A stretch of DNA of 64,000 nt from Clostridiales bacterium (GTDB taxonomy: Bacteria > Bacillota > Clostridia > Christensenellales > Aristaeellaceae), in contig JAFGGL010000006.1 in assembly GCA_016930575.1 (NCBI GenBank), forward strand, positions 1 through 64,000, given 5' to 3'. The position numbers and the translations under genes were made by a program. Shown piece after piece: positions 1-64,000 of the stretch; positions within the stretch are counted from its first letter, which is position 1, and each line of letters opens with the position of its first letter. The notes under the pieces are model-generated. The model was not told where the DNA came from. It did no database searches and was given only the letters and a program-made list of their open reading frames with translations.

Positions 1-286
1 ACGAAGGAGGAAGAACCGATACCTCATACCTTGGCTGGGTCAACGGCGACATTATACCATGAACCCGGATCTTTGTATAGGTAAAATTTCTGATTTTTAA
101 ACTAATTCGATCTTACATTCTGTTAGCTTTTTTACATCCGCAACCGCCGCCGCATATCCCGCAGTCTTATATACGACCGTTAGACACTTTTCAAATGACT
201 TTCGATTCGTTATATTGAAACCCAGGTTTGCCCAAGTTTTATGTGCAAACCACCACTACATTTTTTACAATGGGGATGAGCACTAC

Positions 287-610
287 ATGGATTACATTGA
301 CCTGGGACGCCGAATTAGGAAACAGCGCACACAGCGCGGATGGACACAGGAAGCCCTGGCGGAACGTGTGAACGTGTCCACTTCTTTCGTGGGCCATGTT
401 GAGCGCGGCTCCCGTAAAGCCAGCCTGGAAACACTTGTCTCAATGGCCAACGCATTGGATGTGAGCGTTGATTATCTGCTGTCAGGCAGCATCAATAACA
501 GCGTTATCGGTCCGATGCCAAAAGGGTTGAGCAACCAGCAGCGAACCGCACTCAAGGAGATTCTGACCACGATACAGGACAACCTGTCGGAATGGGAAAA
601 GGATCAGTAG
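287..610 (+). CDS. XRE-family helix-turn-helix transcriptional regulator
   Basis: MDYIDLGRRIRKQRTQRGWTQEALAERVNVSTSFVGHVERGSRKASLETL is a classic HTH_3 motif; start taken as the internal ATG of ORF 215..610. Confidence 0.85.
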   Translation: MDYIDLGRRIRKQRTQRGWTQEALAERVNVSTSFVGHVERGSRKASLETLVSMANALDVSVDYLLSGSINNSVIGPMPKGLSNQQRTALKEILTTIQDNLSEWEKDQ

Positions 611-617
611 CGTAGCG

Positions 618-645
618 AAGCGTACCGAACGGTACGCTTTTTTTA
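618..645. terminator. Rho-independent terminator
   Basis: AAGCGTACC-GAAC-GGTACGCTTTTTTT hairpin plus T-tract after the XRE gene. Confidence 0.8.
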
Positions 646-654
646 TACCTTTAT

Positions 655-1686
655 TTAGTCAGAAAAACCGTCGGTTTCCAATATCGTCCCATCCGGTTCC
701 ACCCATAGAGCCTCGGCATCTGAAAAACCGGACAGCATCGCCTTGCCCTTTTCTGCGGAAACCGTAAACAAGGCCGTAGACAGCGTGTCCGCGACCCCGG
801 AATCCTGCGTAAGGATCGTGACCGACCTGGCGTACCGGGCAGGCATCAGCGTATGCGGATCGATGATATGGTGATATTGCACGCCGTCCACCGTGTAATA
901 GCGCTGATAACTCCCGCTTGTGACCATGGACCGGTCCTTGAGCGATACGGTGGCGATGTCGCCTGTGCCACTTTCTGCGCCCGGGTTCTGCACGCCGACC
1001 TGCCAGGGCGTTCCGTCTCCGCGTACGCCGACAGCGCGCACGTTGCCGCCTACGCTCAGCAGCGCGCTGTCCACACCGTCCGCCATCATCAGCTGCGCTG
1101 TGCGCTCCGTGGCATAGCCTTTTGCGATCGCGCCGACATCCAGCGACATTGCGGAATCCGCAAGGTAAACCGTCATCAGCGTTTCGTCAATGATCAGCTG
1201 GTCGATATCCATATGCCGCGCGGCGGCTTCGAGCGCGTCCATGTCCGGCAGCGACGCGTTTTCGGGATCCGCGATTCCCACCGTGCGCTTCTCATGCCAC
1301 AGCGAAAGCACGCTGCCCATGGCGATGTTCACCTGGCCGCCGGTCGCAGCGTACATCTCTTTACCGAATAAAAGCAGGTCGATGATCCTCCGGTCCACTT
1401 CGACCGGCGCGATGCCCGCGCTGTCGTTGACGGTTTTCAGATTGTTTGAACCCTCATAGGTATTGTATATGTCAAACAGGCGATGGCAGGCGCGCAGTTC
1501 GTCTCTGGCGGCTGTTGCGATCCGCGTCGCTTCCGCTTCATTATCCGCGTAGATCGTCAGTTCCGTATAGGTATCGAACAAATCCAGGAAGCTTGCCTTG
1601 AATCGCCTGCTTTCCTGCGAATTTCGCGGTACTACAATGATGGTGATCAGCAAAACCGCGAAACAGACGATCCAAATCTTCTTCAT
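655..1686 (-). CDS. apbE: ApbE-family FAD:protein FMN transferase (lipoprotein/membrane-anchored)
   Basis: ApbE signatures: SLDVGAIAKGYATERT, SVGGNVRAVG, GVQYHHIIDPHTLMPA, MVTSGSYQRYYTVDG; N-terminal TM. Confidence 0.9.
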   Translation of the reverse strand: MKKIWIVCFAVLLITIIVVPRNSQESRRFKASFLDLFDTYTELTIYADNEAEATRIATAARDELRACHRLFDIYNTYEGSNNLKTVNDSAGIAPVEVDRRIIDLLLFGKEMYAATGGQVNIAMGSVLSLWHEKRTVGIADPENASLPDMDALEAAARHMDIDQLIIDETLMTVYLADSAMSLDVGAIAKGYATERTAQLMMADGVDSALLSVGGNVRAVGVRGDGTPWQVGVQNPGAESGTGDIATVSLKDRSMVTSGSYQRYYTVDGVQYHHIIDPHTLMPARYARSVTILTQDSGVADTLSTALFTVSAEKGKAMLSGFSDAEALWVEPDGTILETDGFSD

Positions 1687-1831
1687 GCGCGTCTTCCTTT
1701 CATTCATCATGATGAAACGGCGGTTTTCCTTTGCTGAGAAATACCTTATCATAGCGCCTATTGCCCGTCAAGGCTGCGTTCCTTCCGGCCTCCGTCTCCC
1801 GTACGTTTTGGCATGATTCCGCGTTTTTCCA

Positions 1832-1860
1832 TTGAATCCCTTTCATTGAAATGCTATAAT
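1832..1860 (+). promoter_or_regulatory. Sigma-A type promoter for the eetA-like cluster
   Basis: TTGAAT-17 nt-TATAAT. Confidence 0.6.
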
Positions 1861-1904
1861 AGACCGTACCGTTGGCATTCCCTGAGCGGCGGATTGGAGG
1901 ATTC

Positions 1905-2297
1905 ATGAAGCGTAGGGATATCATCATTCTTGCGATTGTGCTGGTTGCGAGTTTGACGCTGTATCTGCTGCGTCCCAAAGCCATTGAGGATTCCGCCGCC
2001 GCGGTCTACCTGCGCATCTCTATCGCCGGACAGACGCAGGAGTTGATTCCGCTGACGGAGGAACGCGCGATCCGCATAGAGCAGGAGAACGGGGATTACA
2101 ATATTATCCAGATCTTCAAGGGCGGATTTCGCATGCTTGAGTCCAACTGCCGCAACCAGGACTGCATCCGCCAGGGAGACGTGACCGCAGACAATATCGG
2201 CGGCCGCGCGCTAGCAAACGAGATCATCTGCCTGCCGCATCAGCTGGTTCTCTCCCTCGTTACCGAGGATGAGACTGTGTTGGAGCTCGACCCGTGA
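1905..2297 (+). CDS. NusG domain II-containing membrane-anchored protein (EetA-like)
   Basis: Single N-terminal TM; NCRNQDCIRQGDV and IICLPHQLVL signatures of the NusG_II/EetA family. Confidence 0.75.
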   Translation: MKRRDIIILAIVLVASLTLYLLRPKAIEDSAAAVYLRISIAGQTQELIPLTEERAIRIEQENGDYNIIQIFKGGFRMLESNCRNQDCIRQGDVTADNIGGRALANEIICLPHQLVLSLVTEDETVLELDP

Positions 2298-2830
2298 TGA
2301 AGACACGCAGACTGGCGTTTGCCGCCGTTTTAATCTCCGTCATGATGGTGCTGGGGTACCTGGAAAGCCTTCTGCCCGTCTCTCCCATTCCCGGTATCAA
2401 GCTTGGGCTTGCCAACGGCATCCTCATCATTTCGCTGTATTGGCTCGGGGTTCCGGCAAGTTTTCAGATTATGCTCATTAAGAACGTGCTCCTCGGGCTG
2501 CTGCTGGGTAACCCGATGCTGATTCCCTACAGCGTTTCCGGCGGCATACTAAGCCTGGCGCTGATGAGTATACTGTACAGGCGGCAGGGCATCAGCCCTA
2601 TCGGCGTGGGTATAGCCGGCGGCGTAACGCATAACATCGGCCAGGTTCTCCTGGCTATGATCATCCTGGGCACGCCGTCCCTGCTCTTCTACCTCGCGAT
2701 ACTCATGCCGTCTGGCGCAGTGATGGGCTTCATCACAGGTACGATCGCCAAAGTGCTGATGCGGCATTTCCCGCCGCATAAATACCTGAAACAGCAGATC
2801 AATATACAAACGGAGGAAACAATACCGTGA
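2294..2830 (+). CDS. Gx transporter family protein (HepSY/EetB-like membrane protein)
   Basis: LESLLPVSPIPGIKLGLANGILIISLYWLG...GGVTHNIGQVL typical of Gx_transporter/heptaprenyl diphosphate synthase component I. Confidence 0.8.
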   Translation: MMKTRRLAFAAVLISVMMVLGYLESLLPVSPIPGIKLGLANGILIISLYWLGVPASFQIMLIKNVLLGLLLGNPMLIPYSVSGGILSLALMSILYRRQGISPIGVGIAGGVTHNIGQVLLAMIILGTPSLLFYLAILMPSGAVMGFITGTIAKVLMRHFPPHKYLKQQINIQTEETIP

Positions 2831-3369
2831 AGAAACATGCCTGGCTCATCCTGACCCTGATTGCTCTGATCGCAGGTCTCGCACTGGCAGCAACCAATAT
2901 GGTCACGGCCGGCCCCATTGAACAGCAGCGTATACAGGCTGCAAAGGAAGCACGGACAGCCGTTTTCCCGGATGCGAGCAGCTTTGAAGAAATGCAAACA
3001 GACACGGATACCGGGCTGGATAGCATATACGAAGCTAAATCAGAAACGGCCACCCTGGGCTACGTGCTGCAGATCACCGTGTCCGGATACGCCGGCCCGA
3101 TCGAGATCATCGTCGGGATCGATACCGGGGGCATGATCACGGGCCTGACCGTCGGCGGCAGCGATTTCGCGGAGACCGCGGGGCTTGGCACACAGGTGAA
3201 GGGAACCGCGTTTACCGATCAGTTCGTCGGCCTTTCCGAAATACCGACCCTCAACGGAAACGTGGATACGATCAGCGGCGCGACCATTTCCTCTTCCGCG
3301 GTCATCAACGGCATTATCCGCTGTTATCAGCAGTGGGAAACGATCACCGGCGGCAATGGAGCCCGTTAA
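2827..3369 (+). CDS. FMN-binding domain protein (RnfG/NqrC-like), probable ApbE substrate
   Basis: N-terminal TM and DTISGATISSSAVINGI, the flavinylation motif (S/T-G-A-T). Confidence 0.85.
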   Translation: MKKHAWLILTLIALIAGLALAATNMVTAGPIEQQRIQAAKEARTAVFPDASSFEEMQTDTDTGLDSIYEAKSETATLGYVLQITVSGYAGPIEIIVGIDTGGMITGLTVGGSDFAETAGLGTQVKGTAFTDQFVGLSEIPTLNGNVDTISGATISSSAVINGIIRCYQQWETITGGNGAR

Positions 3370-3541
3370 AAATCACCGCCGTTTCCGGCGCACTGCACAA
3401 AGCGGCCGCGCAGCATAGATCCGAAATATATAAAGCCATACCTGCTACGATACGCCTATCGTCACTATTTCCTTTCGAAGTTATTCGCACCGGGCGATTT
3501 ACATAGGATTCACTGCTCAATCTATACATTGGGAGGAAAGT

Positions 3542-5659
3542 ATGATGAAGAAGATCGCAAGTCTCGTTTGTGTGTTGTTGTTACTACTGACCGTTGTATC
3601 CGTACCCACCGCCCTCGCCACGGGAGTCGATTACTCCGGAGCCTGGAATTGCATGTATGTCGATTTTGGCGACGGCGTGCTGCTTTCGGAATATCAGGGT
3701 ATGAACCTGCAGGAAATGATGCAGCTGCAGCTCAACTCCGACGGCAGCTTCGAGCTGAACAGCTTCGGCGAAGTAATTACGGGCGTATGGCAGCCGACAG
3801 GCGCCGGCATCGCCCTGATAGCCGAAGGCGAGGTCGTTGCGTTTTCCTATGAAGACGATATGCTGGTGAATACCGACGAAGGCATCACCATGTATTTCGC
3901 TCGCGCGGAGGAAACCCCGCAGCAGGGCGGGCTCAGTGCGCTGATGAATCTCGGACAAACGAACGAAACGCCGGATGTCGAGTTTGCGGGGAATTGGAAC
4001 TGCATTTCCTACGAAGCATCAGGCGTTTCCTATGACATCAGCATGTTCTTCCCGGACGGCATCACCATGACGTTGAATCCCGATGGAACAGGCTCTGTAC
4101 AGATCACGGCCGAGTATGCCGAGACCATCACCTGGGCGGCGGCGGACGGCGAACTGACCATCGACGGCAGCTATGTGCTGTTCGATCCGGTCTGGGACGC
4201 GGATACCGATACGCTGTCGCTGTGCTATGCGGTTGATATCATCCGCATCGTATTTGAAAAGGTCGAAGGAAACACGGCGGCTCCGGACGCTTCTGCCGCC
4301 CTGCCGCAGGTCTACACGTGCGATTTCTTCACCGTCACATTCCCCGAAGACTGGGAGCAGGACGAGTTTTTTACCTACAACTGGGATACATATTATTCAG
4401 TGCAATATAACCTCAGCGATGCCAGCGGTTCGACGCTGAGCAGCGTCCATATCAGCGTGAGCATCGAGGAAGTGGACGACTACCGCAGCAGAATCGACGA
4501 ACTGCTGGAATATGCCACCGAAGACGGTAGCGGTGCGCTGGATGAGGGAATGATCGGCGGGGTTATGTTCCGCAGCAAGACCTATGGGGATTACTGGATC
4601 TATACGGAGTATTGCGCGCGCGTGCCCGAAGCGTCTGTCACCATCTATGTGGCGATCTCCGAACCCGAAAACATACCGGATGTCCTTCCGGATATCCTGA
4701 ATTCCATCAGTTTCACCTATCCCATCCCGGATCCCCCGCTTGAGGATCCGCCCCTGCCGGAAGACGGCGTTCCCTATCAACCGTCACCCACCGCCTTCAA
4801 CGTGGGCGGGTATGATTTGCAGGCCGAATGGCTAACGACCGGCGCCTCCATCATCCCCAAAAACGAATACGACGACAGCATTGCGGCGATTGACGATACG
4901 GTGTACGTTCTCGCCAGCGAGAAACTGTATGCGCTCGAACGCAGCGGCGCGACGCTTGCCGCAGCTCCGGATTCTCCGGTGGCCCTTGGCGACGCTTACA
5001 GTCTGCTCAGCGCCGCATGGGATGGAACGCTGTATATCACCAACGGCTTCTATTCGGCGATCGCCTATAAGGACGGAACAGCCGAGGAATTCGATATGGA
5101 CGGCTATCTGGCAATGCACCCCGAAGGAAATTGGGGGCTTTGCTACTGGTCTTCCTATACCGTGAAAAAGATCACCTTCACACCCGACGGTATAGCTACG
5201 AAAGACTGGATACTCAAAGACCTTTCCGAAGACACCCGGCAGGGTCGGTTCAGCTCAGTCAGCCATATCCAGATCACGCCCGACTATATCTTCGTAGGCG
5301 GAGTGGATTCCGCCACCGAGTATGCGACCCGTATCGCAATGTACGACTTGGACGGCAACGAACTGGCTGTATTCGGCAGCGAAGATTGGTCGGATTACTC
5401 GGCCATCGGCTCGGTCGCCGGTATCGCGCAGACCAACAACGGCATCCTCGTAATGGACGGTTATAATGAGGACATCAAGCTGTTCGCGCTGGACGGCAGC
5501 TTCCTGGGTTTGATCGGCTGTGACGAACTGCTTGGTACGGACAATCCCTGGCCGCTCGGGCTCACCGCGTCTGAAAACGGCGCGCTGGCGCTGCTGGCAC
5601 AGAAGCGTGAAGACGGATCCGCGATCGAGCTGCTTGTGTTCGAACTCACCGGATTCTGA
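3542..5659 (+). CDS. Secreted multidomain protein: two lipocalin-like repeats, a PsbP-like segment and a C-terminal beta-propeller-like region
   Basis: Signal peptide MMKKIASLVCVLLLLLTVVSVPTALA; internal repeats DYSGAWNCMYV and EFAGNWNCISY; RBS gggaggaaag. Confidence 0.7.
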   Translation: MMKKIASLVCVLLLLLTVVSVPTALATGVDYSGAWNCMYVDFGDGVLLSEYQGMNLQEMMQLQLNSDGSFELNSFGEVITGVWQPTGAGIALIAEGEVVAFSYEDDMLVNTDEGITMYFARAEETPQQGGLSALMNLGQTNETPDVEFAGNWNCISYEASGVSYDISMFFPDGITMTLNPDGTGSVQITAEYAETITWAAADGELTIDGSYVLFDPVWDADTDTLSLCYAVDIIRIVFEKVEGNTAAPDASAALPQVYTCDFFTVTFPEDWEQDEFFTYNWDTYYSVQYNLSDASGSTLSSVHISVSIEEVDDYRSRIDELLEYATEDGSGALDEGMIGGVMFRSKTYGDYWIYTEYCARVPEASVTIYVAISEPENIPDVLPDILNSISFTYPIPDPPLEDPPLPEDGVPYQPSPTAFNVGGYDLQAEWLTTGASIIPKNEYDDSIAAIDDTVYVLASEKLYALERSGATLAAAPDSPVALGDAYSLLSAAWDGTLYITNGFYSAIAYKDGTAEEFDMDGYLAMHPEGNWGLCYWSSYTVKKITFTPDGIATKDWILKDLSEDTRQGRFSSVSHIQITPDYIFVGGVDSATEYATRIAMYDLDGNELAVFGSEDWSDYSAIGSVAGIAQTNNGILVMDGYNEDIKLFALDGSFLGLIGCDELLGTDNPWPLGLTASENGALALLAQKREDGSAIELLVFELTGF

Positions 5660-5660
5660 G

Positions 5661-7358
5661 ATGCCGCAGCGATCCCCGGATACTAAAACGCTGATCGACA
5701 CGACCGCCGGCCGCCGCGAGCCGGATCTGGTTTTTAAAGGCGCTCGGGTCTTGAACGTTTTCACACAGGAGATCCTCCGGGCGGACGTCGCCGTGGCCGG
5801 AGATACGATCGCGGGCGTCGGCAGCTACAGCGCCGGCAGCGAGATCGAATGCAAAGGCCTGTATCTCTGCCCCGGATTGATCGACGCACATTGTCATATC
5901 GAAAGCTCGATGGCGGCACCCGCGGAATTATCCCGCGCGGTGCTGCCTTCGGGCACTACGGCGATGATTGCCGATCCGCACGAGATCGTAAACGTCTGCG
6001 GCACGCGGGGCTTGCAGTATATGCTGGACGCCGCGGAAAACGCCGTCTGCGATATCTTCTACATGCTGCCCTCCTGCGTGCCCACGACGCTGTTTGAAAC
6101 CACCGGTGCCGCATTCGCCGCAAATGACATGCGCCCGTTTCTTCATCATCCGCGCGTACTCGGACTTGCCGAGATGATGAACTTCCCCGGCGTGGTCGCG
6201 GGTGAACAGGCGGTGCTTGACAAACTCAAGCTGTTTCAGAACCGGAACGTCGACGGCCACGCGCCGGGGCTTACGGGCCGTGCGCTGCAGGCGTATATTT
6301 CGGCGGGAATCTCTACCGACCACGAGGCGACGGCCTTCAGGGAAGCCGCCGAGAAAGCGCGCGCGGGGCTTGCCGTTCTGGTACGCGAAGGCAGCGCTGC
6401 CCATGATTTGACCGTAATTCTGGAAGGCGTGCTGAAGGAGAAGCTGTCCACGCGCCGCTTCATGTTCTGCACCGACGACAAGCACCTGGACGACATCCGC
6501 CGCGACGGGCACATCGTCCATAACGTGCGCCTGGCTATCAAACTCGGTTTCTCCCCCGTCGAAGCTGTTTCGATGGCGACGTACAACACGGCGGAGCATT
6601 ACGGGCTGCGTGACCGCGGCGCGGTCGCCGCCGGCCGCCGCGCTGATCTGCTGCTCGTCTCCGATCTGCGGACGATGCGCATCGAGGCCGTATACAAAAG
6701 CGGCAGGCCCGCGGATGAACTGCTGACCGAACCGGCCGTATCACCCGCTATCCCCGGCAGTATCCTGCGCTCCGTACATCTCAAGCCCGTTACGCCGGAC
6801 GATCTGCAATTGGAAGTTGACGGAAAAACCGACGTGATTGAGATGGTTCCCTCCCAGCTTCTGACCAGGCATCTCCGGGAGGAAGTACCGTCGGTCAACG
6901 GCTATTTCGCGCCGTCCGCCGAATACGCAAAACTGTGCGTATTGGAGCGACACGGGATAAACGGCAACATCGCCGTCGCCCCGTTGAAAGGGTACGGGAT
7001 CTCCGGCGGCGCGGTGGCCACTTCGGTCGCGCACGACAGCCACAATGTCATCGCCGCCGGCGACAACGACAGGGATATCGCAATCGCCGTTAATCATATC
7101 CGTGAAATCGGCGGCGGGTACGCAATCGCATGCGGCGGAAAGCTCGCCGGTTCGCTACCGCTGCGAATCGCGGGATTGATGAGTGACGAACCCTGCGAAG
7201 CCGTCGAGCGCAAGACGCAGGTCATCCTGAAAGAAGCGAGCAAACTGCATATCGCAGAGGGAATCGAACCGTTCATCAGCCTGTCGTTCTTGGCGCTGCC
7301 TGTTATCCCCACGCTTCGGCTGACCGACAAAGGATTGATCGACCTGTTTTCTTCGTGA
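5661..7358 (+). CDS. ade: Adenine deaminase
   Basis: Start corrected within ORF 5520..7358; LYLCPGLIDAHCHIESSM, ADPHEIVNVCG, HAPGLTG, STDHEA, CTDDKHLDD, SGGAVATSVAHDSHNVIAAGDND. Confidence 0.93.
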   Translation: MPQRSPDTKTLIDTTAGRREPDLVFKGARVLNVFTQEILRADVAVAGDTIAGVGSYSAGSEIECKGLYLCPGLIDAHCHIESSMAAPAELSRAVLPSGTTAMIADPHEIVNVCGTRGLQYMLDAAENAVCDIFYMLPSCVPTTLFETTGAAFAANDMRPFLHHPRVLGLAEMMNFPGVVAGEQAVLDKLKLFQNRNVDGHAPGLTGRALQAYISAGISTDHEATAFREAAEKARAGLAVLVREGSAAHDLTVILEGVLKEKLSTRRFMFCTDDKHLDDIRRDGHIVHNVRLAIKLGFSPVEAVSMATYNTAEHYGLRDRGAVAAGRRADLLLVSDLRTMRIEAVYKSGRPADELLTEPAVSPAIPGSILRSVHLKPVTPDDLQLEVDGKTDVIEMVPSQLLTRHLREEVPSVNGYFAPSAEYAKLCVLERHGINGNIAVAPLKGYGISGGAVATSVAHDSHNVIAAGDNDRDIAIAVNHIREIGGGYAIACGGKLAGSLPLRIAGLMSDEPCEAVERKTQVILKEASKLHIAEGIEPFISLSFLALPVIPTLRLTDKGLIDLFSS

Positions 7359-7479
7359 GGAGCCTGCGGTTTTATTACAAAATCCAGTGAATATTCTTTG
7401 CAGGACAGGCTATAGATGTTACAATGGTATCCGTAACTATTATTTTTTACAGACATCCGCTTTAGAAAGGGGCAATACC

Positions 7480-7854
7480 ATGAAACAGCTCGTACAAACC
7501 GCCTCCGCGCCAAAGGCGATCGGCCCGTATTCCCAGGCCATCGCGATCAACGGTTTTGTGTATACTTCCGGTCAGCTGGGCATTGACCTGCAAACCGGCA
7601 AGCTTGCCGAAGGCGTGCAAGCGCAGGCCATTCTTGCCATGAAATATATCGGGGAGATCCTGTCCGCGCGCGGATTGTCCTATGATAATATCGTCAAAAC
7701 CACGATCTTTCTGGCGGATATGGCTGATTTTGCCGTTGTCAACGCCGCGTACCAAAGCCACTTCACCGGCGCGTATCCGGCGCGCAGCACCGTGCAGGTC
7801 GCCGGTTTGCCCCTGGGCGCGCGCGTGGAGATCGAGTGTGTTGCCGCTGCATGA
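7480..7854 (+). CDS. ridA: RidA family reactive intermediate/imine deaminase
   Basis: APKAIGPYSQAI...VYTSGQLGID...YPARSTVQVAGLPLGARVEIECVA. Confidence 0.92.
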   Translation: MKQLVQTASAPKAIGPYSQAIAINGFVYTSGQLGIDLQTGKLAEGVQAQAILAMKYIGEILSARGLSYDNIVKTTIFLADMADFAVVNAAYQSHFTGAYPARSTVQVAGLPLGARVEIECVAAA

Positions 7855-7868
7855 ATAAGGATGTACAG

Positions 7869-8711
7869 ATGTATAAAATTCTTGAGAAACAAATGCTTAA
7901 CCGGACCGTTGCACAGATTACGATTGACGCTCCTCTGATTGCCAACAAAGCGGAGGCGGGACAGTTTATCATCCTTCGCGCGAAAGAAAACAGCGAGCGC
8001 ATGCCGCTGACGATCGCGGCGTACGACCGCGTCGCCGGCACGATCATGTTGATTTTCCAGATCGTCGGCGCCGGAACGGCGGAACTGAACACCCTTTGCG
8101 AAGGCGACGCGATACTGGACTGCGTCGGCCCGCTCGGCAGGCCCACGCATACCGAAGGCCTCAAAAAAGTCTGCGTGGTCGGCGGCGGCGTGGGCTGCGC
8201 GATCGCGCTGCCCGTGGCGCAGAAACTGCATGATCAGGGTGCGGTCGTGCACAGCGTGATCGGGTTTCGCACGAGGGACCTGGTCATTCTGGAGGACGCG
8301 TTCAGATCCGTCAGCGAACAACTGCGCCTGATGACCGACGACGGCAGCTACGGCAGCAAGGGGCTTGTGACGACGGCGCTGGAGACGCTGATCAACGAAG
8401 GCAATGAATACGACGAGGTCATCGCCATCGGCCCGCTGGTGATGATGAAGCTCGTCAGCCTCCTGACGAAAAAGTACGGCGTGAAAACGGTCGTCAGCAT
8501 GAATACGATCATGGTGGACGGCACGGGCATGTGCGGCGGATGCCGGCTGACCGTCGGCGGCGAAATCAAATTCGCCTGCGTGGACGGGCCGGATTTCGAC
8601 GGTCACCTGGTGGACTTTGACGAAGCCATCAGCCGCAGCAGGATGTACGACACCTTCGAATGCAGGGCAAGGGACGAAGCCTGCAGGCTGTTCCCCGCGG
8701 AGGGCCGATAA
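7869..8711 (+). CDS. nfnA: Sulfide/dihydroorotate dehydrogenase-type FAD/NAD-binding subunit; NfnA-like ferredoxin-NADP+ reductase alpha subunit
   Basis: EAGQFIILRAKENSERMPLTIAAYD, CVVGGGVGCAIALP, C-terminal GTGMCGGCRLTVGGEIKFACVDGPDFDGH Fe-S site; adjacent NfnB. Confidence 0.85.
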   Translation: MYKILEKQMLNRTVAQITIDAPLIANKAEAGQFIILRAKENSERMPLTIAAYDRVAGTIMLIFQIVGAGTAELNTLCEGDAILDCVGPLGRPTHTEGLKKVCVVGGGVGCAIALPVAQKLHDQGAVVHSVIGFRTRDLVILEDAFRSVSEQLRLMTDDGSYGSKGLVTTALETLINEGNEYDEVIAIGPLVMMKLVSLLTKKYGVKTVVSMNTIMVDGTGMCGGCRLTVGGEIKFACVDGPDFDGHLVDFDEAISRSRMYDTFECRARDEACRLFPAEGR

Positions 8712-8712
8712 T

Positions 8713-10110
8713 ATGCCGGATCGAAACATGAGTACGGCGCAGACCCCGATGCCCGCACAGGATCCGGAAATCCGCGCGCACAATTTTCAGGAGGTCGCGC
8801 TCGGATATACCAAAGACATGGCGATCAGCGAGGCGAAGCGCTGCCTGGACTGCAAACACAAACCCTGCGTGGCGCAATGCCCCGTGATGATCGACATTCC
8901 CGCGTTTATCGGCAAAGTCGCGCAGGGCGATATGGAAGCCGCGTATGAGGTTTTAAGCGCAAACACCTCCCTGCCCGCCGTCTGCGGCCGCGTATGCCCG
9001 CAGGAGGTGCAGTGCGAACAAGTATGCGTGCGAAGCAAAAAAGGCGAGAGCGTAGCCATCGGCAGGCTGGAGCGCTTCGTCGCCGACTGGCACAGGGAAC
9101 ACAGCCATACCAAACCCAATAAACCAGCGCCGAACGGGCACAGGGTGGCCGTCGTCGGCGCAGGCCCCGCCGGGCTGACCTGCGCGGGCGATTTGGCAAA
9201 GCTCGGGTACGAGGTCGTTATTTTTGAAGCCCTGCATATGGCGGGCGGCGTTCTGGTGTACGGCATTCCGGAGTTCCGGCTCCCCAAGGACATCGTCGCC
9301 TATGAAATCGATAATGTCAAAGCCCTCGGCGTGAAGATCAAGACCAACGTGGTCATCGGAAAGACCCTGACGATCGACGAGCTGTTTGCGCAGGGATTCG
9401 AAGCCGTGTTCATCGGCAGCGGCGCGGGGCTTCCACACTTCATGCACATTCCGGGCGAAAACCTTAAAGGCGTGTACAGCGCCAACGAATACCTGACGCG
9501 CATCAATCTGATGAAGGCATATCGCGAAAACAGCCGTACGCCGATTAAGAAAAGCGACGCCGTCGCGGTGGTCGGCGGCGGCAACGTCGCGATGGACGCC
9601 GCGCGCTGCGCCAAACGGCTGGGCGCGAAAACCGTGTATATCGTCTACCGGCGCGGCCGCGAAGAACTGCCCGCGAGGCTGGAAGAGGTGGAGCACGCGG
9701 AAGAGGAAGGCATCCTCTTCAAGTTGCTTTGCGCCCCAACGGAGGTGCTCGGCGATGAAAACGGCTGGGTCAAAGGCCTGAAATGCATCGCCATGGAACT
9801 CGGCGATCCGGACGAAAGCGGTCGGCGCAGACCCGTCCCCAAACCGGACAGCGAATTCATCCTGGACGTGGATACGATGATCATGGCGATCGGCACCAGT
9901 CCGAATCCCCTGCTGTGTCAGACGACGAACGGGCTTGAGACCAACAAGTTCGGCTGTCTCGTCACCCGAAACGAAGACGGGCTGACCAGCTGCGACCGCG
10001 TTTACGCCGGCGGCGACGCCGTGATCGGCGCGGCGACGGTCATCCTCGCCATGGGTGCGGGCAAGCGCGCTGCCGCAGCTATCCACAGGGAGATTACAGG
10101 CAAACCGTAA
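8713..10110 (+). CDS. nfnB: NADPH-dependent glutamate synthase-like flavoprotein, NfnB subunit of electron-bifurcating transhydrogenase
   Basis: EAKRCLDCKHKPCVAQCPV, GRVCPQEVQCEQVCV, VAVVGAGPAGLTCAGDLAK, AVVGGGNVAMDAARCAKRLGA. Confidence 0.88.
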   Translation: MPDRNMSTAQTPMPAQDPEIRAHNFQEVALGYTKDMAISEAKRCLDCKHKPCVAQCPVMIDIPAFIGKVAQGDMEAAYEVLSANTSLPAVCGRVCPQEVQCEQVCVRSKKGESVAIGRLERFVADWHREHSHTKPNKPAPNGHRVAVVGAGPAGLTCAGDLAKLGYEVVIFEALHMAGGVLVYGIPEFRLPKDIVAYEIDNVKALGVKIKTNVVIGKTLTIDELFAQGFEAVFIGSGAGLPHFMHIPGENLKGVYSANEYLTRINLMKAYRENSRTPIKKSDAVAVVGGGNVAMDAARCAKRLGAKTVYIVYRRGREELPARLEEVEHAEEEGILFKLLCAPTEVLGDENGWVKGLKCIAMELGDPDESGRRRPVPKPDSEFILDVDTMIMAIGTSPNPLLCQTTNGLETNKFGCLVTRNEDGLTSCDRVYAGGDAVIGAATVILAMGAGKRAAAAIHREITGKP

Positions 10111-10121
10111 TTATCGTTGGA

Positions 10122-10250
10122 TTCAGTTTCTTCAGAAGGTCTTGCATGCCAGGAGCCAAAGGAGGAAAGCGCTGAGCTTACTCAACCGTAAGTGCTGCGC
10201 TTGCCGATCTGATGGCGACAGCGCAGACGAGGCCTTATGGACGAACTGAA
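10122..10250 (+). ncRNA. Candidate structured RNA element, copy 1
   Basis: Shares core AGGAG/A-CAAGG...TGAGCTTACTC-N4-GTAAGTG-TG...GCGACA.CGCAGA with 47515-47640; inner stem AAGCGC/GCGCTT and outer stems TTCAGTT/AACTGAA and AAGGTCTTG/CGAGGCCTT (G-U pairs on + strand). Confidence 0.6.
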
Positions 10251-10252
10251 AG

Positions 10253-10281
10253 ACGGGCGGCCATACAGACCGCCCGATTTT
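10253..10281. terminator. Rho-independent terminator after nfnB/copy-1 element
   Basis: CGGGCGG...CCGCCCGATTTTT hairpin. Confidence 0.75.
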
Positions 10282-10344
10282 TCGTTTCCATTATTCAGTT
10301 TTCCGATCTGCAATCCTTGCACGCAACGGTAACGGAGCGCGGCT

Positions 10345-10689
10345 TCAGTCTTCGTCGCCGCCTGACATATCCTCGTCAAACGTTGCTTCCGCCACGCGGA
10401 TTAATTGCTCCAGCAGATCCTCGTCTTCCACGGGCACAAACTCTTCCGTGTCGTCGTCCTCCTCCGAAGGTACGACTTTCATTATATAGAGTTCCACTGC
10501 CTCGTCGGCGCAATCCTCGTGCCCGCAATCGCAGTGGTCATGGCCGTCGTCCGCCTGTTGGACATCGCCCAGGATAACGTACTCTTCACCGTTATAAAAG
10601 AAATAGCGGATGACTTCCAGGAGAATTTTGTTCCCGTCTTCGTCGACACCTTCGATGAGATCAGCCTTCTCCGTCTCGTCTGCGGCCAT
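10345..10689 (-). CDS. DUF1292-like acidic protein
   Basis: MAADETEKADLIEGVDEDGNKILLEVIRYFFYNGEEYVILGD...ELYIMKVV resembles DUF1292; start uncertain (ORF extends to 10923). Confidence 0.65.
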   Translation of the reverse strand: MAADETEKADLIEGVDEDGNKILLEVIRYFFYNGEEYVILGDVQQADDGHDHCDCGHEDCADEAVELYIMKVVPSEEDDDTEEFVPVEDEDLLEQLIRVAEATFDEDMSGGDED

Positions 10690-10916
10690 GCCACCGACCG
10701 TTTGGTCCTCATCTTTGTTGTACAACGGAATCTCCCCGCTTTCCGAGCCATAGTGAACCGACTCATTCGGGCTCACTGTCAGTATACACCCATTCGTTGG
10801 TTTTCTCAAGATTTTTTGGCATATTATGAGGTTGTATTTTACCTGGTACAAGGCAACAGCAGGTGCCGATTGCATTTGCGCCTGCTGTAACAACTTTATA
10901 GCTGATACTTGTTCCG

Positions 10917-11165
10917 TTACCAAACCAAGGTCAGGATCAAAACGACCAAAGCGATGACGCCCATGATGACGCCGCCGATAAAGAGCGCGGCAAGCGTGGC
11001 GTTGTACGCCACGTGCCAGGCTTCCCTTTTGGTCACATCGGTGGAGGGCCGCAGTTCATTGGCCTTAACGCGTCGTCTGGGCGTACGCCTGGGTCTCAGG
11101 TCGGCTACGTCCATGCTGGCAATCACGCGGCCGTCATCGTCATCGTATTGCTTCTTCATCGTCAA
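10917..11165 (-). CDS. Small membrane protein (82 aa), end of opp operon
   Basis: C-terminal TM LAALFIGGVIMGVIALVVLILTLVW; start overlaps oppF stop. Confidence 0.6.
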   Translation of the reverse strand: MTMKKQYDDDDGRVIASMDVADLRPRRTPRRRVKANELRPSTDVTKREAWHVAYNATLAALFIGGVIMGVIALVVLILTLVW

Positions 11166-12127
11166 TCATACAAATGGCACGCGACCTGCCGGCCTTCCAC
11201 GGTTTTTAAGACCGGGACCTCGTGCTTGCAGCGTTCCATGCATTCCGAACAGCGGGTATGAAACTTGCAGCCAGAGGGCGGATTGGCCGGCGAAGGAATG
11301 CTGCCCTGGAGGATGATGCGGTTCATCTTCACAGCGGGGTCCGGCATCGGGATGGCCGAGAACAGCGCTTTGGTATAGGGATGCAGCTGTTTTTCGAAGA
11401 TCGCCTCGCGGATGCCGTATTCCACCATCGAGCCCAAATACATCACGCCGACGTCGGTGGATATATGCTCCACCACCGAAAGGTCGTGCGAGATGAACAG
11501 GTATGCCATGCCGTAATCGTGCTGCAGATCGCTGAGCAGGTTGATGATCTGCGCCTGGATGGACACATCCAGCGCCGACACCGGCTCGTCGCAGACGATA
11601 AAATCTGGCTTCAAAGCCAGCGCGCGCGCGATGCAGATCCTCTGCCGCTGCCCGCCGGAGAACTCATGCGGGTACCTGTCCTTATGATAGGCCTGCAGTC
11701 CGCAGTCTTCCATCACTTTGGTGATGTAATCGTTGAATTCGTCCGGCGGTACGATATTGTGCTCGCGTACGCCCTCGCCGATGATCTCGCCGACCGGCAG
11801 GCGCGGGGAGAGGCTGGAAAAGGGATCCTGAAAGATGATCTGCATGCGCGGACGCATGCTGCGCAGTCCCTGCCTCGAAAGCGAAAAGATGTCAATTCCG
11901 TCAAACAGCACGCTGCCGTCGGTTTTATCATTCAAACGCAGCAGCGTTTTGCCGACCGTCGTTTTTCCGCAGCCGGATTCCCCCACGAGCCCGAGCGTGC
12001 GACCGCGCTCGATTGTGAAATCGACGCCGTCCACAGCCCGGACGTAGCCGGTCACCTGGCTGAACAGGCCGTTTTTGATCGGGAAATATTTCTTCAGGTT
12101 CTGTACCTGTACCAGGACGTTGCTCAT
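11162..12127 (-). CDS. oppF: Oligopeptide ABC transporter ATP-binding protein OppF
   Basis: Walker [19 protein letters not shown], signature FSGGQRQRICIARALAL, C-terminal oligo_HPY CKFHTRCSECMERC. Confidence 0.92.
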   Translation of the reverse strand: MSNVLVQVQNLKKYFPIKNGLFSQVTGYVRAVDGVDFTIERGRTLGLVGESGCGKTTVGKTLLRLNDKTDGSVLFDGIDIFSLSRQGLRSMRPRMQIIFQDPFSSLSPRLPVGEIIGEGVREHNIVPPDEFNDYITKVMEDCGLQAYHKDRYPHEFSGGQRQRICIARALALKPDFIVCDEPVSALDVSIQAQIINLLSDLQHDYGMAYLFISHDLSVVEHISTDVGVMYLGSMVEYGIREAIFEKQLHPYTKALFSAIPMPDPAVKMNRIILQGSIPSPANPPSGCKFHTRCSECMERCKHEVPVLKTVEGRQVACHLYD

Positions 12128-13278
12128 ACGGGTTCGCTCCCCTCGGAATATAGATAACAGCTCACCTTATGCGTGGGCGACAGCGATATTTCAGGGGGAT
12201 ATTTCCCGTTGCAGGCAGCCAGGCAGTGTTCACACCGGTCCTTGAAATAGCAGTAGTCTGGCATGTTGATGGGATTGGGAACGCTGCCTACGATGGAGAA
12301 CAGGCGGTCTACATGCTTGTTGACGTTGGGTTTGGATTCCATCAGCCCGATGGTGTAGGGATGCCTGGGATTATGGAAGATCTCCGACGCCGTGCCCTTT
12401 TCCACGATCCGGCCGGCATACATCACCACAACGTAATCCGCCATTTCCGCGATCACGCCCAAGTCGTGCGTGATCAGCATGATACTTGCGTTGATCTTAT
12501 CCTTCAGCGTACGCAGCAGGTCCAGTATCTGCGCCTGAATGGTGACGTCCAGCGCCGTGGTCGGCTCGTCGGCAATGATCAGCCTGGGATTGCAGGACAA
12601 CGCCATCGCGATCATCACACGCTGGCGCATGCCGCCCGACAACTCGTGTGGATAGCGCATATACACGCCCTCGGCATTGGCGATGCCGACCGTATCCAGC
12701 GATTCCACGGAACGCTTGCGGACTTCCTCCTTGCTGAGCTCCGGCTGGTGGAGTTTGATGACCTCGTCGATCTGATGCCCGACGCGGAACACCGGGTTGA
12801 GGCTCGTCATCGGCTCCTGAAAGATCATGGAAACCACGTTGCCGCGTATATACTGCATCTCGGACGTCGGCGTTTTCACGACGTTGTAAGTGCCTTTCTT
12901 GGTCTTAAGGCGGATCTCGCCTTCCACCGTCTGCCCCTGGGGGCGCTGCACCAGCTGCATCAGCGAAAGGCTGGTGACCGATTTCCCGCAGCCGGATTCC
13001 CCCACCACGCCGACGGTTTTGCCCTGCGGGACGTCAAAGGAGATCCCGTTGACGGCTTTCACGGTACCGATATCGGTGAAGAAATAGGTGTGTACGTTGT
13101 CAAACTCCACAACGTTGTTCGCATCATGCATGCGGGTTTTGTATTCTCTCTCGTTGACATGCTTACGGTTGCGGGCTTTTTCTATTTCCTCCGTAATACG
13201 CCGGTTTTTGCGGCTGATTCGCCGGGATTCCTTGATGGAAATATAGTCCTGCCCTTTGGTCTTTTCCTTCTGTGTCAC
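12124..13278 (-). CDS. oppD: Oligopeptide ABC transporter ATP-binding protein OppD (extended basic N-terminus)
   Basis: [36 protein letters not shown], oligo_HPY C-terminal Cys cluster. Confidence 0.92.
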
Positions 13279-13288
13279 TGCCGCTCAC

Positions 13289-15034
13289 CTACCTTTTCAT
13301 CCTCGGGTCGAACGCATCGCGCAGTCCGTCTCCGACGAAGTTGAAACCAAGCACGGTGAGCAGTATCAGCATGCCCGCGGGTATCCAGATAAACCAGTAG
13401 TTCGTCATCACGTATACGTCGCTGGCCGCGTTGATGATCGAGCCCCACGAAGCCATCGGGTATTTGATGCCAAGGCCAAGGAAACTCAACACCGCTTCCG
13501 TAATGATGATTCCGCCCAGGCCCATCGTGGCGTTTACGATCAGCAGCGGCATGACGTTTGGCACGAGGTGCTTGAAGATACGCCTGTACACGCTGACGCC
13601 CGTGGCTTCCGCCGCCACCATAAAGTCCTGTTCGCGCAGCGACAGTATCTGCCCGCGCACGATGCGCGCGATGCCGGTCCAGCCCATCAGGCCCATAATC
13701 AGCATCAATATCATGATTCTGGGTATCGGCTCAACCTGGTACGCGTCCATCACAGCGCCGGTGATGATCATGATCGGCCAGTACGGGATGGAGTTGAACA
13801 GATCGATAAAGCGCATCAGCGCGGTGTCCACCCACCTGCCGAAGTATCCGGCGATGCCGCCGATGATCACGCCGATGATCAGCTCAAAGAAGATAACCAC
13901 AAAGCCGACCATCAGGGAAATACGGCCGCCGTACATCAGGCGCGTTAAAACGTCCATACCGTTTTCGTCGGTACCCAATAAATGTTCATCGGAAGGGTAT
14001 GCGTATTTGTCGAAAAGCTCCGACACCGTTAATGTTTTAATGTTGTAGGTATGATTGACCAGTGAGATCGTGTAATTGATTTCGTCTCCGTCCGCGTTGG
14101 GATAGGTGAAGGACGAAAGCTCATTATACACGGCCGCCCGGATGGCTTCCTTCAAGTCAAGCGACAGGAAGTTGTTTGCGAGATAGGGGTTGACGATCAT
14201 CGTGGAAACCAGCGCGATTGTCCGACCGTCCGTCATGATACGGTGCGACAGGCTTTCTTCCTGCAGCGTATACTTGGCCCCGTCCAGCGTGAAGCTGTCC
14301 TGCTCCTGGGCAATCGCCCGTTCCGCCGCAAGGTGGAACGCATAGGTCGATACGATTTTACTGTCTTCGACCGACGCGCTGTCAAATACGTTCAGGGAAG
14401 CGATGGTCGAATCGATAGGAAGGCCGATTATCGCATTCGTTCCCTGCCCCGCGACATAGGTTTCCCCTTCGAATTCAAAGCTGTGCTCGTCTGCTTTTAC
14501 CGCGGCTTCGTACGCGGCCTTCAATTCCTCGGAGAGTGTTTCGCCTTCTGCCACCGTATAAGAGAACAGCATTTTCCGCGCCGTAACGTTGGCGATGATC
14601 TTGATTCTTGAAATCAGATAATAATCATTTTCCTTTATATAGGAATAATGTACGTCATCCGAAATAAATGTCGAAACTTGCTTTGTCATCGCCAGAATAA
14701 ACTGCGCGAACGCGCCTTTATCGAACTCTTCGCCGGGGGCGGTGATGGTCCTGAGTTCCTCGTTGTAAAGCGCGGCGGCGTATTCCTTGGGAATCTCCTC
14801 CAGTTTCGAGAACGTCTGCTGCTGCTTATACGGCATCAACACACCGCCGACGAAAGAAAACACAAACATGATAACCAGAATAATAAGCCCGGTAATCGCC
14901 AGCTTGTTGCGGATAAACCGCTTCATCACCAGCATTGCGGGCGACAGCACCTTCACGCGGCGTTCGTCGCTCAGGTTCTGGACATCCACGCTGCAGCTTT
15001 CTTCATTTTGATTGATATTTTTATTATCGCTCAT
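13289..15034 (-). CDS. oppC: Oligopeptide ABC transporter permease OppC with large extracytoplasmic insertion
   Basis: HLLGTDENGMDVLTRLMYGGRISLMVGF, EQDFMVAAEATGVSVYRRIFKHLVPNV; 581 aa total. Confidence 0.9.
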   Translation of the reverse strand: MSDNKNINQNEESCSVDVQNLSDERRVKVLSPAMLVMKRFIRNKLAITGLIILVIMFVFSFVGGVLMPYKQQQTFSKLEEIPKEYAAALYNEELRTITAPGEEFDKGAFAQFILAMTKQVSTFISDDVHYSYIKENDYYLISRIKIIANVTARKMLFSYTVAEGETLSEELKAAYEAAVKADEHSFEFEGETYVAGQGTNAIIGLPIDSTIASLNVFDSASVEDSKIVSTYAFHLAAERAIAQEQDSFTLDGAKYTLQEESLSHRIMTDGRTIALVSTMIVNPYLANNFLSLDLKEAIRAAVYNELSSFTYPNADGDEINYTISLVNHTYNIKTLTVSELFDKYAYPSDEHLLGTDENGMDVLTRLMYGGRISLMVGFVVIFFELIIGVIIGGIAGYFGRWVDTALMRFIDLFNSIPYWPIMIITGAVMDAYQVEPIPRIMILMLIMGLMGWTGIARIVRGQILSLREQDFMVAAEATGVSVYRRIFKHLVPNVMPLLIVNATMGLGGIIITEAVLSFLGLGIKYPMASWGSIINAASDVYVMTNYWFIWIPAGMLILLTVLGFNFVGDGLRDAFDPRMKR

Positions 15035-15046
15035 ATCGCCACCTCC

Positions 15047-16036
15047 TTAATTGATGCGGACGCGCGGATCGACCACGGCGTACATAATATCCGCGACGAT
15101 CAGGCTGACCTGCGTCAATAGGATGAGGAAAACGGAATAAAACATGGTAAACGGAATATCACCGGCTACGATCGCGTTGAACGCGATATACCCGATGCCG
15201 GGAATCTGGAACAGGGTTTCTGTGATCATCGAGCCCACGAACATACTCGGCAGCAGATAGCTCATATACGTAACCAGCGGGATCAAAGTGTTGCGGAACG
15301 CATGGCGATTGATAACGATTCGCTCCGAAAGGCCTTTGGCCCGCGCCGTACGGATATAATCCGAATTTAAAACCTCCAGCATATTGGTGCGCGTATAGCG
15401 CATCAATCCGCCGATGGATAGCATCGCTAATGTAATGACGGGCATGATCATATGCGATCCCATATCGCCGATCTTGTCCCAAATATTGAATTGATCATAA
15501 TACCGCCCGACAAGGCCGTATAAATCCAGCAGTCCAAGTTTAATGGACAGGATATATTTCAACAGTGTCGCAAGGAAAAATGACGGGATAGACAGCCCGA
15601 ACAACGCAAACACCGTAACGAAATAATCGGTTTTTGAGTATTGCTTTCGCGCTGCCAGAATACCCAGGGGAATCGAAACGATCAGCTCAACGAACAATGT
15701 GATCGTATTTAAAATCACGGAATACCAGATAACATCCTTGAATTTTGAAATGACCGTACCGCCGTACAGCCAGGAGTCGCCGAAGTTGCCCTGAATGGCA
15801 TTGCCCGCCCACGCAAAAAACCCTTCGATGATGGATCTGTCCATCCCGTACAGTGCGTTGAGCTGCGCTAAAAGGTCCTGGTATCTCGGCGCTCCGGGGA
15901 TATTGGTAACAAGCATACGCGCTTGCTTTTCTACAAACGAAGAGGGCAAGAAACGAATAACGGCGTATACAATCAGCGCTCCGAAGAACACGATCATCAA
16001 GCCCAGCAGAATCCGTCGTATCAGGAATTTGACCAT
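15047..16036 (-). CDS. oppB: Oligopeptide ABC transporter permease OppB
   Basis: MVKFLIRRILLGLMIVFFGALIVYAVIRFLP; EVLNSDYIRTARAKGLSERIVINRHAFRNTLIPLVT. Confidence 0.92.
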   Translation of the reverse strand: MVKFLIRRILLGLMIVFFGALIVYAVIRFLPSSFVEKQARMLVTNIPGAPRYQDLLAQLNALYGMDRSIIEGFFAWAGNAIQGNFGDSWLYGGTVISKFKDVIWYSVILNTITLFVELIVSIPLGILAARKQYSKTDYFVTVFALFGLSIPSFFLATLLKYILSIKLGLLDLYGLVGRYYDQFNIWDKIGDMGSHMIMPVITLAMLSIGGLMRYTRTNMLEVLNSDYIRTARAKGLSERIVINRHAFRNTLIPLVTYMSYLLPSMFVGSMITETLFQIPGIGYIAFNAIVAGDIPFTMFYSVFLILLTQVSLIVADIMYAVVDPRVRIN

Positions 16037-16084
16037 AATAATGAAACCGCCCTTTATACCGGCTGTGAAATGGCAATTGGGAAG

Positions 16085-16110
16085 GTGAGCCTGCTATGAA
16101 GCAGGCTCAC
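16085..16110. terminator. oppA-oppB intergenic hairpin (attenuator or mRNA-stabilising)
   Basis: GTGAGCCTGCT-ATGA-AGCAGGCTCAC perfect stem between oppA stop and oppB start. Confidence 0.6.
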
Positions 16111-16141
16111 CTGTTAATCCCATATCACGCGGGCAATGAAT

Positions 16142-18547
16142 TTACTTGACTTTGAGTACTTCGATATCCTGCAGCCAGCCCCAGTACGTGGTGATCGCAG
16201 GGGTGATGCTGTCGATATCAAGGCGCTCGGTTGAGAAGACCACGCAATTCTGGCGCTGATACGCCGGAATTTCAACTGCCCAGTCAACAACAATATCCAA
16301 TGCCTGCTTGTACAACGCTTTGCGGTATGCCTGGTCGTCACTCTTGCGGGCGTCGACAATCAGGGTGTCCAGCTCGTCGTCCATGATCATGTAACGGTTG
16401 GAATCAGCGCCGCCCATACCCAGAGCATTGCTGCCGTGATAGATCTGGTACATATCCGGATCCACGGTGGTCTGCCAGGCTGCGCACCAGAGTTGCCCTT
16501 CGCCTGCATCCAGAGTATCCCACAGCACGTTGGAATCGGCGGGGTCGTTGATGACCAGTTCAATGCCGATGGTGGCAAGCGCCGCTTGCGCCGAGGTCAC
16601 CACAGCAAAGGAAGGGTGATCGCCGAGGCCGTCGCCGGGGATGATGCACTCATAGGACAGCTTCGCGCCTTCGGGAGCGGCGGTAAACATGCCGGTCGCC
16701 TCATCGTAGGTGTAGCCTGCCGCAATCAGGTATCCTTTCGCCGCTTCGAGTGCCGCTGCATAGGTCTCATCCGGCGTCATGTCGGCGGTGTAGATATCGT
16801 TGCCGTTCACGTCCACGGAAAATGCGACCTTGAAGTCGGGATCGGTCGGCTGCGGAGCCGCCCAGGAAGTGTTGGAGATCGGGTACTGGATGACAGCCGC
16901 GGCTTCGCCGTAGTAGCTGTCATACGCAGTTGCGCGGTGGATACTAAACACGGTCGCAAGTGCTTTGCGCAGGTTCTTGGAGGCTTCGCTGCCGGCTTCG
17001 CCGCCAACGCTGACGTTCACGGCGTTGATGCCGATATAGCCATAGCCGCGGTTATCCACTTTGCTGGTTGTGATCACGTCGCCGGTGATTTCGCCGTTGG
17101 AGTTCAATGCCATGATGCTTTCAAAGTTGGTCTTCGTGCCGTTGAGCTCGCTGGCGTCGATCGTAGCGGTGGTGATGCCGGGGATAACGTCTGCGGAGTT
17201 GGTCTCCTTGAACTGGAAGTACTTGGTCAGAGGCGCGCCCTTGTAGTACAGGTCGTTTGCTTCATAATACACGACGCGGTTTTCATACTTGACGAACTTG
17301 TACGGACCTGCGCCCATCGGCATGGTGGTCTTTGACTGGACCATCGTCAGATCGCCGAAGGGGAAGCCGAACATATCATTCTCATAGTCATACATCGCGG
17401 CGTCGCCGTAGTAGTGCATCGGGGCGACTTCCAGACCGAGGATGGAATAGACGGCTGGCGCTTCGTAGCCGGTCGTCCGGACTTCCACGGTGTAGTCGTC
17501 GATCTTCTTGATGCCGGAAATGTTGGGGATGCCGCCGGACATGGCTTCGTCTTTCGGGCCAAAGGCTGCGATGAATGCGTTGTACGCTTCGCCCAATACA
17601 TCGGTTTCGTCCGGGCTCTCAACGGACGCGTAGGCCACGACATCGTCTTCATAAGCCAGAACGGTCTCATTGTAATAGTCGTCCAGCAGCGGATATTCGC
17701 CCGCCGTGGTGTCGTACACGTTGCCGGTCACGGCAGCGGTGAAGACGCCGGTCTCTGCGTCAAAATCGCCGAAGCCCCACAGCACCATACCGGCGATTAC
17801 GCCGAGCCCATCGTTTGCGAGGGCTTCGTCAAGCGTAACGCCGACATAAGGTTCAACATAGGCGCTGTATTTGGTCAGGCAGGTTGTCACGATTTTGCCG
17901 ACGTCAACCTTCCATGCGTCTTCAACACCCTGCCAGAAGGCCGCTTGCTGTTCTTCGGTCCAGGCGTCGTCTGCGGACCAAACATGGTCTTTGCCCGCTC
18001 CATAGAGGGCAACGCCCATGTCGGCATACTTCGCATAGACATCCGCCGTGGTCTGCGTACGGTAATCGGCAACGCCGATGATGTTGTACGAGGCCAGCTG
18101 CGTGGAACCGGTGTAGGACGGATCCAGGTACACATAGTATGTGAAGATCAGGTCGTCCACCGTCATTTCCACGCCGTCGGAGTATTGCACGCCTTTTTTA
18201 AGTTTCGCGGTATACGTTGTGATATCGGCAGCCTCGTCGTAATCGACGGTAAGGTCTGCGATACCGGTGTAGGTGTAGTCAACACCGTTGTAGGATCTGG
18301 TTTCGCCGTCAATCGCGTTGTACACGATACCGCCGGAACGATCCAGGGTCATCAGGGCTTCCTGGGTCAATGAGGTAACGTCTACGTCATAGCCCGACTG
18401 GGCAAAGAAAGGGCTGAATTTCTCAGACAGCGTGTCGATACCGGAAACGATCGGCATCTCCTCGCCTACTGCAAACGCAGCCATCGGGATTGCAACCGCG
18501 ACGAGCATTGCAATCGTCAGTAGTAATGCACAAGATTTTTTAATCAT
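16142..18547 (-). CDS. oppA: ABC transporter substrate-binding protein (OppA/SBP family 5), 801 aa
   Basis: Signal peptide MIKKSCALLLTIAMLVAVAIPMAAFA; KKGVQYSDGVEMTVDDLIFTYYVYLDP; upstream of oppBCDF. Confidence 0.88.
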   Translation of the reverse strand: MIKKSCALLLTIAMLVAVAIPMAAFAVGEEMPIVSGIDTLSEKFSPFFAQSGYDVDVTSLTQEALMTLDRSGGIVYNAIDGETRSYNGVDYTYTGIADLTVDYDEAADITTYTAKLKKGVQYSDGVEMTVDDLIFTYYVYLDPSYTGSTQLASYNIIGVADYRTQTTADVYAKYADMGVALYGAGKDHVWSADDAWTEEQQAAFWQGVEDAWKVDVGKIVTTCLTKYSAYVEPYVGVTLDEALANDGLGVIAGMVLWGFGDFDAETGVFTAAVTGNVYDTTAGEYPLLDDYYNETVLAYEDDVVAYASVESPDETDVLGEAYNAFIAAFGPKDEAMSGGIPNISGIKKIDDYTVEVRTTGYEAPAVYSILGLEVAPMHYYGDAAMYDYENDMFGFPFGDLTMVQSKTTMPMGAGPYKFVKYENRVVYYEANDLYYKGAPLTKYFQFKETNSADVIPGITTATIDASELNGTKTNFESIMALNSNGEITGDVITTSKVDNRGYGYIGINAVNVSVGGEAGSEASKNLRKALATVFSIHRATAYDSYYGEAAAVIQYPISNTSWAAPQPTDPDFKVAFSVDVNGNDIYTADMTPDETYAAALEAAKGYLIAAGYTYDEATGMFTAAPEGAKLSYECIIPGDGLGDHPSFAVVTSAQAALATIGIELVINDPADSNVLWDTLDAGEGQLWCAAWQTTVDPDMYQIYHGSNALGMGGADSNRYMIMDDELDTLIVDARKSDDQAYRKALYKQALDIVVDWAVEIPAYQRQNCVVFSTERLDIDSITPAITTYWGWLQDIEVLKVK

Positions 18548-18910
18548 AGGTTTTCCTCCTCATTTTATTCGTGCAAGAATGCTATTCTTAATTTATCATA
18601 GATTTTTCAGAAAGTAAACAATGAAATGCTGGATTTCGGAAATCCTTTTCTCATAAGGCTTTGCGCGCATCTTTATGCTGTTTTTTTCTACAGATTGTAG
18701 GCGGTGATAACGGGATATGCACATATTGTATATTCCCGTCGTTTTGACGGTCGATTATTCAGCTTTTTAGCATATTTATAGATATCCGCGGGTCATACTG
18801 CCCGCGCCGTGTTTGCATTCCGTCAAAAATACAAAGAAGATACAATAGAATACGGCCTAAAACACCTCTGCGGCGGGATTTGCCGCACGGTAGTCCGTCC
18901 GGCGGTTCCT

Positions 18911-19711
18911 TTACGGATAAATATAGGCGTTCTCGATATCCGGCGCATCGCAGCGCAGAATGAGCCCGTCGGTCAACACGGGCAAATCGTAATCGTTGCC
19001 GTAATACGGTATTTCCATGATCCGTATGGTCCCCGTCACCCGAATCCATTCGTTGAGTTCCAGACCATCTTGCGTTTCCGTCTGCACGTGGAACCCGACG
19101 ATGGACGCATCCGCCGCGCAGCAGGTGATCATCAATCTGGAGACCAGCACCGTGTTTTCCGGGAATGAATCATCAAAATACACGAAACCGTATACCGTGA
19201 CCGTCCTGCCGTCCAGCGCCTCCGCGGTCTCGAACAGGTAGTCCGAGAACAGGTCCACCGAAGGGTTGAAAAACGCATGTTCGTCTTCCAGAACGCAGGG
19301 CAGGCAGTCGGCGGCATCGCTTCCAGCCGCTTCGTCCGGCTCTGTATCCTCCCGCACGGTGTCCGCGGCATTCTTGGCGGTCACGCTGACCAACCTCACG
19401 TTCTGGTTGGGCAATGAACCCGGGGTGCTCGTATCGGGGACGGCAGTCAGGATAAAGACGACGGGAACGAAGAACAACAGCATCCCCGGCCGGCCCTTCC
19501 CCGCTGTTTGCGCGCTGCGCAGGCAGTGAACGATTTCATATCCCTGATAGACGCACAATCCCGCCAGAACGATCGCGCCGAACCAAACCATCGGTACCAT
19601 GCGCGGCGCAAGGTATAACAGGATATTCCCGCTGATCAGTGCCACGCCCAAAACCGCGGTCAAAGACATCAGGATGAACAGCCATAGAATCTTCACGCCG
19701 CACTTACCCAT
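18911..19711 (-). CDS. TIGR03943 family / DUF1980 putative permease subunit (YcgQ-like)
   Basis: DYLFETAEALDGRTVTVYGFVYFDD...RLMITCCAADASIVGFHVQ; paired with YcgR-like permease. Confidence 0.75.
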   Translation of the reverse strand: MGKCGVKILWLFILMSLTAVLGVALISGNILLYLAPRMVPMVWFGAIVLAGLCVYQGYEIVHCLRSAQTAGKGRPGMLLFFVPVVFILTAVPDTSTPGSLPNQNVRLVSVTAKNAADTVREDTEPDEAAGSDAADCLPCVLEDEHAFFNPSVDLFSDYLFETAEALDGRTVTVYGFVYFDDSFPENTVLVSRLMITCCAADASIVGFHVQTETQDGLELNEWIRVTGTIRIMEIPYYGNDYDLPVLTDGLILRCDAPDIENAYIYP

Positions 19712-20747
19712 ACATGCCTCCGATCAGCAGGCTCGCGACCAGGGCGAGTGCGAAGCACACGAGGAGTATCGTAAGAATCAGGCGTATCGTGAACTTCTTG
19801 GAGAAGCTGCCAAACATCATGAACGTGTTTTTCAGATCGATCATCGGCCCGACGATCAGAAACGCAAGCACAGACGCACCAGAGAACTGGTACAGGAAGG
19901 TGTTGGCCACAAACGCGTCCGCCTCCGAGCACAGCGACAGCAGGAACGCCAGCGCCATCATCACGGCGATGGACGCTATCCTCCCGCCGCCGATACCCGT
20001 CAGCACGTCCGTCGGCACCGCCATCTGCACGGCCGCCGCGATCACGGCGCCGAAGATCAGGTACATGCCCACGCTTTGCAGTTCTGCGTTCGTATGCTGC
20101 ATCACCGCGCGGAAAATTGCCCTTTTGTTTCTCGAATGGCCGTGTTGCGCTTCATCGCCGTGATGCGCGCCGTATGCGCAGACCGGCTCGGCGCCGCCTT
20201 TAAGCACCGCCTTGCCCTGCGCGCGGCTGACCAGCGCGCCGATTACGATCGCGCCGACGAACCCGCAGGCGGCACGCAGCGGCATCATCTGCGGCATGGT
20301 GGTAAACGCGTTGTAGGTCGACAACAGCACGATGAGATTGACGATCGGCGTCGCCAGCATGAACGTGATCGCCGGCCCCACAGGCATGCCCTTCTTCATC
20401 AGCCCGCGTGTGATGGGGATGATCGCGCACTCGCAAACCGGGAAGATCAGCCCGATCATCGCGGCGAAAACCAGGCGCATAAACCTGTTGTCCGGCATGA
20501 TTCTCAAAATCATGTCTTCCGTTACGAATACCTGTATCAGGGAAGAAACAATGATGCCAAGCAGCACAAAAGGCAGCGCTTCGAACAGGATCGACCACAG
20601 GACCAGCGAAAATCCTCGCATATCCCTGAGGATATCCGTTTGGGAAACGCCCGCGCCGAAACAAAAGCCGACCCAGAATACGGATGCGGCGATCAAAAGG
20701 AACGCTGCGCCTTTTTGGATGTTCTGGTTGTTCGTCATTGAGTGCAT
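19704..20747 (-). CDS. Permease (DUF318/YcgR-like)
   Basis: ALPFVLLGIIVSSLIQVFV, GLIFPVCECAIIPITRGLMKKGMPVGPAITFMLATPIVNLIVL. Confidence 0.85.
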   Translation of the reverse strand: MHSMTNNQNIQKGAAFLLIAASVFWVGFCFGAGVSQTDILRDMRGFSLVLWSILFEALPFVLLGIIVSSLIQVFVTEDMILRIMPDNRFMRLVFAAMIGLIFPVCECAIIPITRGLMKKGMPVGPAITFMLATPIVNLIVLLSTYNAFTTMPQMMPLRAACGFVGAIVIGALVSRAQGKAVLKGGAEPVCAYGAHHGDEAQHGHSRNKRAIFRAVMQHTNAELQSVGMYLIFGAVIAAAVQMAVPTDVLTGIGGGRIASIAVMMALAFLLSLCSEADAFVANTFLYQFSGASVLAFLIVGPMIDLKNTFMMFGSFSKKFTIRLILTILLVCFALALVASLLIGGMYG

Positions 20748-20753
20748 TCGTTT

Positions 20754-20792
20754 CTACCCTTTGGATGCTTTGCTAAACATTTAAAGGGTAGC
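20754..20792. promoter_or_regulatory. Inverted repeat between znuB and the permease gene (terminator/attenuator or operator)
   Basis: CTACCCTTT-N20-AAAGGGTAG. Confidence 0.4.
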
Positions 20793-20856
20793 TCTTTCAC
20801 AAAGTTATTGTCAATGGCCGGGATAAGAGTTTACACCCTATACATGGGAAAAGTGG

Positions 20857-21693
20857 CTACGAATGTATCTTCTGCCGGTGCCGGCGCTTTTGGATCCCGC
20901 TGCGGGTGAACATGAGCAGCAGATAGACTACGGTCGAGATGATCACGATACAGACCCCGGACGGGATATTAACGTAGTACGCCAGCGTGAGCCCGGCGGC
21001 GCAGAATACGAAGCTGAACAGCATCGAAAACCCGACCACCTTGCCGACCGAGTTGAAATACAGCTTGGCGATGGATACGGGGATCGTCATCAGCGCGATC
21101 GTCAGGATGATGCCGACGACCTTCACCAGAACGATAATGCCGATGGGGAGCATCAGATAGACGACCCACTCCATCAGCCGCACGTTGATGCCGCGCGCCC
21201 TGGCGTATTCCTCATCGAAGAGGTACAGGACCAGCGGATGGAAAAGCATCATGAACAGCGCGGCGACGATGACGGTAAAGATAAGGATATACACAAGAAA
21301 GCCGCTGGAAACCGACAGGATATCCCCGAATAGGTAACTGGTCATGTCCGGCATGTATCCCGGCGCCAGCGTGATGAACAGTATGCCCAGTGCCATGCCG
21401 AACGACCACAGGATGCCGACCATCGTGTCCGCCTTCAGGCGGGAATTCTTCGGCAGTCGGGAAATCACGCCGGAGGCAGCCACCGCAAACACAAGCCCGC
21501 CCCATATCGGCTCAAAACCCAACAGGTAGCCAAGCCCGATGCCTCCGAAGGACGCGTGCGCGATACCGCCGGACATGCTGATGAGCTTTTTTTCGATCGC
21601 TATCGTACCGATGATGCCGGTGACAACGCTGGCAAGCAGCGCCGCATACAACGCGTTTTGCATGAAGCGGTAACTCAAAATCGCGTCGATCAC
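20857..21693 (-). CDS. znuB: Zinc/manganese ABC transporter permease (ZnuB-like)
   Basis: ABC-3 family: GGIAHASFGGIGLGYLLG, EEYARARGINVR, VKVVGIILTIALMTIP. Confidence 0.88.
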   Translation of the reverse strand: MIDAILSYRFMQNALYAALLASVVTGIIGTIAIEKKLISMSGGIAHASFGGIGLGYLLGFEPIWGGLVFAVAASGVISRLPKNSRLKADTMVGILWSFGMALGILFITLAPGYMPDMTSYLFGDILSVSSGFLVYILIFTVIVAALFMMLFHPLVLYLFDEEYARARGINVRLMEWVVYLMLPIGIIVLVKVVGIILTIALMTIPVSIAKLYFNSVGKVVGFSMLFSFVFCAAGLTLAYYVNIPSGVCIVIISTVVYLLLMFTRSGIQKRRHRQKIHS

Positions 21694-22400
21694 AGGGAGA
21701 TGCCCCCTTTCAGCTCGTCCTTAAGTTCAGCCGGAGAGTCGTATTTCCGCACTGTTTTGTTGACGTACAGCGCCTTTTCTGCAATGCCGAAAAGTTGGCT
21801 GATATTATGGCTGGCGATGACGATGGTCTTGTGCTGCTTCATCTCGTTGAGGATCGTAAGCAATTCACCGGCAGCTTCCACGTCCAGGCCGGCGTCAGGT
21901 TCGTCCAGCGCGATGAGATTCGCATCGGACGCAAACACCCGGGCGATGACCGCACGCTTGAGCTGCCCGCCGGACAACTGGCCGATGCCGCGGTTTTCAC
22001 AGCCCGAAAGCCCGGCGTGTATGATTGCCGACCGCGCTTTCGCTTTCTGCGCGTACGAATACCGGCCAAACGGCCTGATCGCCTTTTGCAGCGTGCCCTG
22101 AAGCACCAAGTCTTCCACCGTCAGCGGAAAGGCGGTATCAAACGCGAAATTCTGCGGCACATAACCGACTTCCAGTCCTTTTCGGAATTCAATTCTGCCT
22201 TCGTCCGGCTTGATTAAGCCGGTCATCAGCTTGATCAGTGTGCTTTTACCGCCGCCGTTGGGACCGACGAGTACGGTCAGCTCCTTCCCGCGTAAAGAGA
22301 AGTTTACGCCTTGAACGGCGCAAACTTCTCCATAGCAAAACCTGACGTCGCGGAATATGATGTCCGTCGATTTCTCCATATTAGTTGCCGGACTGCGCAA
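21690..22400 (-). CDS. znuC: Zinc/manganese ABC transporter ATP-binding protein (ZnuC-like)
   Basis: VLVGPNGGGKSTLIKLMTGL, LSGGQLKRAVIARVFASDANLIALDEPDAGLD. Confidence 0.9.
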   Translation of the reverse strand: MRSPATNMEKSTDIIFRDVRFCYGEVCAVQGVNFSLRGKELTVLVGPNGGGKSTLIKLMTGLIKPDEGRIEFRKGLEVGYVPQNFAFDTAFPLTVEDLVLQGTLQKAIRPFGRYSYAQKAKARSAIIHAGLSGCENRGIGQLSGGQLKRAVIARVFASDANLIALDEPDAGLDVEAAGELLTILNEMKQHKTIVIASHNISQLFGIAEKALYVNKTVRKYDSPAELKDELKGGISL

Positions 22401-23349
22401 GCGCGTCCGCGAATTCCTCCAAGCTTAGAATATAGTCCGGCGACAGCGGAGCTGCCTGCGCGACCGTGCCTCCGATCTCCTCGGCGACCGTCGCCGCCTG
22501 GTTATCGTCGAATTCCGCCTGATAAAACACCGTTGAAATGCCTTGTTCCCTGGCGTAGTCGATCACCTGCTGCAGTTCTGCCGCGGTCGCCTGTTTCCCT
22601 TCGATCTCAATCGCAACCATCGTCAAACCGTAATCATCGGCGAAGTAACCGTACGCGGCGTGATAAATGATAAAGGATTTGTTCGGCATTACCTCCGTTT
22701 TTTCCTGTATGTAGCTGTCCAGCGCTTCAAGTTTTGCGATATAGGCCGCCGCATTTGCCCGGTAGGTTTCCCGGTTGGCGGGATCAATCGCGGAGAGCTC
22801 CTCCGCGATTGTCTGTACCATCACGATCGCGCGTTTCGGAGACAGCCAGACGTGCGGATCAACGCCAGTGTACTCGTGGCCTTCGTTCCCGTCTTCGTTG
22901 TCCTCGTTATGGTCTTCCTCGTGATCCGCGTCATGACCAAAATCGTGGTCCTCATCGTAATCGTTCTCTTCGCCCATGTTCAGCAGCGGATATACCGCGG
23001 CGACGGCCTCGCGCAGGTCCACTATTTTTACGTCCGCGTTGAAATCTGATACTTTCGGCAGGATATTCGCCTGCTCGGTCGGCATCTGCAGCGTGAAATA
23101 CACGGCTGCGTCGGATAATTGCTGCATTTCCGTAGCCGTCGGTTGGTAATTTGCCGGGCTGTTTCCCGGCGGAACCAGTGTAACGATGTCTGCAAGATCG
23201 CCGGCTACCGCTTTTACGAAGGTCGCTTCGGGCACGATACCTACCGCAACGGTAACGGCTGCGTTTGCATCCTGCGCAACGGCTGCCGCAGAGAAGACAG
23301 TCAGCAGGAACAGGAATGCGAGGATCGAAACCAATACTTTCTTGCGCAT
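22381..23349 (-). CDS. znuA: Zinc ABC transporter substrate-binding protein (ZnuA-like) with His/Asp/Glu-rich loop
   Basis: GVDPHVWLSPKRAIVMV, FIIYHAAYGYFADDYGL, acidic/His loop DEDHDFGHDADHEEDHNEDNEDGNEGHEY. Confidence 0.92.
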   Translation of the reverse strand: MRKKVLVSILAFLFLLTVFSAAAVAQDANAAVTVAVGIVPEATFVKAVAGDLADIVTLVPPGNSPANYQPTATEMQQLSDAAVYFTLQMPTEQANILPKVSDFNADVKIVDLREAVAAVYPLLNMGEENDYDEDHDFGHDADHEEDHNEDNEDGNEGHEYTGVDPHVWLSPKRAIVMVQTIAEELSAIDPANRETYRANAAAYIAKLEALDSYIQEKTEVMPNKSFIIYHAAYGYFADDYGLTMVAIEIEGKQATAAELQQVIDYAREQGISTVFYQAEFDDNQAATVAEEIGGTVAQAAPLSPDYILSLEEFADALAQSGN

Positions 23350-23367
23350 TTTGAACAGTCCCCTTAT

Positions 23368-23382
23368 TGCAAATAACTTGCA
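23368..23382 (-). promoter_or_regulatory. Putative Fur/Zur-type operator upstream of znuA
   Basis: TGCAAGT-T-ATTTGCA (7-1-7-like, one mismatch) just downstream of TTGACA-18-TATTCT promoter (23418-23389, minus). Confidence 0.5.
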
Positions 23383-23460
23383 TTAAGAAGAATACCATAT
23401 CGGCTCCGCGCTTGTCAACGGTCAGTATAAATTCGTTATTGATTTCATTTTCAGGCTTTG

Positions 23461-23489
23461 TTGACAGGCGATACGGCGCTGACTATACT
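23461..23489 (+). promoter_or_regulatory. Promoter of GNAT gene
   Basis: TTGACA-17-TATACT. Confidence 0.65.
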
Positions 23490-23529
23490 ACATGTATAGC
23501 CGGCAGGAAAAACCATAGGAGGCAGCTAA

Positions 23530-24099
23530 ATGCAATACGCCATCCGTTCCCTTTCACCGCAGCGCGTGGAGGATTTTTTTACGTTCTTTGAGCACGTCGC
23601 ATTCGCCGAACATCCCGAATGGGGCTGCGATTGCTTTTGCTGTTTCTTCCACGCGGCAAGCCGCGAAGCATGGGACGCGTGTACTAGAGAATCGAACATG
23701 GCTATGGCCAGAGAATTGATCATAAGCGGCCGGATGCGCGGTCTTCTTGCCTATGATGGCGAAAAGCCCGTCGGCTGGTGCCATTTCGATGTATTGAAAA
23801 ACCTGCCTGGCGCCAGGCTGTTTTACGGCGGCCTTGCTTCAGCGGACGATGGAAAGGCCCTGATCGCCTGCTTTACCATCGCGCAGGGATACCGCAGGCG
23901 GGGCATCGCGTCTGCGCTGCTGCAGCATGTGCTTGACGATCTGAAGGCGCAGGGCGTCCGGCAGGTGGAAGCTTATCCTGTGATCGGCAACGAGTCTCAG
24001 GAGCACAACTACCACGGCCCGCTTTCGATGTATCTCAAGCAGGGATTTACAGTCGTACGGAAGTTGAAAGACCATGCGCTGGTGGAGAAAACGCTATAG
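23530..24099 (+). CDS. GNAT family N-acetyltransferase
   Basis: CFTIAQGYRRRGIASALLQHVLDDLKAQG acetyl-CoA binding motif. Confidence 0.85.
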   Translation: MQYAIRSLSPQRVEDFFTFFEHVAFAEHPEWGCDCFCCFFHAASREAWDACTRESNMAMARELIISGRMRGLLAYDGEKPVGWCHFDVLKNLPGARLFYGGLASADDGKALIACFTIAQGYRRRGIASALLQHVLDDLKAQGVRQVEAYPVIGNESQEHNYHGPLSMYLKQGFTVVRKLKDHALVEKTL

Positions 24100-24112
24100 C
24101 GCTTTCAGTATA

Positions 24113-24150
24113 AAACAGCCCTTTCCGCTATTGGGGAAGGGCTGTTTTGC
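24113..24150. terminator. Bidirectional Rho-independent terminator
   Basis: AAAACAGCCCTTTCC-N7-GGGAAGGGCTGTTTT between convergent genes. Confidence 0.85.
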
Positions 24151-24157
24151 GTTACAA

Positions 24158-24655
24158 TCAAATCTCAGCCTTCATAGCCGCGCATTCAGCGCATTTTCCG
24201 TAGACTTCCAGCTTATGATGGGTCTCCTGAAAATCGTTTTTCAGCGCCTGCGTCTGCCAGAAACATTTTACGCAGGGGATCTTGATGATCTTTCCGCATC
24301 CCGTGCAGATCAGGTAATGGTGATGCTCCTGTTCAAACACCGTATACCGGTTCACGCCCTGTTCGTCGTTGAACGATTCCAGGATTCCCAGTTCCGTAAA
24401 CTTCTGGATGTTGCGGTATACCGTCGCGTTGTCGATCGCCGCGCTGCCCTCCAGCAGCGCGGCGATGTCGGCGACCGACAGCATCCTGTCCTGATTGTTT
24501 AAAAACACATCCAGTATCCTTTTTTTAGGCGACGTCATGCGCAGGCCTTTCGCCCGCAGCATCACGTAGACTTTCTGATGATCGGTCATCTTCCGCCTCA
24601 CAATAAAGCACGTCGTTAACGCTTTGATTATATCGCTATTCAAGTGATTTTTCAA
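24158..24655 (-). CDS. Fur-family metalloregulator (Zur/PerR/Fur subtype unresolved)
   Basis: ATVYRNIQKFTELGILESF, HHHYLICTGCGKI, C-terminal CAEC structural zinc motif. Confidence 0.88.
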   Translation of the reverse strand: MKNHLNSDIIKALTTCFIVRRKMTDHQKVYVMLRAKGLRMTSPKKRILDVFLNNQDRMLSVADIAALLEGSAAIDNATVYRNIQKFTELGILESFNDEQGVNRYTVFEQEHHHYLICTGCGKIIKIPCVKCFWQTQALKNDFQETHHKLEVYGKCAECAAMKAEI

Positions 24656-24682
24656 ATCGCATCCATTGATTGAAGTCCGTGA

Positions 24683-25807
24683 CTATTCTTCCCCGTGCCC
24701 GGCAATCTCCACGATCTCCGCGATCTGTGCGTCCAGTTCGTCGCCGAGGCCGATGACGTCCGCGCCCAGGAATCCCCGAATCAGCATGGAGACGGCTTCC
24801 ATCTCTTCCATCCCGCGCGACATGAGATATTCCAATTGCTCCGGAACGATCTTGCCGATGCTGGCCTCGTGGCTTAGGCGGGCGTCGGGATGATGCGATT
24901 GCAGCCCTGGCACGGATTGAATAAATCCGTCGCCCTTGGTTTCCAGCAGCATTCCCGCGCAGTCCACATGCCCCCTGCCGGGGGCTTTAGCGATGATCAG
25001 CCCGCCCTGGTACATCTTGCCGCCTATGCAAACGCCGCGATGCAGCAGTTCCGCGTTGGTGTCCTCGGCGTTGAGGAATACGTTGCCGTCTGTGTGGATC
25101 TCCGAACCGGGCGTGCCCAGTATGACCGTCAGGTGCTGCGCGGACGCGCCTTTGCCGTTGAGGTAGGTCTGCGGGTCGCTTTTCACCAGCTGCGCGGCGG
25201 ACAGGGAGATATAGTTGCTCTCATACCTGCCATTTTCCTCCACGATGACGCCTCCGCGCGGAAACACCTGCATCTGCTTGCCCCAGGAATGCACCATCGT
25301 GCTTGTCAGGCCCGCGTTTTTCCCGACATAGTACTCGTCCACGGAAAGATGCCGTCCCGTTGCGACCCGGCGTTCGGACACACATCCCGTGATGAGTTCC
25401 AGTTCGGATTCCTCTTCCAGAATCACGATATTGTGTACCGCCTGGTCCATGCCGCCGGTCGCCATATACAGCGCCGTTTGGCAGGGCAGGGTCACGTGCG
25501 CGCCTTTATACACGCGGATAAAATACCCGATTGGGCGTTCCATCGCCGCGCATTGCCGCGTTATCTCGTCATACCCGGCGGGAACGGCCTTGAAGGAATA
25601 CTCCGTTTTCAGCCAATCATAGCGCTTGAAGGCTTCGGCGATGGGAAGCAGCTCAACGTCCCTGTGATCGCTGCGGACATAGGCGGTCTCCTGATCGCGG
25701 ACCACGAGCGTGGCGGCGTAGTTGTCCTTCCCCGGCATCACGCCCACACCGGCCAGCGACCGCATGTCCTTCTCATCCAGCTGTTTGACTATACTCGGTT
25801 TGTTCAC
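24683..25807 (-). CDS. SufB/SufD family Fe-S cluster assembly scaffold (short, SmsB-like)
   Basis: SufBD core: HSWGKQMQVFPRGGVIVEENGRYESNYISL...HTDGNVFLNAEDTNAELLHRGVCIGG...LLETKGDGFIQSVPGLQSHHPDARLSHEASIGKI. Confidence 0.85.
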   Translation of the reverse strand: MNKPSIVKQLDEKDMRSLAGVGVMPGKDNYAATLVVRDQETAYVRSDHRDVELLPIAEAFKRYDWLKTEYSFKAVPAGYDEITRQCAAMERPIGYFIRVYKGAHVTLPCQTALYMATGGMDQAVHNIVILEEESELELITGCVSERRVATGRHLSVDEYYVGKNAGLTSTMVHSWGKQMQVFPRGGVIVEENGRYESNYISLSAAQLVKSDPQTYLNGKGASAQHLTVILGTPGSEIHTDGNVFLNAEDTNAELLHRGVCIGGKMYQGGLIIAKAPGRGHVDCAGMLLETKGDGFIQSVPGLQSHHPDARLSHEASIGKIVPEQLEYLMSRGMEEMEAVSMLIRGFLGADVIGLGDELDAQIAEIVEIAGHGEE

Positions 25808-26568
25808 TACTCACACCTCGTTTCGATACAATGCACGCATTCTTCATAGCCGACCCGGGAAACCTTGTCCAGAATGATATCCGGGTTTCCCGAACACCCG
25901 ATGCTTCCGTTGTGCATCACGTGGCCTTTATCGATATGCAACTGCCTGAGGATATTCCCATTATGCGTGATGATCAGCCCCGTTTTCCGCTTCACGGGAT
26001 GCGTTTCGTCCGGCGAAAACAACTGATTGATCAATCCGCCGATCACGTTCAGCGCTTCGATATCGATACCCGAATCCGGCTCGTCCATCATAGCGAAATC
26101 GGGTCTCATGGCGATCAGCTGTAAAAGTTCCGCGCGTTTGATCTCCCCGCCGGACAGCCCTTCGTTGATGCTGCGGCTGAGGAAATCCTCCATCTTCGCC
26201 GAAGCCGCGAGCTCCGTCATCCTCTCCTGCGGGTTTTCGGTATCCCTGAGGATATAATCAAGAATCGTGCGCAGCTTCACGCCAAACACCGTCGGCGGCC
26301 GCTGCTGGGCGATGGACATCCCCAGCCGCGCCCTCTCCGATACGTCCAGTTCCGCAATATTCCGCCCTTTGAACAGGATCTGTCCGTTGGTTACGTCATA
26401 ACCGGAAAATCCCATGATCGTCATCATTAAGGTCGTTTTCCCACTGCCGTTTTGGCCGAACAGGGCATGCACCTCCCCGTCGGGGATCTCCAGGTTCAGA
26501 TGGTTGAGGATTTGCTTGTCTCCGACCGCGACGCAAAGATCGCGGACCTCCAGTATATTTGTTTTCAT
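25807..26568 (-). CDS. sufC: SufC-like ABC ATPase (SmsC-like)
   Basis: ALFGQNGSGKTTLMMTIMGFSGYDVTNGQILFKGRNI, EGLSGGEIKRAELLQLIAMRPDFAMMDEPDSGIDIEAL. Confidence 0.88.
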   Translation of the reverse strand: MKTNILEVRDLCVAVGDKQILNHLNLEIPDGEVHALFGQNGSGKTTLMMTIMGFSGYDVTNGQILFKGRNIAELDVSERARLGMSIAQQRPPTVFGVKLRTILDYILRDTENPQERMTELAASAKMEDFLSRSINEGLSGGEIKRAELLQLIAMRPDFAMMDEPDSGIDIEALNVIGGLINQLFSPDETHPVKRKTGLIITHNGNILRQLHIDKGHVMHNGSIGCSGNPDIILDKVSRVGYEECVHCIETRCE

Positions 26569-26735
26569 TCTCTTATTGTGCGCCTCCCTGGTCGCATAGC
26601 GTCACGAAGAAATCCGCTCTATCGATGGTCTTTTGCGGATTTGCTGTTCAATTGTGTTCTTGTACTTCACAGATGTTGAATCCATGAAGCGATTTATTAT
26701 ATCATATCTGGTGACACCTGGCAGTCGCGAACGCT

Positions 26736-29700
26736 CTAATGCCTTCCCGCAAAGCTTACGAACACGGGAAGCACCACCAGCGTCAGCAGCGCGGAAACCA
26801 AAAGCCCGCTCATCAGCGCGACCGCCATGGGCCGGAACAGCTGGCTGTGTCCGACGGCCAGCGGAATCAGGCCGATGACCGTGGTGACCGAGCTTAGCAG
26901 GATCGGGCGTAGCCTGCGCATCGAAGCGCCGACGCAGGCGGCCTGCAGTTCCATGCCTTCCTTTGTATCCTTGTTGATAGTATCCAGCAGGATGATGGCG
27001 TTGTTGACCACGATGCCAAGCAGGCTGACGACGCCAAGCAGCGCCGTGAACGACAGCGGCAGACCCGTGATGTACAACCCGGTCACCGAGCCGATGACCG
27101 AAAGCGGGATGGTGATGAAGATGATCAGCGGGATCCGGAAGGATTTGAACTGCAGCAGCAATACAACGAACACGATGGCAAGCGCCACCAGCCCGAGAAC
27201 GCCGACCTGCCCGAAGTTCTCCTTGATTATCTCGTCCTCGCCGTCGTAATCGATTCTCACACCGTCCGGAACAAGCGTCTTGATCTGCTCCTTTACGGTC
27301 TTCAGCGTTTCATTCTTATCAAAGTCCAGATCGAAATCCGCGGTGACGGCCATGGCGTAATCGCCTTCGATCCTCGGGATGCTGGACAGCGCCTGCGTTT
27401 CAATCAGGCTGATAATCTCGCCCGCGTCTACGTATCCGCCGCCGGAATTCTGCAGTGCGATGGCATTGATATCGTTTACGGACGGGGTCCCTCCCGTTAC
27501 CATGATGGAAGTTTTATACTCGCCGTCCATGATATAGGCGGCTTCCCGCCCGAGCATGGCGATGCTGATTTCATTGAGCGCCTCCGCCGGAATGATGCCG
27601 TTTTTCAGCGCAGCTTCGCCGTCGATCTCTAGCGCATAGCTGCCCTGGTACTCCGAGTTGCTCCTGTTTTCGTTGACCAACCCATCCGTCCCAATCAGCA
27701 GAGCGTACACGTCGCCTTCGACCGATTTCAATTCGTCCAGATCGCCGCCGAGAATCTTGATCTTCACGTCCTCGTCCATCGGGAACGCGTACATCAATTC
27801 CTTCACGGTGATCTTGGCGTCCAGGCCCAGAGCGTCGATTTTCCCCTGCAGATACAGCTTGAAGTCCCCGTTTGTTTTAAAACCGGCCGCTTTCAGGTCC
27901 ACCCGCATCATCAACTGGCCGATATCCGGCGTCTGCGTGTAGATGTACATGATCCTGTTGAACCTGGGAAGCCCGCCGCCCACCGCGGCGGTGTATTCCG
28001 TCACGCCGGGTTCCCCGCCTACGGCTTCCGAAAGCGCGTCCATGATCTCCTGCGTGCTGCTCAAGTCGTTGGACGTATTGTTCCGCACGTCGATGTAGAG
28101 GATGTTTTTATCGGATGCCGGGAAGAAGATCGTATCGAGATTGACGGCCAGATACCCGCTGCCCGCAAGCAGGACCAATACGACGGCGATCACCGCAAGC
28201 CTGTGCCGCATGGCGGCTCTGAGGAACTTCTCAAATACCTGTTTCTTGCTCTCCCGCGCGGCGTTGTCCCGCGGTTTGAAGAAGATATAGCCCAGCACCG
28301 GGATGATGAAGATCGCCGATATGTAGGACGCCGCCAGCGCGATGCACACGATCTGCGGCAGGGATTTGATATAATCTCCGGCAACGGAATTGAGGAAGAT
28401 GAACGGCGCGAAGGCCGCGATGGTCGTCAGCGTCGAGGTCAGGATCGGCAACGCGACGCTTTTCACGCCGTGCACGCACGCGTCCATACGTTTCTCGCCC
28501 GCGTCCAGGTAATTCTGTATCGAATCGCTGACGACGATGGAGTTATCCACCAGCATACCAAGGCTCAGCACCAGCGCGGCGACGGAGATCTGCTGTATCT
28601 TGATCCCCAGGAAATACATCGCCAGGAAGGCCATCAGCACCGAAAGCGGCAGGGATACCGATACCACCACGGCGTTTTTGATGCCCATGCCAAACAGCAC
28701 GACCAATATCACCAGGCATACGGCGACCAGCAGGTTTTTCAGGAAGTTTTCAAGCGAATCGCTGATCTCCTGCGGCTGGGAGATGATCAGCGACACCTCC
28801 AGGCTCTCGGGAAGCTCGTCCGCCAGCGCGTCCAGCTCGTTTTGGATCTCGGATTTCAGCGGCAGCACGTTGATGCCGTCCGTAAAATATCCGGCCAGGA
28901 TCACCGCCTGCTTGCCATTGTGCGTGTAATAGGTATTGCGCTGGGACGTTTTCGCGGTGACTTCCGCAATATCGCCGAGGCGAATGATGCGGTTCATCTG
29001 CGCCGAATACCCGATCTCCAAAGCGGCGACGTCGTCCGCGTCCGCAAAACCGCCGGTGTAATCCACCGTCTTCTGCCCGCCGTCTCCTACGACGTTGCCA
29101 AGCGGCAGGTCCAGGTTTCCCGCCCCGATCAGGGCAAGTATCTTGTTTAGCGTCAGGTTGGCGGCCTTCATCTTCGCTTCGTTTACGTCCACCGAGATCA
29201 CGGTATCCAGTTTACCGATGATCTGAAAGCGCTGAAACCCTTCGATGGCGCTCAGCCTGCTTTGGATGAATTTCGCCTGCTCCACTACCTGGTCGTTGGT
29301 CAGCTTGTCGGATGACAGGCTGATCAGCACGCCGGCTGTATCCGTTATATTCGTGTTGACGCTGATCTGCCCGCAGTCTTCGGGAAGCGAGGATTGCAGC
29401 TCCGCAAGATCCTCCTTCAGCTGCCGGAACGATTCCTCCCTGTCGGCTGAAAACCTGAGTTCCAGCACAACAAGCGACATATTATTGTAACTGTACGAAA
29501 ACGAAGTTTCATATCCGTCGATACCCATCACGGTCTCTGTGACCGGCACGGTCACGTACGCGTCCACATCGTTTTGGGGTGCGCCGGGATACAGCGTGGT
29601 GACCATAGCGTACGGCACAGAAAAATCAGGCGATTCCTGCTTGGGCAGCGCGATATAGGCCAACGCGCCCGCCGCGATGACGAGAAATACGAAGAACAGC

Positions 29701-29750
29701 GTGATTTTTCTGCTCTTGATCAGGATCCTGATCATTTTTTTCAATTTCAT
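26736..29750 (-). CDS. RND superfamily efflux transporter permease (AcrB/HAE1-like)
   Basis: 1004 aa, ALPKQESPDFSVPYAMVTTLYPGAP, SLGMLVDNSIVVSDSIQ, LLGVVSLLGIVVNNAIILLDTIN. Confidence 0.92.
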   Translation of the reverse strand: MKLKKMIRILIKSRKITLFFVFLVIAAGALAYIALPKQESPDFSVPYAMVTTLYPGAPQNDVDAYVTVPVTETVMGIDGYETSFSYSYNNMSLVVLELRFSADREESFRQLKEDLAELQSSLPEDCGQISVNTNITDTAGVLISLSSDKLTNDQVVEQAKFIQSRLSAIEGFQRFQIIGKLDTVISVDVNEAKMKAANLTLNKILALIGAGNLDLPLGNVVGDGGQKTVDYTGGFADADDVAALEIGYSAQMNRIIRLGDIAEVTAKTSQRNTYYTHNGKQAVILAGYFTDGINVLPLKSEIQNELDALADELPESLEVSLIISQPQEISDSLENFLKNLLVAVCLVILVVLFGMGIKNAVVVSVSLPLSVLMAFLAMYFLGIKIQQISVAALVLSLGMLVDNSIVVSDSIQNYLDAGEKRMDACVHGVKSVALPILTSTLTTIAAFAPFIFLNSVAGDYIKSLPQIVCIALAASYISAIFIIPVLGYIFFKPRDNAARESKKQVFEKFLRAAMRHRLAVIAVVLVLLAGSGYLAVNLDTIFFPASDKNILYIDVRNNTSNDLSSTQEIMDALSEAVGGEPGVTEYTAAVGGGLPRFNRIMYIYTQTPDIGQLMMRVDLKAAGFKTNGDFKLYLQGKIDALGLDAKITVKELMYAFPMDEDVKIKILGGDLDELKSVEGDVYALLIGTDGLVNENRSNSEYQGSYALEIDGEAALKNGIIPAEALNEISIAMLGREAAYIMDGEYKTSIMVTGGTPSVNDINAIALQNSGGGYVDAGEIISLIETQALSSIPRIEGDYAMAVTADFDLDFDKNETLKTVKEQIKTLVPDGVRIDYDGEDEIIKENFGQVGVLGLVALAIVFVVLLLQFKSFRIPLIIFITIPLSVIGSVTGLYITGLPLSFTALLGVVSLLGIVVNNAIILLDTINKDTKEGMELQAACVGASMRRLRPILLSSVTTVIGLIPLAVGHSQLFRPMAVALMSGLLVSALLTLVVLPVFVSFAGRH

Positions 29751-29765
29751 GTCCTTTCCTCTCTT

Positions 29766-30383
29766 CTATCGAAGGTTTTCTATTAGTTTATTTCTCATAA
29801 ACGGCAGGAAGCGGTGCAGCGCCTTGAGTTTCAGCTCCTCGTCGATCTTCGCCGTCAGGATGTCTATAATCCCGTTGATGTAGGCCACTGAATACGCCTT
29901 AATCAGCACCTCTTCCTCCGGCGTTGCCGGATGTTTCGTAAAGGTGTTTTTCGCGCGGATGACCGCCGAGGACAGGCTATCGATCACGATTGTCCGCGTG
30001 GTCTCAAATTTCGTGCTGCCGCTTCTTTCAAACAGCAGCACGAATACCTTGCGGTTTTTCTGATAAATTTTGATGAACTCGTCCATCCTCTTTTCGGCAA
30101 TACCCTCCCTGTCTATCGGGATGAGCATCGGCAGGTCCCGGACCCGTATGCCGAAGATCGCCTTGACGTCTTTCAATACGGGATCGACGAGTGTGGAAAA
30201 AACCGCTTCCTTGCTCTTGAAGTAGTTATAGATATTGCCTGCGGCGATTCCCGCTTTCCGGGCGATCTCCTGCATGGAGGCGCTGCGGTACCCTTTTTCC
30301 AGAAAGCTGTCCAACGCTCCCTGCAATATCCTTTCCTTGACTGCTTTTTTCAATATCTGCGGCATTAGTGAACTCCTATTCAT
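29766..30383 (-). CDS. TetR/AcrR family regulator
   Basis: ALDSFLEKGYRSASMQEIARKAGIAAGNIYNYFKSKEAVF. Confidence 0.9.
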   Translation of the reverse strand: MNRSSLMPQILKKAVKERILQGALDSFLEKGYRSASMQEIARKAGIAAGNIYNYFKSKEAVFSTLVDPVLKDVKAIFGIRVRDLPMLIPIDREGIAEKRMDEFIKIYQKNRKVFVLLFERSGSTKFETTRTIVIDSLSSAVIRAKNTFTKHPATPEEEVLIKAYSVAYINGIIDILTAKIDEELKLKALHRFLPFMRNKLIENLR

Positions 30384-30511
30384 TATTCAATGGCAGTATA
30401 GTCCTGGTCTGTGCGTTTGTCAACCCCAGCAAGTATAGTCCGCTGCGCTGTTCGTAGACAGCTTTTCGATAAGATGATATATTGTATACAGCACATGCAA
30501 GGAGGAAGCCT

Positions 30512-31291
30512 ATGAACCGTATCAGCATCATTCGTCAGGAGGAAACGCTGGCGGCCTGCGAAGCGGAAAACGAAGCGCTGCTGTATTTCCACGGGGAATA
30601 CCAGCCGGGCGATACCATCGTGTTTGAAAACGATACACACTATGTGATTGCCGGTATCGACCATACCGTGTCCCCCGCGCGGTTGTACCTGCCGGAGAAA
30701 ACTTTCATCTTCAGGCTGCCGCTGGAAGGCGATCTGCCGCGCATGTATCCCCCGTTTGCGTTCCAGGGTGACCGGCATTTGATTACGCTTATAGAGGATA
30801 CCGGCAACGAGTACCGCAACCTGGCCCGCAATCCCGCCGATCAGAGGCATGACAGCGGCGCATACCCGCACGCGTCCGCCAACGTGGAAACGCGAGACGA
30901 GAGCATCTTTTTCGCACGCAACGTGATCGACGGCGAACATATCGCGCACGCGCACGGCTATTGGCCGTTCCTGAGCTGGGGCATCGGCGGGCGCGCGGAT
31001 GCCGCCATCAAGCTGGATTTCGGCCGCGAGGTCAGCGTGGATAAAGCCGTGCTCTATCTCCGCGCGGATTTTAAGCACAGCGGCTACTGGAAAAGCGCAA
31101 CGCTGCACCTGTCGGACGGGTATGAAAAAACCGTCTCACTCAAGGAGTTCGACGGCTCGCAAGAGATACCGCTCGGCGATTTCCACACAATCACATGGGT
31201 GAGTCTCAATACGCTGATCCCGGCCGATAACTGCCCCTCGCCGTACCAGTCGCTGCGGCAGTTTGAAGTCTACGGACGGGATATTATGTGA
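30512..31291 (+). CDS. Carbohydrate-binding/discoidin-like domain protein
   Basis: C-terminal F5/8C-like jelly-roll segment (RNVIDGEHIAHAHGYWPFLSWGIGG...AIKLDFGREVSVDKAVLYLRADF). Confidence 0.6.
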   Translation: MNRISIIRQEETLAACEAENEALLYFHGEYQPGDTIVFENDTHYVIAGIDHTVSPARLYLPEKTFIFRLPLEGDLPRMYPPFAFQGDRHLITLIEDTGNEYRNLARNPADQRHDSGAYPHASANVETRDESIFFARNVIDGEHIAHAHGYWPFLSWGIGGRADAAIKLDFGREVSVDKAVLYLRADFKHSGYWKSATLHLSDGYEKTVSLKEFDGSQEIPLGDFHTITWVSLNTLIPADNCPSPYQSLRQFEVYGRDIM

Positions 31292-31321
31292 TAAATCATT
31301 TTTACTGTGATTGAGGAATCT

Positions 31322-32098
31322 ATGATAAATGATGTTCGAAAACTAGCTCACGCGGACCACGAAGCCAGAAAAGCCGCCCTACTTGCCCTATTGCAGGAAA
31401 CGGGAGCGGACTATCAAACGCAACGCAAAACGGTCGACGGCATCCTTGTAGAAAACTTCATTGTGAAATTCGGCAGCGCCAGGCAGCGAATCGTCGCCGG
31501 CGCGCATTACGACAGCGTGGAAGGCAGCACCGGCGCGAACGACAACGCCTCCGGCGTCAGTATCCTGGTCGAACTCGTCAAACGCTTCGCCACGCAACCG
31601 CCGGACGCAAGCCTGGATATCGTCTTTTTCGATTATGAAGAAAGCCAAGGGCTAGGAAGCACGCTGTATTTCAAGGAGTACGGGAACACCATAAGGGCGA
31701 TGATCAACGCGGATATCTGCGGCGTGGGAGACAGCATTTTAATCGCGCCGCAGAAGAACCTGACGAGCGGTTTGCTTGCCAATGCCGTTAAAAAGCTGGA
31801 CCCGCAAACGCTCGGTTTCCGGATCCTTGATAGACTACCGACAGGCGACGAAAGAATATTTGAAGAAAACAGCATTGAGAATATCTCCGTATGCATCGTA
31901 GAGGAAAAGGACGTCGAGCCGATGTCGACGCTGTTTGCGGGCCGGCCTCCCGCCTCCGTGGACGATTACCCCTCCATCATCGAAACGATGCATAACGGCT
32001 GCCGGGATACGGCAGCCGTCGTTGAGCAGAGCGCTCTGAACCAGGTCATGCGATTCCTATACGAGTTGATTATACATATTCCAGCAGAAGTTGATTGA
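31322..32098 (+). CDS. M28 family zinc peptidase
   Basis: RIVAGAHYDSVEGSTGANDNASGVSILVELVKRF...DIVFFDYEESQGLGS. Confidence 0.85.
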   Translation: MINDVRKLAHADHEARKAALLALLQETGADYQTQRKTVDGILVENFIVKFGSARQRIVAGAHYDSVEGSTGANDNASGVSILVELVKRFATQPPDASLDIVFFDYEESQGLGSTLYFKEYGNTIRAMINADICGVGDSILIAPQKNLTSGLLANAVKKLDPQTLGFRILDRLPTGDERIFEENSIENISVCIVEEKDVEPMSTLFAGRPPASVDDYPSIIETMHNGCRDTAAVVEQSALNQVMRFLYELIIHIPAEVD

Positions 32099-33005
32099 AC
32101 TCCCCGCTTCTTTCCACGTTGATCAGGTGACCGCTGTTCAGCGTTTTGATTGTGAGGTTCGGGATATTCGCGGCGTACTCCGCCGCTTTTTTAGTGTCTC
32201 CGACGAGGCTATCCCTCTTGCCGAGTACAAGCAGTACAGGGGCCTTGATGCTTCGCAATACTTCTACTTCAAGCGTCTTGGGCGCGTAGTACCGGCCCAG
32301 TACGCCCTCCAGGATGATATGAAAATACCTCGTCGCATCTTCCAATCCGGGCCCGTTCCCAAACGCCCATTTCGCCATGGACCGCCGGAATACCGCATAG
32401 GGGTAAAACGAGTAGAACGTCAGCTTCAGAATGACTTTCATCACGCTTTTGGCGACGCCCATAGGCCCCGACAGGATGATTTTATCGACCCTCCCTGGAT
32501 AATGAAAGGCGTAGTTCAGGCAAATAAACCCGCCGTACGAAGCGCCGGCGACGGTTGCGCGCTGTATCCCAAGCTGCTCCGTAACGTCCTTGTAGAGGTC
32601 GGCGACTTCTTTACTCGTTCTGGGATAGTCTTCCACATCTTCGAGTTCCGACCTGTTCCCCTCTCCGAGCGTATCGATCAGAAAGATATGGTGCGTTTTG
32701 CCGAGTTCTTCCACGTTGTTTTTCCAGGATACCGCGCCCACGGACGCCGCGTGGAACATCACGAGCGCATCGCCGGTTTGGTTTCCGCACTCGACCACAT
32801 GCACCTTGCCGAATTTGCTTTGTACATACCGTTCTTTGAACGGTATCGGGAATGCCGCAAGCTGACGGTCGTACTCCGCCATCAGCTTCTCTTTGATGCC
32901 CTTCTTGTAGTATATGGACCCGGCTCTTGCGTAGATCTTCGCCTGTATAACCACGGCCGCAACCATGACCGAAATTATGGCTGCGGCAATATATACGATA
33001 ATCAT
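32070..33005 (-). CDS. Alpha/beta hydrolase, membrane-anchored
   Basis: ATVAGASYGGFICLNYAFHYPGRVDKIILSGPMG; APVLLVLGKRDSLVG; N-terminal TM. Confidence 0.85.
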   Translation of the reverse strand: MIIVYIAAAIISVMVAAVVIQAKIYARAGSIYYKKGIKEKLMAEYDRQLAAFPIPFKERYVQSKFGKVHVVECGNQTGDALVMFHAASVGAVSWKNNVEELGKTHHIFLIDTLGEGNRSELEDVEDYPRTSKEVADLYKDVTEQLGIQRATVAGASYGGFICLNYAFHYPGRVDKIILSGPMGVAKSVMKVILKLTFYSFYPYAVFRRSMAKWAFGNGPGLEDATRYFHIILEGVLGRYYAPKTLEVEVLRSIKAPVLLVLGKRDSLVGDTKKAAEYAANIPNLTIKTLNSGHLINVERSGEFNQLLLEYV

Positions 33006-33015
33006 TTGTTTTTCC

Positions 33016-33432
33016 CTATGAGATTTTAATCGTATGGATCGCCGACAGTGCGATCTTCACGGTGATCAGCCCTGCGATCACATAGAAGCTCTGGTCCTTC
33101 GAGAACAGCCCGAACAACGGCTTGCTTGAGAAGATCGCCGTCAGGCTGGTCACGAGCAGCAGGATGCCGACCAGCGCCGTAGCGATCACCAGCCAGTCGA
33201 TCTGCGGGTTTTTGAACATCGTGGAAACGGAATTGGCCAGCGGGCTGAACGCGCACATCAGGAATCCGGCGATCACCAGTGCGATCAGCGGCTGTTTGAT
33301 ATCCTTGATCAACGGGATGTTCATGTTGAATGCTTTTGCGAGAAATACCAGAACCGCGAATACCAAGGCAACGATGAATCCGGGAAAGAATGTGTAAACC
33401 TTCATTTTGATGCTCCTTTTCTCTGTCGTCAC
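33016..33432 (-). CDS. Four-TM membrane protein of unknown function
   Basis: Hydrophobic segments; translationally linked to flavodoxin gene. Confidence 0.6.
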   Translation of the reverse strand: MTTEKRSIKMKVYTFFPGFIVALVFAVLVFLAKAFNMNIPLIKDIKQPLIALVIAGFLMCAFSPLANSVSTMFKNPQIDWLVIATALVGILLLVTSLTAIFSSKPLFGLFSKDQSFYVIAGLITVKIALSAIHTIKIS

Positions 33433-33926
33433 TGCAGGTCTTCCATCAGCACATTGATATATTTCCTGTCCACATTGTCCACGTACCTCTTCATCTCCGC
33501 CTTCTTCTCTTTGTCCTTTTCGATGAAGGCCGCGGCGATAAACATCATGAACTTGTGAAACCCGGACATCTTCTTGGTTTCCCGCCTGCCGCCGAATTGA
33601 TACGTTTTACAATCCTTCAGGAGTTCGGCGTCGAGGCTGTCGGAGAATACATGGTCCAGTTCCTTGTCGCCCGGTTTCGCTCCGGATACCGAGAACACAT
33701 ACAGCTTTTTGCCTTTAAGCAGTTCCTTCTTCTCCGTGAGCCATTTCTTCAGAAACAGCTTGTGCGCAAGCACCCACGAACCGATCACAATGGTATTTGT
33801 GTTTTCAATGTCCTTATCGGTTGCTTCCTTGTAGCTGACAACCTGCATGCCCGTTTCCTCGCTGATCCATTCCGCATAGGTCTTTGTGCTCCCGTAGCAT
33901 GACGCGTAGATGATCAGTCCTTTCAT
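33429..33926 (-). CDS. Flavodoxin-domain protein
   Basis: MKGLIIYASCYGSTKTYAEWISEETG; TNTIVIGSWVLAHKLFLKKWLTE. Confidence 0.8.
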   Translation of the reverse strand: MKGLIIYASCYGSTKTYAEWISEETGMQVVSYKEATDKDIENTNTIVIGSWVLAHKLFLKKWLTEKKELLKGKKLYVFSVSGAKPGDKELDHVFSDSLDAELLKDCKTYQFGGRRETKKMSGFHKFMMFIAAAFIEKDKEKKAEMKRYVDNVDRKYINVLMEDLQ

Positions 33927-33967
33927 GTTTTCCCTCCTAAATTAACATTTTTAGCTTTGCAATATTC

Positions 33968-34585
33968 TTATGCATTATAATCGAGCTTCATGATTCCCTT
34001 CCAGAAGAATTCGATGTGCGCCTTGATTTTTTCAAGTACAGGCGCCGGATCTTCACCCACGGATACCACCATCTCGTATTCCTGCACCATGCCGTAGATC
34101 GGATACTGGTATGCCCTGGCAAGCGTCATCGCATCGGCCGGCAGCGTTTTCCCCTTGCTTTGGATATGCCTGAGCAGCTCATAGGTGATCCTGACCGGTT
34201 CTTCGATGTAGTACTTCATCACGATATGACGCGCCTTGGGCAGCCGGTACTGCTCGTTCGCTAAAATCAATATGATGCTTACATCAGAACTTTCGGGGGA
34301 TTTCTCCATCATTTCCACCCGGGTCGCCCAGGCCGGTTTCCAGCCTTTTTTCTCAAATGATTCTATGAGCGCGCTGTTTGTCGGCATGAATCGGGCAAGC
34401 TCCTTCCCGTGCCGGTCCAGAATCTCGTTCATGATCTCCTCTTTGGAAACGAAGTGGTTATAGATCGACCCTTCGGTGATTCCCACGGCGCGGGCGATCG
34501 CCCGGACGGAAACGCCGTTATACCCATTTTTCGCGAACAAATGCGTCGCGGTTTCCAGGATCTTTTCCTTCGTGTTTATCTTCAT
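33968..34585 (-). CDS. TetR/AcrR family regulator
   Basis: TATHLFAKNGYNGVSVRAIARAVGITEGSIYNHFVSKEEI. Confidence 0.9.
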   Translation of the reverse strand: MKINTKEKILETATHLFAKNGYNGVSVRAIARAVGITEGSIYNHFVSKEEIMNEILDRHGKELARFMPTNSALIESFEKKGWKPAWATRVEMMEKSPESSDVSIILILANEQYRLPKARHIVMKYYIEEPVRITYELLRHIQSKGKTLPADAMTLARAYQYPIYGMVQEYEMVVSVGEDPAPVLEKIKAHIEFFWKGIMKLDYNA

Positions 34586-34767
34586 ACGCGCATAATAACA
34601 AACAATCGTTTGTTTGTCAAAAGGAAATTTTAAATTCCTTGAGATATCTGCTCAGCTACAATGAAAAGCCAGTCCGGCACGGGCTGGGTTTCCTTATATC
34701 TGCAAAGCAACTACGGTGTACCCCCGGCGTTTCTTCCAAACCAGTCCGGCGGAGTAGAGGTTAAATT

Positions 34768-35244
34768 TCATCGGTCCGGTTTGATGATCGTAACCTTCCT
34801 GTTTATTTTTTTCGCATATTCGATCACTGCCTGTGTTCCGCATTGGCTGGTTTGCGCTTCACCGTCCCAGACCGCAAGCAGCACGTCGCAGTGGTCCGCT
34901 ACATATTTCCCGGCCTCTAGATATGCCACGTCAGCATTTTGATTGGTTGATACGATGATCGTCTGTTTGGCGCTGTTAAGCAAAGAATCGAACTTCATCA
35001 GGCCGTCGCCCGTAAATCCGTCTCTGAATCCGGCAAACGGCAGCAGAACGATCAATTGATAGCCCAAATCCAGACCGATGCCGGCGCACAGCTGGTCCGC
35101 GCCGGCCGCAAGGCTTGAGAGCATCACGCGTTGCGCATGTTCCTGCGCGAGCGCCGATAGCTCCCTTCGGATGTCCGCTGTCAATCTGGCATGGTCAAAA
35201 TTCCGCAGATCCCTGTGACCGGTAATCCCAACACGGTTTGCCAT
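34768..35244 (-). CDS. SLOG-like (SMF/DprA-LOG Rossmannoid) nucleotide-binding/processing protein
   Basis: VGITGHRDL, VMLSSLAAGADQL, IVLLPF, AYLEAGKYVADHCDVLLAVWDGEAQTSQCGTQAVIEYAKKINRKV. Confidence 0.7.
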   Translation of the reverse strand: MANRVGITGHRDLRNFDHARLTADIRRELSALAQEHAQRVMLSSLAAGADQLCAGIGLDLGYQLIVLLPFAGFRDGFTGDGLMKFDSLLNSAKQTIIVSTNQNADVAYLEAGKYVADHCDVLLAVWDGEAQTSQCGTQAVIEYAKKINRKVTIIKPDR

Positions 35245-35257
35245 ATGCCCCTCATCC

Positions 35258-36994
35258 TTACAGTTTGATAACTTTCATTTTTACCAGTTTGGACAGCTTC
35301 GTTGTATTTCGCGCGATATCGCGGTCCTTCTCCCTTTCGGGTTCCGGAAGTTCTTCCCAAGGCACCATGCAAGGATGAATATGCTTTATATTGTCCCTGA
35401 CTTTACCGTACTTCCATCCAAAGCGTTCCTGCGCGGCCACCCAATCCGCGTGTTCTATTTTCGCGTATTGCTCGATAATGTCCGCCGGCAGGCTGCTTTC
35501 CGCTTCGGCGTCATAATCCTCCGGCGCAAACGCATACCCCAGTTTGCGCAGATTGCAGTCCATATTCATGGCTTGCCGCAGGTTATTGTATCGATAGGAG
35601 GCCTCCAACTGAGTGTAGTCTTCAGGCACCTCAATTTTCAGGTCACGCTCGTTTTGTTTCCTGATATAGTCTTTGTGGATCTCTCTTGCGAGACGTTCCA
35701 GGTTTTCAAGCATCGGCCTTGGCAGGTCCTCTCTGCTGCAGGCTTCGATGAACACTTCGTCGGTCGTTTCGCATTGGATGACCAGACCGTTCTTCATGAT
35801 TTCCCGCAGATTGAGGATTCTGTTAAGCAGCTCGTTTTTCCTGACGATAAACTTCTCATTAAAAAACCCTTTCTCGGCTATATACGTGATATGCAGGGCA
35901 TCACCGGTTATTTTGATATTCGCGCTTTTCGCATGCGTCCGGTACTTCTCGGCCATCCCGTAGCCGACCCTGTTCCACTCCTGCAGCTCGTCGCACAATA
36001 TCAGCAGAAACGCAACCGGATACTCTGCGGCGCTGAGCGGCCTGTGCGTAAACTCCTTCTCGATCACGTTACTGTAATAGTTGTGCAGGAGTATGGCGCC
36101 GGCGCTGTCCACGATCGCGTCGAAAAACCGCATGGGATTGCCGTTTGATACCTGGATGAGATACCCGTACCATTTCAGCACGATCATCGCGCTGTAAAAT
36201 CCGTGATCGATAAAACCGAATTTCGCCATATCCGCCGTGAAGTGATCCAGCCTGTCCTTGATCTCATCCATGGGGATTCCAAGGCTCATATGGATCTTCT
36301 GCGCCAATAAATCAATCGGCTGCAAAAGATCGACATATACGCTACTCGGATGGGATTTATAGAACGCTTCGATAAACTTCCCTTTCGGGACGATCTCCGC
36401 GATGGAGTTCAGGCGGCGGAAGTTCTCAAACTCCAGATGCGACTTGATATCACCCTTTGTGTCGTCATGATCTGCATCCGTGGCAAACTTCAGGAAGCGT
36501 GAAATCTGCTTTGCGATGATCTCCACCGGATAGCCGACGTCGTGGAACAGCGACGCGAGCCCCCAGCGGAAGAAGAACTCCTCGTGCCTTGTGCGATAGT
36601 TTTCAGGGAACTTCTCCTCATCCAAAACCGTCTCGCTGAATAGCTTCTGGTACTTCTTGTTTTGGCTGTAAACGCAGATGCCCAGGATAAACACGTTGAC
36701 GGAATGGATGTAATGGTCGCGCTGTTTTTCAATCAGCGTTGCCGCCCGTTCCTCATACGCGCTTAAAACGTCCAGCAGGTCCATAAACGGGTTTTGATCG
36801 CCTTCCAGAACGATGCGGTAATACCCGAAAAACAGCTTGTATACGTCAAACGCCGTTTCTTTCGTTTCGTCGTCGAGAAACATGATCAGCGATTGCTCCA
36901 GCATTTCCTTGGTTTCCCGGCCGCTTCCCTCCGCCGTCAATTCCAGCTCCGCAAAGAACTGACGGATATACTGTACTAAATCGTCTTGCCGCAT
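35258..36994 (-). CDS. HD-domain (phosphohydrolase-like) protein with C-terminal RyR domain
   Basis: HD-like motif DHYIHSVNVFILG...WGLASLFHDVGYPVEII; C-terminal KIEHADWVAAQERFGWKYGKVRDNIKHIHPCMVPWEELPEPEREKDRDIARN matches RyR consensus (W..x..GW.yG..rd...k.HPclv....Lp..ek); ATG with RBS GGAGAAGG. Confidence 0.7.
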   Translation of the reverse strand: MRQDDLVQYIRQFFAELELTAEGSGRETKEMLEQSLIMFLDDETKETAFDVYKLFFGYYRIVLEGDQNPFMDLLDVLSAYEERAATLIEKQRDHYIHSVNVFILGICVYSQNKKYQKLFSETVLDEEKFPENYRTRHEEFFFRWGLASLFHDVGYPVEIIAKQISRFLKFATDADHDDTKGDIKSHLEFENFRRLNSIAEIVPKGKFIEAFYKSHPSSVYVDLLQPIDLLAQKIHMSLGIPMDEIKDRLDHFTADMAKFGFIDHGFYSAMIVLKWYGYLIQVSNGNPMRFFDAIVDSAGAILLHNYYSNVIEKEFTHRPLSAAEYPVAFLLILCDELQEWNRVGYGMAEKYRTHAKSANIKITGDALHITYIAEKGFFNEKFIVRKNELLNRILNLREIMKNGLVIQCETTDEVFIEACSREDLPRPMLENLERLAREIHKDYIRKQNERDLKIEVPEDYTQLEASYRYNNLRQAMNMDCNLRKLGYAFAPEDYDAEAESSLPADIIEQYAKIEHADWVAAQERFGWKYGKVRDNIKHIHPCMVPWEELPEPEREKDRDIARNTTKLSKLVKMKVIKL

Positions 36995-37016
36995 TATACC
37001 TTCTCCGTTCACAGTG

Positions 37017-40000
37017 TTATTTATAGATAACTTCGCCGTTAACGTTATAATATCTTTTTTCCGTCAGCTTTCCTTGCTCGTCGAAATCTTGCTCTACCGC
37101 TGCATACCCATTGTATAAAATCGGTTTGCCGTCGGTGCCGAAATAGGATTGCCTGGTTATATCGCCGTTTTCATTGAACTCTGTCTCGATGATTGCATAT
37201 TTGCCGCTATAGAGCACAGGCTCTCCGTCAACGCCGAAATACGCAGTCCTGATATCGTTGCCGTTTTCATCGAAGTCGCGTTCCAAAACCGAGAAATTGT
37301 TCCAGAGTATCGGGTTTCCATCCACGCCGAAGAACGCATATCTCGTTGCGTTTCCGTGATCATCATATTCCTTTTCCCAAATCGCGTAATTACCATCAAA
37401 AAGCATCGGTTCGCCATCGATACCGAAATACGCGCATCTGGTCATGTTTCCGTTTATATCATATTCCCAAAGTACAGTGGCATACCCATGATTAAGCACC
37501 GGTTGACCGTCGATGCCAAGAAACGACTGTTTAGTTACGTTGCCGTTATCGTCATATTCTTTGATCAGCACCGCGTATTTCCCATCCAGGATCATCGGTT
37601 CGCCATCGATACCGAAATACGAGGCTCTGGTCATGTTTCCGTTTATATCATATTCCCACAGCACAGCCGCATACCCGTCATAAAGCATCGGTTTGCCCTC
37701 GGTATCCAGAAACGCCTGTTTTGTAACGTTGCCGATATCGTCAAACTCCATCATCAGCACCGCATATTTCCCGTTGTAGAGCATCAGCTCTCCATCGGTA
37801 CCCAAAAATGATTGTTTCGTTATATTGCCGGCTTCGTCATATTCTTTCCATAACCCCGCATATTCGCCGTTATAGAGTGCCAGTTCGCCGTCAGCACCGT
37901 AATGCGTGAATTTGACCATATTCCCGCGTTTGTCGTATTCCCATTCGCTGACTACCTGTTCCCCTTCATATTCCAATTCCAGAACCGCACGCCCGTCGCT
38001 AAGTATCGGTTCGCCATCGATACCGAAGTAAGCTTCCTTTGTCAATTTCCCGTTATCATCATATTCAAATGTAATCGACGCATACTTACCCTCGTAGAGT
38101 ATCGGTTCTCCCTCGGTGCCGAAATACGCTTTTCTGATTGCGTCGCCGTTTTCGTTGTATTCGATATCTACAACCGCACAGCCGTTGTTAAGTATCAAAT
38201 CGCCGTTAACGCCGAAATATGCTTCCCTGATAATACTCCTATCCGCATTGTATTCCTTTTCCACAACCGCATTGCCGTTATAGAATACCGGCTCTCCGCC
38301 GATGCCGAAATACGCTTCCTTTGTTATATTGCCGTTCCTATCGTAACCAAATTCAATCGCGGCATACCTCTCCCCGTTCAGAATCGGTTCCCCGTCGGTG
38401 CCGAAATATGTTTCCCTGATTACGTCGCCGTTTCCGTTATACTCGATTTCCACAACCGCACAGCCGTCGTTGAGTATCGGTAGGCCATCGGTTCCGAAAT
38501 ATGCTTTCCTGATCTCGTTGCCGTTTGCATCGTATGTCTTTTCCAAAACCGCGCATCCTTCATAGAATATCGGTTCTCCGTCGGCACCAAAATACGCTTC
38601 CCTGATCACGTTGCCGTACTTATCGAATTCCCATTCAATCGCCGCATATTCGCCATACGCGAGTATAAGCTCACCCTCCGTTCCATAATACGCTTCCCTG
38701 ATTCTGTTGCCGTTTCCATCATATTCTGTCTCTAGAACGGCATACCTATCGAAGATAAGCACAGGCTTACCATCGTCGCCAAAATAGGAATACTTCGTAA
38801 TATTTCCATACACGTCATATTCTCGTTCCCAGACGGCGTAATTAAAGTAATACACCGTCAATTCACCGTCGACGCCGTAATAAGCCTTCCTCGTCTGGTT
38901 CCCGCGTTCATTGTAACCTGTTCTGACCGATGCGAAATCGCCGTCATTGAGCACCGGTTCTCCGTTTACGCCGAAATAAGATTGCTCGGTCAGTCTGTCC
39001 CTTTCATCGTATTTCAATTCCTCAACAGCATATCCGGTATCGCAAAGTATCGGACTGCCGTCGACCGCGTAGTAGGATTCGCGGACCTTATTTCCGCGTT
39101 CGTCAAATGCGCGTTTGGCGATCGCATACCCAAAATCACAAGGCACAGGTTCACTGTTAACGTCAAAAAACGAATATTCGACGCCGTTGCCTCTCTCGTC
39201 ATATGTAATTCTGAGGATCGCATATCCATCAATGAGTATCAGTTTTCCATCGGCGCCGTAATACGAGTATTGCGTAATATTCCCGCGTTCATCATACTCG
39301 ATCTCTTCGGTTGCGAACCCTCCCAATTTGGTCAGGATGGGTTTCCCGTCCATACCATAATAGGATCTCTTGATTGCATTGCCATAGCTGTCATATGCAT
39401 TTTCCAAAACCGCAAACCCGTCGCAAAGCATCGGTTCGCCGTCAGTGTCATAGAATGCCTTTTTTGTAAGATATCCGTCCTCATTATATTCGAACTCCAC
39501 TACGGATTGACGGCTATAATCAAGTTTAACCGGTTCACCAGCAGTGCCGAAGAATGATTCCTTTGTCGTTTTCCCGCGTTCGTTATACTCGATTTTGTAA
39601 ATAGCGTAATTATCAGAATTAAGCACGGGTTCTCCGTATACATCAAAGAACAGCACTTGAACCGGATTGCTTTTCTCATCATATTCTGTCTCTGAAACCG
39701 CAAATCCATAGCGACAATTGATAAGATTACCGTCAGTTCCGAAATAGGAACGTCTTTCAATATTGCCTCTCTTGTCATATGTATATTCCATAGCGGCAAA
39801 TCCAAGATAACTCATCGGTTCGCCATTTGTGCCATAAAAGGATTCCCTGATCAGCCGATCATCCGCATCATATACGTCTATCTCGATCGCAAATCCGTCG
39901 TCATCAATGATCAGCGCCCCGTCAGTGCCGTAAGTTGCCGATCGGATCCTATTGCCGTTACCGTCATACTCCCGCTCAAGAACAGCATATCCGTGCGTAT

Positions 40001-41597
40001 TCAGAATAGGTTCATTGTCCGTGCCGAAATACGATATCTTCGTCAACTTTCCTTCATCGTCGAATTCAGCGGTTAAGACCGAGAAACCGTCGATATACAA
40101 TGTGGGCTCGCCATCGGTGCCGAAGGCGGCACAGCTCACCTGATTGCCCTTGCCGTCGTATGCCAATTCCCAAGACGCCACGCCGTCCGCATTGAGCACC
40201 GCCTCGCCGTCGCTGCCGAAGAACGAGCTTTCTACGATATTCCCATACGCGTTATAGCCAAACGCGACGCGCGCGTAAAGGTTTTCCGACATGGTCTTTT
40301 CGCCGTTTTGATCAAGGTATTCGATTGCGGCGATCGTGCCGTCGCCGTTTCTGAGGAACCTGATCTCGCTGACGCCGATCTTGCTGGAAAAGGGGTCCCC
40401 GTTTTTATCCGCATATCGTATGGAAAACAGCCTGCCGTCGCCGTCGTATTCATATACCTCCGCAAATACGCCGTCCTCGCTGCGTTTGGGTGTGTTGTAC
40501 AGGTTGGCATACGCCTTTTTAACCGTTCTTCCGTTCTCGTCATACGTATAGATGAACCGGTTGATTTCGTCCACCGCTTTGTCTGCATCCTCGATATCCA
40601 GAAGCATCGCCTGGCTCCATCCCGTCACAACGGCTTCTGCACTCAAGTAGAGATTGGCGATGGTCGGCGACATGTATTCCAGTGTCAGCGTTTGCGAACC
40701 GCCGCTGTCGTAATACACTGCCTTGTCCAGTTCCCCATCCCCGTTGTAGCTGTACCCGATCCTCGCGGGCATCACGGGAATCGGGTAGGTATCGGATTCG
40801 ATTTCGACCATTCCGGCAATACACAAACACCCGGACCCGTTGACCTTTTCAAAGGAAATCACCTTTCCTTTAAGCCGCGTGATCCGGTAGCTAATGTTGC
40901 GTTTCTCTGCTTCCTCCGCCGTCAATTTATCGATACCGTTGGCCACGCCGTGCACTTCCACGTAGTCGGCGTACAGGTCGACCTTCTCATGGTAGTTGAA
41001 GTCCCAGTAAAGATACACACCGGCGCATAAAATCAAGAACGCCGCGGCAACACCGCATACACGCCTGATTTTTCTCTTCTTGCTTTCCCGTTTTTCCCGA
41101 TCCCACAGCACGTCAAAGCGTAATCCGAGCATAAAGGCTGCGACCTTAGTGACCGCCTGTTCTTTGGAAAGCTCGTTGAGCGACGCGCCCAGGATTTCGC
41201 TGCTGCGCAGCGCTGGCGGGAAACATTCGTTCTCGTCCCCGGAGCCCGGCGTACCGGACAGGATGAACGGGATGATCCTGTCCTCTCTACCAAGCTTCTG
41301 AAAATGCAGTATTTCCTTATTGACCCATTCCGATTTCGCGCTGGTCGGCGAACAGACCACGATCAGGTAGCGGGAATCCTCCAGCTCCTTTGTGATGTTC
41401 TTTACCAGCAGCCCCACCGCCAGGTCCGTCTGGTCCCTGAATATCGGACGCAGTGTCTTGGGCAGGCGGCCGTCACTTTCCTTGTGCAGCGAAACGGGGA
41501 GCTTGTAGTGCTCCAGCTTTGCCTGCAGCCATTCCGCTATCTTCTGGTCTTCGTGCGAATAACTGATAAATGCGTAATATTGAAATTTCGATTCCAT
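37017..41597 (-). CDS. TIR domain protein with TM segment and ~35 tandem ~31-32-aa repeats
   Basis: N-terminal YYAFISYSHEDQKIAEWLQAKLEHYKLP...IFRDQTDLA...YLIVVCSPTSAKSEWVNKEILHF (TIR, conserved WxxxE); TM VCGVAAAFLILCAGVYLYW; repeat consensus YFGxDGEPxL..GYAv.e.EYD..GN.tr.a; start corrected from the 1632-aa ORF. Confidence 0.85.
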   Translation of the reverse strand: MESKFQYYAFISYSHEDQKIAEWLQAKLEHYKLPVSLHKESDGRLPKTLRPIFRDQTDLAVGLLVKNITKELEDSRYLIVVCSPTSAKSEWVNKEILHFQKLGREDRIIPFILSGTPGSGDENECFPPALRSSEILGASLNELSKEQAVTKVAAFMLGLRFDVLWDREKRESKKRKIRRVCGVAAAFLILCAGVYLYWDFNYHEKVDLYADYVEVHGVANGIDKLTAEEAEKRNISYRITRLKGKVISFEKVNGSGCLCIAGMVEIESDTYPIPVMPARIGYSYNGDGELDKAVYYDSGGSQTLTLEYMSPTIANLYLSAEAVVTGWSQAMLLDIEDADKAVDEINRFIYTYDENGRTVKKAYANLYNTPKRSEDGVFAEVYEYDGDGRLFSIRYADKNGDPFSSKIGVSEIRFLRNGDGTIAAIEYLDQNGEKTMSENLYARVAFGYNAYGNIVESSFFGSDGEAVLNADGVASWELAYDGKGNQVSCAAFGTDGEPTLYIDGFSVLTAEFDDEGKLTKISYFGTDNEPILNTHGYAVLEREYDGNGNRIRSATYGTDGALIIDDDGFAIEIDVYDADDRLIRESFYGTNGEPMSYLGFAAMEYTYDKRGNIERRSYFGTDGNLINCRYGFAVSETEYDEKSNPVQVLFFDVYGEPVLNSDNYAIYKIEYNERGKTTKESFFGTAGEPVKLDYSRQSVVEFEYNEDGYLTKKAFYDTDGEPMLCDGFAVLENAYDSYGNAIKRSYYGMDGKPILTKLGGFATEEIEYDERGNITQYSYYGADGKLILIDGYAILRITYDERGNGVEYSFFDVNSEPVPCDFGYAIAKRAFDERGNKVRESYYAVDGSPILCDTGYAVEELKYDERDRLTEQSYFGVNGEPVLNDGDFASVRTGYNERGNQTRKAYYGVDGELTVYYFNYAVWEREYDVYGNITKYSYFGDDGKPVLIFDRYAVLETEYDGNGNRIREAYYGTEGELILAYGEYAAIEWEFDKYGNVIREAYFGADGEPIFYEGCAVLEKTYDANGNEIRKAYFGTDGLPILNDGCAVVEIEYNGNGDVIRETYFGTDGEPILNGERYAAIEFGYDRNGNITKEAYFGIGGEPVFYNGNAVVEKEYNADRSIIREAYFGVNGDLILNNGCAVVDIEYNENGDAIRKAYFGTEGEPILYEGKYASITFEYDDNGKLTKEAYFGIDGEPILSDGRAVLELEYEGEQVVSEWEYDKRGNMVKFTHYGADGELALYNGEYAGLWKEYDEAGNITKQSFLGTDGELMLYNGKYAVLMMEFDDIGNVTKQAFLDTEGKPMLYDGYAAVLWEYDINGNMTRASYFGIDGEPMILDGKYAVLIKEYDDNGNVTKQSFLGIDGQPVLNHGYATVLWEYDINGNMTRCAYFGIDGEPMLFDGNYAIWEKEYDDHGNATRYAFFGVDGNPILWNNFSVLERDFDENGNDIRTAYFGVDGEPVLYSGKYAIIETEFNENGDITRQSYFGTDGKPILYNGYAAVEQDFDEQGKLTEKRYYNVNGEVIYK

Positions 41598-41663
41598 ATC
41601 GTTTATGATCCTATCTTTAGTTATCAGAAGTAATACGCCACGGCGGATGATATTGTATTGCTT

Positions 41664-41693
41664 ATTATAGCATACCCGTATCTCTTCATACAA
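41664..41693 (-). promoter_or_regulatory. Promoter of the TIR operon
   Basis: Minus strand TTGTAT-18-TATAAT. Confidence 0.6.
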
Positions 41694-41695
41694 CA

Positions 41696-41726
41696 ATCCC
41701 CTTGATCTGTTCAAGATCAAGGGGTT
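41696..41726 (-). terminator. Terminator hairpin downstream of tRNA-Thr
   Basis: CCCCTTGATCT-TGAAC-AGATCAAGGGG. Confidence 0.7.
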
Positions 41727-41731
41727 TGCCG

Positions 41732-41807
<76 letters not shown>

Positions 41808-41917
41808 GCAACGAAAGTATGATACATGAGTCCCAATAAAAATGCAAGGGGTAGCGGGAATTTTACCCCTGCATCGTGACGGGCAGCGCAGCGCGCCTCG
41901 TCCTGCGTGATCCACAA

Positions 41918-44332
41918 TTAGCGCTTCTTCTTGCCCCTGCCGCCATGCCCGGATTTACGCGCGGCGGGTTTCGTTTTCTTCGCGGCGTTCCTGCCCGTTT
42001 GCTTCTGCTCGGGTATCTGTTTGATCTTGCGCAGATTGCGCGGATTCCACGCATAGATCGACTTGGGTTCTTCGTGCTTGAGCACCGTATCCAGCGTCGT
42101 ATAGAAGCGCTTGGCAACAAGCAGCGCCGTAAGGAACCGCAGTTTGCGCAGCGGGTTGGTCTCCTGATAGATCGCACGGTAGATTTCCCTGGCTTTTCTC
42201 GTCTGTTCGGCGCCCGGCCGCAGGCGGCTGTAATTGCTCAGCGACAGGATGCGCCACAGCGGCGTGACCTGCTTGCGGAAATAGTGCACGGCGTCCACGC
42301 GCTTTGCAAAGCCCAGCGGCGTCTCTCCCGCTTTGGGCCGGTAATTGGCATACCCAAGAAGCCTTGCCGTCGCCGCGCCGTACACAAAGACCTTTTCCTT
42401 CTCCGTCCGTTTCCGCGACGCGGCACGGTCCGGCCCGCGCAGCGCGACGCGCGCCCCGGCCGCGCCGGCGACTGCCAGCACGAACAGTATCCACCACGGG
42501 AACGGATTGTTTTGGCTGTCCTCCGGATTGGGAACGTCCTGCGGCTCCGGCGACGCCGACGGCTGCGGGGTGGGTTGATCTTCGGGATTGCTCTCGGGAT
42601 TGGGCGTAGGCGTCGGCACGTTGTTGTTCTGATCCGGTTCGGGCGTCGGCGTGGGTTCGGGTTCGTCGGTTGGCGGCGTTTCGTCATCTTCGTGCTGGCT
42701 GGGCGTCGCATCGAAGGGTACCCAGCCGAATCCTTCGAAATACACCTCCGTCCACGCGTGTGCGTCAAAGCCGGTCACATAGGCAAACCCGTCGGACGAC
42801 GGATATGCCAAAAAGCCCTCCACATACCGCGCCGGCAGCCCTACGATTCGGCACATCACGGTCATTGCCGAGGCGAAATAGGTACAGTACCCCTCTTTCC
42901 CCACGTACAGGAAATAGGTGACGAAGTCCTGGTTCTCCGGCGGCGTTTTAGGCGTGAGCGTATACCGGTAATACTTCTTTAAATAATTCATCAGCGTCAG
43001 CGCCTGATCGTAGGGCGTCTCGGCGTTTTGGACGGTGTTGAGCACATCGTCGAACAGCTTCTGCTCCAGATGGTTGGGGAGCTGCGTATACAAATCGAAA
43101 AACGTTTCGTAATACTTGTCTTCCGTCCCCGCCGCGGCGTTGACCAGTTTATTCAATCCCGCGTTTCCGCCCTCGAATACGGGCGCGAAAACGGAATACC
43201 GGTCGCCGATCTCCAGATCGCGCGTGATGAACAGCTCGCTGGCGTCGTTGAAATACGGCACCATATCCCCCGCCATGTTCAGGCTTCGCAGGAACAACGG
43301 CGTAAAAACGGTGGACACCGCCTTGTTCTGCATCTGTACGGAAACGGCTTTGATGTCTATCAGCACACTGGCTTTGCGCACGGTTTCGTTGGGGTATTCC
43401 TCCAAAAACGCCTGCAGCCGCTGCGGCTTCCAGCGGGGGTTGATATACAGGTAGCGCTTGGCGCTGGACGTATCGCGGAAACTACGGCCGGTGTATTCGT
43501 CTTTCACAACGCCCCGCAGCAGCGTTTTTTTGCCGGTTTTCACCGTCATCACGGGGTATTCGCTCGGTTCCGCCGCGCCGCCCAGCTGCCCGGAGCCCAT
43601 CGGGTAGTACCCGTAGCTTCCGATGGTAAATACGTTACGCGGCTCGGTAAAGAACAGGTAATCGGTGATGCGCTGCTTCAAATCGCTGGCCGCTTTCTCC
43701 AAAACGCCGATGGTCACCTTTCCGGCAGGCAGCAGGATCAGCGACAGCACCACAACCACCAGCGCCATCGGGAGCACATGAAAAAGATTGATGCGGTCGT
43801 GCGCCTCCGTGCTCATCTGTAAGAGGATCGCCACCAGCGCCGGCGCGACGTACCACAGATACCCGCCCTTGCCGAGAGTCCAAAGCCCGAACAGCACCAG
43901 CACCGTCATCAGCGCCATCGGCAGGAACCCTACCCCGCGCTTGGTGACCAGGAAGCTGAGCACCGCGACGAACACCGCGAACAAAAAGGCCACCTGCGTA
44001 CCGTACAGCGGCAGCACCACCCGGTTACCGCCGAAATACAGGCCGATCGCCTTGAAGCCTTCCAGCCAGTTGCCGAATATCCCCATGCGCGGCAGGAAAA
44101 CCTGGATCACGGCGAATACCGCCAGGAGTATCCACAGGAAGAGCATATATCTCTTGTTTGAGGAGAAGACCGTCAGCAAGACTAGAATCGCCACGCACAG
44201 CAGCACGGCGCTTACAACATGCGCGGCCAGATCCATCGCCATCAGCATCGGAAGCATCAGCCCGCAGGCAAGCAAAAACGCCACGCCGCAATGCGAAAGC
44301 GGTTCTTTTTTCAGAAAACTCAGCTTTTTCAT
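41918..44332 (-). CDS. Transglutaminase-like (TgpA-type) membrane protein
   Basis: Multi-TM N-terminus; VGKEGYCTYFASAMTVMCRIVGLPARYVEGFLA...GFDAHAWTEVYFEGFGWVPFDATPS; C-terminal DUF4129-like region. Confidence 0.9.
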   Translation of the reverse strand: MKKLSFLKKEPLSHCGVAFLLACGLMLPMLMAMDLAAHVVSAVLLCVAILVLLTVFSSNKRYMLFLWILLAVFAVIQVFLPRMGIFGNWLEGFKAIGLYFGGNRVVLPLYGTQVAFLFAVFVAVLSFLVTKRGVGFLPMALMTVLVLFGLWTLGKGGYLWYVAPALVAILLQMSTEAHDRINLFHVLPMALVVVVLSLILLPAGKVTIGVLEKAASDLKQRITDYLFFTEPRNVFTIGSYGYYPMGSGQLGGAAEPSEYPVMTVKTGKKTLLRGVVKDEYTGRSFRDTSSAKRYLYINPRWKPQRLQAFLEEYPNETVRKASVLIDIKAVSVQMQNKAVSTVFTPLFLRSLNMAGDMVPYFNDASELFITRDLEIGDRYSVFAPVFEGGNAGLNKLVNAAAGTEDKYYETFFDLYTQLPNHLEQKLFDDVLNTVQNAETPYDQALTLMNYLKKYYRYTLTPKTPPENQDFVTYFLYVGKEGYCTYFASAMTVMCRIVGLPARYVEGFLAYPSSDGFAYVTGFDAHAWTEVYFEGFGWVPFDATPSQHEDDETPPTDEPEPTPTPEPDQNNNVPTPTPNPESNPEDQPTPQPSASPEPQDVPNPEDSQNNPFPWWILFVLAVAGAAGARVALRGPDRAASRKRTEKEKVFVYGAATARLLGYANYRPKAGETPLGFAKRVDAVHYFRKQVTPLWRILSLSNYSRLRPGAEQTRKAREIYRAIYQETNPLRKLRFLTALLVAKRFYTTLDTVLKHEEPKSIYAWNPRNLRKIKQIPEQKQTGRNAAKKTKPAARKSGHGGRGKKKR

Positions 44333-45501
44333 GGCTTTGCGTCCGCTTCCTGCGGCGATACGTAGTTCACGTCCACGCTGCGCTGCTGCAGCCTCGCCAC
44401 CAGATCCTGTACGGTCGGGTCCTTGATCTCATAGCTGACCAGATACAGCCGGACGTTGGGCCCCATACGCTTCATCCGGCCGATCAGGTCCACCAAAACG
44501 CTGGTCAGACGCGTGGTGATAATGACCACCGCGCCGGTCTTGCGCAAATCGACCATGTGCATCAATAGGAAACGCTCGAATTTCTCGGTCTCGGTAAACG
44601 AACAGCGCGCCAACTCCTCCAGGAGGATCGGCAGCCCCATCGTGCCCATATACTCCATCGGCCTCTCCCCTGCCAGCGGCAGGCGTACGGGGTTTTCCAG
44701 GTTGATCTGGCATTTGACGACCGAGGCCGCGGTCTCCAACACCGCGTCCTGCAAATACGCCAGCTTGTTTTTATCCATGCCCTCGGGCAGGCGCGGGGGC
44801 GACATGTCCATCAGCACCAGCGCGTCGGGAAGCGCGGGCTCCTCGAACTGCCGTATCATGATCTCCTGCTTGCGTGCCGACATCTTCCAATGGATGCGCT
44901 TGAGCGGATCGCCGTACTGGTAAGAACGGAAATCGCTGGGGCTTGAGGGATCTTCCATCGCGCGCTTCATGGTTAACACGCCCATATCTCCGGGCGCGAA
45001 AGTCAGCGGTTCCACCTCGAAGGGGACCGGCAGCACCAGAAGCTCGCCCGTGGAGTTATCGGGAACGTGTTCTTTTTTGAAAAAACCGAACACATCGCTG
45101 ACGGTGAAGCTTTCCACGCCGGGGATCATCGCGCCGATATGCTCGGCGGCAAACTGATAGGCTACCTTCTGGGTGCGCCGGCCGAGCTCGGTCAAGTGCA
45201 GCACGCCCGCCGGCGTGTTGCTGGTCGCGCGCATCTTAAGCTTCACCGGCGCAATCGGAAGCAGGCTTCTGTGGGAAACAGAAACCTGCATGGCGACGCT
45301 GTCGCCGCGGTTGACTTTCGTATTGTTCAGCCTGTGCGAGACACGGACGGATTTCTCAGCCATGCGGATGCTGATATACGCAAGCACCCAGGCGATGATG
45401 ATGAGCAACGCCAGCAGCAGGTACATCCGGTTGCCCATCGACAGAGCGCATACCAGCAGAAAGCCGAAACTTACCCCTAAGGTCGTCAGCGTAGATTTCA
45501 T
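44329..45501 (-). CDS. DUF58 domain-containing protein
   Basis: DFRSYQYGDPLKRIHWKMSARKQEIMIRQFEEPALPDALVLMDMSP. Confidence 0.9.
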   Translation of the reverse strand: MKSTLTTLGVSFGFLLVCALSMGNRMYLLLALLIIIAWVLAYISIRMAEKSVRVSHRLNNTKVNRGDSVAMQVSVSHRSLLPIAPVKLKMRATSNTPAGVLHLTELGRRTQKVAYQFAAEHIGAMIPGVESFTVSDVFGFFKKEHVPDNSTGELLVLPVPFEVEPLTFAPGDMGVLTMKRAMEDPSSPSDFRSYQYGDPLKRIHWKMSARKQEIMIRQFEEPALPDALVLMDMSPPRLPEGMDKNKLAYLQDAVLETAASVVKCQINLENPVRLPLAGERPMEYMGTMGLPILLEELARCSFTETEKFERFLLMHMVDLRKTGAVVIITTRLTSVLVDLIGRMKRMGPNVRLYLVSYEIKDPTVQDLVARLQQRSVDVNYVSPQEADAKP

Positions 45502-45522
45502 TCCATCGTCCTTCCGCGGTTG

Positions 45523-46506
45523 CTACGAAAGGCGGATGGGTACGGGGACGTTTTCCATCACGGCGATGAGGATACGGTCCGTGGTGATGCCTTTCATCTT
45601 CGCTTCGGGGTTGGGCAGGATGCGGTGGGACAGCACCGGCAGCGCCATACGCTGTACGTCCTCGGGCAGGATATAATCGCGGTCGTTTAAAAGCGCGCAT
45701 GCCTGCGCGCCACGGACCAGTGCGATCGCGCCGCGCGTGGATACCCCGAGCTGCAGCGAGGGGTGGGTGCGCGTCATCGCGGCGATATTGGCCACGTAGT
45801 GGCGCACTTCCTTTGAGCAGTACACGGTACCTATCATCTCCTGCATCGCCACGACGTCCCCGGCCGAGCACACGGCCTGCAGGTTCTCCTGCGGTTTCTC
45901 GGTGCCCGAAAACCGGTCAAGAACCGCCATTTCTTCTTCCATCGTCGGGTAGCCCATGGAGATGCGCAGGAAAAAGCGGTCCATCTGCGCCTCGGGCAGC
46001 GGATAGGTGCCTACGAACTCGCCGGGATTTTGCGTGGCGAGCACCATGAAGGGCTTTGGCAGCGCATGGGTCACGCTGTCTACCGTGACCTGGAACTCTT
46101 CCATGACCTCCAAAAGAGAGGACTGGGTCTTGGGCGAGGTGCGGTTGATCTCATCGGCAAGCACGATCTGGCACATCACCGCGCCGGGGTGGAATTCCAT
46201 CTCCCCCGATTTGAAATTGACCATTGTAAAGCCCGTTACGTCGCTTGGCACGACGTCGGGCGTGAATTGTATCCGGTTAAAGCTGCAATCCAAAGACTTC
46301 GCAAGGCAGGAGACCATCGTGGTTTTTCCGGTACCCGGAACGTCTTCTATCAGCACGTGTCCCTTGCAAAGCATCGCGATCAACGCCAGCTCAATCGCTT
46401 CTTCTTTCCCGACGATCACACGCCCGATATTTTGCTTCAAAGCACTGATGATCTGCCTTGGATTGAGCATAGAAAAAAGCCCCATTTCATACTGTTTATG
46501 CCACAT
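45523..46506 (-). CDS. MoxR family AAA+ ATPase
   Basis: HVLIEDVPGTGKTTMVSCLAKSL, VLADEINRTSPKTQSSLLEVMEE, VLATQNPGEFVGTYPLPEAQMDRF. Confidence 0.93.
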   Translation of the reverse strand: MWHKQYEMGLFSMLNPRQIISALKQNIGRVIVGKEEAIELALIAMLCKGHVLIEDVPGTGKTTMVSCLAKSLDCSFNRIQFTPDVVPSDVTGFTMVNFKSGEMEFHPGAVMCQIVLADEINRTSPKTQSSLLEVMEEFQVTVDSVTHALPKPFMVLATQNPGEFVGTYPLPEAQMDRFFLRISMGYPTMEEEMAVLDRFSGTEKPQENLQAVCSAGDVVAMQEMIGTVYCSKEVRHYVANIAAMTRTHPSLQLGVSTRGAIALVRGAQACALLNDRDYILPEDVQRMALPVLSHRILPNPEAKMKGITTDRILIAVMENVPVPIRLS

Positions 46507-46566
46507 AAGTATATCTTATTTAATAGGTATTTACAATACTGTAACAAAAGTTTTAACAATGCTCAT

Positions 46567-46594
46567 TTGCCTTTCAGGGCGTTCATGGTATAAT
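46567..46594 (+). promoter_or_regulatory. Promoter of coiled-coil protein gene
   Basis: TTGCCT-16-TATAAT. Confidence 0.6.
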
Positions 46595-46637
46595 GAAACA
46601 AATGCGTTCTCAAGAAATACGATACGGAGGTATTACT

Positions 46638-47423
46638 ATGTCTGAAAAAATCCCTGCGACGAAATCTAAGAGCACCCCGTTAATCGTGCTGCTGTGCATC
46701 GTTCTCGTGGCGGCAATCGTTTTCGGAGTTATCACTTACCTGGATAAGAACGAATTATCGGCCCAAAAAGAAGAGTTGACGGCCGCAAAAGCGGATTCGG
46801 ATGCCTATGCCGAAAGCCTGGAAGCCGATTTGGCTTCCGTGCAGGAAATCCTTTCGTCAACGGAAGATCAACTGGCTGCAACCAGCGATGAGCTGAGCGA
46901 TGTGCAAGGCGAATTGCTTTTTGCCCAGGGACAGCTTACGCTGACGCAGGACAAGCTGGCAAAGAGCGAGGAAAGCCTGGCAGCGGCCAACACGACGCTT
47001 TCTGATACGCAGGCTGCCATGGAAGAACTTCAGGCATCGCTTGCCGCGGCTGACGAAGCGGCTGCCGAGAAAGATGCAGCCATTGAAGACGGAACCGCAC
47101 GTATAGCGGAACTGGACGCGCTTCTGGCGGATTCCGAAGCGGCTCTCAACGACAGCGAAGCGGCCCTGGAAGCAAGCCAGACCGCGCTGGCCGACGCACA
47201 GGCCGAAACGCTGGCAGCGCAAACCGAGATGAATGCCCAGCGCGGTATGCAGCTGTTCACCAAGGGGAAACTCTCCCTGGCGGAAACCAAGCTGACGTTT
47301 GCGCAGAACAAGCTTGCGGAAACCGAAACGGCGCTCGCCAATGCCCTTTTAAAGATCGACGAGTTGAACGCTATGATCGTGGAACTGCAGGCCGAACTGG
47401 AAGCCGTACCGGCAGAAGAATAA
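46638..47423 (+). CDS. Single-TM protein with long extracytoplasmic coiled coil
   Basis: TM TPLIVLLCIVLVAAIVFGVITYL followed by Ala/Glu/Leu heptad-rich region; RBS ggaggtatt. Confidence 0.7.
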   Translation: MSEKIPATKSKSTPLIVLLCIVLVAAIVFGVITYLDKNELSAQKEELTAAKADSDAYAESLEADLASVQEILSSTEDQLAATSDELSDVQGELLFAQGQLTLTQDKLAKSEESLAAANTTLSDTQAAMEELQASLAAADEAAAEKDAAIEDGTARIAELDALLADSEAALNDSEAALEASQTALADAQAETLAAQTEMNAQRGMQLFTKGKLSLAETKLTFAQNKLAETETALANALLKIDELNAMIVELQAELEAVPAEE

Positions 47424-47447
47424 ACCTGCAGATCAAAAATTCACAGC

Positions 47448-47478
47448 AAGATCCCCCGCATCGCGGGGGATCTTGTTG
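47448..47478. terminator. Rho-independent terminator
   Basis: GATCCCCCGC-ATC-GCGGGGGATCTTGTT. Confidence 0.75.
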
Positions 47479-47514
47479 ATGTGCTAAAATCCTTGCTTTG
47501 CAGGCATACTATCA

Positions 47515-47640
47515 ACCTGTTCAAAAAGCTTAATATGCTAGGAAGCAAGGGTGGCAAGAGGTTGAGCTTACTCCTTTGTAAGTGATGCCTCTTGCCATCC
47601 CGTAGCTGACAACGCAGATTGGGCTTTTTCAACAGGCTGG
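47515..47640 (+). ncRNA. Candidate structured RNA element, copy 2
   Basis: Core shared with 10122-10250; inner stem GGCAAGAGG/CCTCTTGCC around TTGAGCTTACTCCTTTGTAAGTGAT; outer stem CCTGTT-C-AAAAAGCTTAAT / ATTGGGCTTTTT-C-AACAGG (U-G pairs on + strand). Confidence 0.6.
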
Positions 47641-47647
47641 CAGGCGT

Positions 47648-48916
47648 TTATTTTGGCTGCAGCCTTTTCCAGGCCGGATCGACGTCCAGCACGGAGAAAT
47701 AATCGGCGGGCGTTTCCGCGCGGCGAATCAACAGAAACATTCCGTCTTCCTTCAGAAGCACTTCTTTGCAGCGCAGCTTGCCGTTGTAATTGTACCCCAT
47801 GCTCAGGCAATGCGCGCCCGCGTCATGGATGACCAGGATGTCGCCCACTTCGGCCCTGGGTAGCATACGGTCGACGGCGAACTTATCGTTGTTCTCGCAC
47901 AGGGAGCCGGTGACGTCGACCTTTTCGATATGCGGCAGGCTTTCCTTGCCGACGATGGTGATATGATGGTACGCGCCGTACATCGCGGGGCGCAGCAGGT
48001 CGCACGAGCTGGCGTTAAGCCCCAGATAGCGCTTGTAGATATTCTTTTCATGCGTGATGTGCGCCACCAGCCAGCCGTGCGCCGCGGTCATGTACCGCCC
48101 GAGTTCCGTTTTGATCGCAATGCCCGGGATATTGTTTTGTACGAAAACCTTTTCATAGGCTTTACGCACGCCCGCGCCGATGGCTTCGACGTTGGCCTCT
48201 TCCTCGTCCGGCCGGTAGGGCACGCCCACGCCGCCGGACAGGTTGACGAACGCGAGTTCCAGCCCGCTTTCCTGCCGCAGTTCGGCAGCCGTCTCAAACA
48301 GCAATTCCGCAAGCGCCGGATAATAATGCGGGTCGGTGGTGTTGCTGGACAAGAAAGCGTGGATACCGAAGCGCCTGGCGCCGTGCTTTTTGAGTATCAT
48401 GATCGCCTCGGAAAGCTGCTCGCGCGTCATGCCGAATTTTGCGTCGCCCGGGTCGCCCATGATGGCGTTGCCCACGCGGAAATGCCCGCCCGGGTTGTAG
48501 CGCAGGCAGACGGTTTCGGGGATACCGCCATTGTTTTTCAATTCCTCGATATGGGTGATGTCGTCCAGATTGATATAGGCTTCCAGCTTCCGCGCCAGCC
48601 GGAACTCCCGCGGGGGCACGACGTTGGCGGAAAACATGATGTCAGCGCCCTGAAAGCCGCAGGCGCCGGCAAGCATCAATTCGGTCTCGCTTGCGCAGTC
48701 CACGCCGCAGCCTTCTTCTTTCAGGATGCGCAGAATCGCGGGAGTGGGCAGCGCTTTGACCGCGAAATACTCCTTGAAATCCTCGCACCATGAAAACGCC
48801 CGCTGCCAGCGCCTGGCCGTGGAGCGTATGCCCTGTTCATCGTAGAGGTAAAACGGCGTGTCAAACGCCTTGCAGGCATCGACGAATACAGAATCGGGAA
48901 GTGTGAAGTTCGGCAT
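47648..48916 (-). CDS. lysA: PLP-dependent group III decarboxylase, diaminopimelate decarboxylase-like
   Basis: EYFAVKALPTPAILRILKEEGCGVDCASETEL, NLSGGVGVPY, KTELGRYM, GAHCLSMGYNYNGKLR. Confidence 0.82.
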   Translation of the reverse strand: MPNFTLPDSVFVDACKAFDTPFYLYDEQGIRSTARRWQRAFSWCEDFKEYFAVKALPTPAILRILKEEGCGVDCASETELMLAGACGFQGADIMFSANVVPPREFRLARKLEAYINLDDITHIEELKNNGGIPETVCLRYNPGGHFRVGNAIMGDPGDAKFGMTREQLSEAIMILKKHGARRFGIHAFLSSNTTDPHYYPALAELLFETAAELRQESGLELAFVNLSGGVGVPYRPDEEEANVEAIGAGVRKAYEKVFVQNNIPGIAIKTELGRYMTAAHGWLVAHITHEKNIYKRYLGLNASSCDLLRPAMYGAYHHITIVGKESLPHIEKVDVTGSLCENNDKFAVDRMLPRAEVGDILVIHDAGAHCLSMGYNYNGKLRCKEVLLKEDGMFLLIRRAETPADYFSVLDVDPAWKRLQPK

Positions 48917-49106
48917 GGACGCCCCTCCCTCAAGTCTTTATCGCACTAAAGTGTAGCAAGTCGGGACGGGTGTTGTCAACATCGCCGCGATGTTTTTGTT
49001 TTGTACGGCCAAAACGCAGCGCAATTTCCGGAATACGCTTGCTTTTTCAGGTACGGCATGCTACAATATGCCTTGCGTATTTTAGAAACCGGGGAGGTGA
49101 AACACG

Positions 49107-49370
49107 TTGCCCAATATCAAATCCGCCATGAAGCGCGTGAAGGTGAGCGAGAAGAAAAACCTTCGCAACCGCATTGTGAAATCCAAGGTGAAAACCGAGA
49201 TAAAGAAGTTTGACGCGGAGATTGCGGAAAACCCCGCAAACGCAGGCGCACAGTACAGAGCGACCGCCTCCGCTATCGATAAGGCCGCCGCCAAGGGAAT
49301 CGTGCACAAGAACACGGCCAACCGCAAGAAGGCCAGGCTGGCAAAGCAAATGGCAAAGACCGCGCAGTAA
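49107..49370 (+). CDS. rpsT: 30S ribosomal protein S20
   Basis: MPNIKSAMKRVKVSEKKNLRNRIVKSKVKTEIKKF...AIDKAAAKGIVHKNTANRKKARLAKQ. Confidence 0.96.
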   Translation: MPNIKSAMKRVKVSEKKNLRNRIVKSKVKTEIKKFDAEIAENPANAGAQYRATASAIDKAAAKGIVHKNTANRKKARLAKQMAKTAQ

Positions 49371-49383
49371 ACAGGTATAGGAA

Positions 49384-49412
49384 AAGAAGCTGATATGTTT
49401 CAGCTTCTTTTT
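49384..49412. terminator. Rho-independent terminator
   Basis: AAGAAGCTGA-TATGTT-TCAGCTTCTTTTTT. Confidence 0.85.
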
Positions 49413-49415
49413 TGT

Positions 49416-51980
49416 TTACGCATTTTCATCGTCCAGCCTTAACTGTTCCTGTTCTTCTTCTTCTTCCGCCGGCTGGAGACCGGCCTGTTCTTCCGGTTCA
49501 TCTGCTTCGTCCTCAACGGGCGGTTGTTCTGCGATAAAGGGCAGCATGCCGGTGACCACGTCGTCAAGCACCGCCATGACGGACGCTTTTCCTTTATTGG
49601 GTTTGTCCCGAAGCGGGATTTCTTCCGCGTCAACGATACTCGGGGTGCTGGACTGCTGCGATACCAATACGCTCAGCGGCAGCGCGCGGATCAACAGCGC
49701 ACTGGCCAGATACGAACCGCTGGAACCGTTTTTGTTGAAGGTGAAGATCTTCACGCCCTTGCCCGCGCGCGCCTGCGGCTCAAACTCCATATACAGCATG
49801 CGCTTGGCGTGGCCGCGGTCGGTCATCACGAGGATCTGGTCGTTTGGCAGCGGCTGCGCCGCGAAAACGATACCGTCTCCCTTCGCCAACGTCATTCCCT
49901 TCACGCCCGAGGTCGTGCGCCCCTGCACGGGAATCTTGTCGCAGTGGCAGCGGATGCTCATGCATTCCCGCGACAGCAGCAGCAGGTCCGATTCGGGATC
50001 CAGCGGGAACACGGCCGTCACTTCGTCGCCGCCGCGCAGGTTGATTGCGGCGTACTTCTGCCGGTTGATGTTGTATTCCTGCGCTGAAGTACGCTTGAGC
50101 ATGCCTTCTTTGGTTACAAACAACAGGTCGGGCATTGCGGCAAGTTCGTCCCCCGTGCAGCAGAACATCTGCACGGGGATCTCGTTGTTCTCGATGCCCA
50201 GAATCACGCCGTTTAAAAGCGATCCCTTCTGCGATGGTTTGTTGCTCTCGGGCAGGCTGTCCACGCCGATCTGGTAGCAGTTGCCTAAGCTTGTGAACAG
50301 GTAGAGCGTCCGGTCGGTATCGGTCTCGAAGCGCCACAGGGGCAGCTCGTCCAGATTGCCGTTCTCCGGGCTGACCGGCGGCAGCTTCCGGTAAAACTTC
50401 GGGTATATCCGCCGCAGGTATCCCGCGCGGGAGAAGGTGACGGTCGCAAGCTCCGCAACATGCACTTCCTCCACCGCTGCTTCCACCACATGCCCGGGAT
50501 CCGCAACCGTGGTGCGGCGGTCCGAGCCGTAGGTCTCGGCGATCTCCATGAGCTCGTGCTTCACCAGCCGCATGAGCTTGAATTCGCTTTCCAGTATCCC
50601 GGACAGGTACTCGATCTTTTCCAGTATCTCCGCATACTCCTGCCGCAGGGTCTCGATCTCCAGCCCCGTCAGACGCTGCAGGCGCATGTCCAGGATCGCC
50701 TGCGCCTGGAGTTCGTCCAAGTCGAAGCTCTCCATCAGTTTCTGCTTCGCCTCTTTGGGCGTACGGCTTGCCCGGATCAGGGCGATGACCGCGTCCAGGT
50801 TGTCCACCGCGATCATCAGGCCTTCCAGGATATGCGCGCGGGCTTTCGCCCGGTCCAGCTCGTACTGCGTGCGGGCGGTGATTACGTTTCTCTGGTGGGT
50901 GATGTAGTAGCGTATCGCGCTGTGCAGGCTCATCAGCCTCGGTTTGCCTTTGGCGATGGCGACCATGTTGACGCCGAAGGTCACCTGCATATCGGTGTAC
51001 TTGAGCAGCGCCGCAAGTAGTTTTTCCGCGTCGTATCCGCTGCGGATTTCGATCACAGCGCGCATGCCGGTGCGGTCACTCTCGTCGCGGATATCGTAGA
51101 TGCCGGCGAAAACAGCTTTGCGTTCCTCGCTGATTTTCAGGATTTTTTCCAGCATCGCGGACTTGTTCACCTGGTAGGGAATCTCCGTGATGACGATCAG
51201 GCTGCGCCCGTTCTTTCCCTTTTCGATATGCGTGCGCGCGCGCAGCGTCAGCTTGCCGCGCCCGGTCTCGTAGGCGGTTTTCAGCTCTTCGGTTTTCAGC
51301 AGTATGCCACCCGTCGGGAAGTCCGGCGCGGGCATGATCTCCATCAATTCTTCGGTGGTGATACCCGGGTTGCCGATCTGCGCGACCACGGCGTGGATGC
51401 ACTCGCGCAGGTTGTGCGGCGGGATGTTGGTCGCAAGCCCGATGGCGATGCCGCTGGCGCCGTTGACCAAAAGGTTCGGGTAGCGCGAGGGCAGCATGTC
51501 CGGTTCCTTGACGGTATCGTCGAAGTTCAGGCGGAAGGGTACGGTGTCCTTGTCGATGTCGCGCAGCATCTCTAGCGCGAGCGGCTTCATGCGCGCTTCG
51601 GTATAGCGCATGGCGGCGGCGGTGTCACCGTCGATGGAGCCGAAGTTCCCGTGCCCGTCCACCAGCGGTTCCCGCATGCTGAAACCCTGTGCCATGCGCA
51701 CCAGCGCGTCGTAAACGCTTGAATCGCCGTGCGGGTGGAACTTGCCCAGGCAGTCGCCCACGATGCGGGCGCACTTGCGGTGCGGGCGGTCCGGCTGCAG
51801 ATTGAGCTCCATCATCGTAAATAAAATGCGCCGCTGCACGGGCTTGAGCCCGTCCTCCACGCGCGGGATGGCGCGCTCCATGATGACGTGTTCGGCGTAG
51901 GGAATCATCGAATTGTGCATGACCTCGGCCATGGACATCTGGATGATGCCATGTGCATTATCTTCAGGCAATCGGCTCAC
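49416..51980 (-). CDS. Type IIA DNA topoisomerase subunit A (ParC/GyrA-like; ParC favoured)
   Basis: [49 protein letters not shown]; no clear GyrA box (QRRGGKG) seen in C-terminal domain. Confidence 0.85.
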
Positions 51981-53997
51981 CTGCCTTCAGCGTATCGGCG
52001 ATCTCGATGAACGAATCTTCGCGGTTGAAATTGGCGTATTTGGAGATGTATTCGCGGCGCGGCTCCACCTTGTCCCCCATCAGCACGGATACGCGGTGCT
52101 CCACCTGCGCGGCGTCCTCGATGGTCACCTGCAAAAGCTTGCGCACCTGCGGGTCCATGGTCGTCGCCCAGAGCTGCTCGGGGTTCATCTCTCCCAGCCC
52201 CTTGTAGCGCTGGATGGTGTAGTTTTTCTTGTCCTGCGTCAAGCGCTGCAATTCCGCGTCGTCGTACGCGTAGATGGATTTCCCTCCTTGCGTGACGCGG
52301 TACAGCGGCGGCATGCCGATGTACACGTGCCCTTCGGCGATCAGTTCGCGCATATAGCGGTAGAAGAACGTCAGCAGGATGGCGCGGATATGCGCGCCGT
52401 CCTGGTCGGCGTCGCTCAGGATGATGACCTTGTGGTATTTCAGGTTGTCCAGGCTGAAGCTTTCGTCGATGTTCGTGCCCAGCGCCGTGATAACGGAGCG
52501 GAACTCCTCGTTGGCCAGCACCTGGTCGAGCCGCTTCTTTTCGGCGTTGAGCGGCTTGCCTCGCAGCGGCAGGATGGCCTGGAACTGCCGGTCGCGCCCC
52601 TGCTTGGCGCTGCCGCCTGCACTGTCGCCCTCGACGATGAACAGCTCGTTTTGCTCGGGCTTGCGTCCCGTACAGCTTGATAGCTTCCCGACCAGCGGCG
52701 CGGCTTCCAGCGCGGTCTTCGCGCGTGCGACGTCGCGCGCCTTACGGGCCGCGGCGCGCACCTGCGCGGCTTTGACGGCCTTTTCGACCAGTTTGGCCGC
52801 CAGTTCCTGGTTTTTCAGATCCTCGAAATACGCCGTCAGCTGCTGGGTCAGGATCGCCTCAATGGCGGGACGTACCTCGGTGTTGCCGAGCTTGCCCTTG
52901 GTCTGCCCCTCAAACTGCGGGTTCTTCACCATGGCGAGCATGACCGCCGTCATGCCCTCGCGGTAATCGTCGCCGCCCAGGTTCGCGTCCTTGTCCTTGA
53001 GCACGCCAAGCCTGCGGGCGAAATCGTTGAGCACCTTGGTGTAGGCTGCCCGGAAGCCCGTCTCGTGCGTGCCGCCTTCGGAGGTCGGGATGTTGTTGAC
53101 ATAAGAGAAGATGTTTTCCGTATAGCTGTCGGTGTACTGGATCGCCGCGCGGAACAGGATATCGTCGCGCCGGCCTTCCAGAAAGATGGGTTCGTCATGC
53201 AGCGTGGTTTTTTCGGCGTTGAGATATTTCACGTAATCCTTCAGCCCGCCGTCGTAGCGGAATTCCATCCGCCCGCCGCTGCCGTTGCCGTTTTCGCCGT
53301 TTTCGTCGGATTCAACTACCGCTGTTTTATTGCGTTCATCCTCAAAGGTGATGGTGACGCCCTTGTTGAGATACGCGAGCTCCCTGAGCCTGCGCAACAC
53401 CATATCGCTGTTGAAGTCCATGGTCTCAAAAATCCTGCCGTCGGGCTTGAAGCGCACCAGCGTGCCGCGCTTGCGCGTGTTGGAGACCTGTTTGAGCGGT
53501 TCGGTCACGCGTCCCCCGACGACCTTGCCCTGTTTTTTATCGAAAACCGACCCGAAGCGAATCTGATAATGCCCGAAATCCTTGTACACATCCACCAGCA
53601 TCCACTCCGAGAGCGCGTTGACCACGCTGCCGCCCACGCCGTGCAGGCCGCCTGAATAGGAGTAGTTTTCGTTGTCGAACTTACCGCCGGCGTGCAGCTT
53701 GGTGTAGATCACTTCCACGCCGGGGATATTCAGCGTCGGGTGATTGTCCACGGGCACGCCGCGTCCGTTGTCCCACACGGAGGCGGAACCGTCCTCGTGC
53801 AGCGTCACATCGATGGTATCGGCAAAGCCGCCCATGGCTTCGTCCACGGCGTTGTCCACGATCTCCCAGAGCATATGGTGCAGCCCGCGGCTGCCCGTGG
53901 AGCCGATGTACATGCCCGGGCGCATACGGACGGCGTCCAGCCCCTCCAGCACCTTGATTTTATCCGCGTTGTACGAGGCCATCCAGTCTCTCCTCAC
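51964..53997 (-). CDS. Type IIA DNA topoisomerase subunit B (ParE/GyrB-like)
   Basis: [80 protein letters not shown]. Confidence 0.9.
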
Positions 53998-54057
53998 TTG
54001 TTTTTACGATATTCTTAACCTTATATATTATAGCATATTTTGTGCCTGTCCACAAGA

Positions 54058-54090
54058 AAATACCCCCGCATCCTCAGGATGTGGGGGTGC
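54058..54090. terminator. Rho-independent terminator downstream of tyrS
   Basis: CACCCCCACATCC-TGA-GGATGCGGGGGTATTTT (minus strand). Confidence 0.75.
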
Positions 54091-54102
54091 GTGAAACTCT
54101 TG

Positions 54103-55326
54103 CTATTCAAGGATTAACCGGCAGTAGCTCTTTTTGCCTTTACGCAGCAGCAGGCCGCCTGAACCGATTTGCTCCGGTGCGATTTTCGCGTCGATATCGG
54201 TGAGTATCTCATCGTTCACCGCCACCGCGCCTGCCTCTACCATTTTACGCGCTTCGCCGCGGCTTTTGCACAGGCCGCACTCATTAAGCCAGGTCGTTAT
54301 GCGCCCGTCCTCTTTAAGCATCGCGGCGGTCACTGTAAAGGTCGGAACGTTTTCCATGCTGCCCTGCCCGCCGAACAGCGCCCCGGACGCGTCGATGGCC
54401 TTGTTAGCCTCCTCCTCGCCGTGGATCAATCTGGTCATCTCGAATGCGAGCACCTTCTTGGCCTCGTTGATCTCCGTGTCCCTGAGCGCGCCCAGGCGGC
54501 GCACCTCGTCCATCGGAAGGAAGGTCAACAGCCGCAGGTACGTCTCCACGTCCGCGTCCGGCACGTTGCGCCAGTACTGGTAAAACTCGTAGGGCGTCGT
54601 GCGCGCAGGATCCAGCCACAGCGCGCCTTGTTCGGTCTTGCCCATCTTCTGGCCGCTGGCGGTCATGATCAGCTTGTGCGTCAGGGCGAACGCGTCCTCC
54701 CGCTCCTTGCGGCGGATGAGGTCGGCGCCCGCGAGGATGTTGGACCACTGGTCGTCCCCGCCGATCTGCAGCCGGCAGTTATAACGGCGGAACAACTCCA
54801 GAAAGTCATAGGCCTGCATCAGCATGTAGTTGAACTCCAGGAACGTCAGCCCCACTTCCAGCCGCCGCTTGTAGCACTCGGCAGTCAGCATGCGGTTGAC
54901 GGAGAAATACACGCCGATATCCCGCAGAAACTCCACGTAGTTGAGTTCCAGCAGCCAGTCGGCGTTATTGGGCATGATGGCGCCGCCTTCGCCGAAATCC
55001 AGCAGCGGGCTGATCTGCTTTTTGATCGTTTTGATGTTTTCGTCGATGGTCTCCTTGGTGAGCATCTGCCTAAGCTCGGATTTGCCGCTGGGATCGCCGA
55101 CCATGGCCGTGCCGCCGCCGCACAGGATGATAGGCCTGTGCCCCGCCTGCTGCAGCCGCCTTGCGAAGATCACCGGCACGATATGCCCCACGTGCAGGCT
55201 GTCCGCCGTGGGATCGATGCCGACGTAAAAGGTCATCGGCTCCTTGTCCATGGCCTTGTAGAGATCCTCTTCAAAGGTCACCTGCGCGAGGATGCCGCGC
55301 TCCTTAAGTTGATCCAAAATATGCAT
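54103..55326 (-). CDS. tyrS: Tyrosyl-tRNA synthetase
   Basis: FYVGIDPTADSLHVGHIVPV, QIGGDDQWSNILAGADLIRR, KMGKTEQGALWLD; C-terminal S4 domain. Confidence 0.95.
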   Translation of the reverse strand: MHILDQLKERGILAQVTFEEDLYKAMDKEPMTFYVGIDPTADSLHVGHIVPVIFARRLQQAGHRPIILCGGGTAMVGDPSGKSELRQMLTKETIDENIKTIKKQISPLLDFGEGGAIMPNNADWLLELNYVEFLRDIGVYFSVNRMLTAECYKRRLEVGLTFLEFNYMLMQAYDFLELFRRYNCRLQIGGDDQWSNILAGADLIRRKEREDAFALTHKLIMTASGQKMGKTEQGALWLDPARTTPYEFYQYWRNVPDADVETYLRLLTFLPMDEVRRLGALRDTEINEAKKVLAFEMTRLIHGEEEANKAIDASGALFGGQGSMENVPTFTVTAAMLKEDGRITTWLNECGLCKSRGEARKMVEAGAVAVNDEILTDIDAKIAPEQIGSGGLLLRKGKKSYCRLILE

Positions 55327-55341
55327 ATCAAATCACTCCTG

Positions 55342-56526
55342 TTATTTCGGTTGGAACAGCTCCCGCAGGATACCCATACCGGAATGTATCTGTTCCAGGC
55401 TGCTGTTGGAGAAGTTCAGGCGGAAGGTGTTGTGATGCCCGCCCTCGGGATAGAAATACGTGCCAGGCACATAGGCCACGCCGCGCTCCACGGCCTCTTC
55501 GAAGCACTTTGTGGCGTTTATGCCCTCCGGCAAGGCGCAGAACACGAACAGTCCGCCTTCGGGTTTGGTATAATCCGTACCTTCGGGAAAGGTTGCAAGT
55601 TCCCCGAGCATCGCGTGCAGCTTCCCGCGGTAAGGGCCCAAAATGGAGTGCAGGTGCGGCATGAGAAGCTTCCGCCGCAGGAACTGGTCGATGATCGCCT
55701 GGGTCAGCAGCGGCGTATGCAGGTCCGTGCCTTGCTTGCCGATGGTGCATTTGCGGATGATATCCTCGTGCGCAACCATATACCCCACGCGCATGCCGGG
55801 ACTGACGAGCTTGGAAAAACTGCCCATGTACACCACGTGCCCACTTTCGTCAAAATGCTTGACGGACGGCTGCGGCTGCCCCTCGTAACGCAGGTCGCGG
55901 TAGGGGTCGTCCTCCATCACGAGGAAGCCGTATTCCCCGGCCATCCCGGCGATCGCCTTCCGCCTGTCCGCCTTGAGCGTCCGGCCGGTGGGATTTTGGA
56001 AGTTGGGGATGCAGTAAAGCGCTTTGGGACGGTGCCGCTTCACCGCCGTCTCCAGCGCGTCGATCCTTAGTCCGTCGTCGTCGCTTTCCACAGGCACGAG
56101 CTTCTGCTGGTTCACGCGCAGGGTCTGCATATTCCCCAGAAATGTCGGATCCTCCGTCAGCACCGTATCCCCGGGGTTGAGGAACGCCTTGCAGAGCAGG
56201 TCCACGCCCTGCGTGGAACCGGTCAGCGGCAGGATGTTCTGCTTTTCCGCCGGGAAGTCATAGCTTTCATTGAGGTAAGCCTGCAGGCTTTCCAGAAACG
56301 GCGGATAGCCCTCCGTCGCGCCGTACTGCAGTATACGCTTGCCGTCTTTTAGCAGCACGTCGCTGGCAAGCTCGGCGCACAGCTCGTTTGGCAGCGCGTC
56401 GTCCGAGGGATTGCCGCCGGCGAAGCTGACGATGCCGGGGCGCGCAAGCACCTTGAAAATCTCGCGGATTGCGCTGCCGCTGATCCCGCTAAACCGGTCT
56501 GCGTATGAAACTCCGTTAGGCAGCAT
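55342..56526 (-). CDS. PLP-dependent class I/II aminotransferase (2-aminoadipate/aromatic aminotransferase-like)
   Basis: MLPNGVSYADRFSGISGSAIREIFKVLARPGIVSFAGGNPSDDALP; YCIPNFQNPTGRTL; VVYMGSFSKLVSPGMRVGYMVA; start corrected from ORF 55342..56853. Confidence 0.88.
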   Translation of the reverse strand: MLPNGVSYADRFSGISGSAIREIFKVLARPGIVSFAGGNPSDDALPNELCAELASDVLLKDGKRILQYGATEGYPPFLESLQAYLNESYDFPAEKQNILPLTGSTQGVDLLCKAFLNPGDTVLTEDPTFLGNMQTLRVNQQKLVPVESDDDGLRIDALETAVKRHRPKALYCIPNFQNPTGRTLKADRRKAIAGMAGEYGFLVMEDDPYRDLRYEGQPQPSVKHFDESGHVVYMGSFSKLVSPGMRVGYMVAHEDIIRKCTIGKQGTDLHTPLLTQAIIDQFLRRKLLMPHLHSILGPYRGKLHAMLGELATFPEGTDYTKPEGGLFVFCALPEGINATKCFEEAVERGVAYVPGTYFYPEGGHHNTFRLNFSNSSLEQIHSGMGILRELFQPK

Positions 56527-56546
56527 AAGGTTCCCCTCCTTCAATG

Positions 56547-56802
56547 AAAACGCCTTCCCCGCACAGGGGGAAGGCGTTAAAAACGCGGTACCACTTCCAC
56601 ATCGATATCCCCTCGCGAGCATATCCTTGCAAAGAACAAAAGTTCTTTCGCGCTGTAACCGGCGCGCCGTCGGCTGCCTACTCGCCAAAAAGCTTTGGGA
56701 GCCTCGCTCCGGGACGTATTCGCCGCCGTATCGCCGCCTTCTTGCACCGGCCGAAGGCTCTCTGCGGGCTAAACAGCGGGTACTGCTTCCCTTCATTGCG
56801 TT
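56547..56802 (-). promoter_or_regulatory. T-box leader with terminator; apparent Tyr (UAC) specifier
   Basis: Minus strand: GCAGAGAGCC...GGTGCAAGAAGGC, specifier region GAATACGTCCC, T-box GGAAGTGGTACCGCG, terminator AACGCCTTCCCC-CTGTGC-GGGGAAGGCGTTTTC. Confidence 0.85.
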
Positions 56803-56808
56803 ACAAGC

Positions 56809-56838
56809 ATTATACGGCAGTGTGCGCGGGTATGTCAA
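56809..56838 (-). promoter_or_regulatory. Promoter of T-box/aminotransferase/tyrS operon
   Basis: TTGACA-18-TATAAT (minus). Confidence 0.75.
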
Positions 56839-56998
56839 GGCTGACGGGCGCATAGGATACCCTTCTGTTTTTAGGCGGCATCCTCTATGATTATCGGCAG
56901 ATTTCTGTATGGATTGGATAAAAATTAGAATCTGCTGAGTTTTTTGTTAGAATCCTATTGACAAATCTCAGTTAGAGCTGTTAAACTCATCCTGGAAG

Positions 56999-57020
56999 CG
57001 AGTTAAGGGCTTCTAACTCG
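56999..57020. promoter_or_regulatory. Inverted repeat upstream of feoA (candidate operator)
   Basis: CGAGTTA-AGGGCTTC-TAACTCG. Confidence 0.35.
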
Positions 57021-57060
57021 ACCGATCGCTTTACAATTACGCATCACGAGGAGAGACGCG

Positions 57061-57282
57061 ATGAAAACACTCAGGAATGTCGCCATAGGCAGCCACGCGG
57101 TGATCGTGAAGCTGCATGGCGAAGGCGCGCTCAAGCGCAGAATCATGGATATGGGACTGACCAAAGGTACGGATGTATTTGTACGCAAAGTCGCCCCGCT
57201 TGGCGATCCATTGGAATTATCGGTCCGGGGTTATGAGCTTTCCATCCGAAAAGGCGACGCGGAAAAGATCGAAGTCGAGTAG
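57061..57282 (+). CDS. feoA: Ferrous iron transport protein A
   Basis: HGEGALKRRIMDMGLTKGTDVFVRKVAPLGDPLELSVRGYELSIRKGDAEKIEV. Confidence 0.92.
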   Translation: MKTLRNVAIGSHAVIVKLHGEGALKRRIMDMGLTKGTDVFVRKVAPLGDPLELSVRGYELSIRKGDAEKIEVE

Positions 57283-57316
57283 AAACGCGGTGAAAACCGC
57301 TTTTCATTTGAAGCTT

Positions 57317-57334
57317 GGTTAGTCTAGTCTAACT
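57317..57334. promoter_or_regulatory. DtxR-like inverted repeat between feoA and feoB
   Basis: GGTTAG-TCTAGT-CTAACT resembles TTAGGTTAGSCTAACCTAA-type half-sites. Confidence 0.35.
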
Positions 57335-57355
57335 AGAATTCAGGAGGAAACGGCC

Positions 57356-59731
57356 ATGAGCATTAAAATTGCTCTTGCAGGTAACCCGAATTCCGGCAAA
57401 ACCACCATGTTCAACACGCTGACAGGCAGTAACCAATACGTGGGCAACTGGCCGGGCGTGACGGTCGAGAAAAAGGAAGGCCGGCTGAAGGGTTCGCCGG
57501 ATATCATCATCCAGGATCTGCCCGGCATCTACTCGCTTTCACCGTATACGCTGGAGGAAGTGCTTGCGCGCAATTACCTGGTAACGGAAAAGCCGGACGT
57601 AATCATCAATATCGTAGACGCCACCAACATCGAGCGCAACCTATACCTGACCACGCAGCTGAAAGAACTGAACATCCCCATGGTTATCGCACTGAATATG
57701 ATCGACGTCACCCGCAGGAACGGCGACGTGATCCACCTGATGAAGCTGGCCGATGAGCTGAAGTGCGATGTGATCGAGACCTCCGCCCTCAAGGGAGAGG
57801 GTTCGCTGCTCGTAGCGCAGAAAGCCGCGGAACTGGCACGCCGGGAAAGGAACATCGAGCATCCGCACGTATTCGCTGGCAGCGTAGAACACGCGCTGGC
57901 GCACATCGAGGATCTGATCACCCATCACAACGGCGAGGAGCCTGTACACCATCACCATAAAGGCGGTATCGTGCACGAGGGCAGCATCGTGGACGTTACC
58001 ATGTCGCGCTGGTACGCGATCAAGCTGTTTGAGCGCGACGAGAAAGTGATCGAAGAGCTGAACCTGCCCACAGGCATATTGGAGCAGATTGAGGAATGCA
58101 TCCGCGCCTGTGAAAGCGAAATGGATGACGACGCCGAATCAATCATCACCAACCAGCGTTATGCTTATATCGAATGCCTGGTATCGGGATGCGTGAAGAA
58201 GGGCAGGCCGCAGGGCGCGCTGACCCTGACGGACAAGATCGACCTCGTGATGACGCACCGTATCCTTGCGCTCCCGATCTTTGCGGCGATCATGTTTCTG
58301 GTCTACTATATCTCCGTAACGACCGTCGGCGCGCTTGCCACGGATTTCACCAACGATACCCTGATCGCCCAATGGATACAGGAACCGCTGGTAGGCTGGC
58401 TTGAAAGCATCGGCACGGCAAGCTGGCTGGTCGGGCTGATCGGCGACGGCATCATCGGCGGCGCGGGCGCTGTGCTTGGCTTCGTGCCGCAGATGATCGT
58501 GCTTTTCCTGCTGCTAGCAATATTGGAGGACGTCGGCTATATGGCGCGCGTCGCGTTCATCATGGACCGTATTTTCCGCAAGTTCGGTCTTTCCGGAAAG
58601 AGTTTTATCCCGATGCTGATCTCCTCGGGCTGCACCGTGCCTGGCGTGATGGCGTCGCGCACGATCGAAAACGAGCACGACCGCAGAATGACCATCATTA
58701 CCGCAAGTTTCATCCCCTGCGGCGCAAAGATGCCCATCGTCGCGCTGATCGCAGGCGCGTTATTCGGCAACGCGGGCTGGGTGGCGGCTTCGGCGTATTT
58801 TATCGGCGTTTCGGCTGTAATCGTCTCCGGTATCATGCTGCGCAAGACCAGAGCGTTTTCCGGCAAACCGGCGCCGTTTGTGATGGAACTGCCCCCGTAC
58901 CACACCCCTTCGGCCAATAACGTGCTGCGCAGCACCTGGGAGCGCGGCTGGAGTTTTATCAAGCGCGCGGGAACGGTGATCGTGGTCGCCAGCGTGTTCA
59001 TCTGGTTCGCCTCCGGCTACGGCTGGGCGGCCAGGCAGACGGATGTTCCGCAGGATAACACGGTTCAAGCTAGTGATACCGCTGCGTTTGGGGCTGTGGA
59101 CAGCATGGACGACAGCATGCTGGGCAAAGTCGGCGGCGTCGTTGCGCCGGTGTTCCGGCCACTCGGCTTTGACGGCTGGCAGTTTACCGTCGCCACCGTG
59201 ATGGGGCTGGTCGCCAAGGAGGAGGTCGTCGGTGTGTTCGGCGTACTGTTCGGCGCGGCAGAAGATGAGGATTCCGCCTTTGCGCTTTTAGAAGAAGGCG
59301 GCGATGCGCAAATCGTAACCTCGCTTTCCCCGATCGCGCAAGCGTTTGACAACGTAAGCGGAGGTTACGGCGGATTGGCGGCGTTCTGCTTCCTGCTGTT
59401 TAACCTCCTGTGCGCCCCCTGCTTTGCCGCTATTGGCGCGATCAAGCGTGAAATGAACTCAGCCAGATGGACGTGGTTCGCCATTGCCTATCAAACGCTG
59501 TTTGCCTATACCGTGGCGTTGATCGTATTCCGTCTCGGCGTGTTGCTTTCCGGCGGCGGGTTTTCTGCGGCGACCGCAGCCGCGCTAATACTGTTGGCCT
59601 TTATCATCCGCCAGCTGACCCGCAAGAACTACCATATCGTAGCAGAAGGAGGCCCCTATGGCTACATGGATCATCGGCGGCGCCGTGCTGCTCATCATCG
59701 GCGCCATCATATGGAAGATGATCGCCGATAA
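57356..59731 (+). CDS. feoB: Ferrous iron transport protein B
   Basis: IALAGNPNSGKTTMFNTLTGSNQYVGNWPGVTVEKKEG, QDLPGIYSLSPY, FIPMLISSGCTVPGVMASRTIENEHDRRMTI. Confidence 0.95.
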   Translation: MSIKIALAGNPNSGKTTMFNTLTGSNQYVGNWPGVTVEKKEGRLKGSPDIIIQDLPGIYSLSPYTLEEVLARNYLVTEKPDVIINIVDATNIERNLYLTTQLKELNIPMVIALNMIDVTRRNGDVIHLMKLADELKCDVIETSALKGEGSLLVAQKAAELARRERNIEHPHVFAGSVEHALAHIEDLITHHNGEEPVHHHHKGGIVHEGSIVDVTMSRWYAIKLFERDEKVIEELNLPTGILEQIEECIRACESEMDDDAESIITNQRYAYIECLVSGCVKKGRPQGALTLTDKIDLVMTHRILALPIFAAIMFLVYYISVTTVGALATDFTNDTLIAQWIQEPLVGWLESIGTASWLVGLIGDGIIGGAGAVLGFVPQMIVLFLLLAILEDVGYMARVAFIMDRIFRKFGLSGKSFIPMLISSGCTVPGVMASRTIENEHDRRMTIITASFIPCGAKMPIVALIAGALFGNAGWVAASAYFIGVSAVIVSGIMLRKTRAFSGKPAPFVMELPPYHTPSANNVLRSTWERGWSFIKRAGTVIVVASVFIWFASGYGWAARQTDVPQDNTVQASDTAAFGAVDSMDDSMLGKVGGVVAPVFRPLGFDGWQFTVATVMGLVAKEEVVGVFGVLFGAAEDEDSAFALLEEGGDAQIVTSLSPIAQAFDNVSGGYGGLAAFCFLLFNLLCAPCFAAIGAIKREMNSARWTWFAIAYQTLFAYTVALIVFRLGVLLSGGGFSAATAAALILLAFIIRQLTRKNYHIVAEGGPYGYMDHRRRRAAHHRRHHMEDDRR

Positions 59732-59798
59732 ACGGCAGGGCAAACGTTCCTGCGGCGGCGATTGTCAGAATTGCCAAATGAGCTGCCGTACGAAATGA
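59658..59798 (+). CDS. FeoB-associated Cys-rich membrane protein (46 aa)
   Basis: MATWIIGGAVLLIIGAIIWKMIADKRQGKRSCGGDCQNCQMSCRTK; RBS agaaggagg; below the track's apparent length cutoff. Confidence 0.85.
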   Translation: MATWIIGGAVLLIIGAIIWKMIADKRQGKRSCGGDCQNCQMSCRTK

Positions 59799-59860
59799 AG
59801 CTGTTTGACTTGTCAACCAGCCGTGAATACAATATTTCATACGCGGAAGGATGTGAAATC

Positions 59861-60235
59861 ATGCAGATACTCAAGTCATCCGAAGACTACTTGGAGACCA
59901 TGCTGATGCTGAAGATCCAGCACGGATACATCCGCTCCATCGACATCGCAAACGAACTCGGTGTGACCAAGCCGAGCGTCAGCTACGCCACAAAACGGCT
60001 CAGGGAAAACGGCTATATCATCATGGATAAAGACGGTCTGATCACGATCACCGGCAAGGGGCTTCGGATCGCCGAGAGCATGTATGAACGCCACAAGACG
60101 CTGTCCAAATTCCTGATTCGTCTCGGGGTCGACCCAAAGATCGCACAGGAGGACGCCTGCAAGATCGAGCATGACATCTCCGAAGAAACCTTCCGGGCGC
60201 TGCGCAGCCATATTGACAATCATTTAGGGTCATAA
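59861..60235 (+). CDS. DtxR/MntR-family metal-dependent transcriptional regulator
   Basis: SSEDYLETMLMLKIQHGYIRSIDIANELGVTKPSVSYATKRLRENGYI...CKIEHDISEETFRAL. Confidence 0.9.
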   Translation: MQILKSSEDYLETMLMLKIQHGYIRSIDIANELGVTKPSVSYATKRLRENGYIIMDKDGLITITGKGLRIAESMYERHKTLSKFLIRLGVDPKIAQEDACKIEHDISEETFRALRSHIDNHLGS

Positions 60236-60272
60236 TATGATAGCGTTAAGCCTGTAGAAGGAGGACGCTCGA

Positions 60273-61616
60273 ATGAAACTGAATATCAAACGTACGATCC
60301 TGGTCGGATTTGCGTTTATGTCGATCAGCGCGTTCTGGCAGCTGTACGACAACGTGGTCCCGCTGATCCTGAAAAACACCTTCGCAATGAAAGACGGCGC
60401 GGCGGGCATCATCATGGCGCTTGACAATGTTCTGGCGCTGTTTTTGCTTCCGTTTTTCGGTATGCTGTCGGACAAGACCAAAACGAAGTTCGGCAGGCGC
60501 ACACCCTATATCGTGCTGGGGACGCTGACGGCCGTGGTGCTGATGAACCTGTTGCCGTTTGCGGACAAGACCAACAATTTCGTGCTGTTCATCGTGGCGC
60601 TTGCCCTCCTGCTCATCGCCATGGGCACCTACCGCTCGCCCGCCGTCGCACTGATGCCGGACGTCACGGTAAAGCCTCTGCGCTCCAAGGGCAACGCCGT
60701 CATCAACCTGATGGGCGCGGTCGGCGCGATCTTCACGCTGGTGGTGACCATGTTCCTCGTGGGCACGCGGAATGTGGAACAGGCGGACGGCGCAGTCAAA
60801 ACGCTGGACGACTACACGCTGCTGTTCATCGCGGTCGCGGCGCTGATGGTCGTCGCCGTCGTCGTATTGCTTTGGAAGATCCGGGAAAACAAGCTGTCCA
60901 AAGAGGCCGCCGTATTCAACGACGCGTACGACGACGAAAACGCTTCGGAAGTGGAAGCTGCACAGGCAGCGTCCAAGCCGAAAGCAGGTATCCGCTCGCT
61001 GCCTCCGGACGTGAAACGCAGTCTGTTCCTCATCTTGTTTTCCATATTTTTCTGGTTTATGGGCTACAACGCCGTAACCACCGCATTTACCAAGTACGCC
61101 GCGCAGGAGTGGGCTTACGGCATCCAGGATGCCTCCATGTGCCTGATGGTCGCCACCGGCGCCGCCGTGCTTTTCTTTATCCCGGTGGGCCTGTTCGCGT
61201 CCAGATACGGCCGGAAGCGCACCATCCAGTTCGGCGTCATCCTGCTGGCGCTGTGCTTCGGCTCGTTCGGGTTCTATCATGCGTTCCACTTTTCGCTGTA
61301 CGTCATCTTCGCGCTGGTCGGCGTGGCGTGGGCGTCCATCAACGTCAACAGCTACCCGATGGTCGTGGAGATCTCCAAAAGCGCGGATGTCGGCCAGTTT
61401 ACGGGGTACTATTACACGTTTTCCATGGCCGCGCAGATCGTGACCCCGATTTTGTCCGGTTATCTGATGCAGTATATTGGTTACGTCGTGCTCGCGCCGT
61501 ACGCCGCGGTAATGGTGGCGATATCGCTGATCACCATCTCCATGGCAAAGCACGGCGATTCCAAGCCCATCCCGCCCAAGACCAAGCTGGAAGCCTACGA
61601 CGCGGGAGACGATTAA
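60273..61616 (+). CDS. MFS transporter (GPH/SLC45-like)
   Basis: LPFFGMLSDKTKTKFGRRTPYIVLGT; RSPAVALMPDVTVKPLRSKGNAVINLMGAVG; 12 predicted TMs. Confidence 0.82.
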   Translation: MKLNIKRTILVGFAFMSISAFWQLYDNVVPLILKNTFAMKDGAAGIIMALDNVLALFLLPFFGMLSDKTKTKFGRRTPYIVLGTLTAVVLMNLLPFADKTNNFVLFIVALALLLIAMGTYRSPAVALMPDVTVKPLRSKGNAVINLMGAVGAIFTLVVTMFLVGTRNVEQADGAVKTLDDYTLLFIAVAALMVVAVVVLLWKIRENKLSKEAAVFNDAYDDENASEVEAAQAASKPKAGIRSLPPDVKRSLFLILFSIFFWFMGYNAVTTAFTKYAAQEWAYGIQDASMCLMVATGAAVLFFIPVGLFASRYGRKRTIQFGVILLALCFGSFGFYHAFHFSLYVIFALVGVAWASINVNSYPMVVEISKSADVGQFTGYYYTFSMAAQIVTPILSGYLMQYIGYVVLAPYAAVMVAISLITISMAKHGDSKPIPPKTKLEAYDAGDD

Positions 61617-61618
61617 AA

Positions 61619-62443
61619 ATGGTGTTTGCCCTGTGGCTGCTGTTCGCGTTTGCGGTATTGCTGCTTATCTTCGCGCTGTACCTGTGGCTGATCGCGCCCG
61701 CGCGCAGGCCTTATCCCGGGAAGCTGCGCCGTGATGTGCTCTACGCGCACCGCGGCCTGCATGACGGGAACCAATCCGTGATTGAAAACAGCATGCGGGC
61801 GTTCGCGCTTGCCGCGGAACACGGATACGGCATCGAAATGGATCTGCAGTCCACGCGCGACGGGCAGGTGGTCGTCCATCATGATTTAAACACCCTGCGC
61901 GTCTGCGGCACGGACGCGGTGATCGAACAGACGGACTACGCCGATCTGCCGGCGCTGCCGGACGGCACGCCAATCCCCTTGTTTTCCGATTTCCTCAAGC
62001 TGATAGGCAGCAGGGTCCCAGTCATCATCGAGTTCAAACATCACAAGCAGTATGTGCGCACACTCCGCGCCGCGCTTGCTTTGCTCAGGGAGTATTCCGG
62101 CGAAACCTATCTGGAATCCTTTCACCCGTCCGTCGTGCGCTACCTGCGCGTACACGCGCCCGAAACGCTGCGCGGGCAGTTGTCCGCGGGGCATTTTGAT
62201 GCCGGCACCAATCCAATCGCGGCGTTCGTTCTCAAGCATCTGCTGATCGATGTGCTGTCCCGCCCGCACTTCATCGCCTATAATTTTAGAAACGACCGTT
62301 CGCTGTCGCTGAAGCTGCTCCGCATGCTGTTCCGACCCGTTCTCGTGGCGTGGACGGCGCGGAGCCAGGCCGAACTGGACGTGGCGCGTGCGCGCTACGA
62401 CGCGGTGATATTCGAAGGCTTCATTCCCGATTCATCCGAGTAA
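61619..62443 (+). CDS. Glycerophosphodiester phosphodiesterase family protein
   Basis: VLYAHRGLHDGNQSVIENSMRAFALAAEHGYGIEMDLQSTRDGQVVVHHD. Confidence 0.9.
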   Translation: MVFALWLLFAFAVLLLIFALYLWLIAPARRPYPGKLRRDVLYAHRGLHDGNQSVIENSMRAFALAAEHGYGIEMDLQSTRDGQVVVHHDLNTLRVCGTDAVIEQTDYADLPALPDGTPIPLFSDFLKLIGSRVPVIIEFKHHKQYVRTLRAALALLREYSGETYLESFHPSVVRYLRVHAPETLRGQLSAGHFDAGTNPIAAFVLKHLLIDVLSRPHFIAYNFRNDRSLSLKLLRMLFRPVLVAWTARSQAELDVARARYDAVIFEGFIPDSSE

Positions 62444-62470
62444 TTCCCTTGCCGAAAGAAGGTCTCCCCA

Positions 62471-63262
62471 TTGCAATTCTGCACCCTGTTCTCAGGCTCC
62501 AGCGGCAACTGTGCGTACCTGTCCACAGAGCGCGGCGCCGTTCTGATCGACTGCGGGATGAGCGGCAAACAGACGCTGGAAGCGCTGATGAGGGCCAAAC
62601 TGGACATCCCCTCCATCCACGCATTGCTGATTACCCACGAACATTCCGATCACACGAAAGGCGCGGGCGTGATCAGCCGCAGGCTCAACATCCCCGTATA
62701 CGCGACCGAAGGAACCTGGGAAGGCATGCATCGCGGCATTGGCGAACTGCCAAGACACAACCGCATGACAATCCGCGCCGACGAGAGCTTCTTTCTGGAC
62801 GATATCGAGGCCGTGCCTTTCCATATCCCGCACGACGCGAACGAGCCGACGGGGTTCCGTTTCTATACAGGGCGGCACAGCGTCGCTGTCGCGACCGATC
62901 TGGGACACTTTTCCAAGTTCGTCTTCCAGGCGATCGAAAGCGCCGATATCGTGCTGCTGGAAAGCAACCACGATCCGGAGATGCTCAAAAACAATCCGCG
63001 TTATCCCCAGCGCCTGAAGACCCGTATCCTCGGCCGGAAAGGCCACCTGAGCAACGGTGCGGGCGCGCAGGCGGCGGTGCAGCTATTGCAAAGCGGAACC
63101 AAACACCTGCTGCTCGGGCATCTGAGCGAGGAGAACAACACGCCCGATATCGCGTATCAGGCCGTGTCCGCCGCGCTGACGGAGGCGGGCGCCATCATCG
63201 GGGAGGATATCTCGCTGCACGTAGCCGATCGTTATCAGGTCGGGTATTTGTACCGCATTTAG
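62471..63262 (+). CDS. MBL-fold metallo-hydrolase (YycJ/WalJ-like), TTG start
   Basis: FCTLFSGSSGNCAYLSTERGAVLIDCGMS; LLITHEHSDHTKG; LLLGHLSEENNTPDIAY. Confidence 0.88.
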   Translation: MQFCTLFSGSSGNCAYLSTERGAVLIDCGMSGKQTLEALMRAKLDIPSIHALLITHEHSDHTKGAGVISRRLNIPVYATEGTWEGMHRGIGELPRHNRMTIRADESFFLDDIEAVPFHIPHDANEPTGFRFYTGRHSVAVATDLGHFSKFVFQAIESADIVLLESNHDPEMLKNNPRYPQRLKTRILGRKGHLSNGAGAQAAVQLLQSGTKHLLLGHLSEENNTPDIAYQAVSAALTEAGAIIGEDISLHVADRYQVGYLYRI

Positions 63263-63271
63263 GAGAGAACT

Positions 63272-63544
63272 ATGGAATTTCGTGTACTGGACGAAATCGT
63301 GGAGATCGAAGGCAAGGGACTGATGCTGTTTGCAGCAGCTGAGGACTGTCAGGCGATGCACGGCGGCTGCAGAATCCGCGACGTCCGCGGCAACGTGCAC
63401 GTTGTGGACAAGATCGACTGTCACGAATCCTTTGCGTCGTTGTATATAGCCGGCGGAAACGCCGACTACTTCAACCGGCTGTTCCGCGACATACTGGTGG
63501 ACGCGACTCTGTTTGTACGTTGCGATTCGGAGGATGACCGTTGA
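63272..63544 (+). CDS. Conserved hypothetical protein
   Basis: Intact ORF with RBS aggagag between walJ-like gene and rlmH. Confidence 0.55.
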   Translation: MEFRVLDEIVEIEGKGLMLFAAAEDCQAMHGGCRIRDVRGNVHVVDKIDCHESFASLYIAGGNADYFNRLFRDILVDATLFVRCDSEDDR

Positions 63545-64000
63545 TTACCGTATTATGCGTGGGAAAACTCAAAGAGCGCTATTTCCTGGACGCGCAGAAA
63601 GAGTATCTCAAGCGCCTGTCCGGGCTGATGCCATGCGGAATTGTTGAAGTTCGGGACGAATCCGAACCCAAACATCTTTCGGACGCCGCCAAAGAACAAA
63701 CGCTGCGTGCCGAAGCCGTCCGCCTATTATCGAAAATACCCGATACAGCCTATGTCATTGCGCTGTGCATAGACGCAAAGCAGCCCGCAAGCGTCGAGCT
63801 GGCAGGCAAACTGAACGATTTGTTACTGGGCGGGAAGAGCGACATCGTGTTTGTGATCGGCGGCTCGCTGGGGCTGCATCAAAGCGTGCTCGAGCGCGCG
63901 CAGGAGTGCCTGTCGATGAGCCATATGACCTTTCCGCACCAGCTTGCGCGTATCATCCTGCTGGAGCAGCTGTACCGCGCCGCCAAGATCAGCGCGGGAC
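63541..64000 (+). CDS. rlmH: 23S rRNA (pseudouridine1915-N3)-methyltransferase RlmH, truncated by window end
   Basis: TTG start; ITVLCVGKLKERYFLDAQKEYLKRL...DIVFVIGGSLGLHQSVLERA...LSMSHMTFPHQLARIILLEQLYRAAKI. Confidence 0.92.
   Translation, partial: MITVLCVGKLKERYFLDAQKEYLKRLSGLMPCGIVEVRDESEPKHLSDAAKEQTLRAEAVRLLSKIPDTAYVIALCIDAKQPASVELAGKLNDLLLGGKSDIVFVIGGSLGLHQSVLERAQECLSMSHMTFPHQLARIILLEQLYRAAKISAG

Follow-up and report, generated by a model that had tools for sequence, protein, structure and literature searches.

The Enterococcus faecalis repeats (EFAR), which Venditti et al. are said to have described in 2007, reportedly measure about 170 bp and form two stem-loops in an L shape, with duplication of the stem-loop targets of 24-37 bp. 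EFAR are modular and comprise many sequence types. A repeat of Yersinia, YPAL, has reportedly been proposed to serve as an mRNA-stabilizing structure at the 3' side. In CRISPR spacer acquisition, Cas1-Cas2 cuts at both ends of a palindromic repeat of about 20-36 bp, so that the insert comes to lie between two full copies of the repeat. YPAL, or RU-2, is 168 bp long with internal inverted repeats, and duplicates 3-26 bp of target sequence at or beside sites of dyad symmetry (PMC2229807). EFAR is listed as a MITE, and REPs are described as 20-40 nt long, bearing GTAG/CGTC tags and associated with Y1 transposases (PMC3733652); judged by size and copy number only, Efa-1 (PMC2267715) is probably the same as EFAR. 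SPRITE, BOX, and RUP of pneumococcus are short structured interspersed repeats near the 3' ends of genes (PMC3049150).

The window, the whole stretch of 64,000 nucleotides of clostridial DNA analyzed here, contains two copies of a structured element (Table 1). An earlier reading of the same DNA (the sequence-only reading) had described copy 1 as a conserved core flanked by stems, of which the inner one keeps its pairing through compensatory differences from copy 2. Both features were confirmed: the core, TGAGCTTACTC-N4-GTAAGTG, is exact in both window copies, with an expectation of 0.02 matches at 3 mismatches, and copy 1 has AAGCGC/GCGCTT as its inner stem where copy 2 has AAGAGG/CCTCTT. In our assessment, both sequences represent a non-autonomous mobile element, or structured MITE, that inserts at terminators; we put the probability of this full reading, including the mechanism inferred below, at about 0.8. 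A mobile element accounts for the feature better than an ncRNA gene does.

Table 1. Positions of the two element copies and of the neighboring features in the window
Feature	Position	Strand	Description and evidence
Copy 1 of element	10122..10250	+	Long six-helix hairpin with conserved core; full-length match to covariance model R1, E 1.8e-25; fold z -5.8
Apical core, copy 1	10173..10194	+	TGAGCTTAC-N6-GTAAGTG; pattern match, 0 mismatches
Flanking gene of copy 1	8689..10110	+	NADPH-dependent glutamate synthase/NfnB type (NfnB/GltA-type); TIGR01316, E 2.8e-175
Terminator-like hairpin right of copy 1	10254..10276		Between element and convergent gene; sequence and terminator scan
Copy 2 of element	47511..47641	+	Full-length match to covariance model R1, E 3.6e-30; fold z -8.7
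Apical core, copy 2	47563..47584	+	Pattern match, 0 mismatches
5' extension of copy 2	47479..47510	+	Corresponds to left-end hairpin of complete units elsewhere (cf. L033, L035); left-flank comparison
Terminator-like hairpin upstream of copy 2	47444..47478		CAGCAAGATCCCCCGC/GCGGGGGATCTTGTTG; inverted repeat I1, 16-nt arms, 94% complementary; terminator scan
Flanking convergent gene of copy 2	47648..48916	-	Diaminopimelate-decarboxylase-like (lysA-like); TIGR01048, E 1.4e-81, score slightly under family cut-off; Pfam PF02784/PF00278

Copy 1 starts 12 nt past the stop codon of the NfnB/GltA-type gene, and the gene to the right of its terminator-like hairpin is convergent and carries DUF1292, in agreement with the setting given by the sequence-only reading (3' of nfnB, before a terminator, between convergent genes). 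Copy 2 ends 6 nt from the stop codon of its convergent neighbor. The strong hairpin on its left, situated between a coiled-coil gene and the element, is probably the terminator of that gene. When compared with dinucleotide shuffles, the + strand folds gave the z values of Table 1, and the corresponding values for the - strand were -1.2 for copy 1 and -8.5 for copy 2.

For analysis of the fold, covariance model R1, with 130 positions and 41 pairs, was built from 15 copies of the host genome (G000, 2.35 Mb). In the host alignment 96.0% of cells are paired and compensatory changes are present in 22 of the 41 pairs, a level reached by none of 500 shuffles. Copies from other genomes, which had no part in model building, showed 92.5% of cells paired and compensatory changes in 33 of the 41 pairs, and they contained 300 double-changed cells, where shuffles gave 97.8±8.8; this alignment was fitted to R1, which favors structure, and pairing fell to 32-38% when the partners were shifted by one column. 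The compensatory changes noted by the sequence-only reading were upheld in a larger alignment, including other genomes. A broader model of the core, R2, covers all subfamilies with 27 sequences; aligned by MAFFT without structure, these contain 112 double-changed cells versus 44±5.5, and their paired cells and covariation score were matched by none of 500 shuffles. The core includes a tandem G-A internal loop, UGA/GAU in most copies or GA/GA, and its closing G-U pair is kept in all 27 sequences. Since G-U pairs are frequent (10.6-11.8% of cells) and A-C mismatches rare (1.5-2.2%), the folding strand is the + strand, as had been proposed from the G-U pairs of the window copies. Covariation of this type fits RNA and single-stranded DNA alike; the fold is probably recognized as RNA.

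The pattern of the core matched 20 sites in the host genome, and the reversed-pattern control none. A search with the covariance model, as the sequence-only reading had suggested, gave 48 matches in the host, consisting of about 33 distinct sense copies and antisense echoes of the same hairpins, and matches in nine of 41 relatives, among which G013 (deposited under the name 'Eubacteriales bacterium STF2_37') gave 43 and G005 gave 10. At the same cut-off no match was obtained in G003 and G004, two near-complete genomes of the same genus. Within the family, R1 detected the element in 15 of 251 genomes and six of 50 genera at E<=1e-6, and matches of R2 extended to other families of the class and phylum, not all of which were judged real on reading. 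A scan of GTDB contigs with the core pattern, which is too narrow for this purpose, gave matches only in G013, and no match was found by blastn in plasmids and phages. This patchy distribution is easier to reconcile with a mobile element than with a conserved gene. In Rfam 15, the window copies and 13 host loci gave no match at gathering and only chance matches at E<=10, and the earlier statement that no named family could be assigned holds.

All host copies are intergenic or overlap only gene ends, as judged by a crude ORF survey. Of 28 host copies, 19 have a convergent right-hand neighbor, whose stop codon is often no more than 25 nt from the element; this should be taken as a trend only, the ORF caller being crude. 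In G013, copies form head-to-tail tandem arrays with a period of 129. A family of integron attC-like recombination sites would likewise appear as head-to-tail arrays of folded, asymmetric hairpins about 130 nt in length. The units of the arrays, however, follow each other without cassette genes between them, no attC core boxes were seen at the ends on inspection, and an attC insertion does not duplicate a terminator; such an origin is extremely unlikely.

The complete unit has two stem-loops: a short 5' hairpin, which contains TTGACAAA or a motif like it, and then the long multi-helix hairpin of about 130 nt, the 3' arm of which carries the matching inverted end. The ends of the family are CAGNNYGTTGACAAA ... 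TTTGTCAGNNNTCTG, and complete units in related genomes are about 165-200 nt long, within an overall unit range of 129-200 nt. In G011, G022, and G114, a terminator hairpin is present as a direct repeat on both sides of the unit, and this hairpin differs from locus to locus, as exemplified by AAGCCGGGCAGGTTTTTCCTGCCCGGCTT in L161, AGACGGTCTTTCGACCGTCT in L176, and ATGCCGCACCGATAAAATTCGGTGCGGCAT in L181. The copies of G011 and G022 appear to be recent. Among the copies of these three genomes with both flanks, 18 of 22 outscored every one of the 462 cross-copy controls; the flanking repeats measure 20-38 nt and fold as hairpins. At L176 the A-tract remains on the left copy and the T-tract on the right copy of one original terminator, as expected of target duplication. 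The same arrangement is found around ACGGTCATTTACGACCGTT at L210, in another family of the phylum. Several MAG contigs end within the element, and the ends of contigs C86 and C18 of G022 bear the same 25-nt terminator, probably as the two sides of one insertion. Flanks of this kind indicate a mobile element that targets and duplicates terminators.

In a broader sample of 49 copies, p<=0.008 was obtained for 10, including L033 and L035 of the host, four copies from G005, and one from G164; in those from the host and G005, the right-hand terminator copy directly adjoins the element. Within the host, terminator duplication was detected for only these two of the 28 copies tested. Neither window copy has it: copy 1 has a single hairpin, on the right (flank test p about 0.05), and copy 2 a single one, on the left, with no second hairpin copy across the element in either case. 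Set beside L033 and L035, the window copies may represent older insertions. A search for an empty site by way of the lysA-like gene found none; gene order is not conserved in those genomes of the same genus and family where the flank was read.

The strong RNA-like covariation and the G-U bias of the + strand could also be accounted for by a multi-copy family of trans-acting small RNA genes, each with its own promoter and spread by ordinary duplication. No promoter-like site was found beside either window copy, however, and different intergenic regions house the copies, some of which form tandem arrays or lie within another repeat; duplication of the terminator is, furthermore, the signature of insertion. 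Such a gene family is therefore considered quite unlikely. The sequence-only reading had left the choice between a dispersed ncRNA and a mobile structured element: the mobile part is upheld by the dispersal, the patchiness, the tandem and nested copies, and the terminator duplication, whereas the stand-alone ncRNA gene is not supported, no promoter-like site being found at either window copy.

Neither an autonomous copy nor a common mobilizing enzyme was found. A search for a longer element by the end motif in nine genomes gave no end pair at a spacing of 1-2 kb. One possible source of mobility is a Y1/HUH transposase (IS200/IS605 or RAYT) moving a single-stranded-DNA hairpin, in which case the fold would be one of DNA; DNA also allows the top-strand fold with G-T pairs, and the tandem copies are similar to BIME-type arrays. 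The copy-rich genomes G000, G005, and G013, however, yielded no PF01797, and its tally does not track copy number, so Y1 transposase was rejected as the mobilizer, being absent where copies are most numerous. To our knowledge, HUH elements of the IS200/IS605/RAYT group do not make target duplications of 20-30 bp, which also counts against a mobile element of this sort, and we regard it as unlikely.

A second possibility is an analogue of retro-elements, in which a trans-acting reverse transcriptase copies the folded RNA into DNA at terminators. All of the copy-rich G000, G005, and G013, as well as G021, encode a reverse transcriptase, as do 14 of 41 relatives overall, and the variable length of target duplication would suit this route. 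The enzymes of the copy-rich genomes look, by eye, to be of different types, however, and on this ground reverse transcriptase was not retained as the mobilizer. Moreover, G022 and G028 carry elements with no reverse transcriptase detected, and the element has no poly-A-like tail, both ends being defined inverted motifs. Retrotransposition of this form is thus very unlikely. The sole reverse transcriptase gene found in the host (G000:C22:3548-3946) shares its contig with an element copy about 5 kb away.

For the structured MITE that inserts at terminators, the following course of events is proposed. An integrase or transposase would recognize terminator hairpins by shape, cut each strand at the hairpin base, and join the element, after which the gaps would be filled in; the target duplication would then equal the hairpin. 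Each neighboring gene would meet an intact terminator beyond the element, making the insertion nearly harmless, and the element itself would be read as a structure of the 3'-UTR. The core, with its G-A-rich internal loop, invariant G-U pair, and UAC-N6-GUA stem-loop, is probably recognized as RNA, either by the mobilizing protein or as an mRNA-stabilizing 3' structure. Most host copies would be older ones, left with one terminator or none. A bolder version, which we hold to be doubtful, is that of a phylum-wide class of structured-RNA mobile elements (cross-phylum, if YPAL is included), of which the folded transcript might be recognized by a mobilizing enzyme that reads intrinsic terminators by shape and cuts both hairpin bases, a bacterial analogue of SINEs with an undescribed shape-specific integrase.

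Several additional arrangements were observed among the copies. In G013, at least seven copies (L078, L079, L083, L092, L094, L095, and L097) are situated at one internal site of another abundant dispersed hairpin repeat, GACAATCCCTCAGGCGCTCCGCGCCAGCTCCCTTTACACAAGGGAGCC, with a variant on the other strand, and it looks as if the composite has spread as a unit. A nested structured module of about 80-100 nt, starting with AATA or similar, is located inside the 3' internal loop of L003, L010, L014, and L019 of the host and of L073, L174, L175, and L178 of G011, and in G011 it is flanked by duplicated GACACAGCAAG. In the L151-L184 subfamily (G011, G022, and G114), the long stem bears an extra hairpin of variable sequence on its 3' arm, GCAAAAAT...ATTTTTGC. 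At L039 (G000:C33:8752-8879), the outer stem runs 12 nt further, into the stop-codon region of the neighboring gene (GATCATTTAGTC / GACTAAATGATC), an extension unexplained by simple insertion.

Mini-transposons of this kind are already known, though little studied; what is new is the covarying core, the phylum-wide distribution, the occurrence of nested modules and of tandem arrays, and the ends common to Yersinia and clostridial elements. Terminators are sites where insertion does little harm, and copying of the terminator leaves a stop signal to both neighboring genes. A large covarying alignment that is missing from Rfam has been obtained, and a Yersinia repeat is linked to clostridial repeats through common ends. 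The covarying structure together with clean terminator duplications makes the mechanism testable, and the clean pairs of flanks can be used to find an enzyme that cuts the bases of DNA hairpins whatever their sequence.

As to the known systems, YPAL/RU-2 resembles the clostridial element in being about 168 nt long, non-coding, and intergenic, with internal inverted repeats, no TA ends, and no A+T richness (PMC2229807). The termini of YPAL, CAGACTGCTGACAAACCC and CTTTGTCAATAACC (PMC2759123, Table 1b), match the ends of the clostridial element, the common terminal stretches being TTGACAAAG and GGGTTTGTCAG..GTCTG. When YPAL was compared with 16 units, the mean local score was 28.0, against an average of 18.4 for shuffles and a largest shuffle mean of 20.2; within the interior, similarity is weak, with one 17-nt stretch, GAGCCTACATGGATGTA, containing three differences. 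YPAL differs, however, in belonging to Gammaproteobacteria and in being described as a single sequence family without a phylum-wide covarying core. EFAR, compared by description only, has the same layout and behavior as the clostridial element. REP/REPIN/BIME with RAYT share the dispersed hairpins, the tandem arrays, and the location 3' of genes, but are unlike the clostridial element in size and tags and in the Y1 transposase. SPRITE is itself terminator-like and has no known target duplication, whereas the terminator is what the clostridial element targets, the element itself being a long hairpin that has a core of its own. In CRISPR acquisition the duplicated repeat is also palindromic, but the duplicated hairpin of the clostridial element differs from locus to locus while the insert is always the same element, and no relation is claimed. 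The clostridial units are short, non-coding, multi-copy, and intergenic, and their targets are dyad-symmetric and duplicated in 18 of 22 copies of G011, G022, and G114 and in 10 of 49 of the broader sample, though not in the window copies. On the basis of the behavior and shared ends of YPAL and the reported behavior of EFAR, the element is filed with the YPAL/EFAR kind of structured, terminator-targeting MITEs, and the clostridial family is judged to be a previously undescribed, phylum-wide member of this kind, EFAR having been compared by description.
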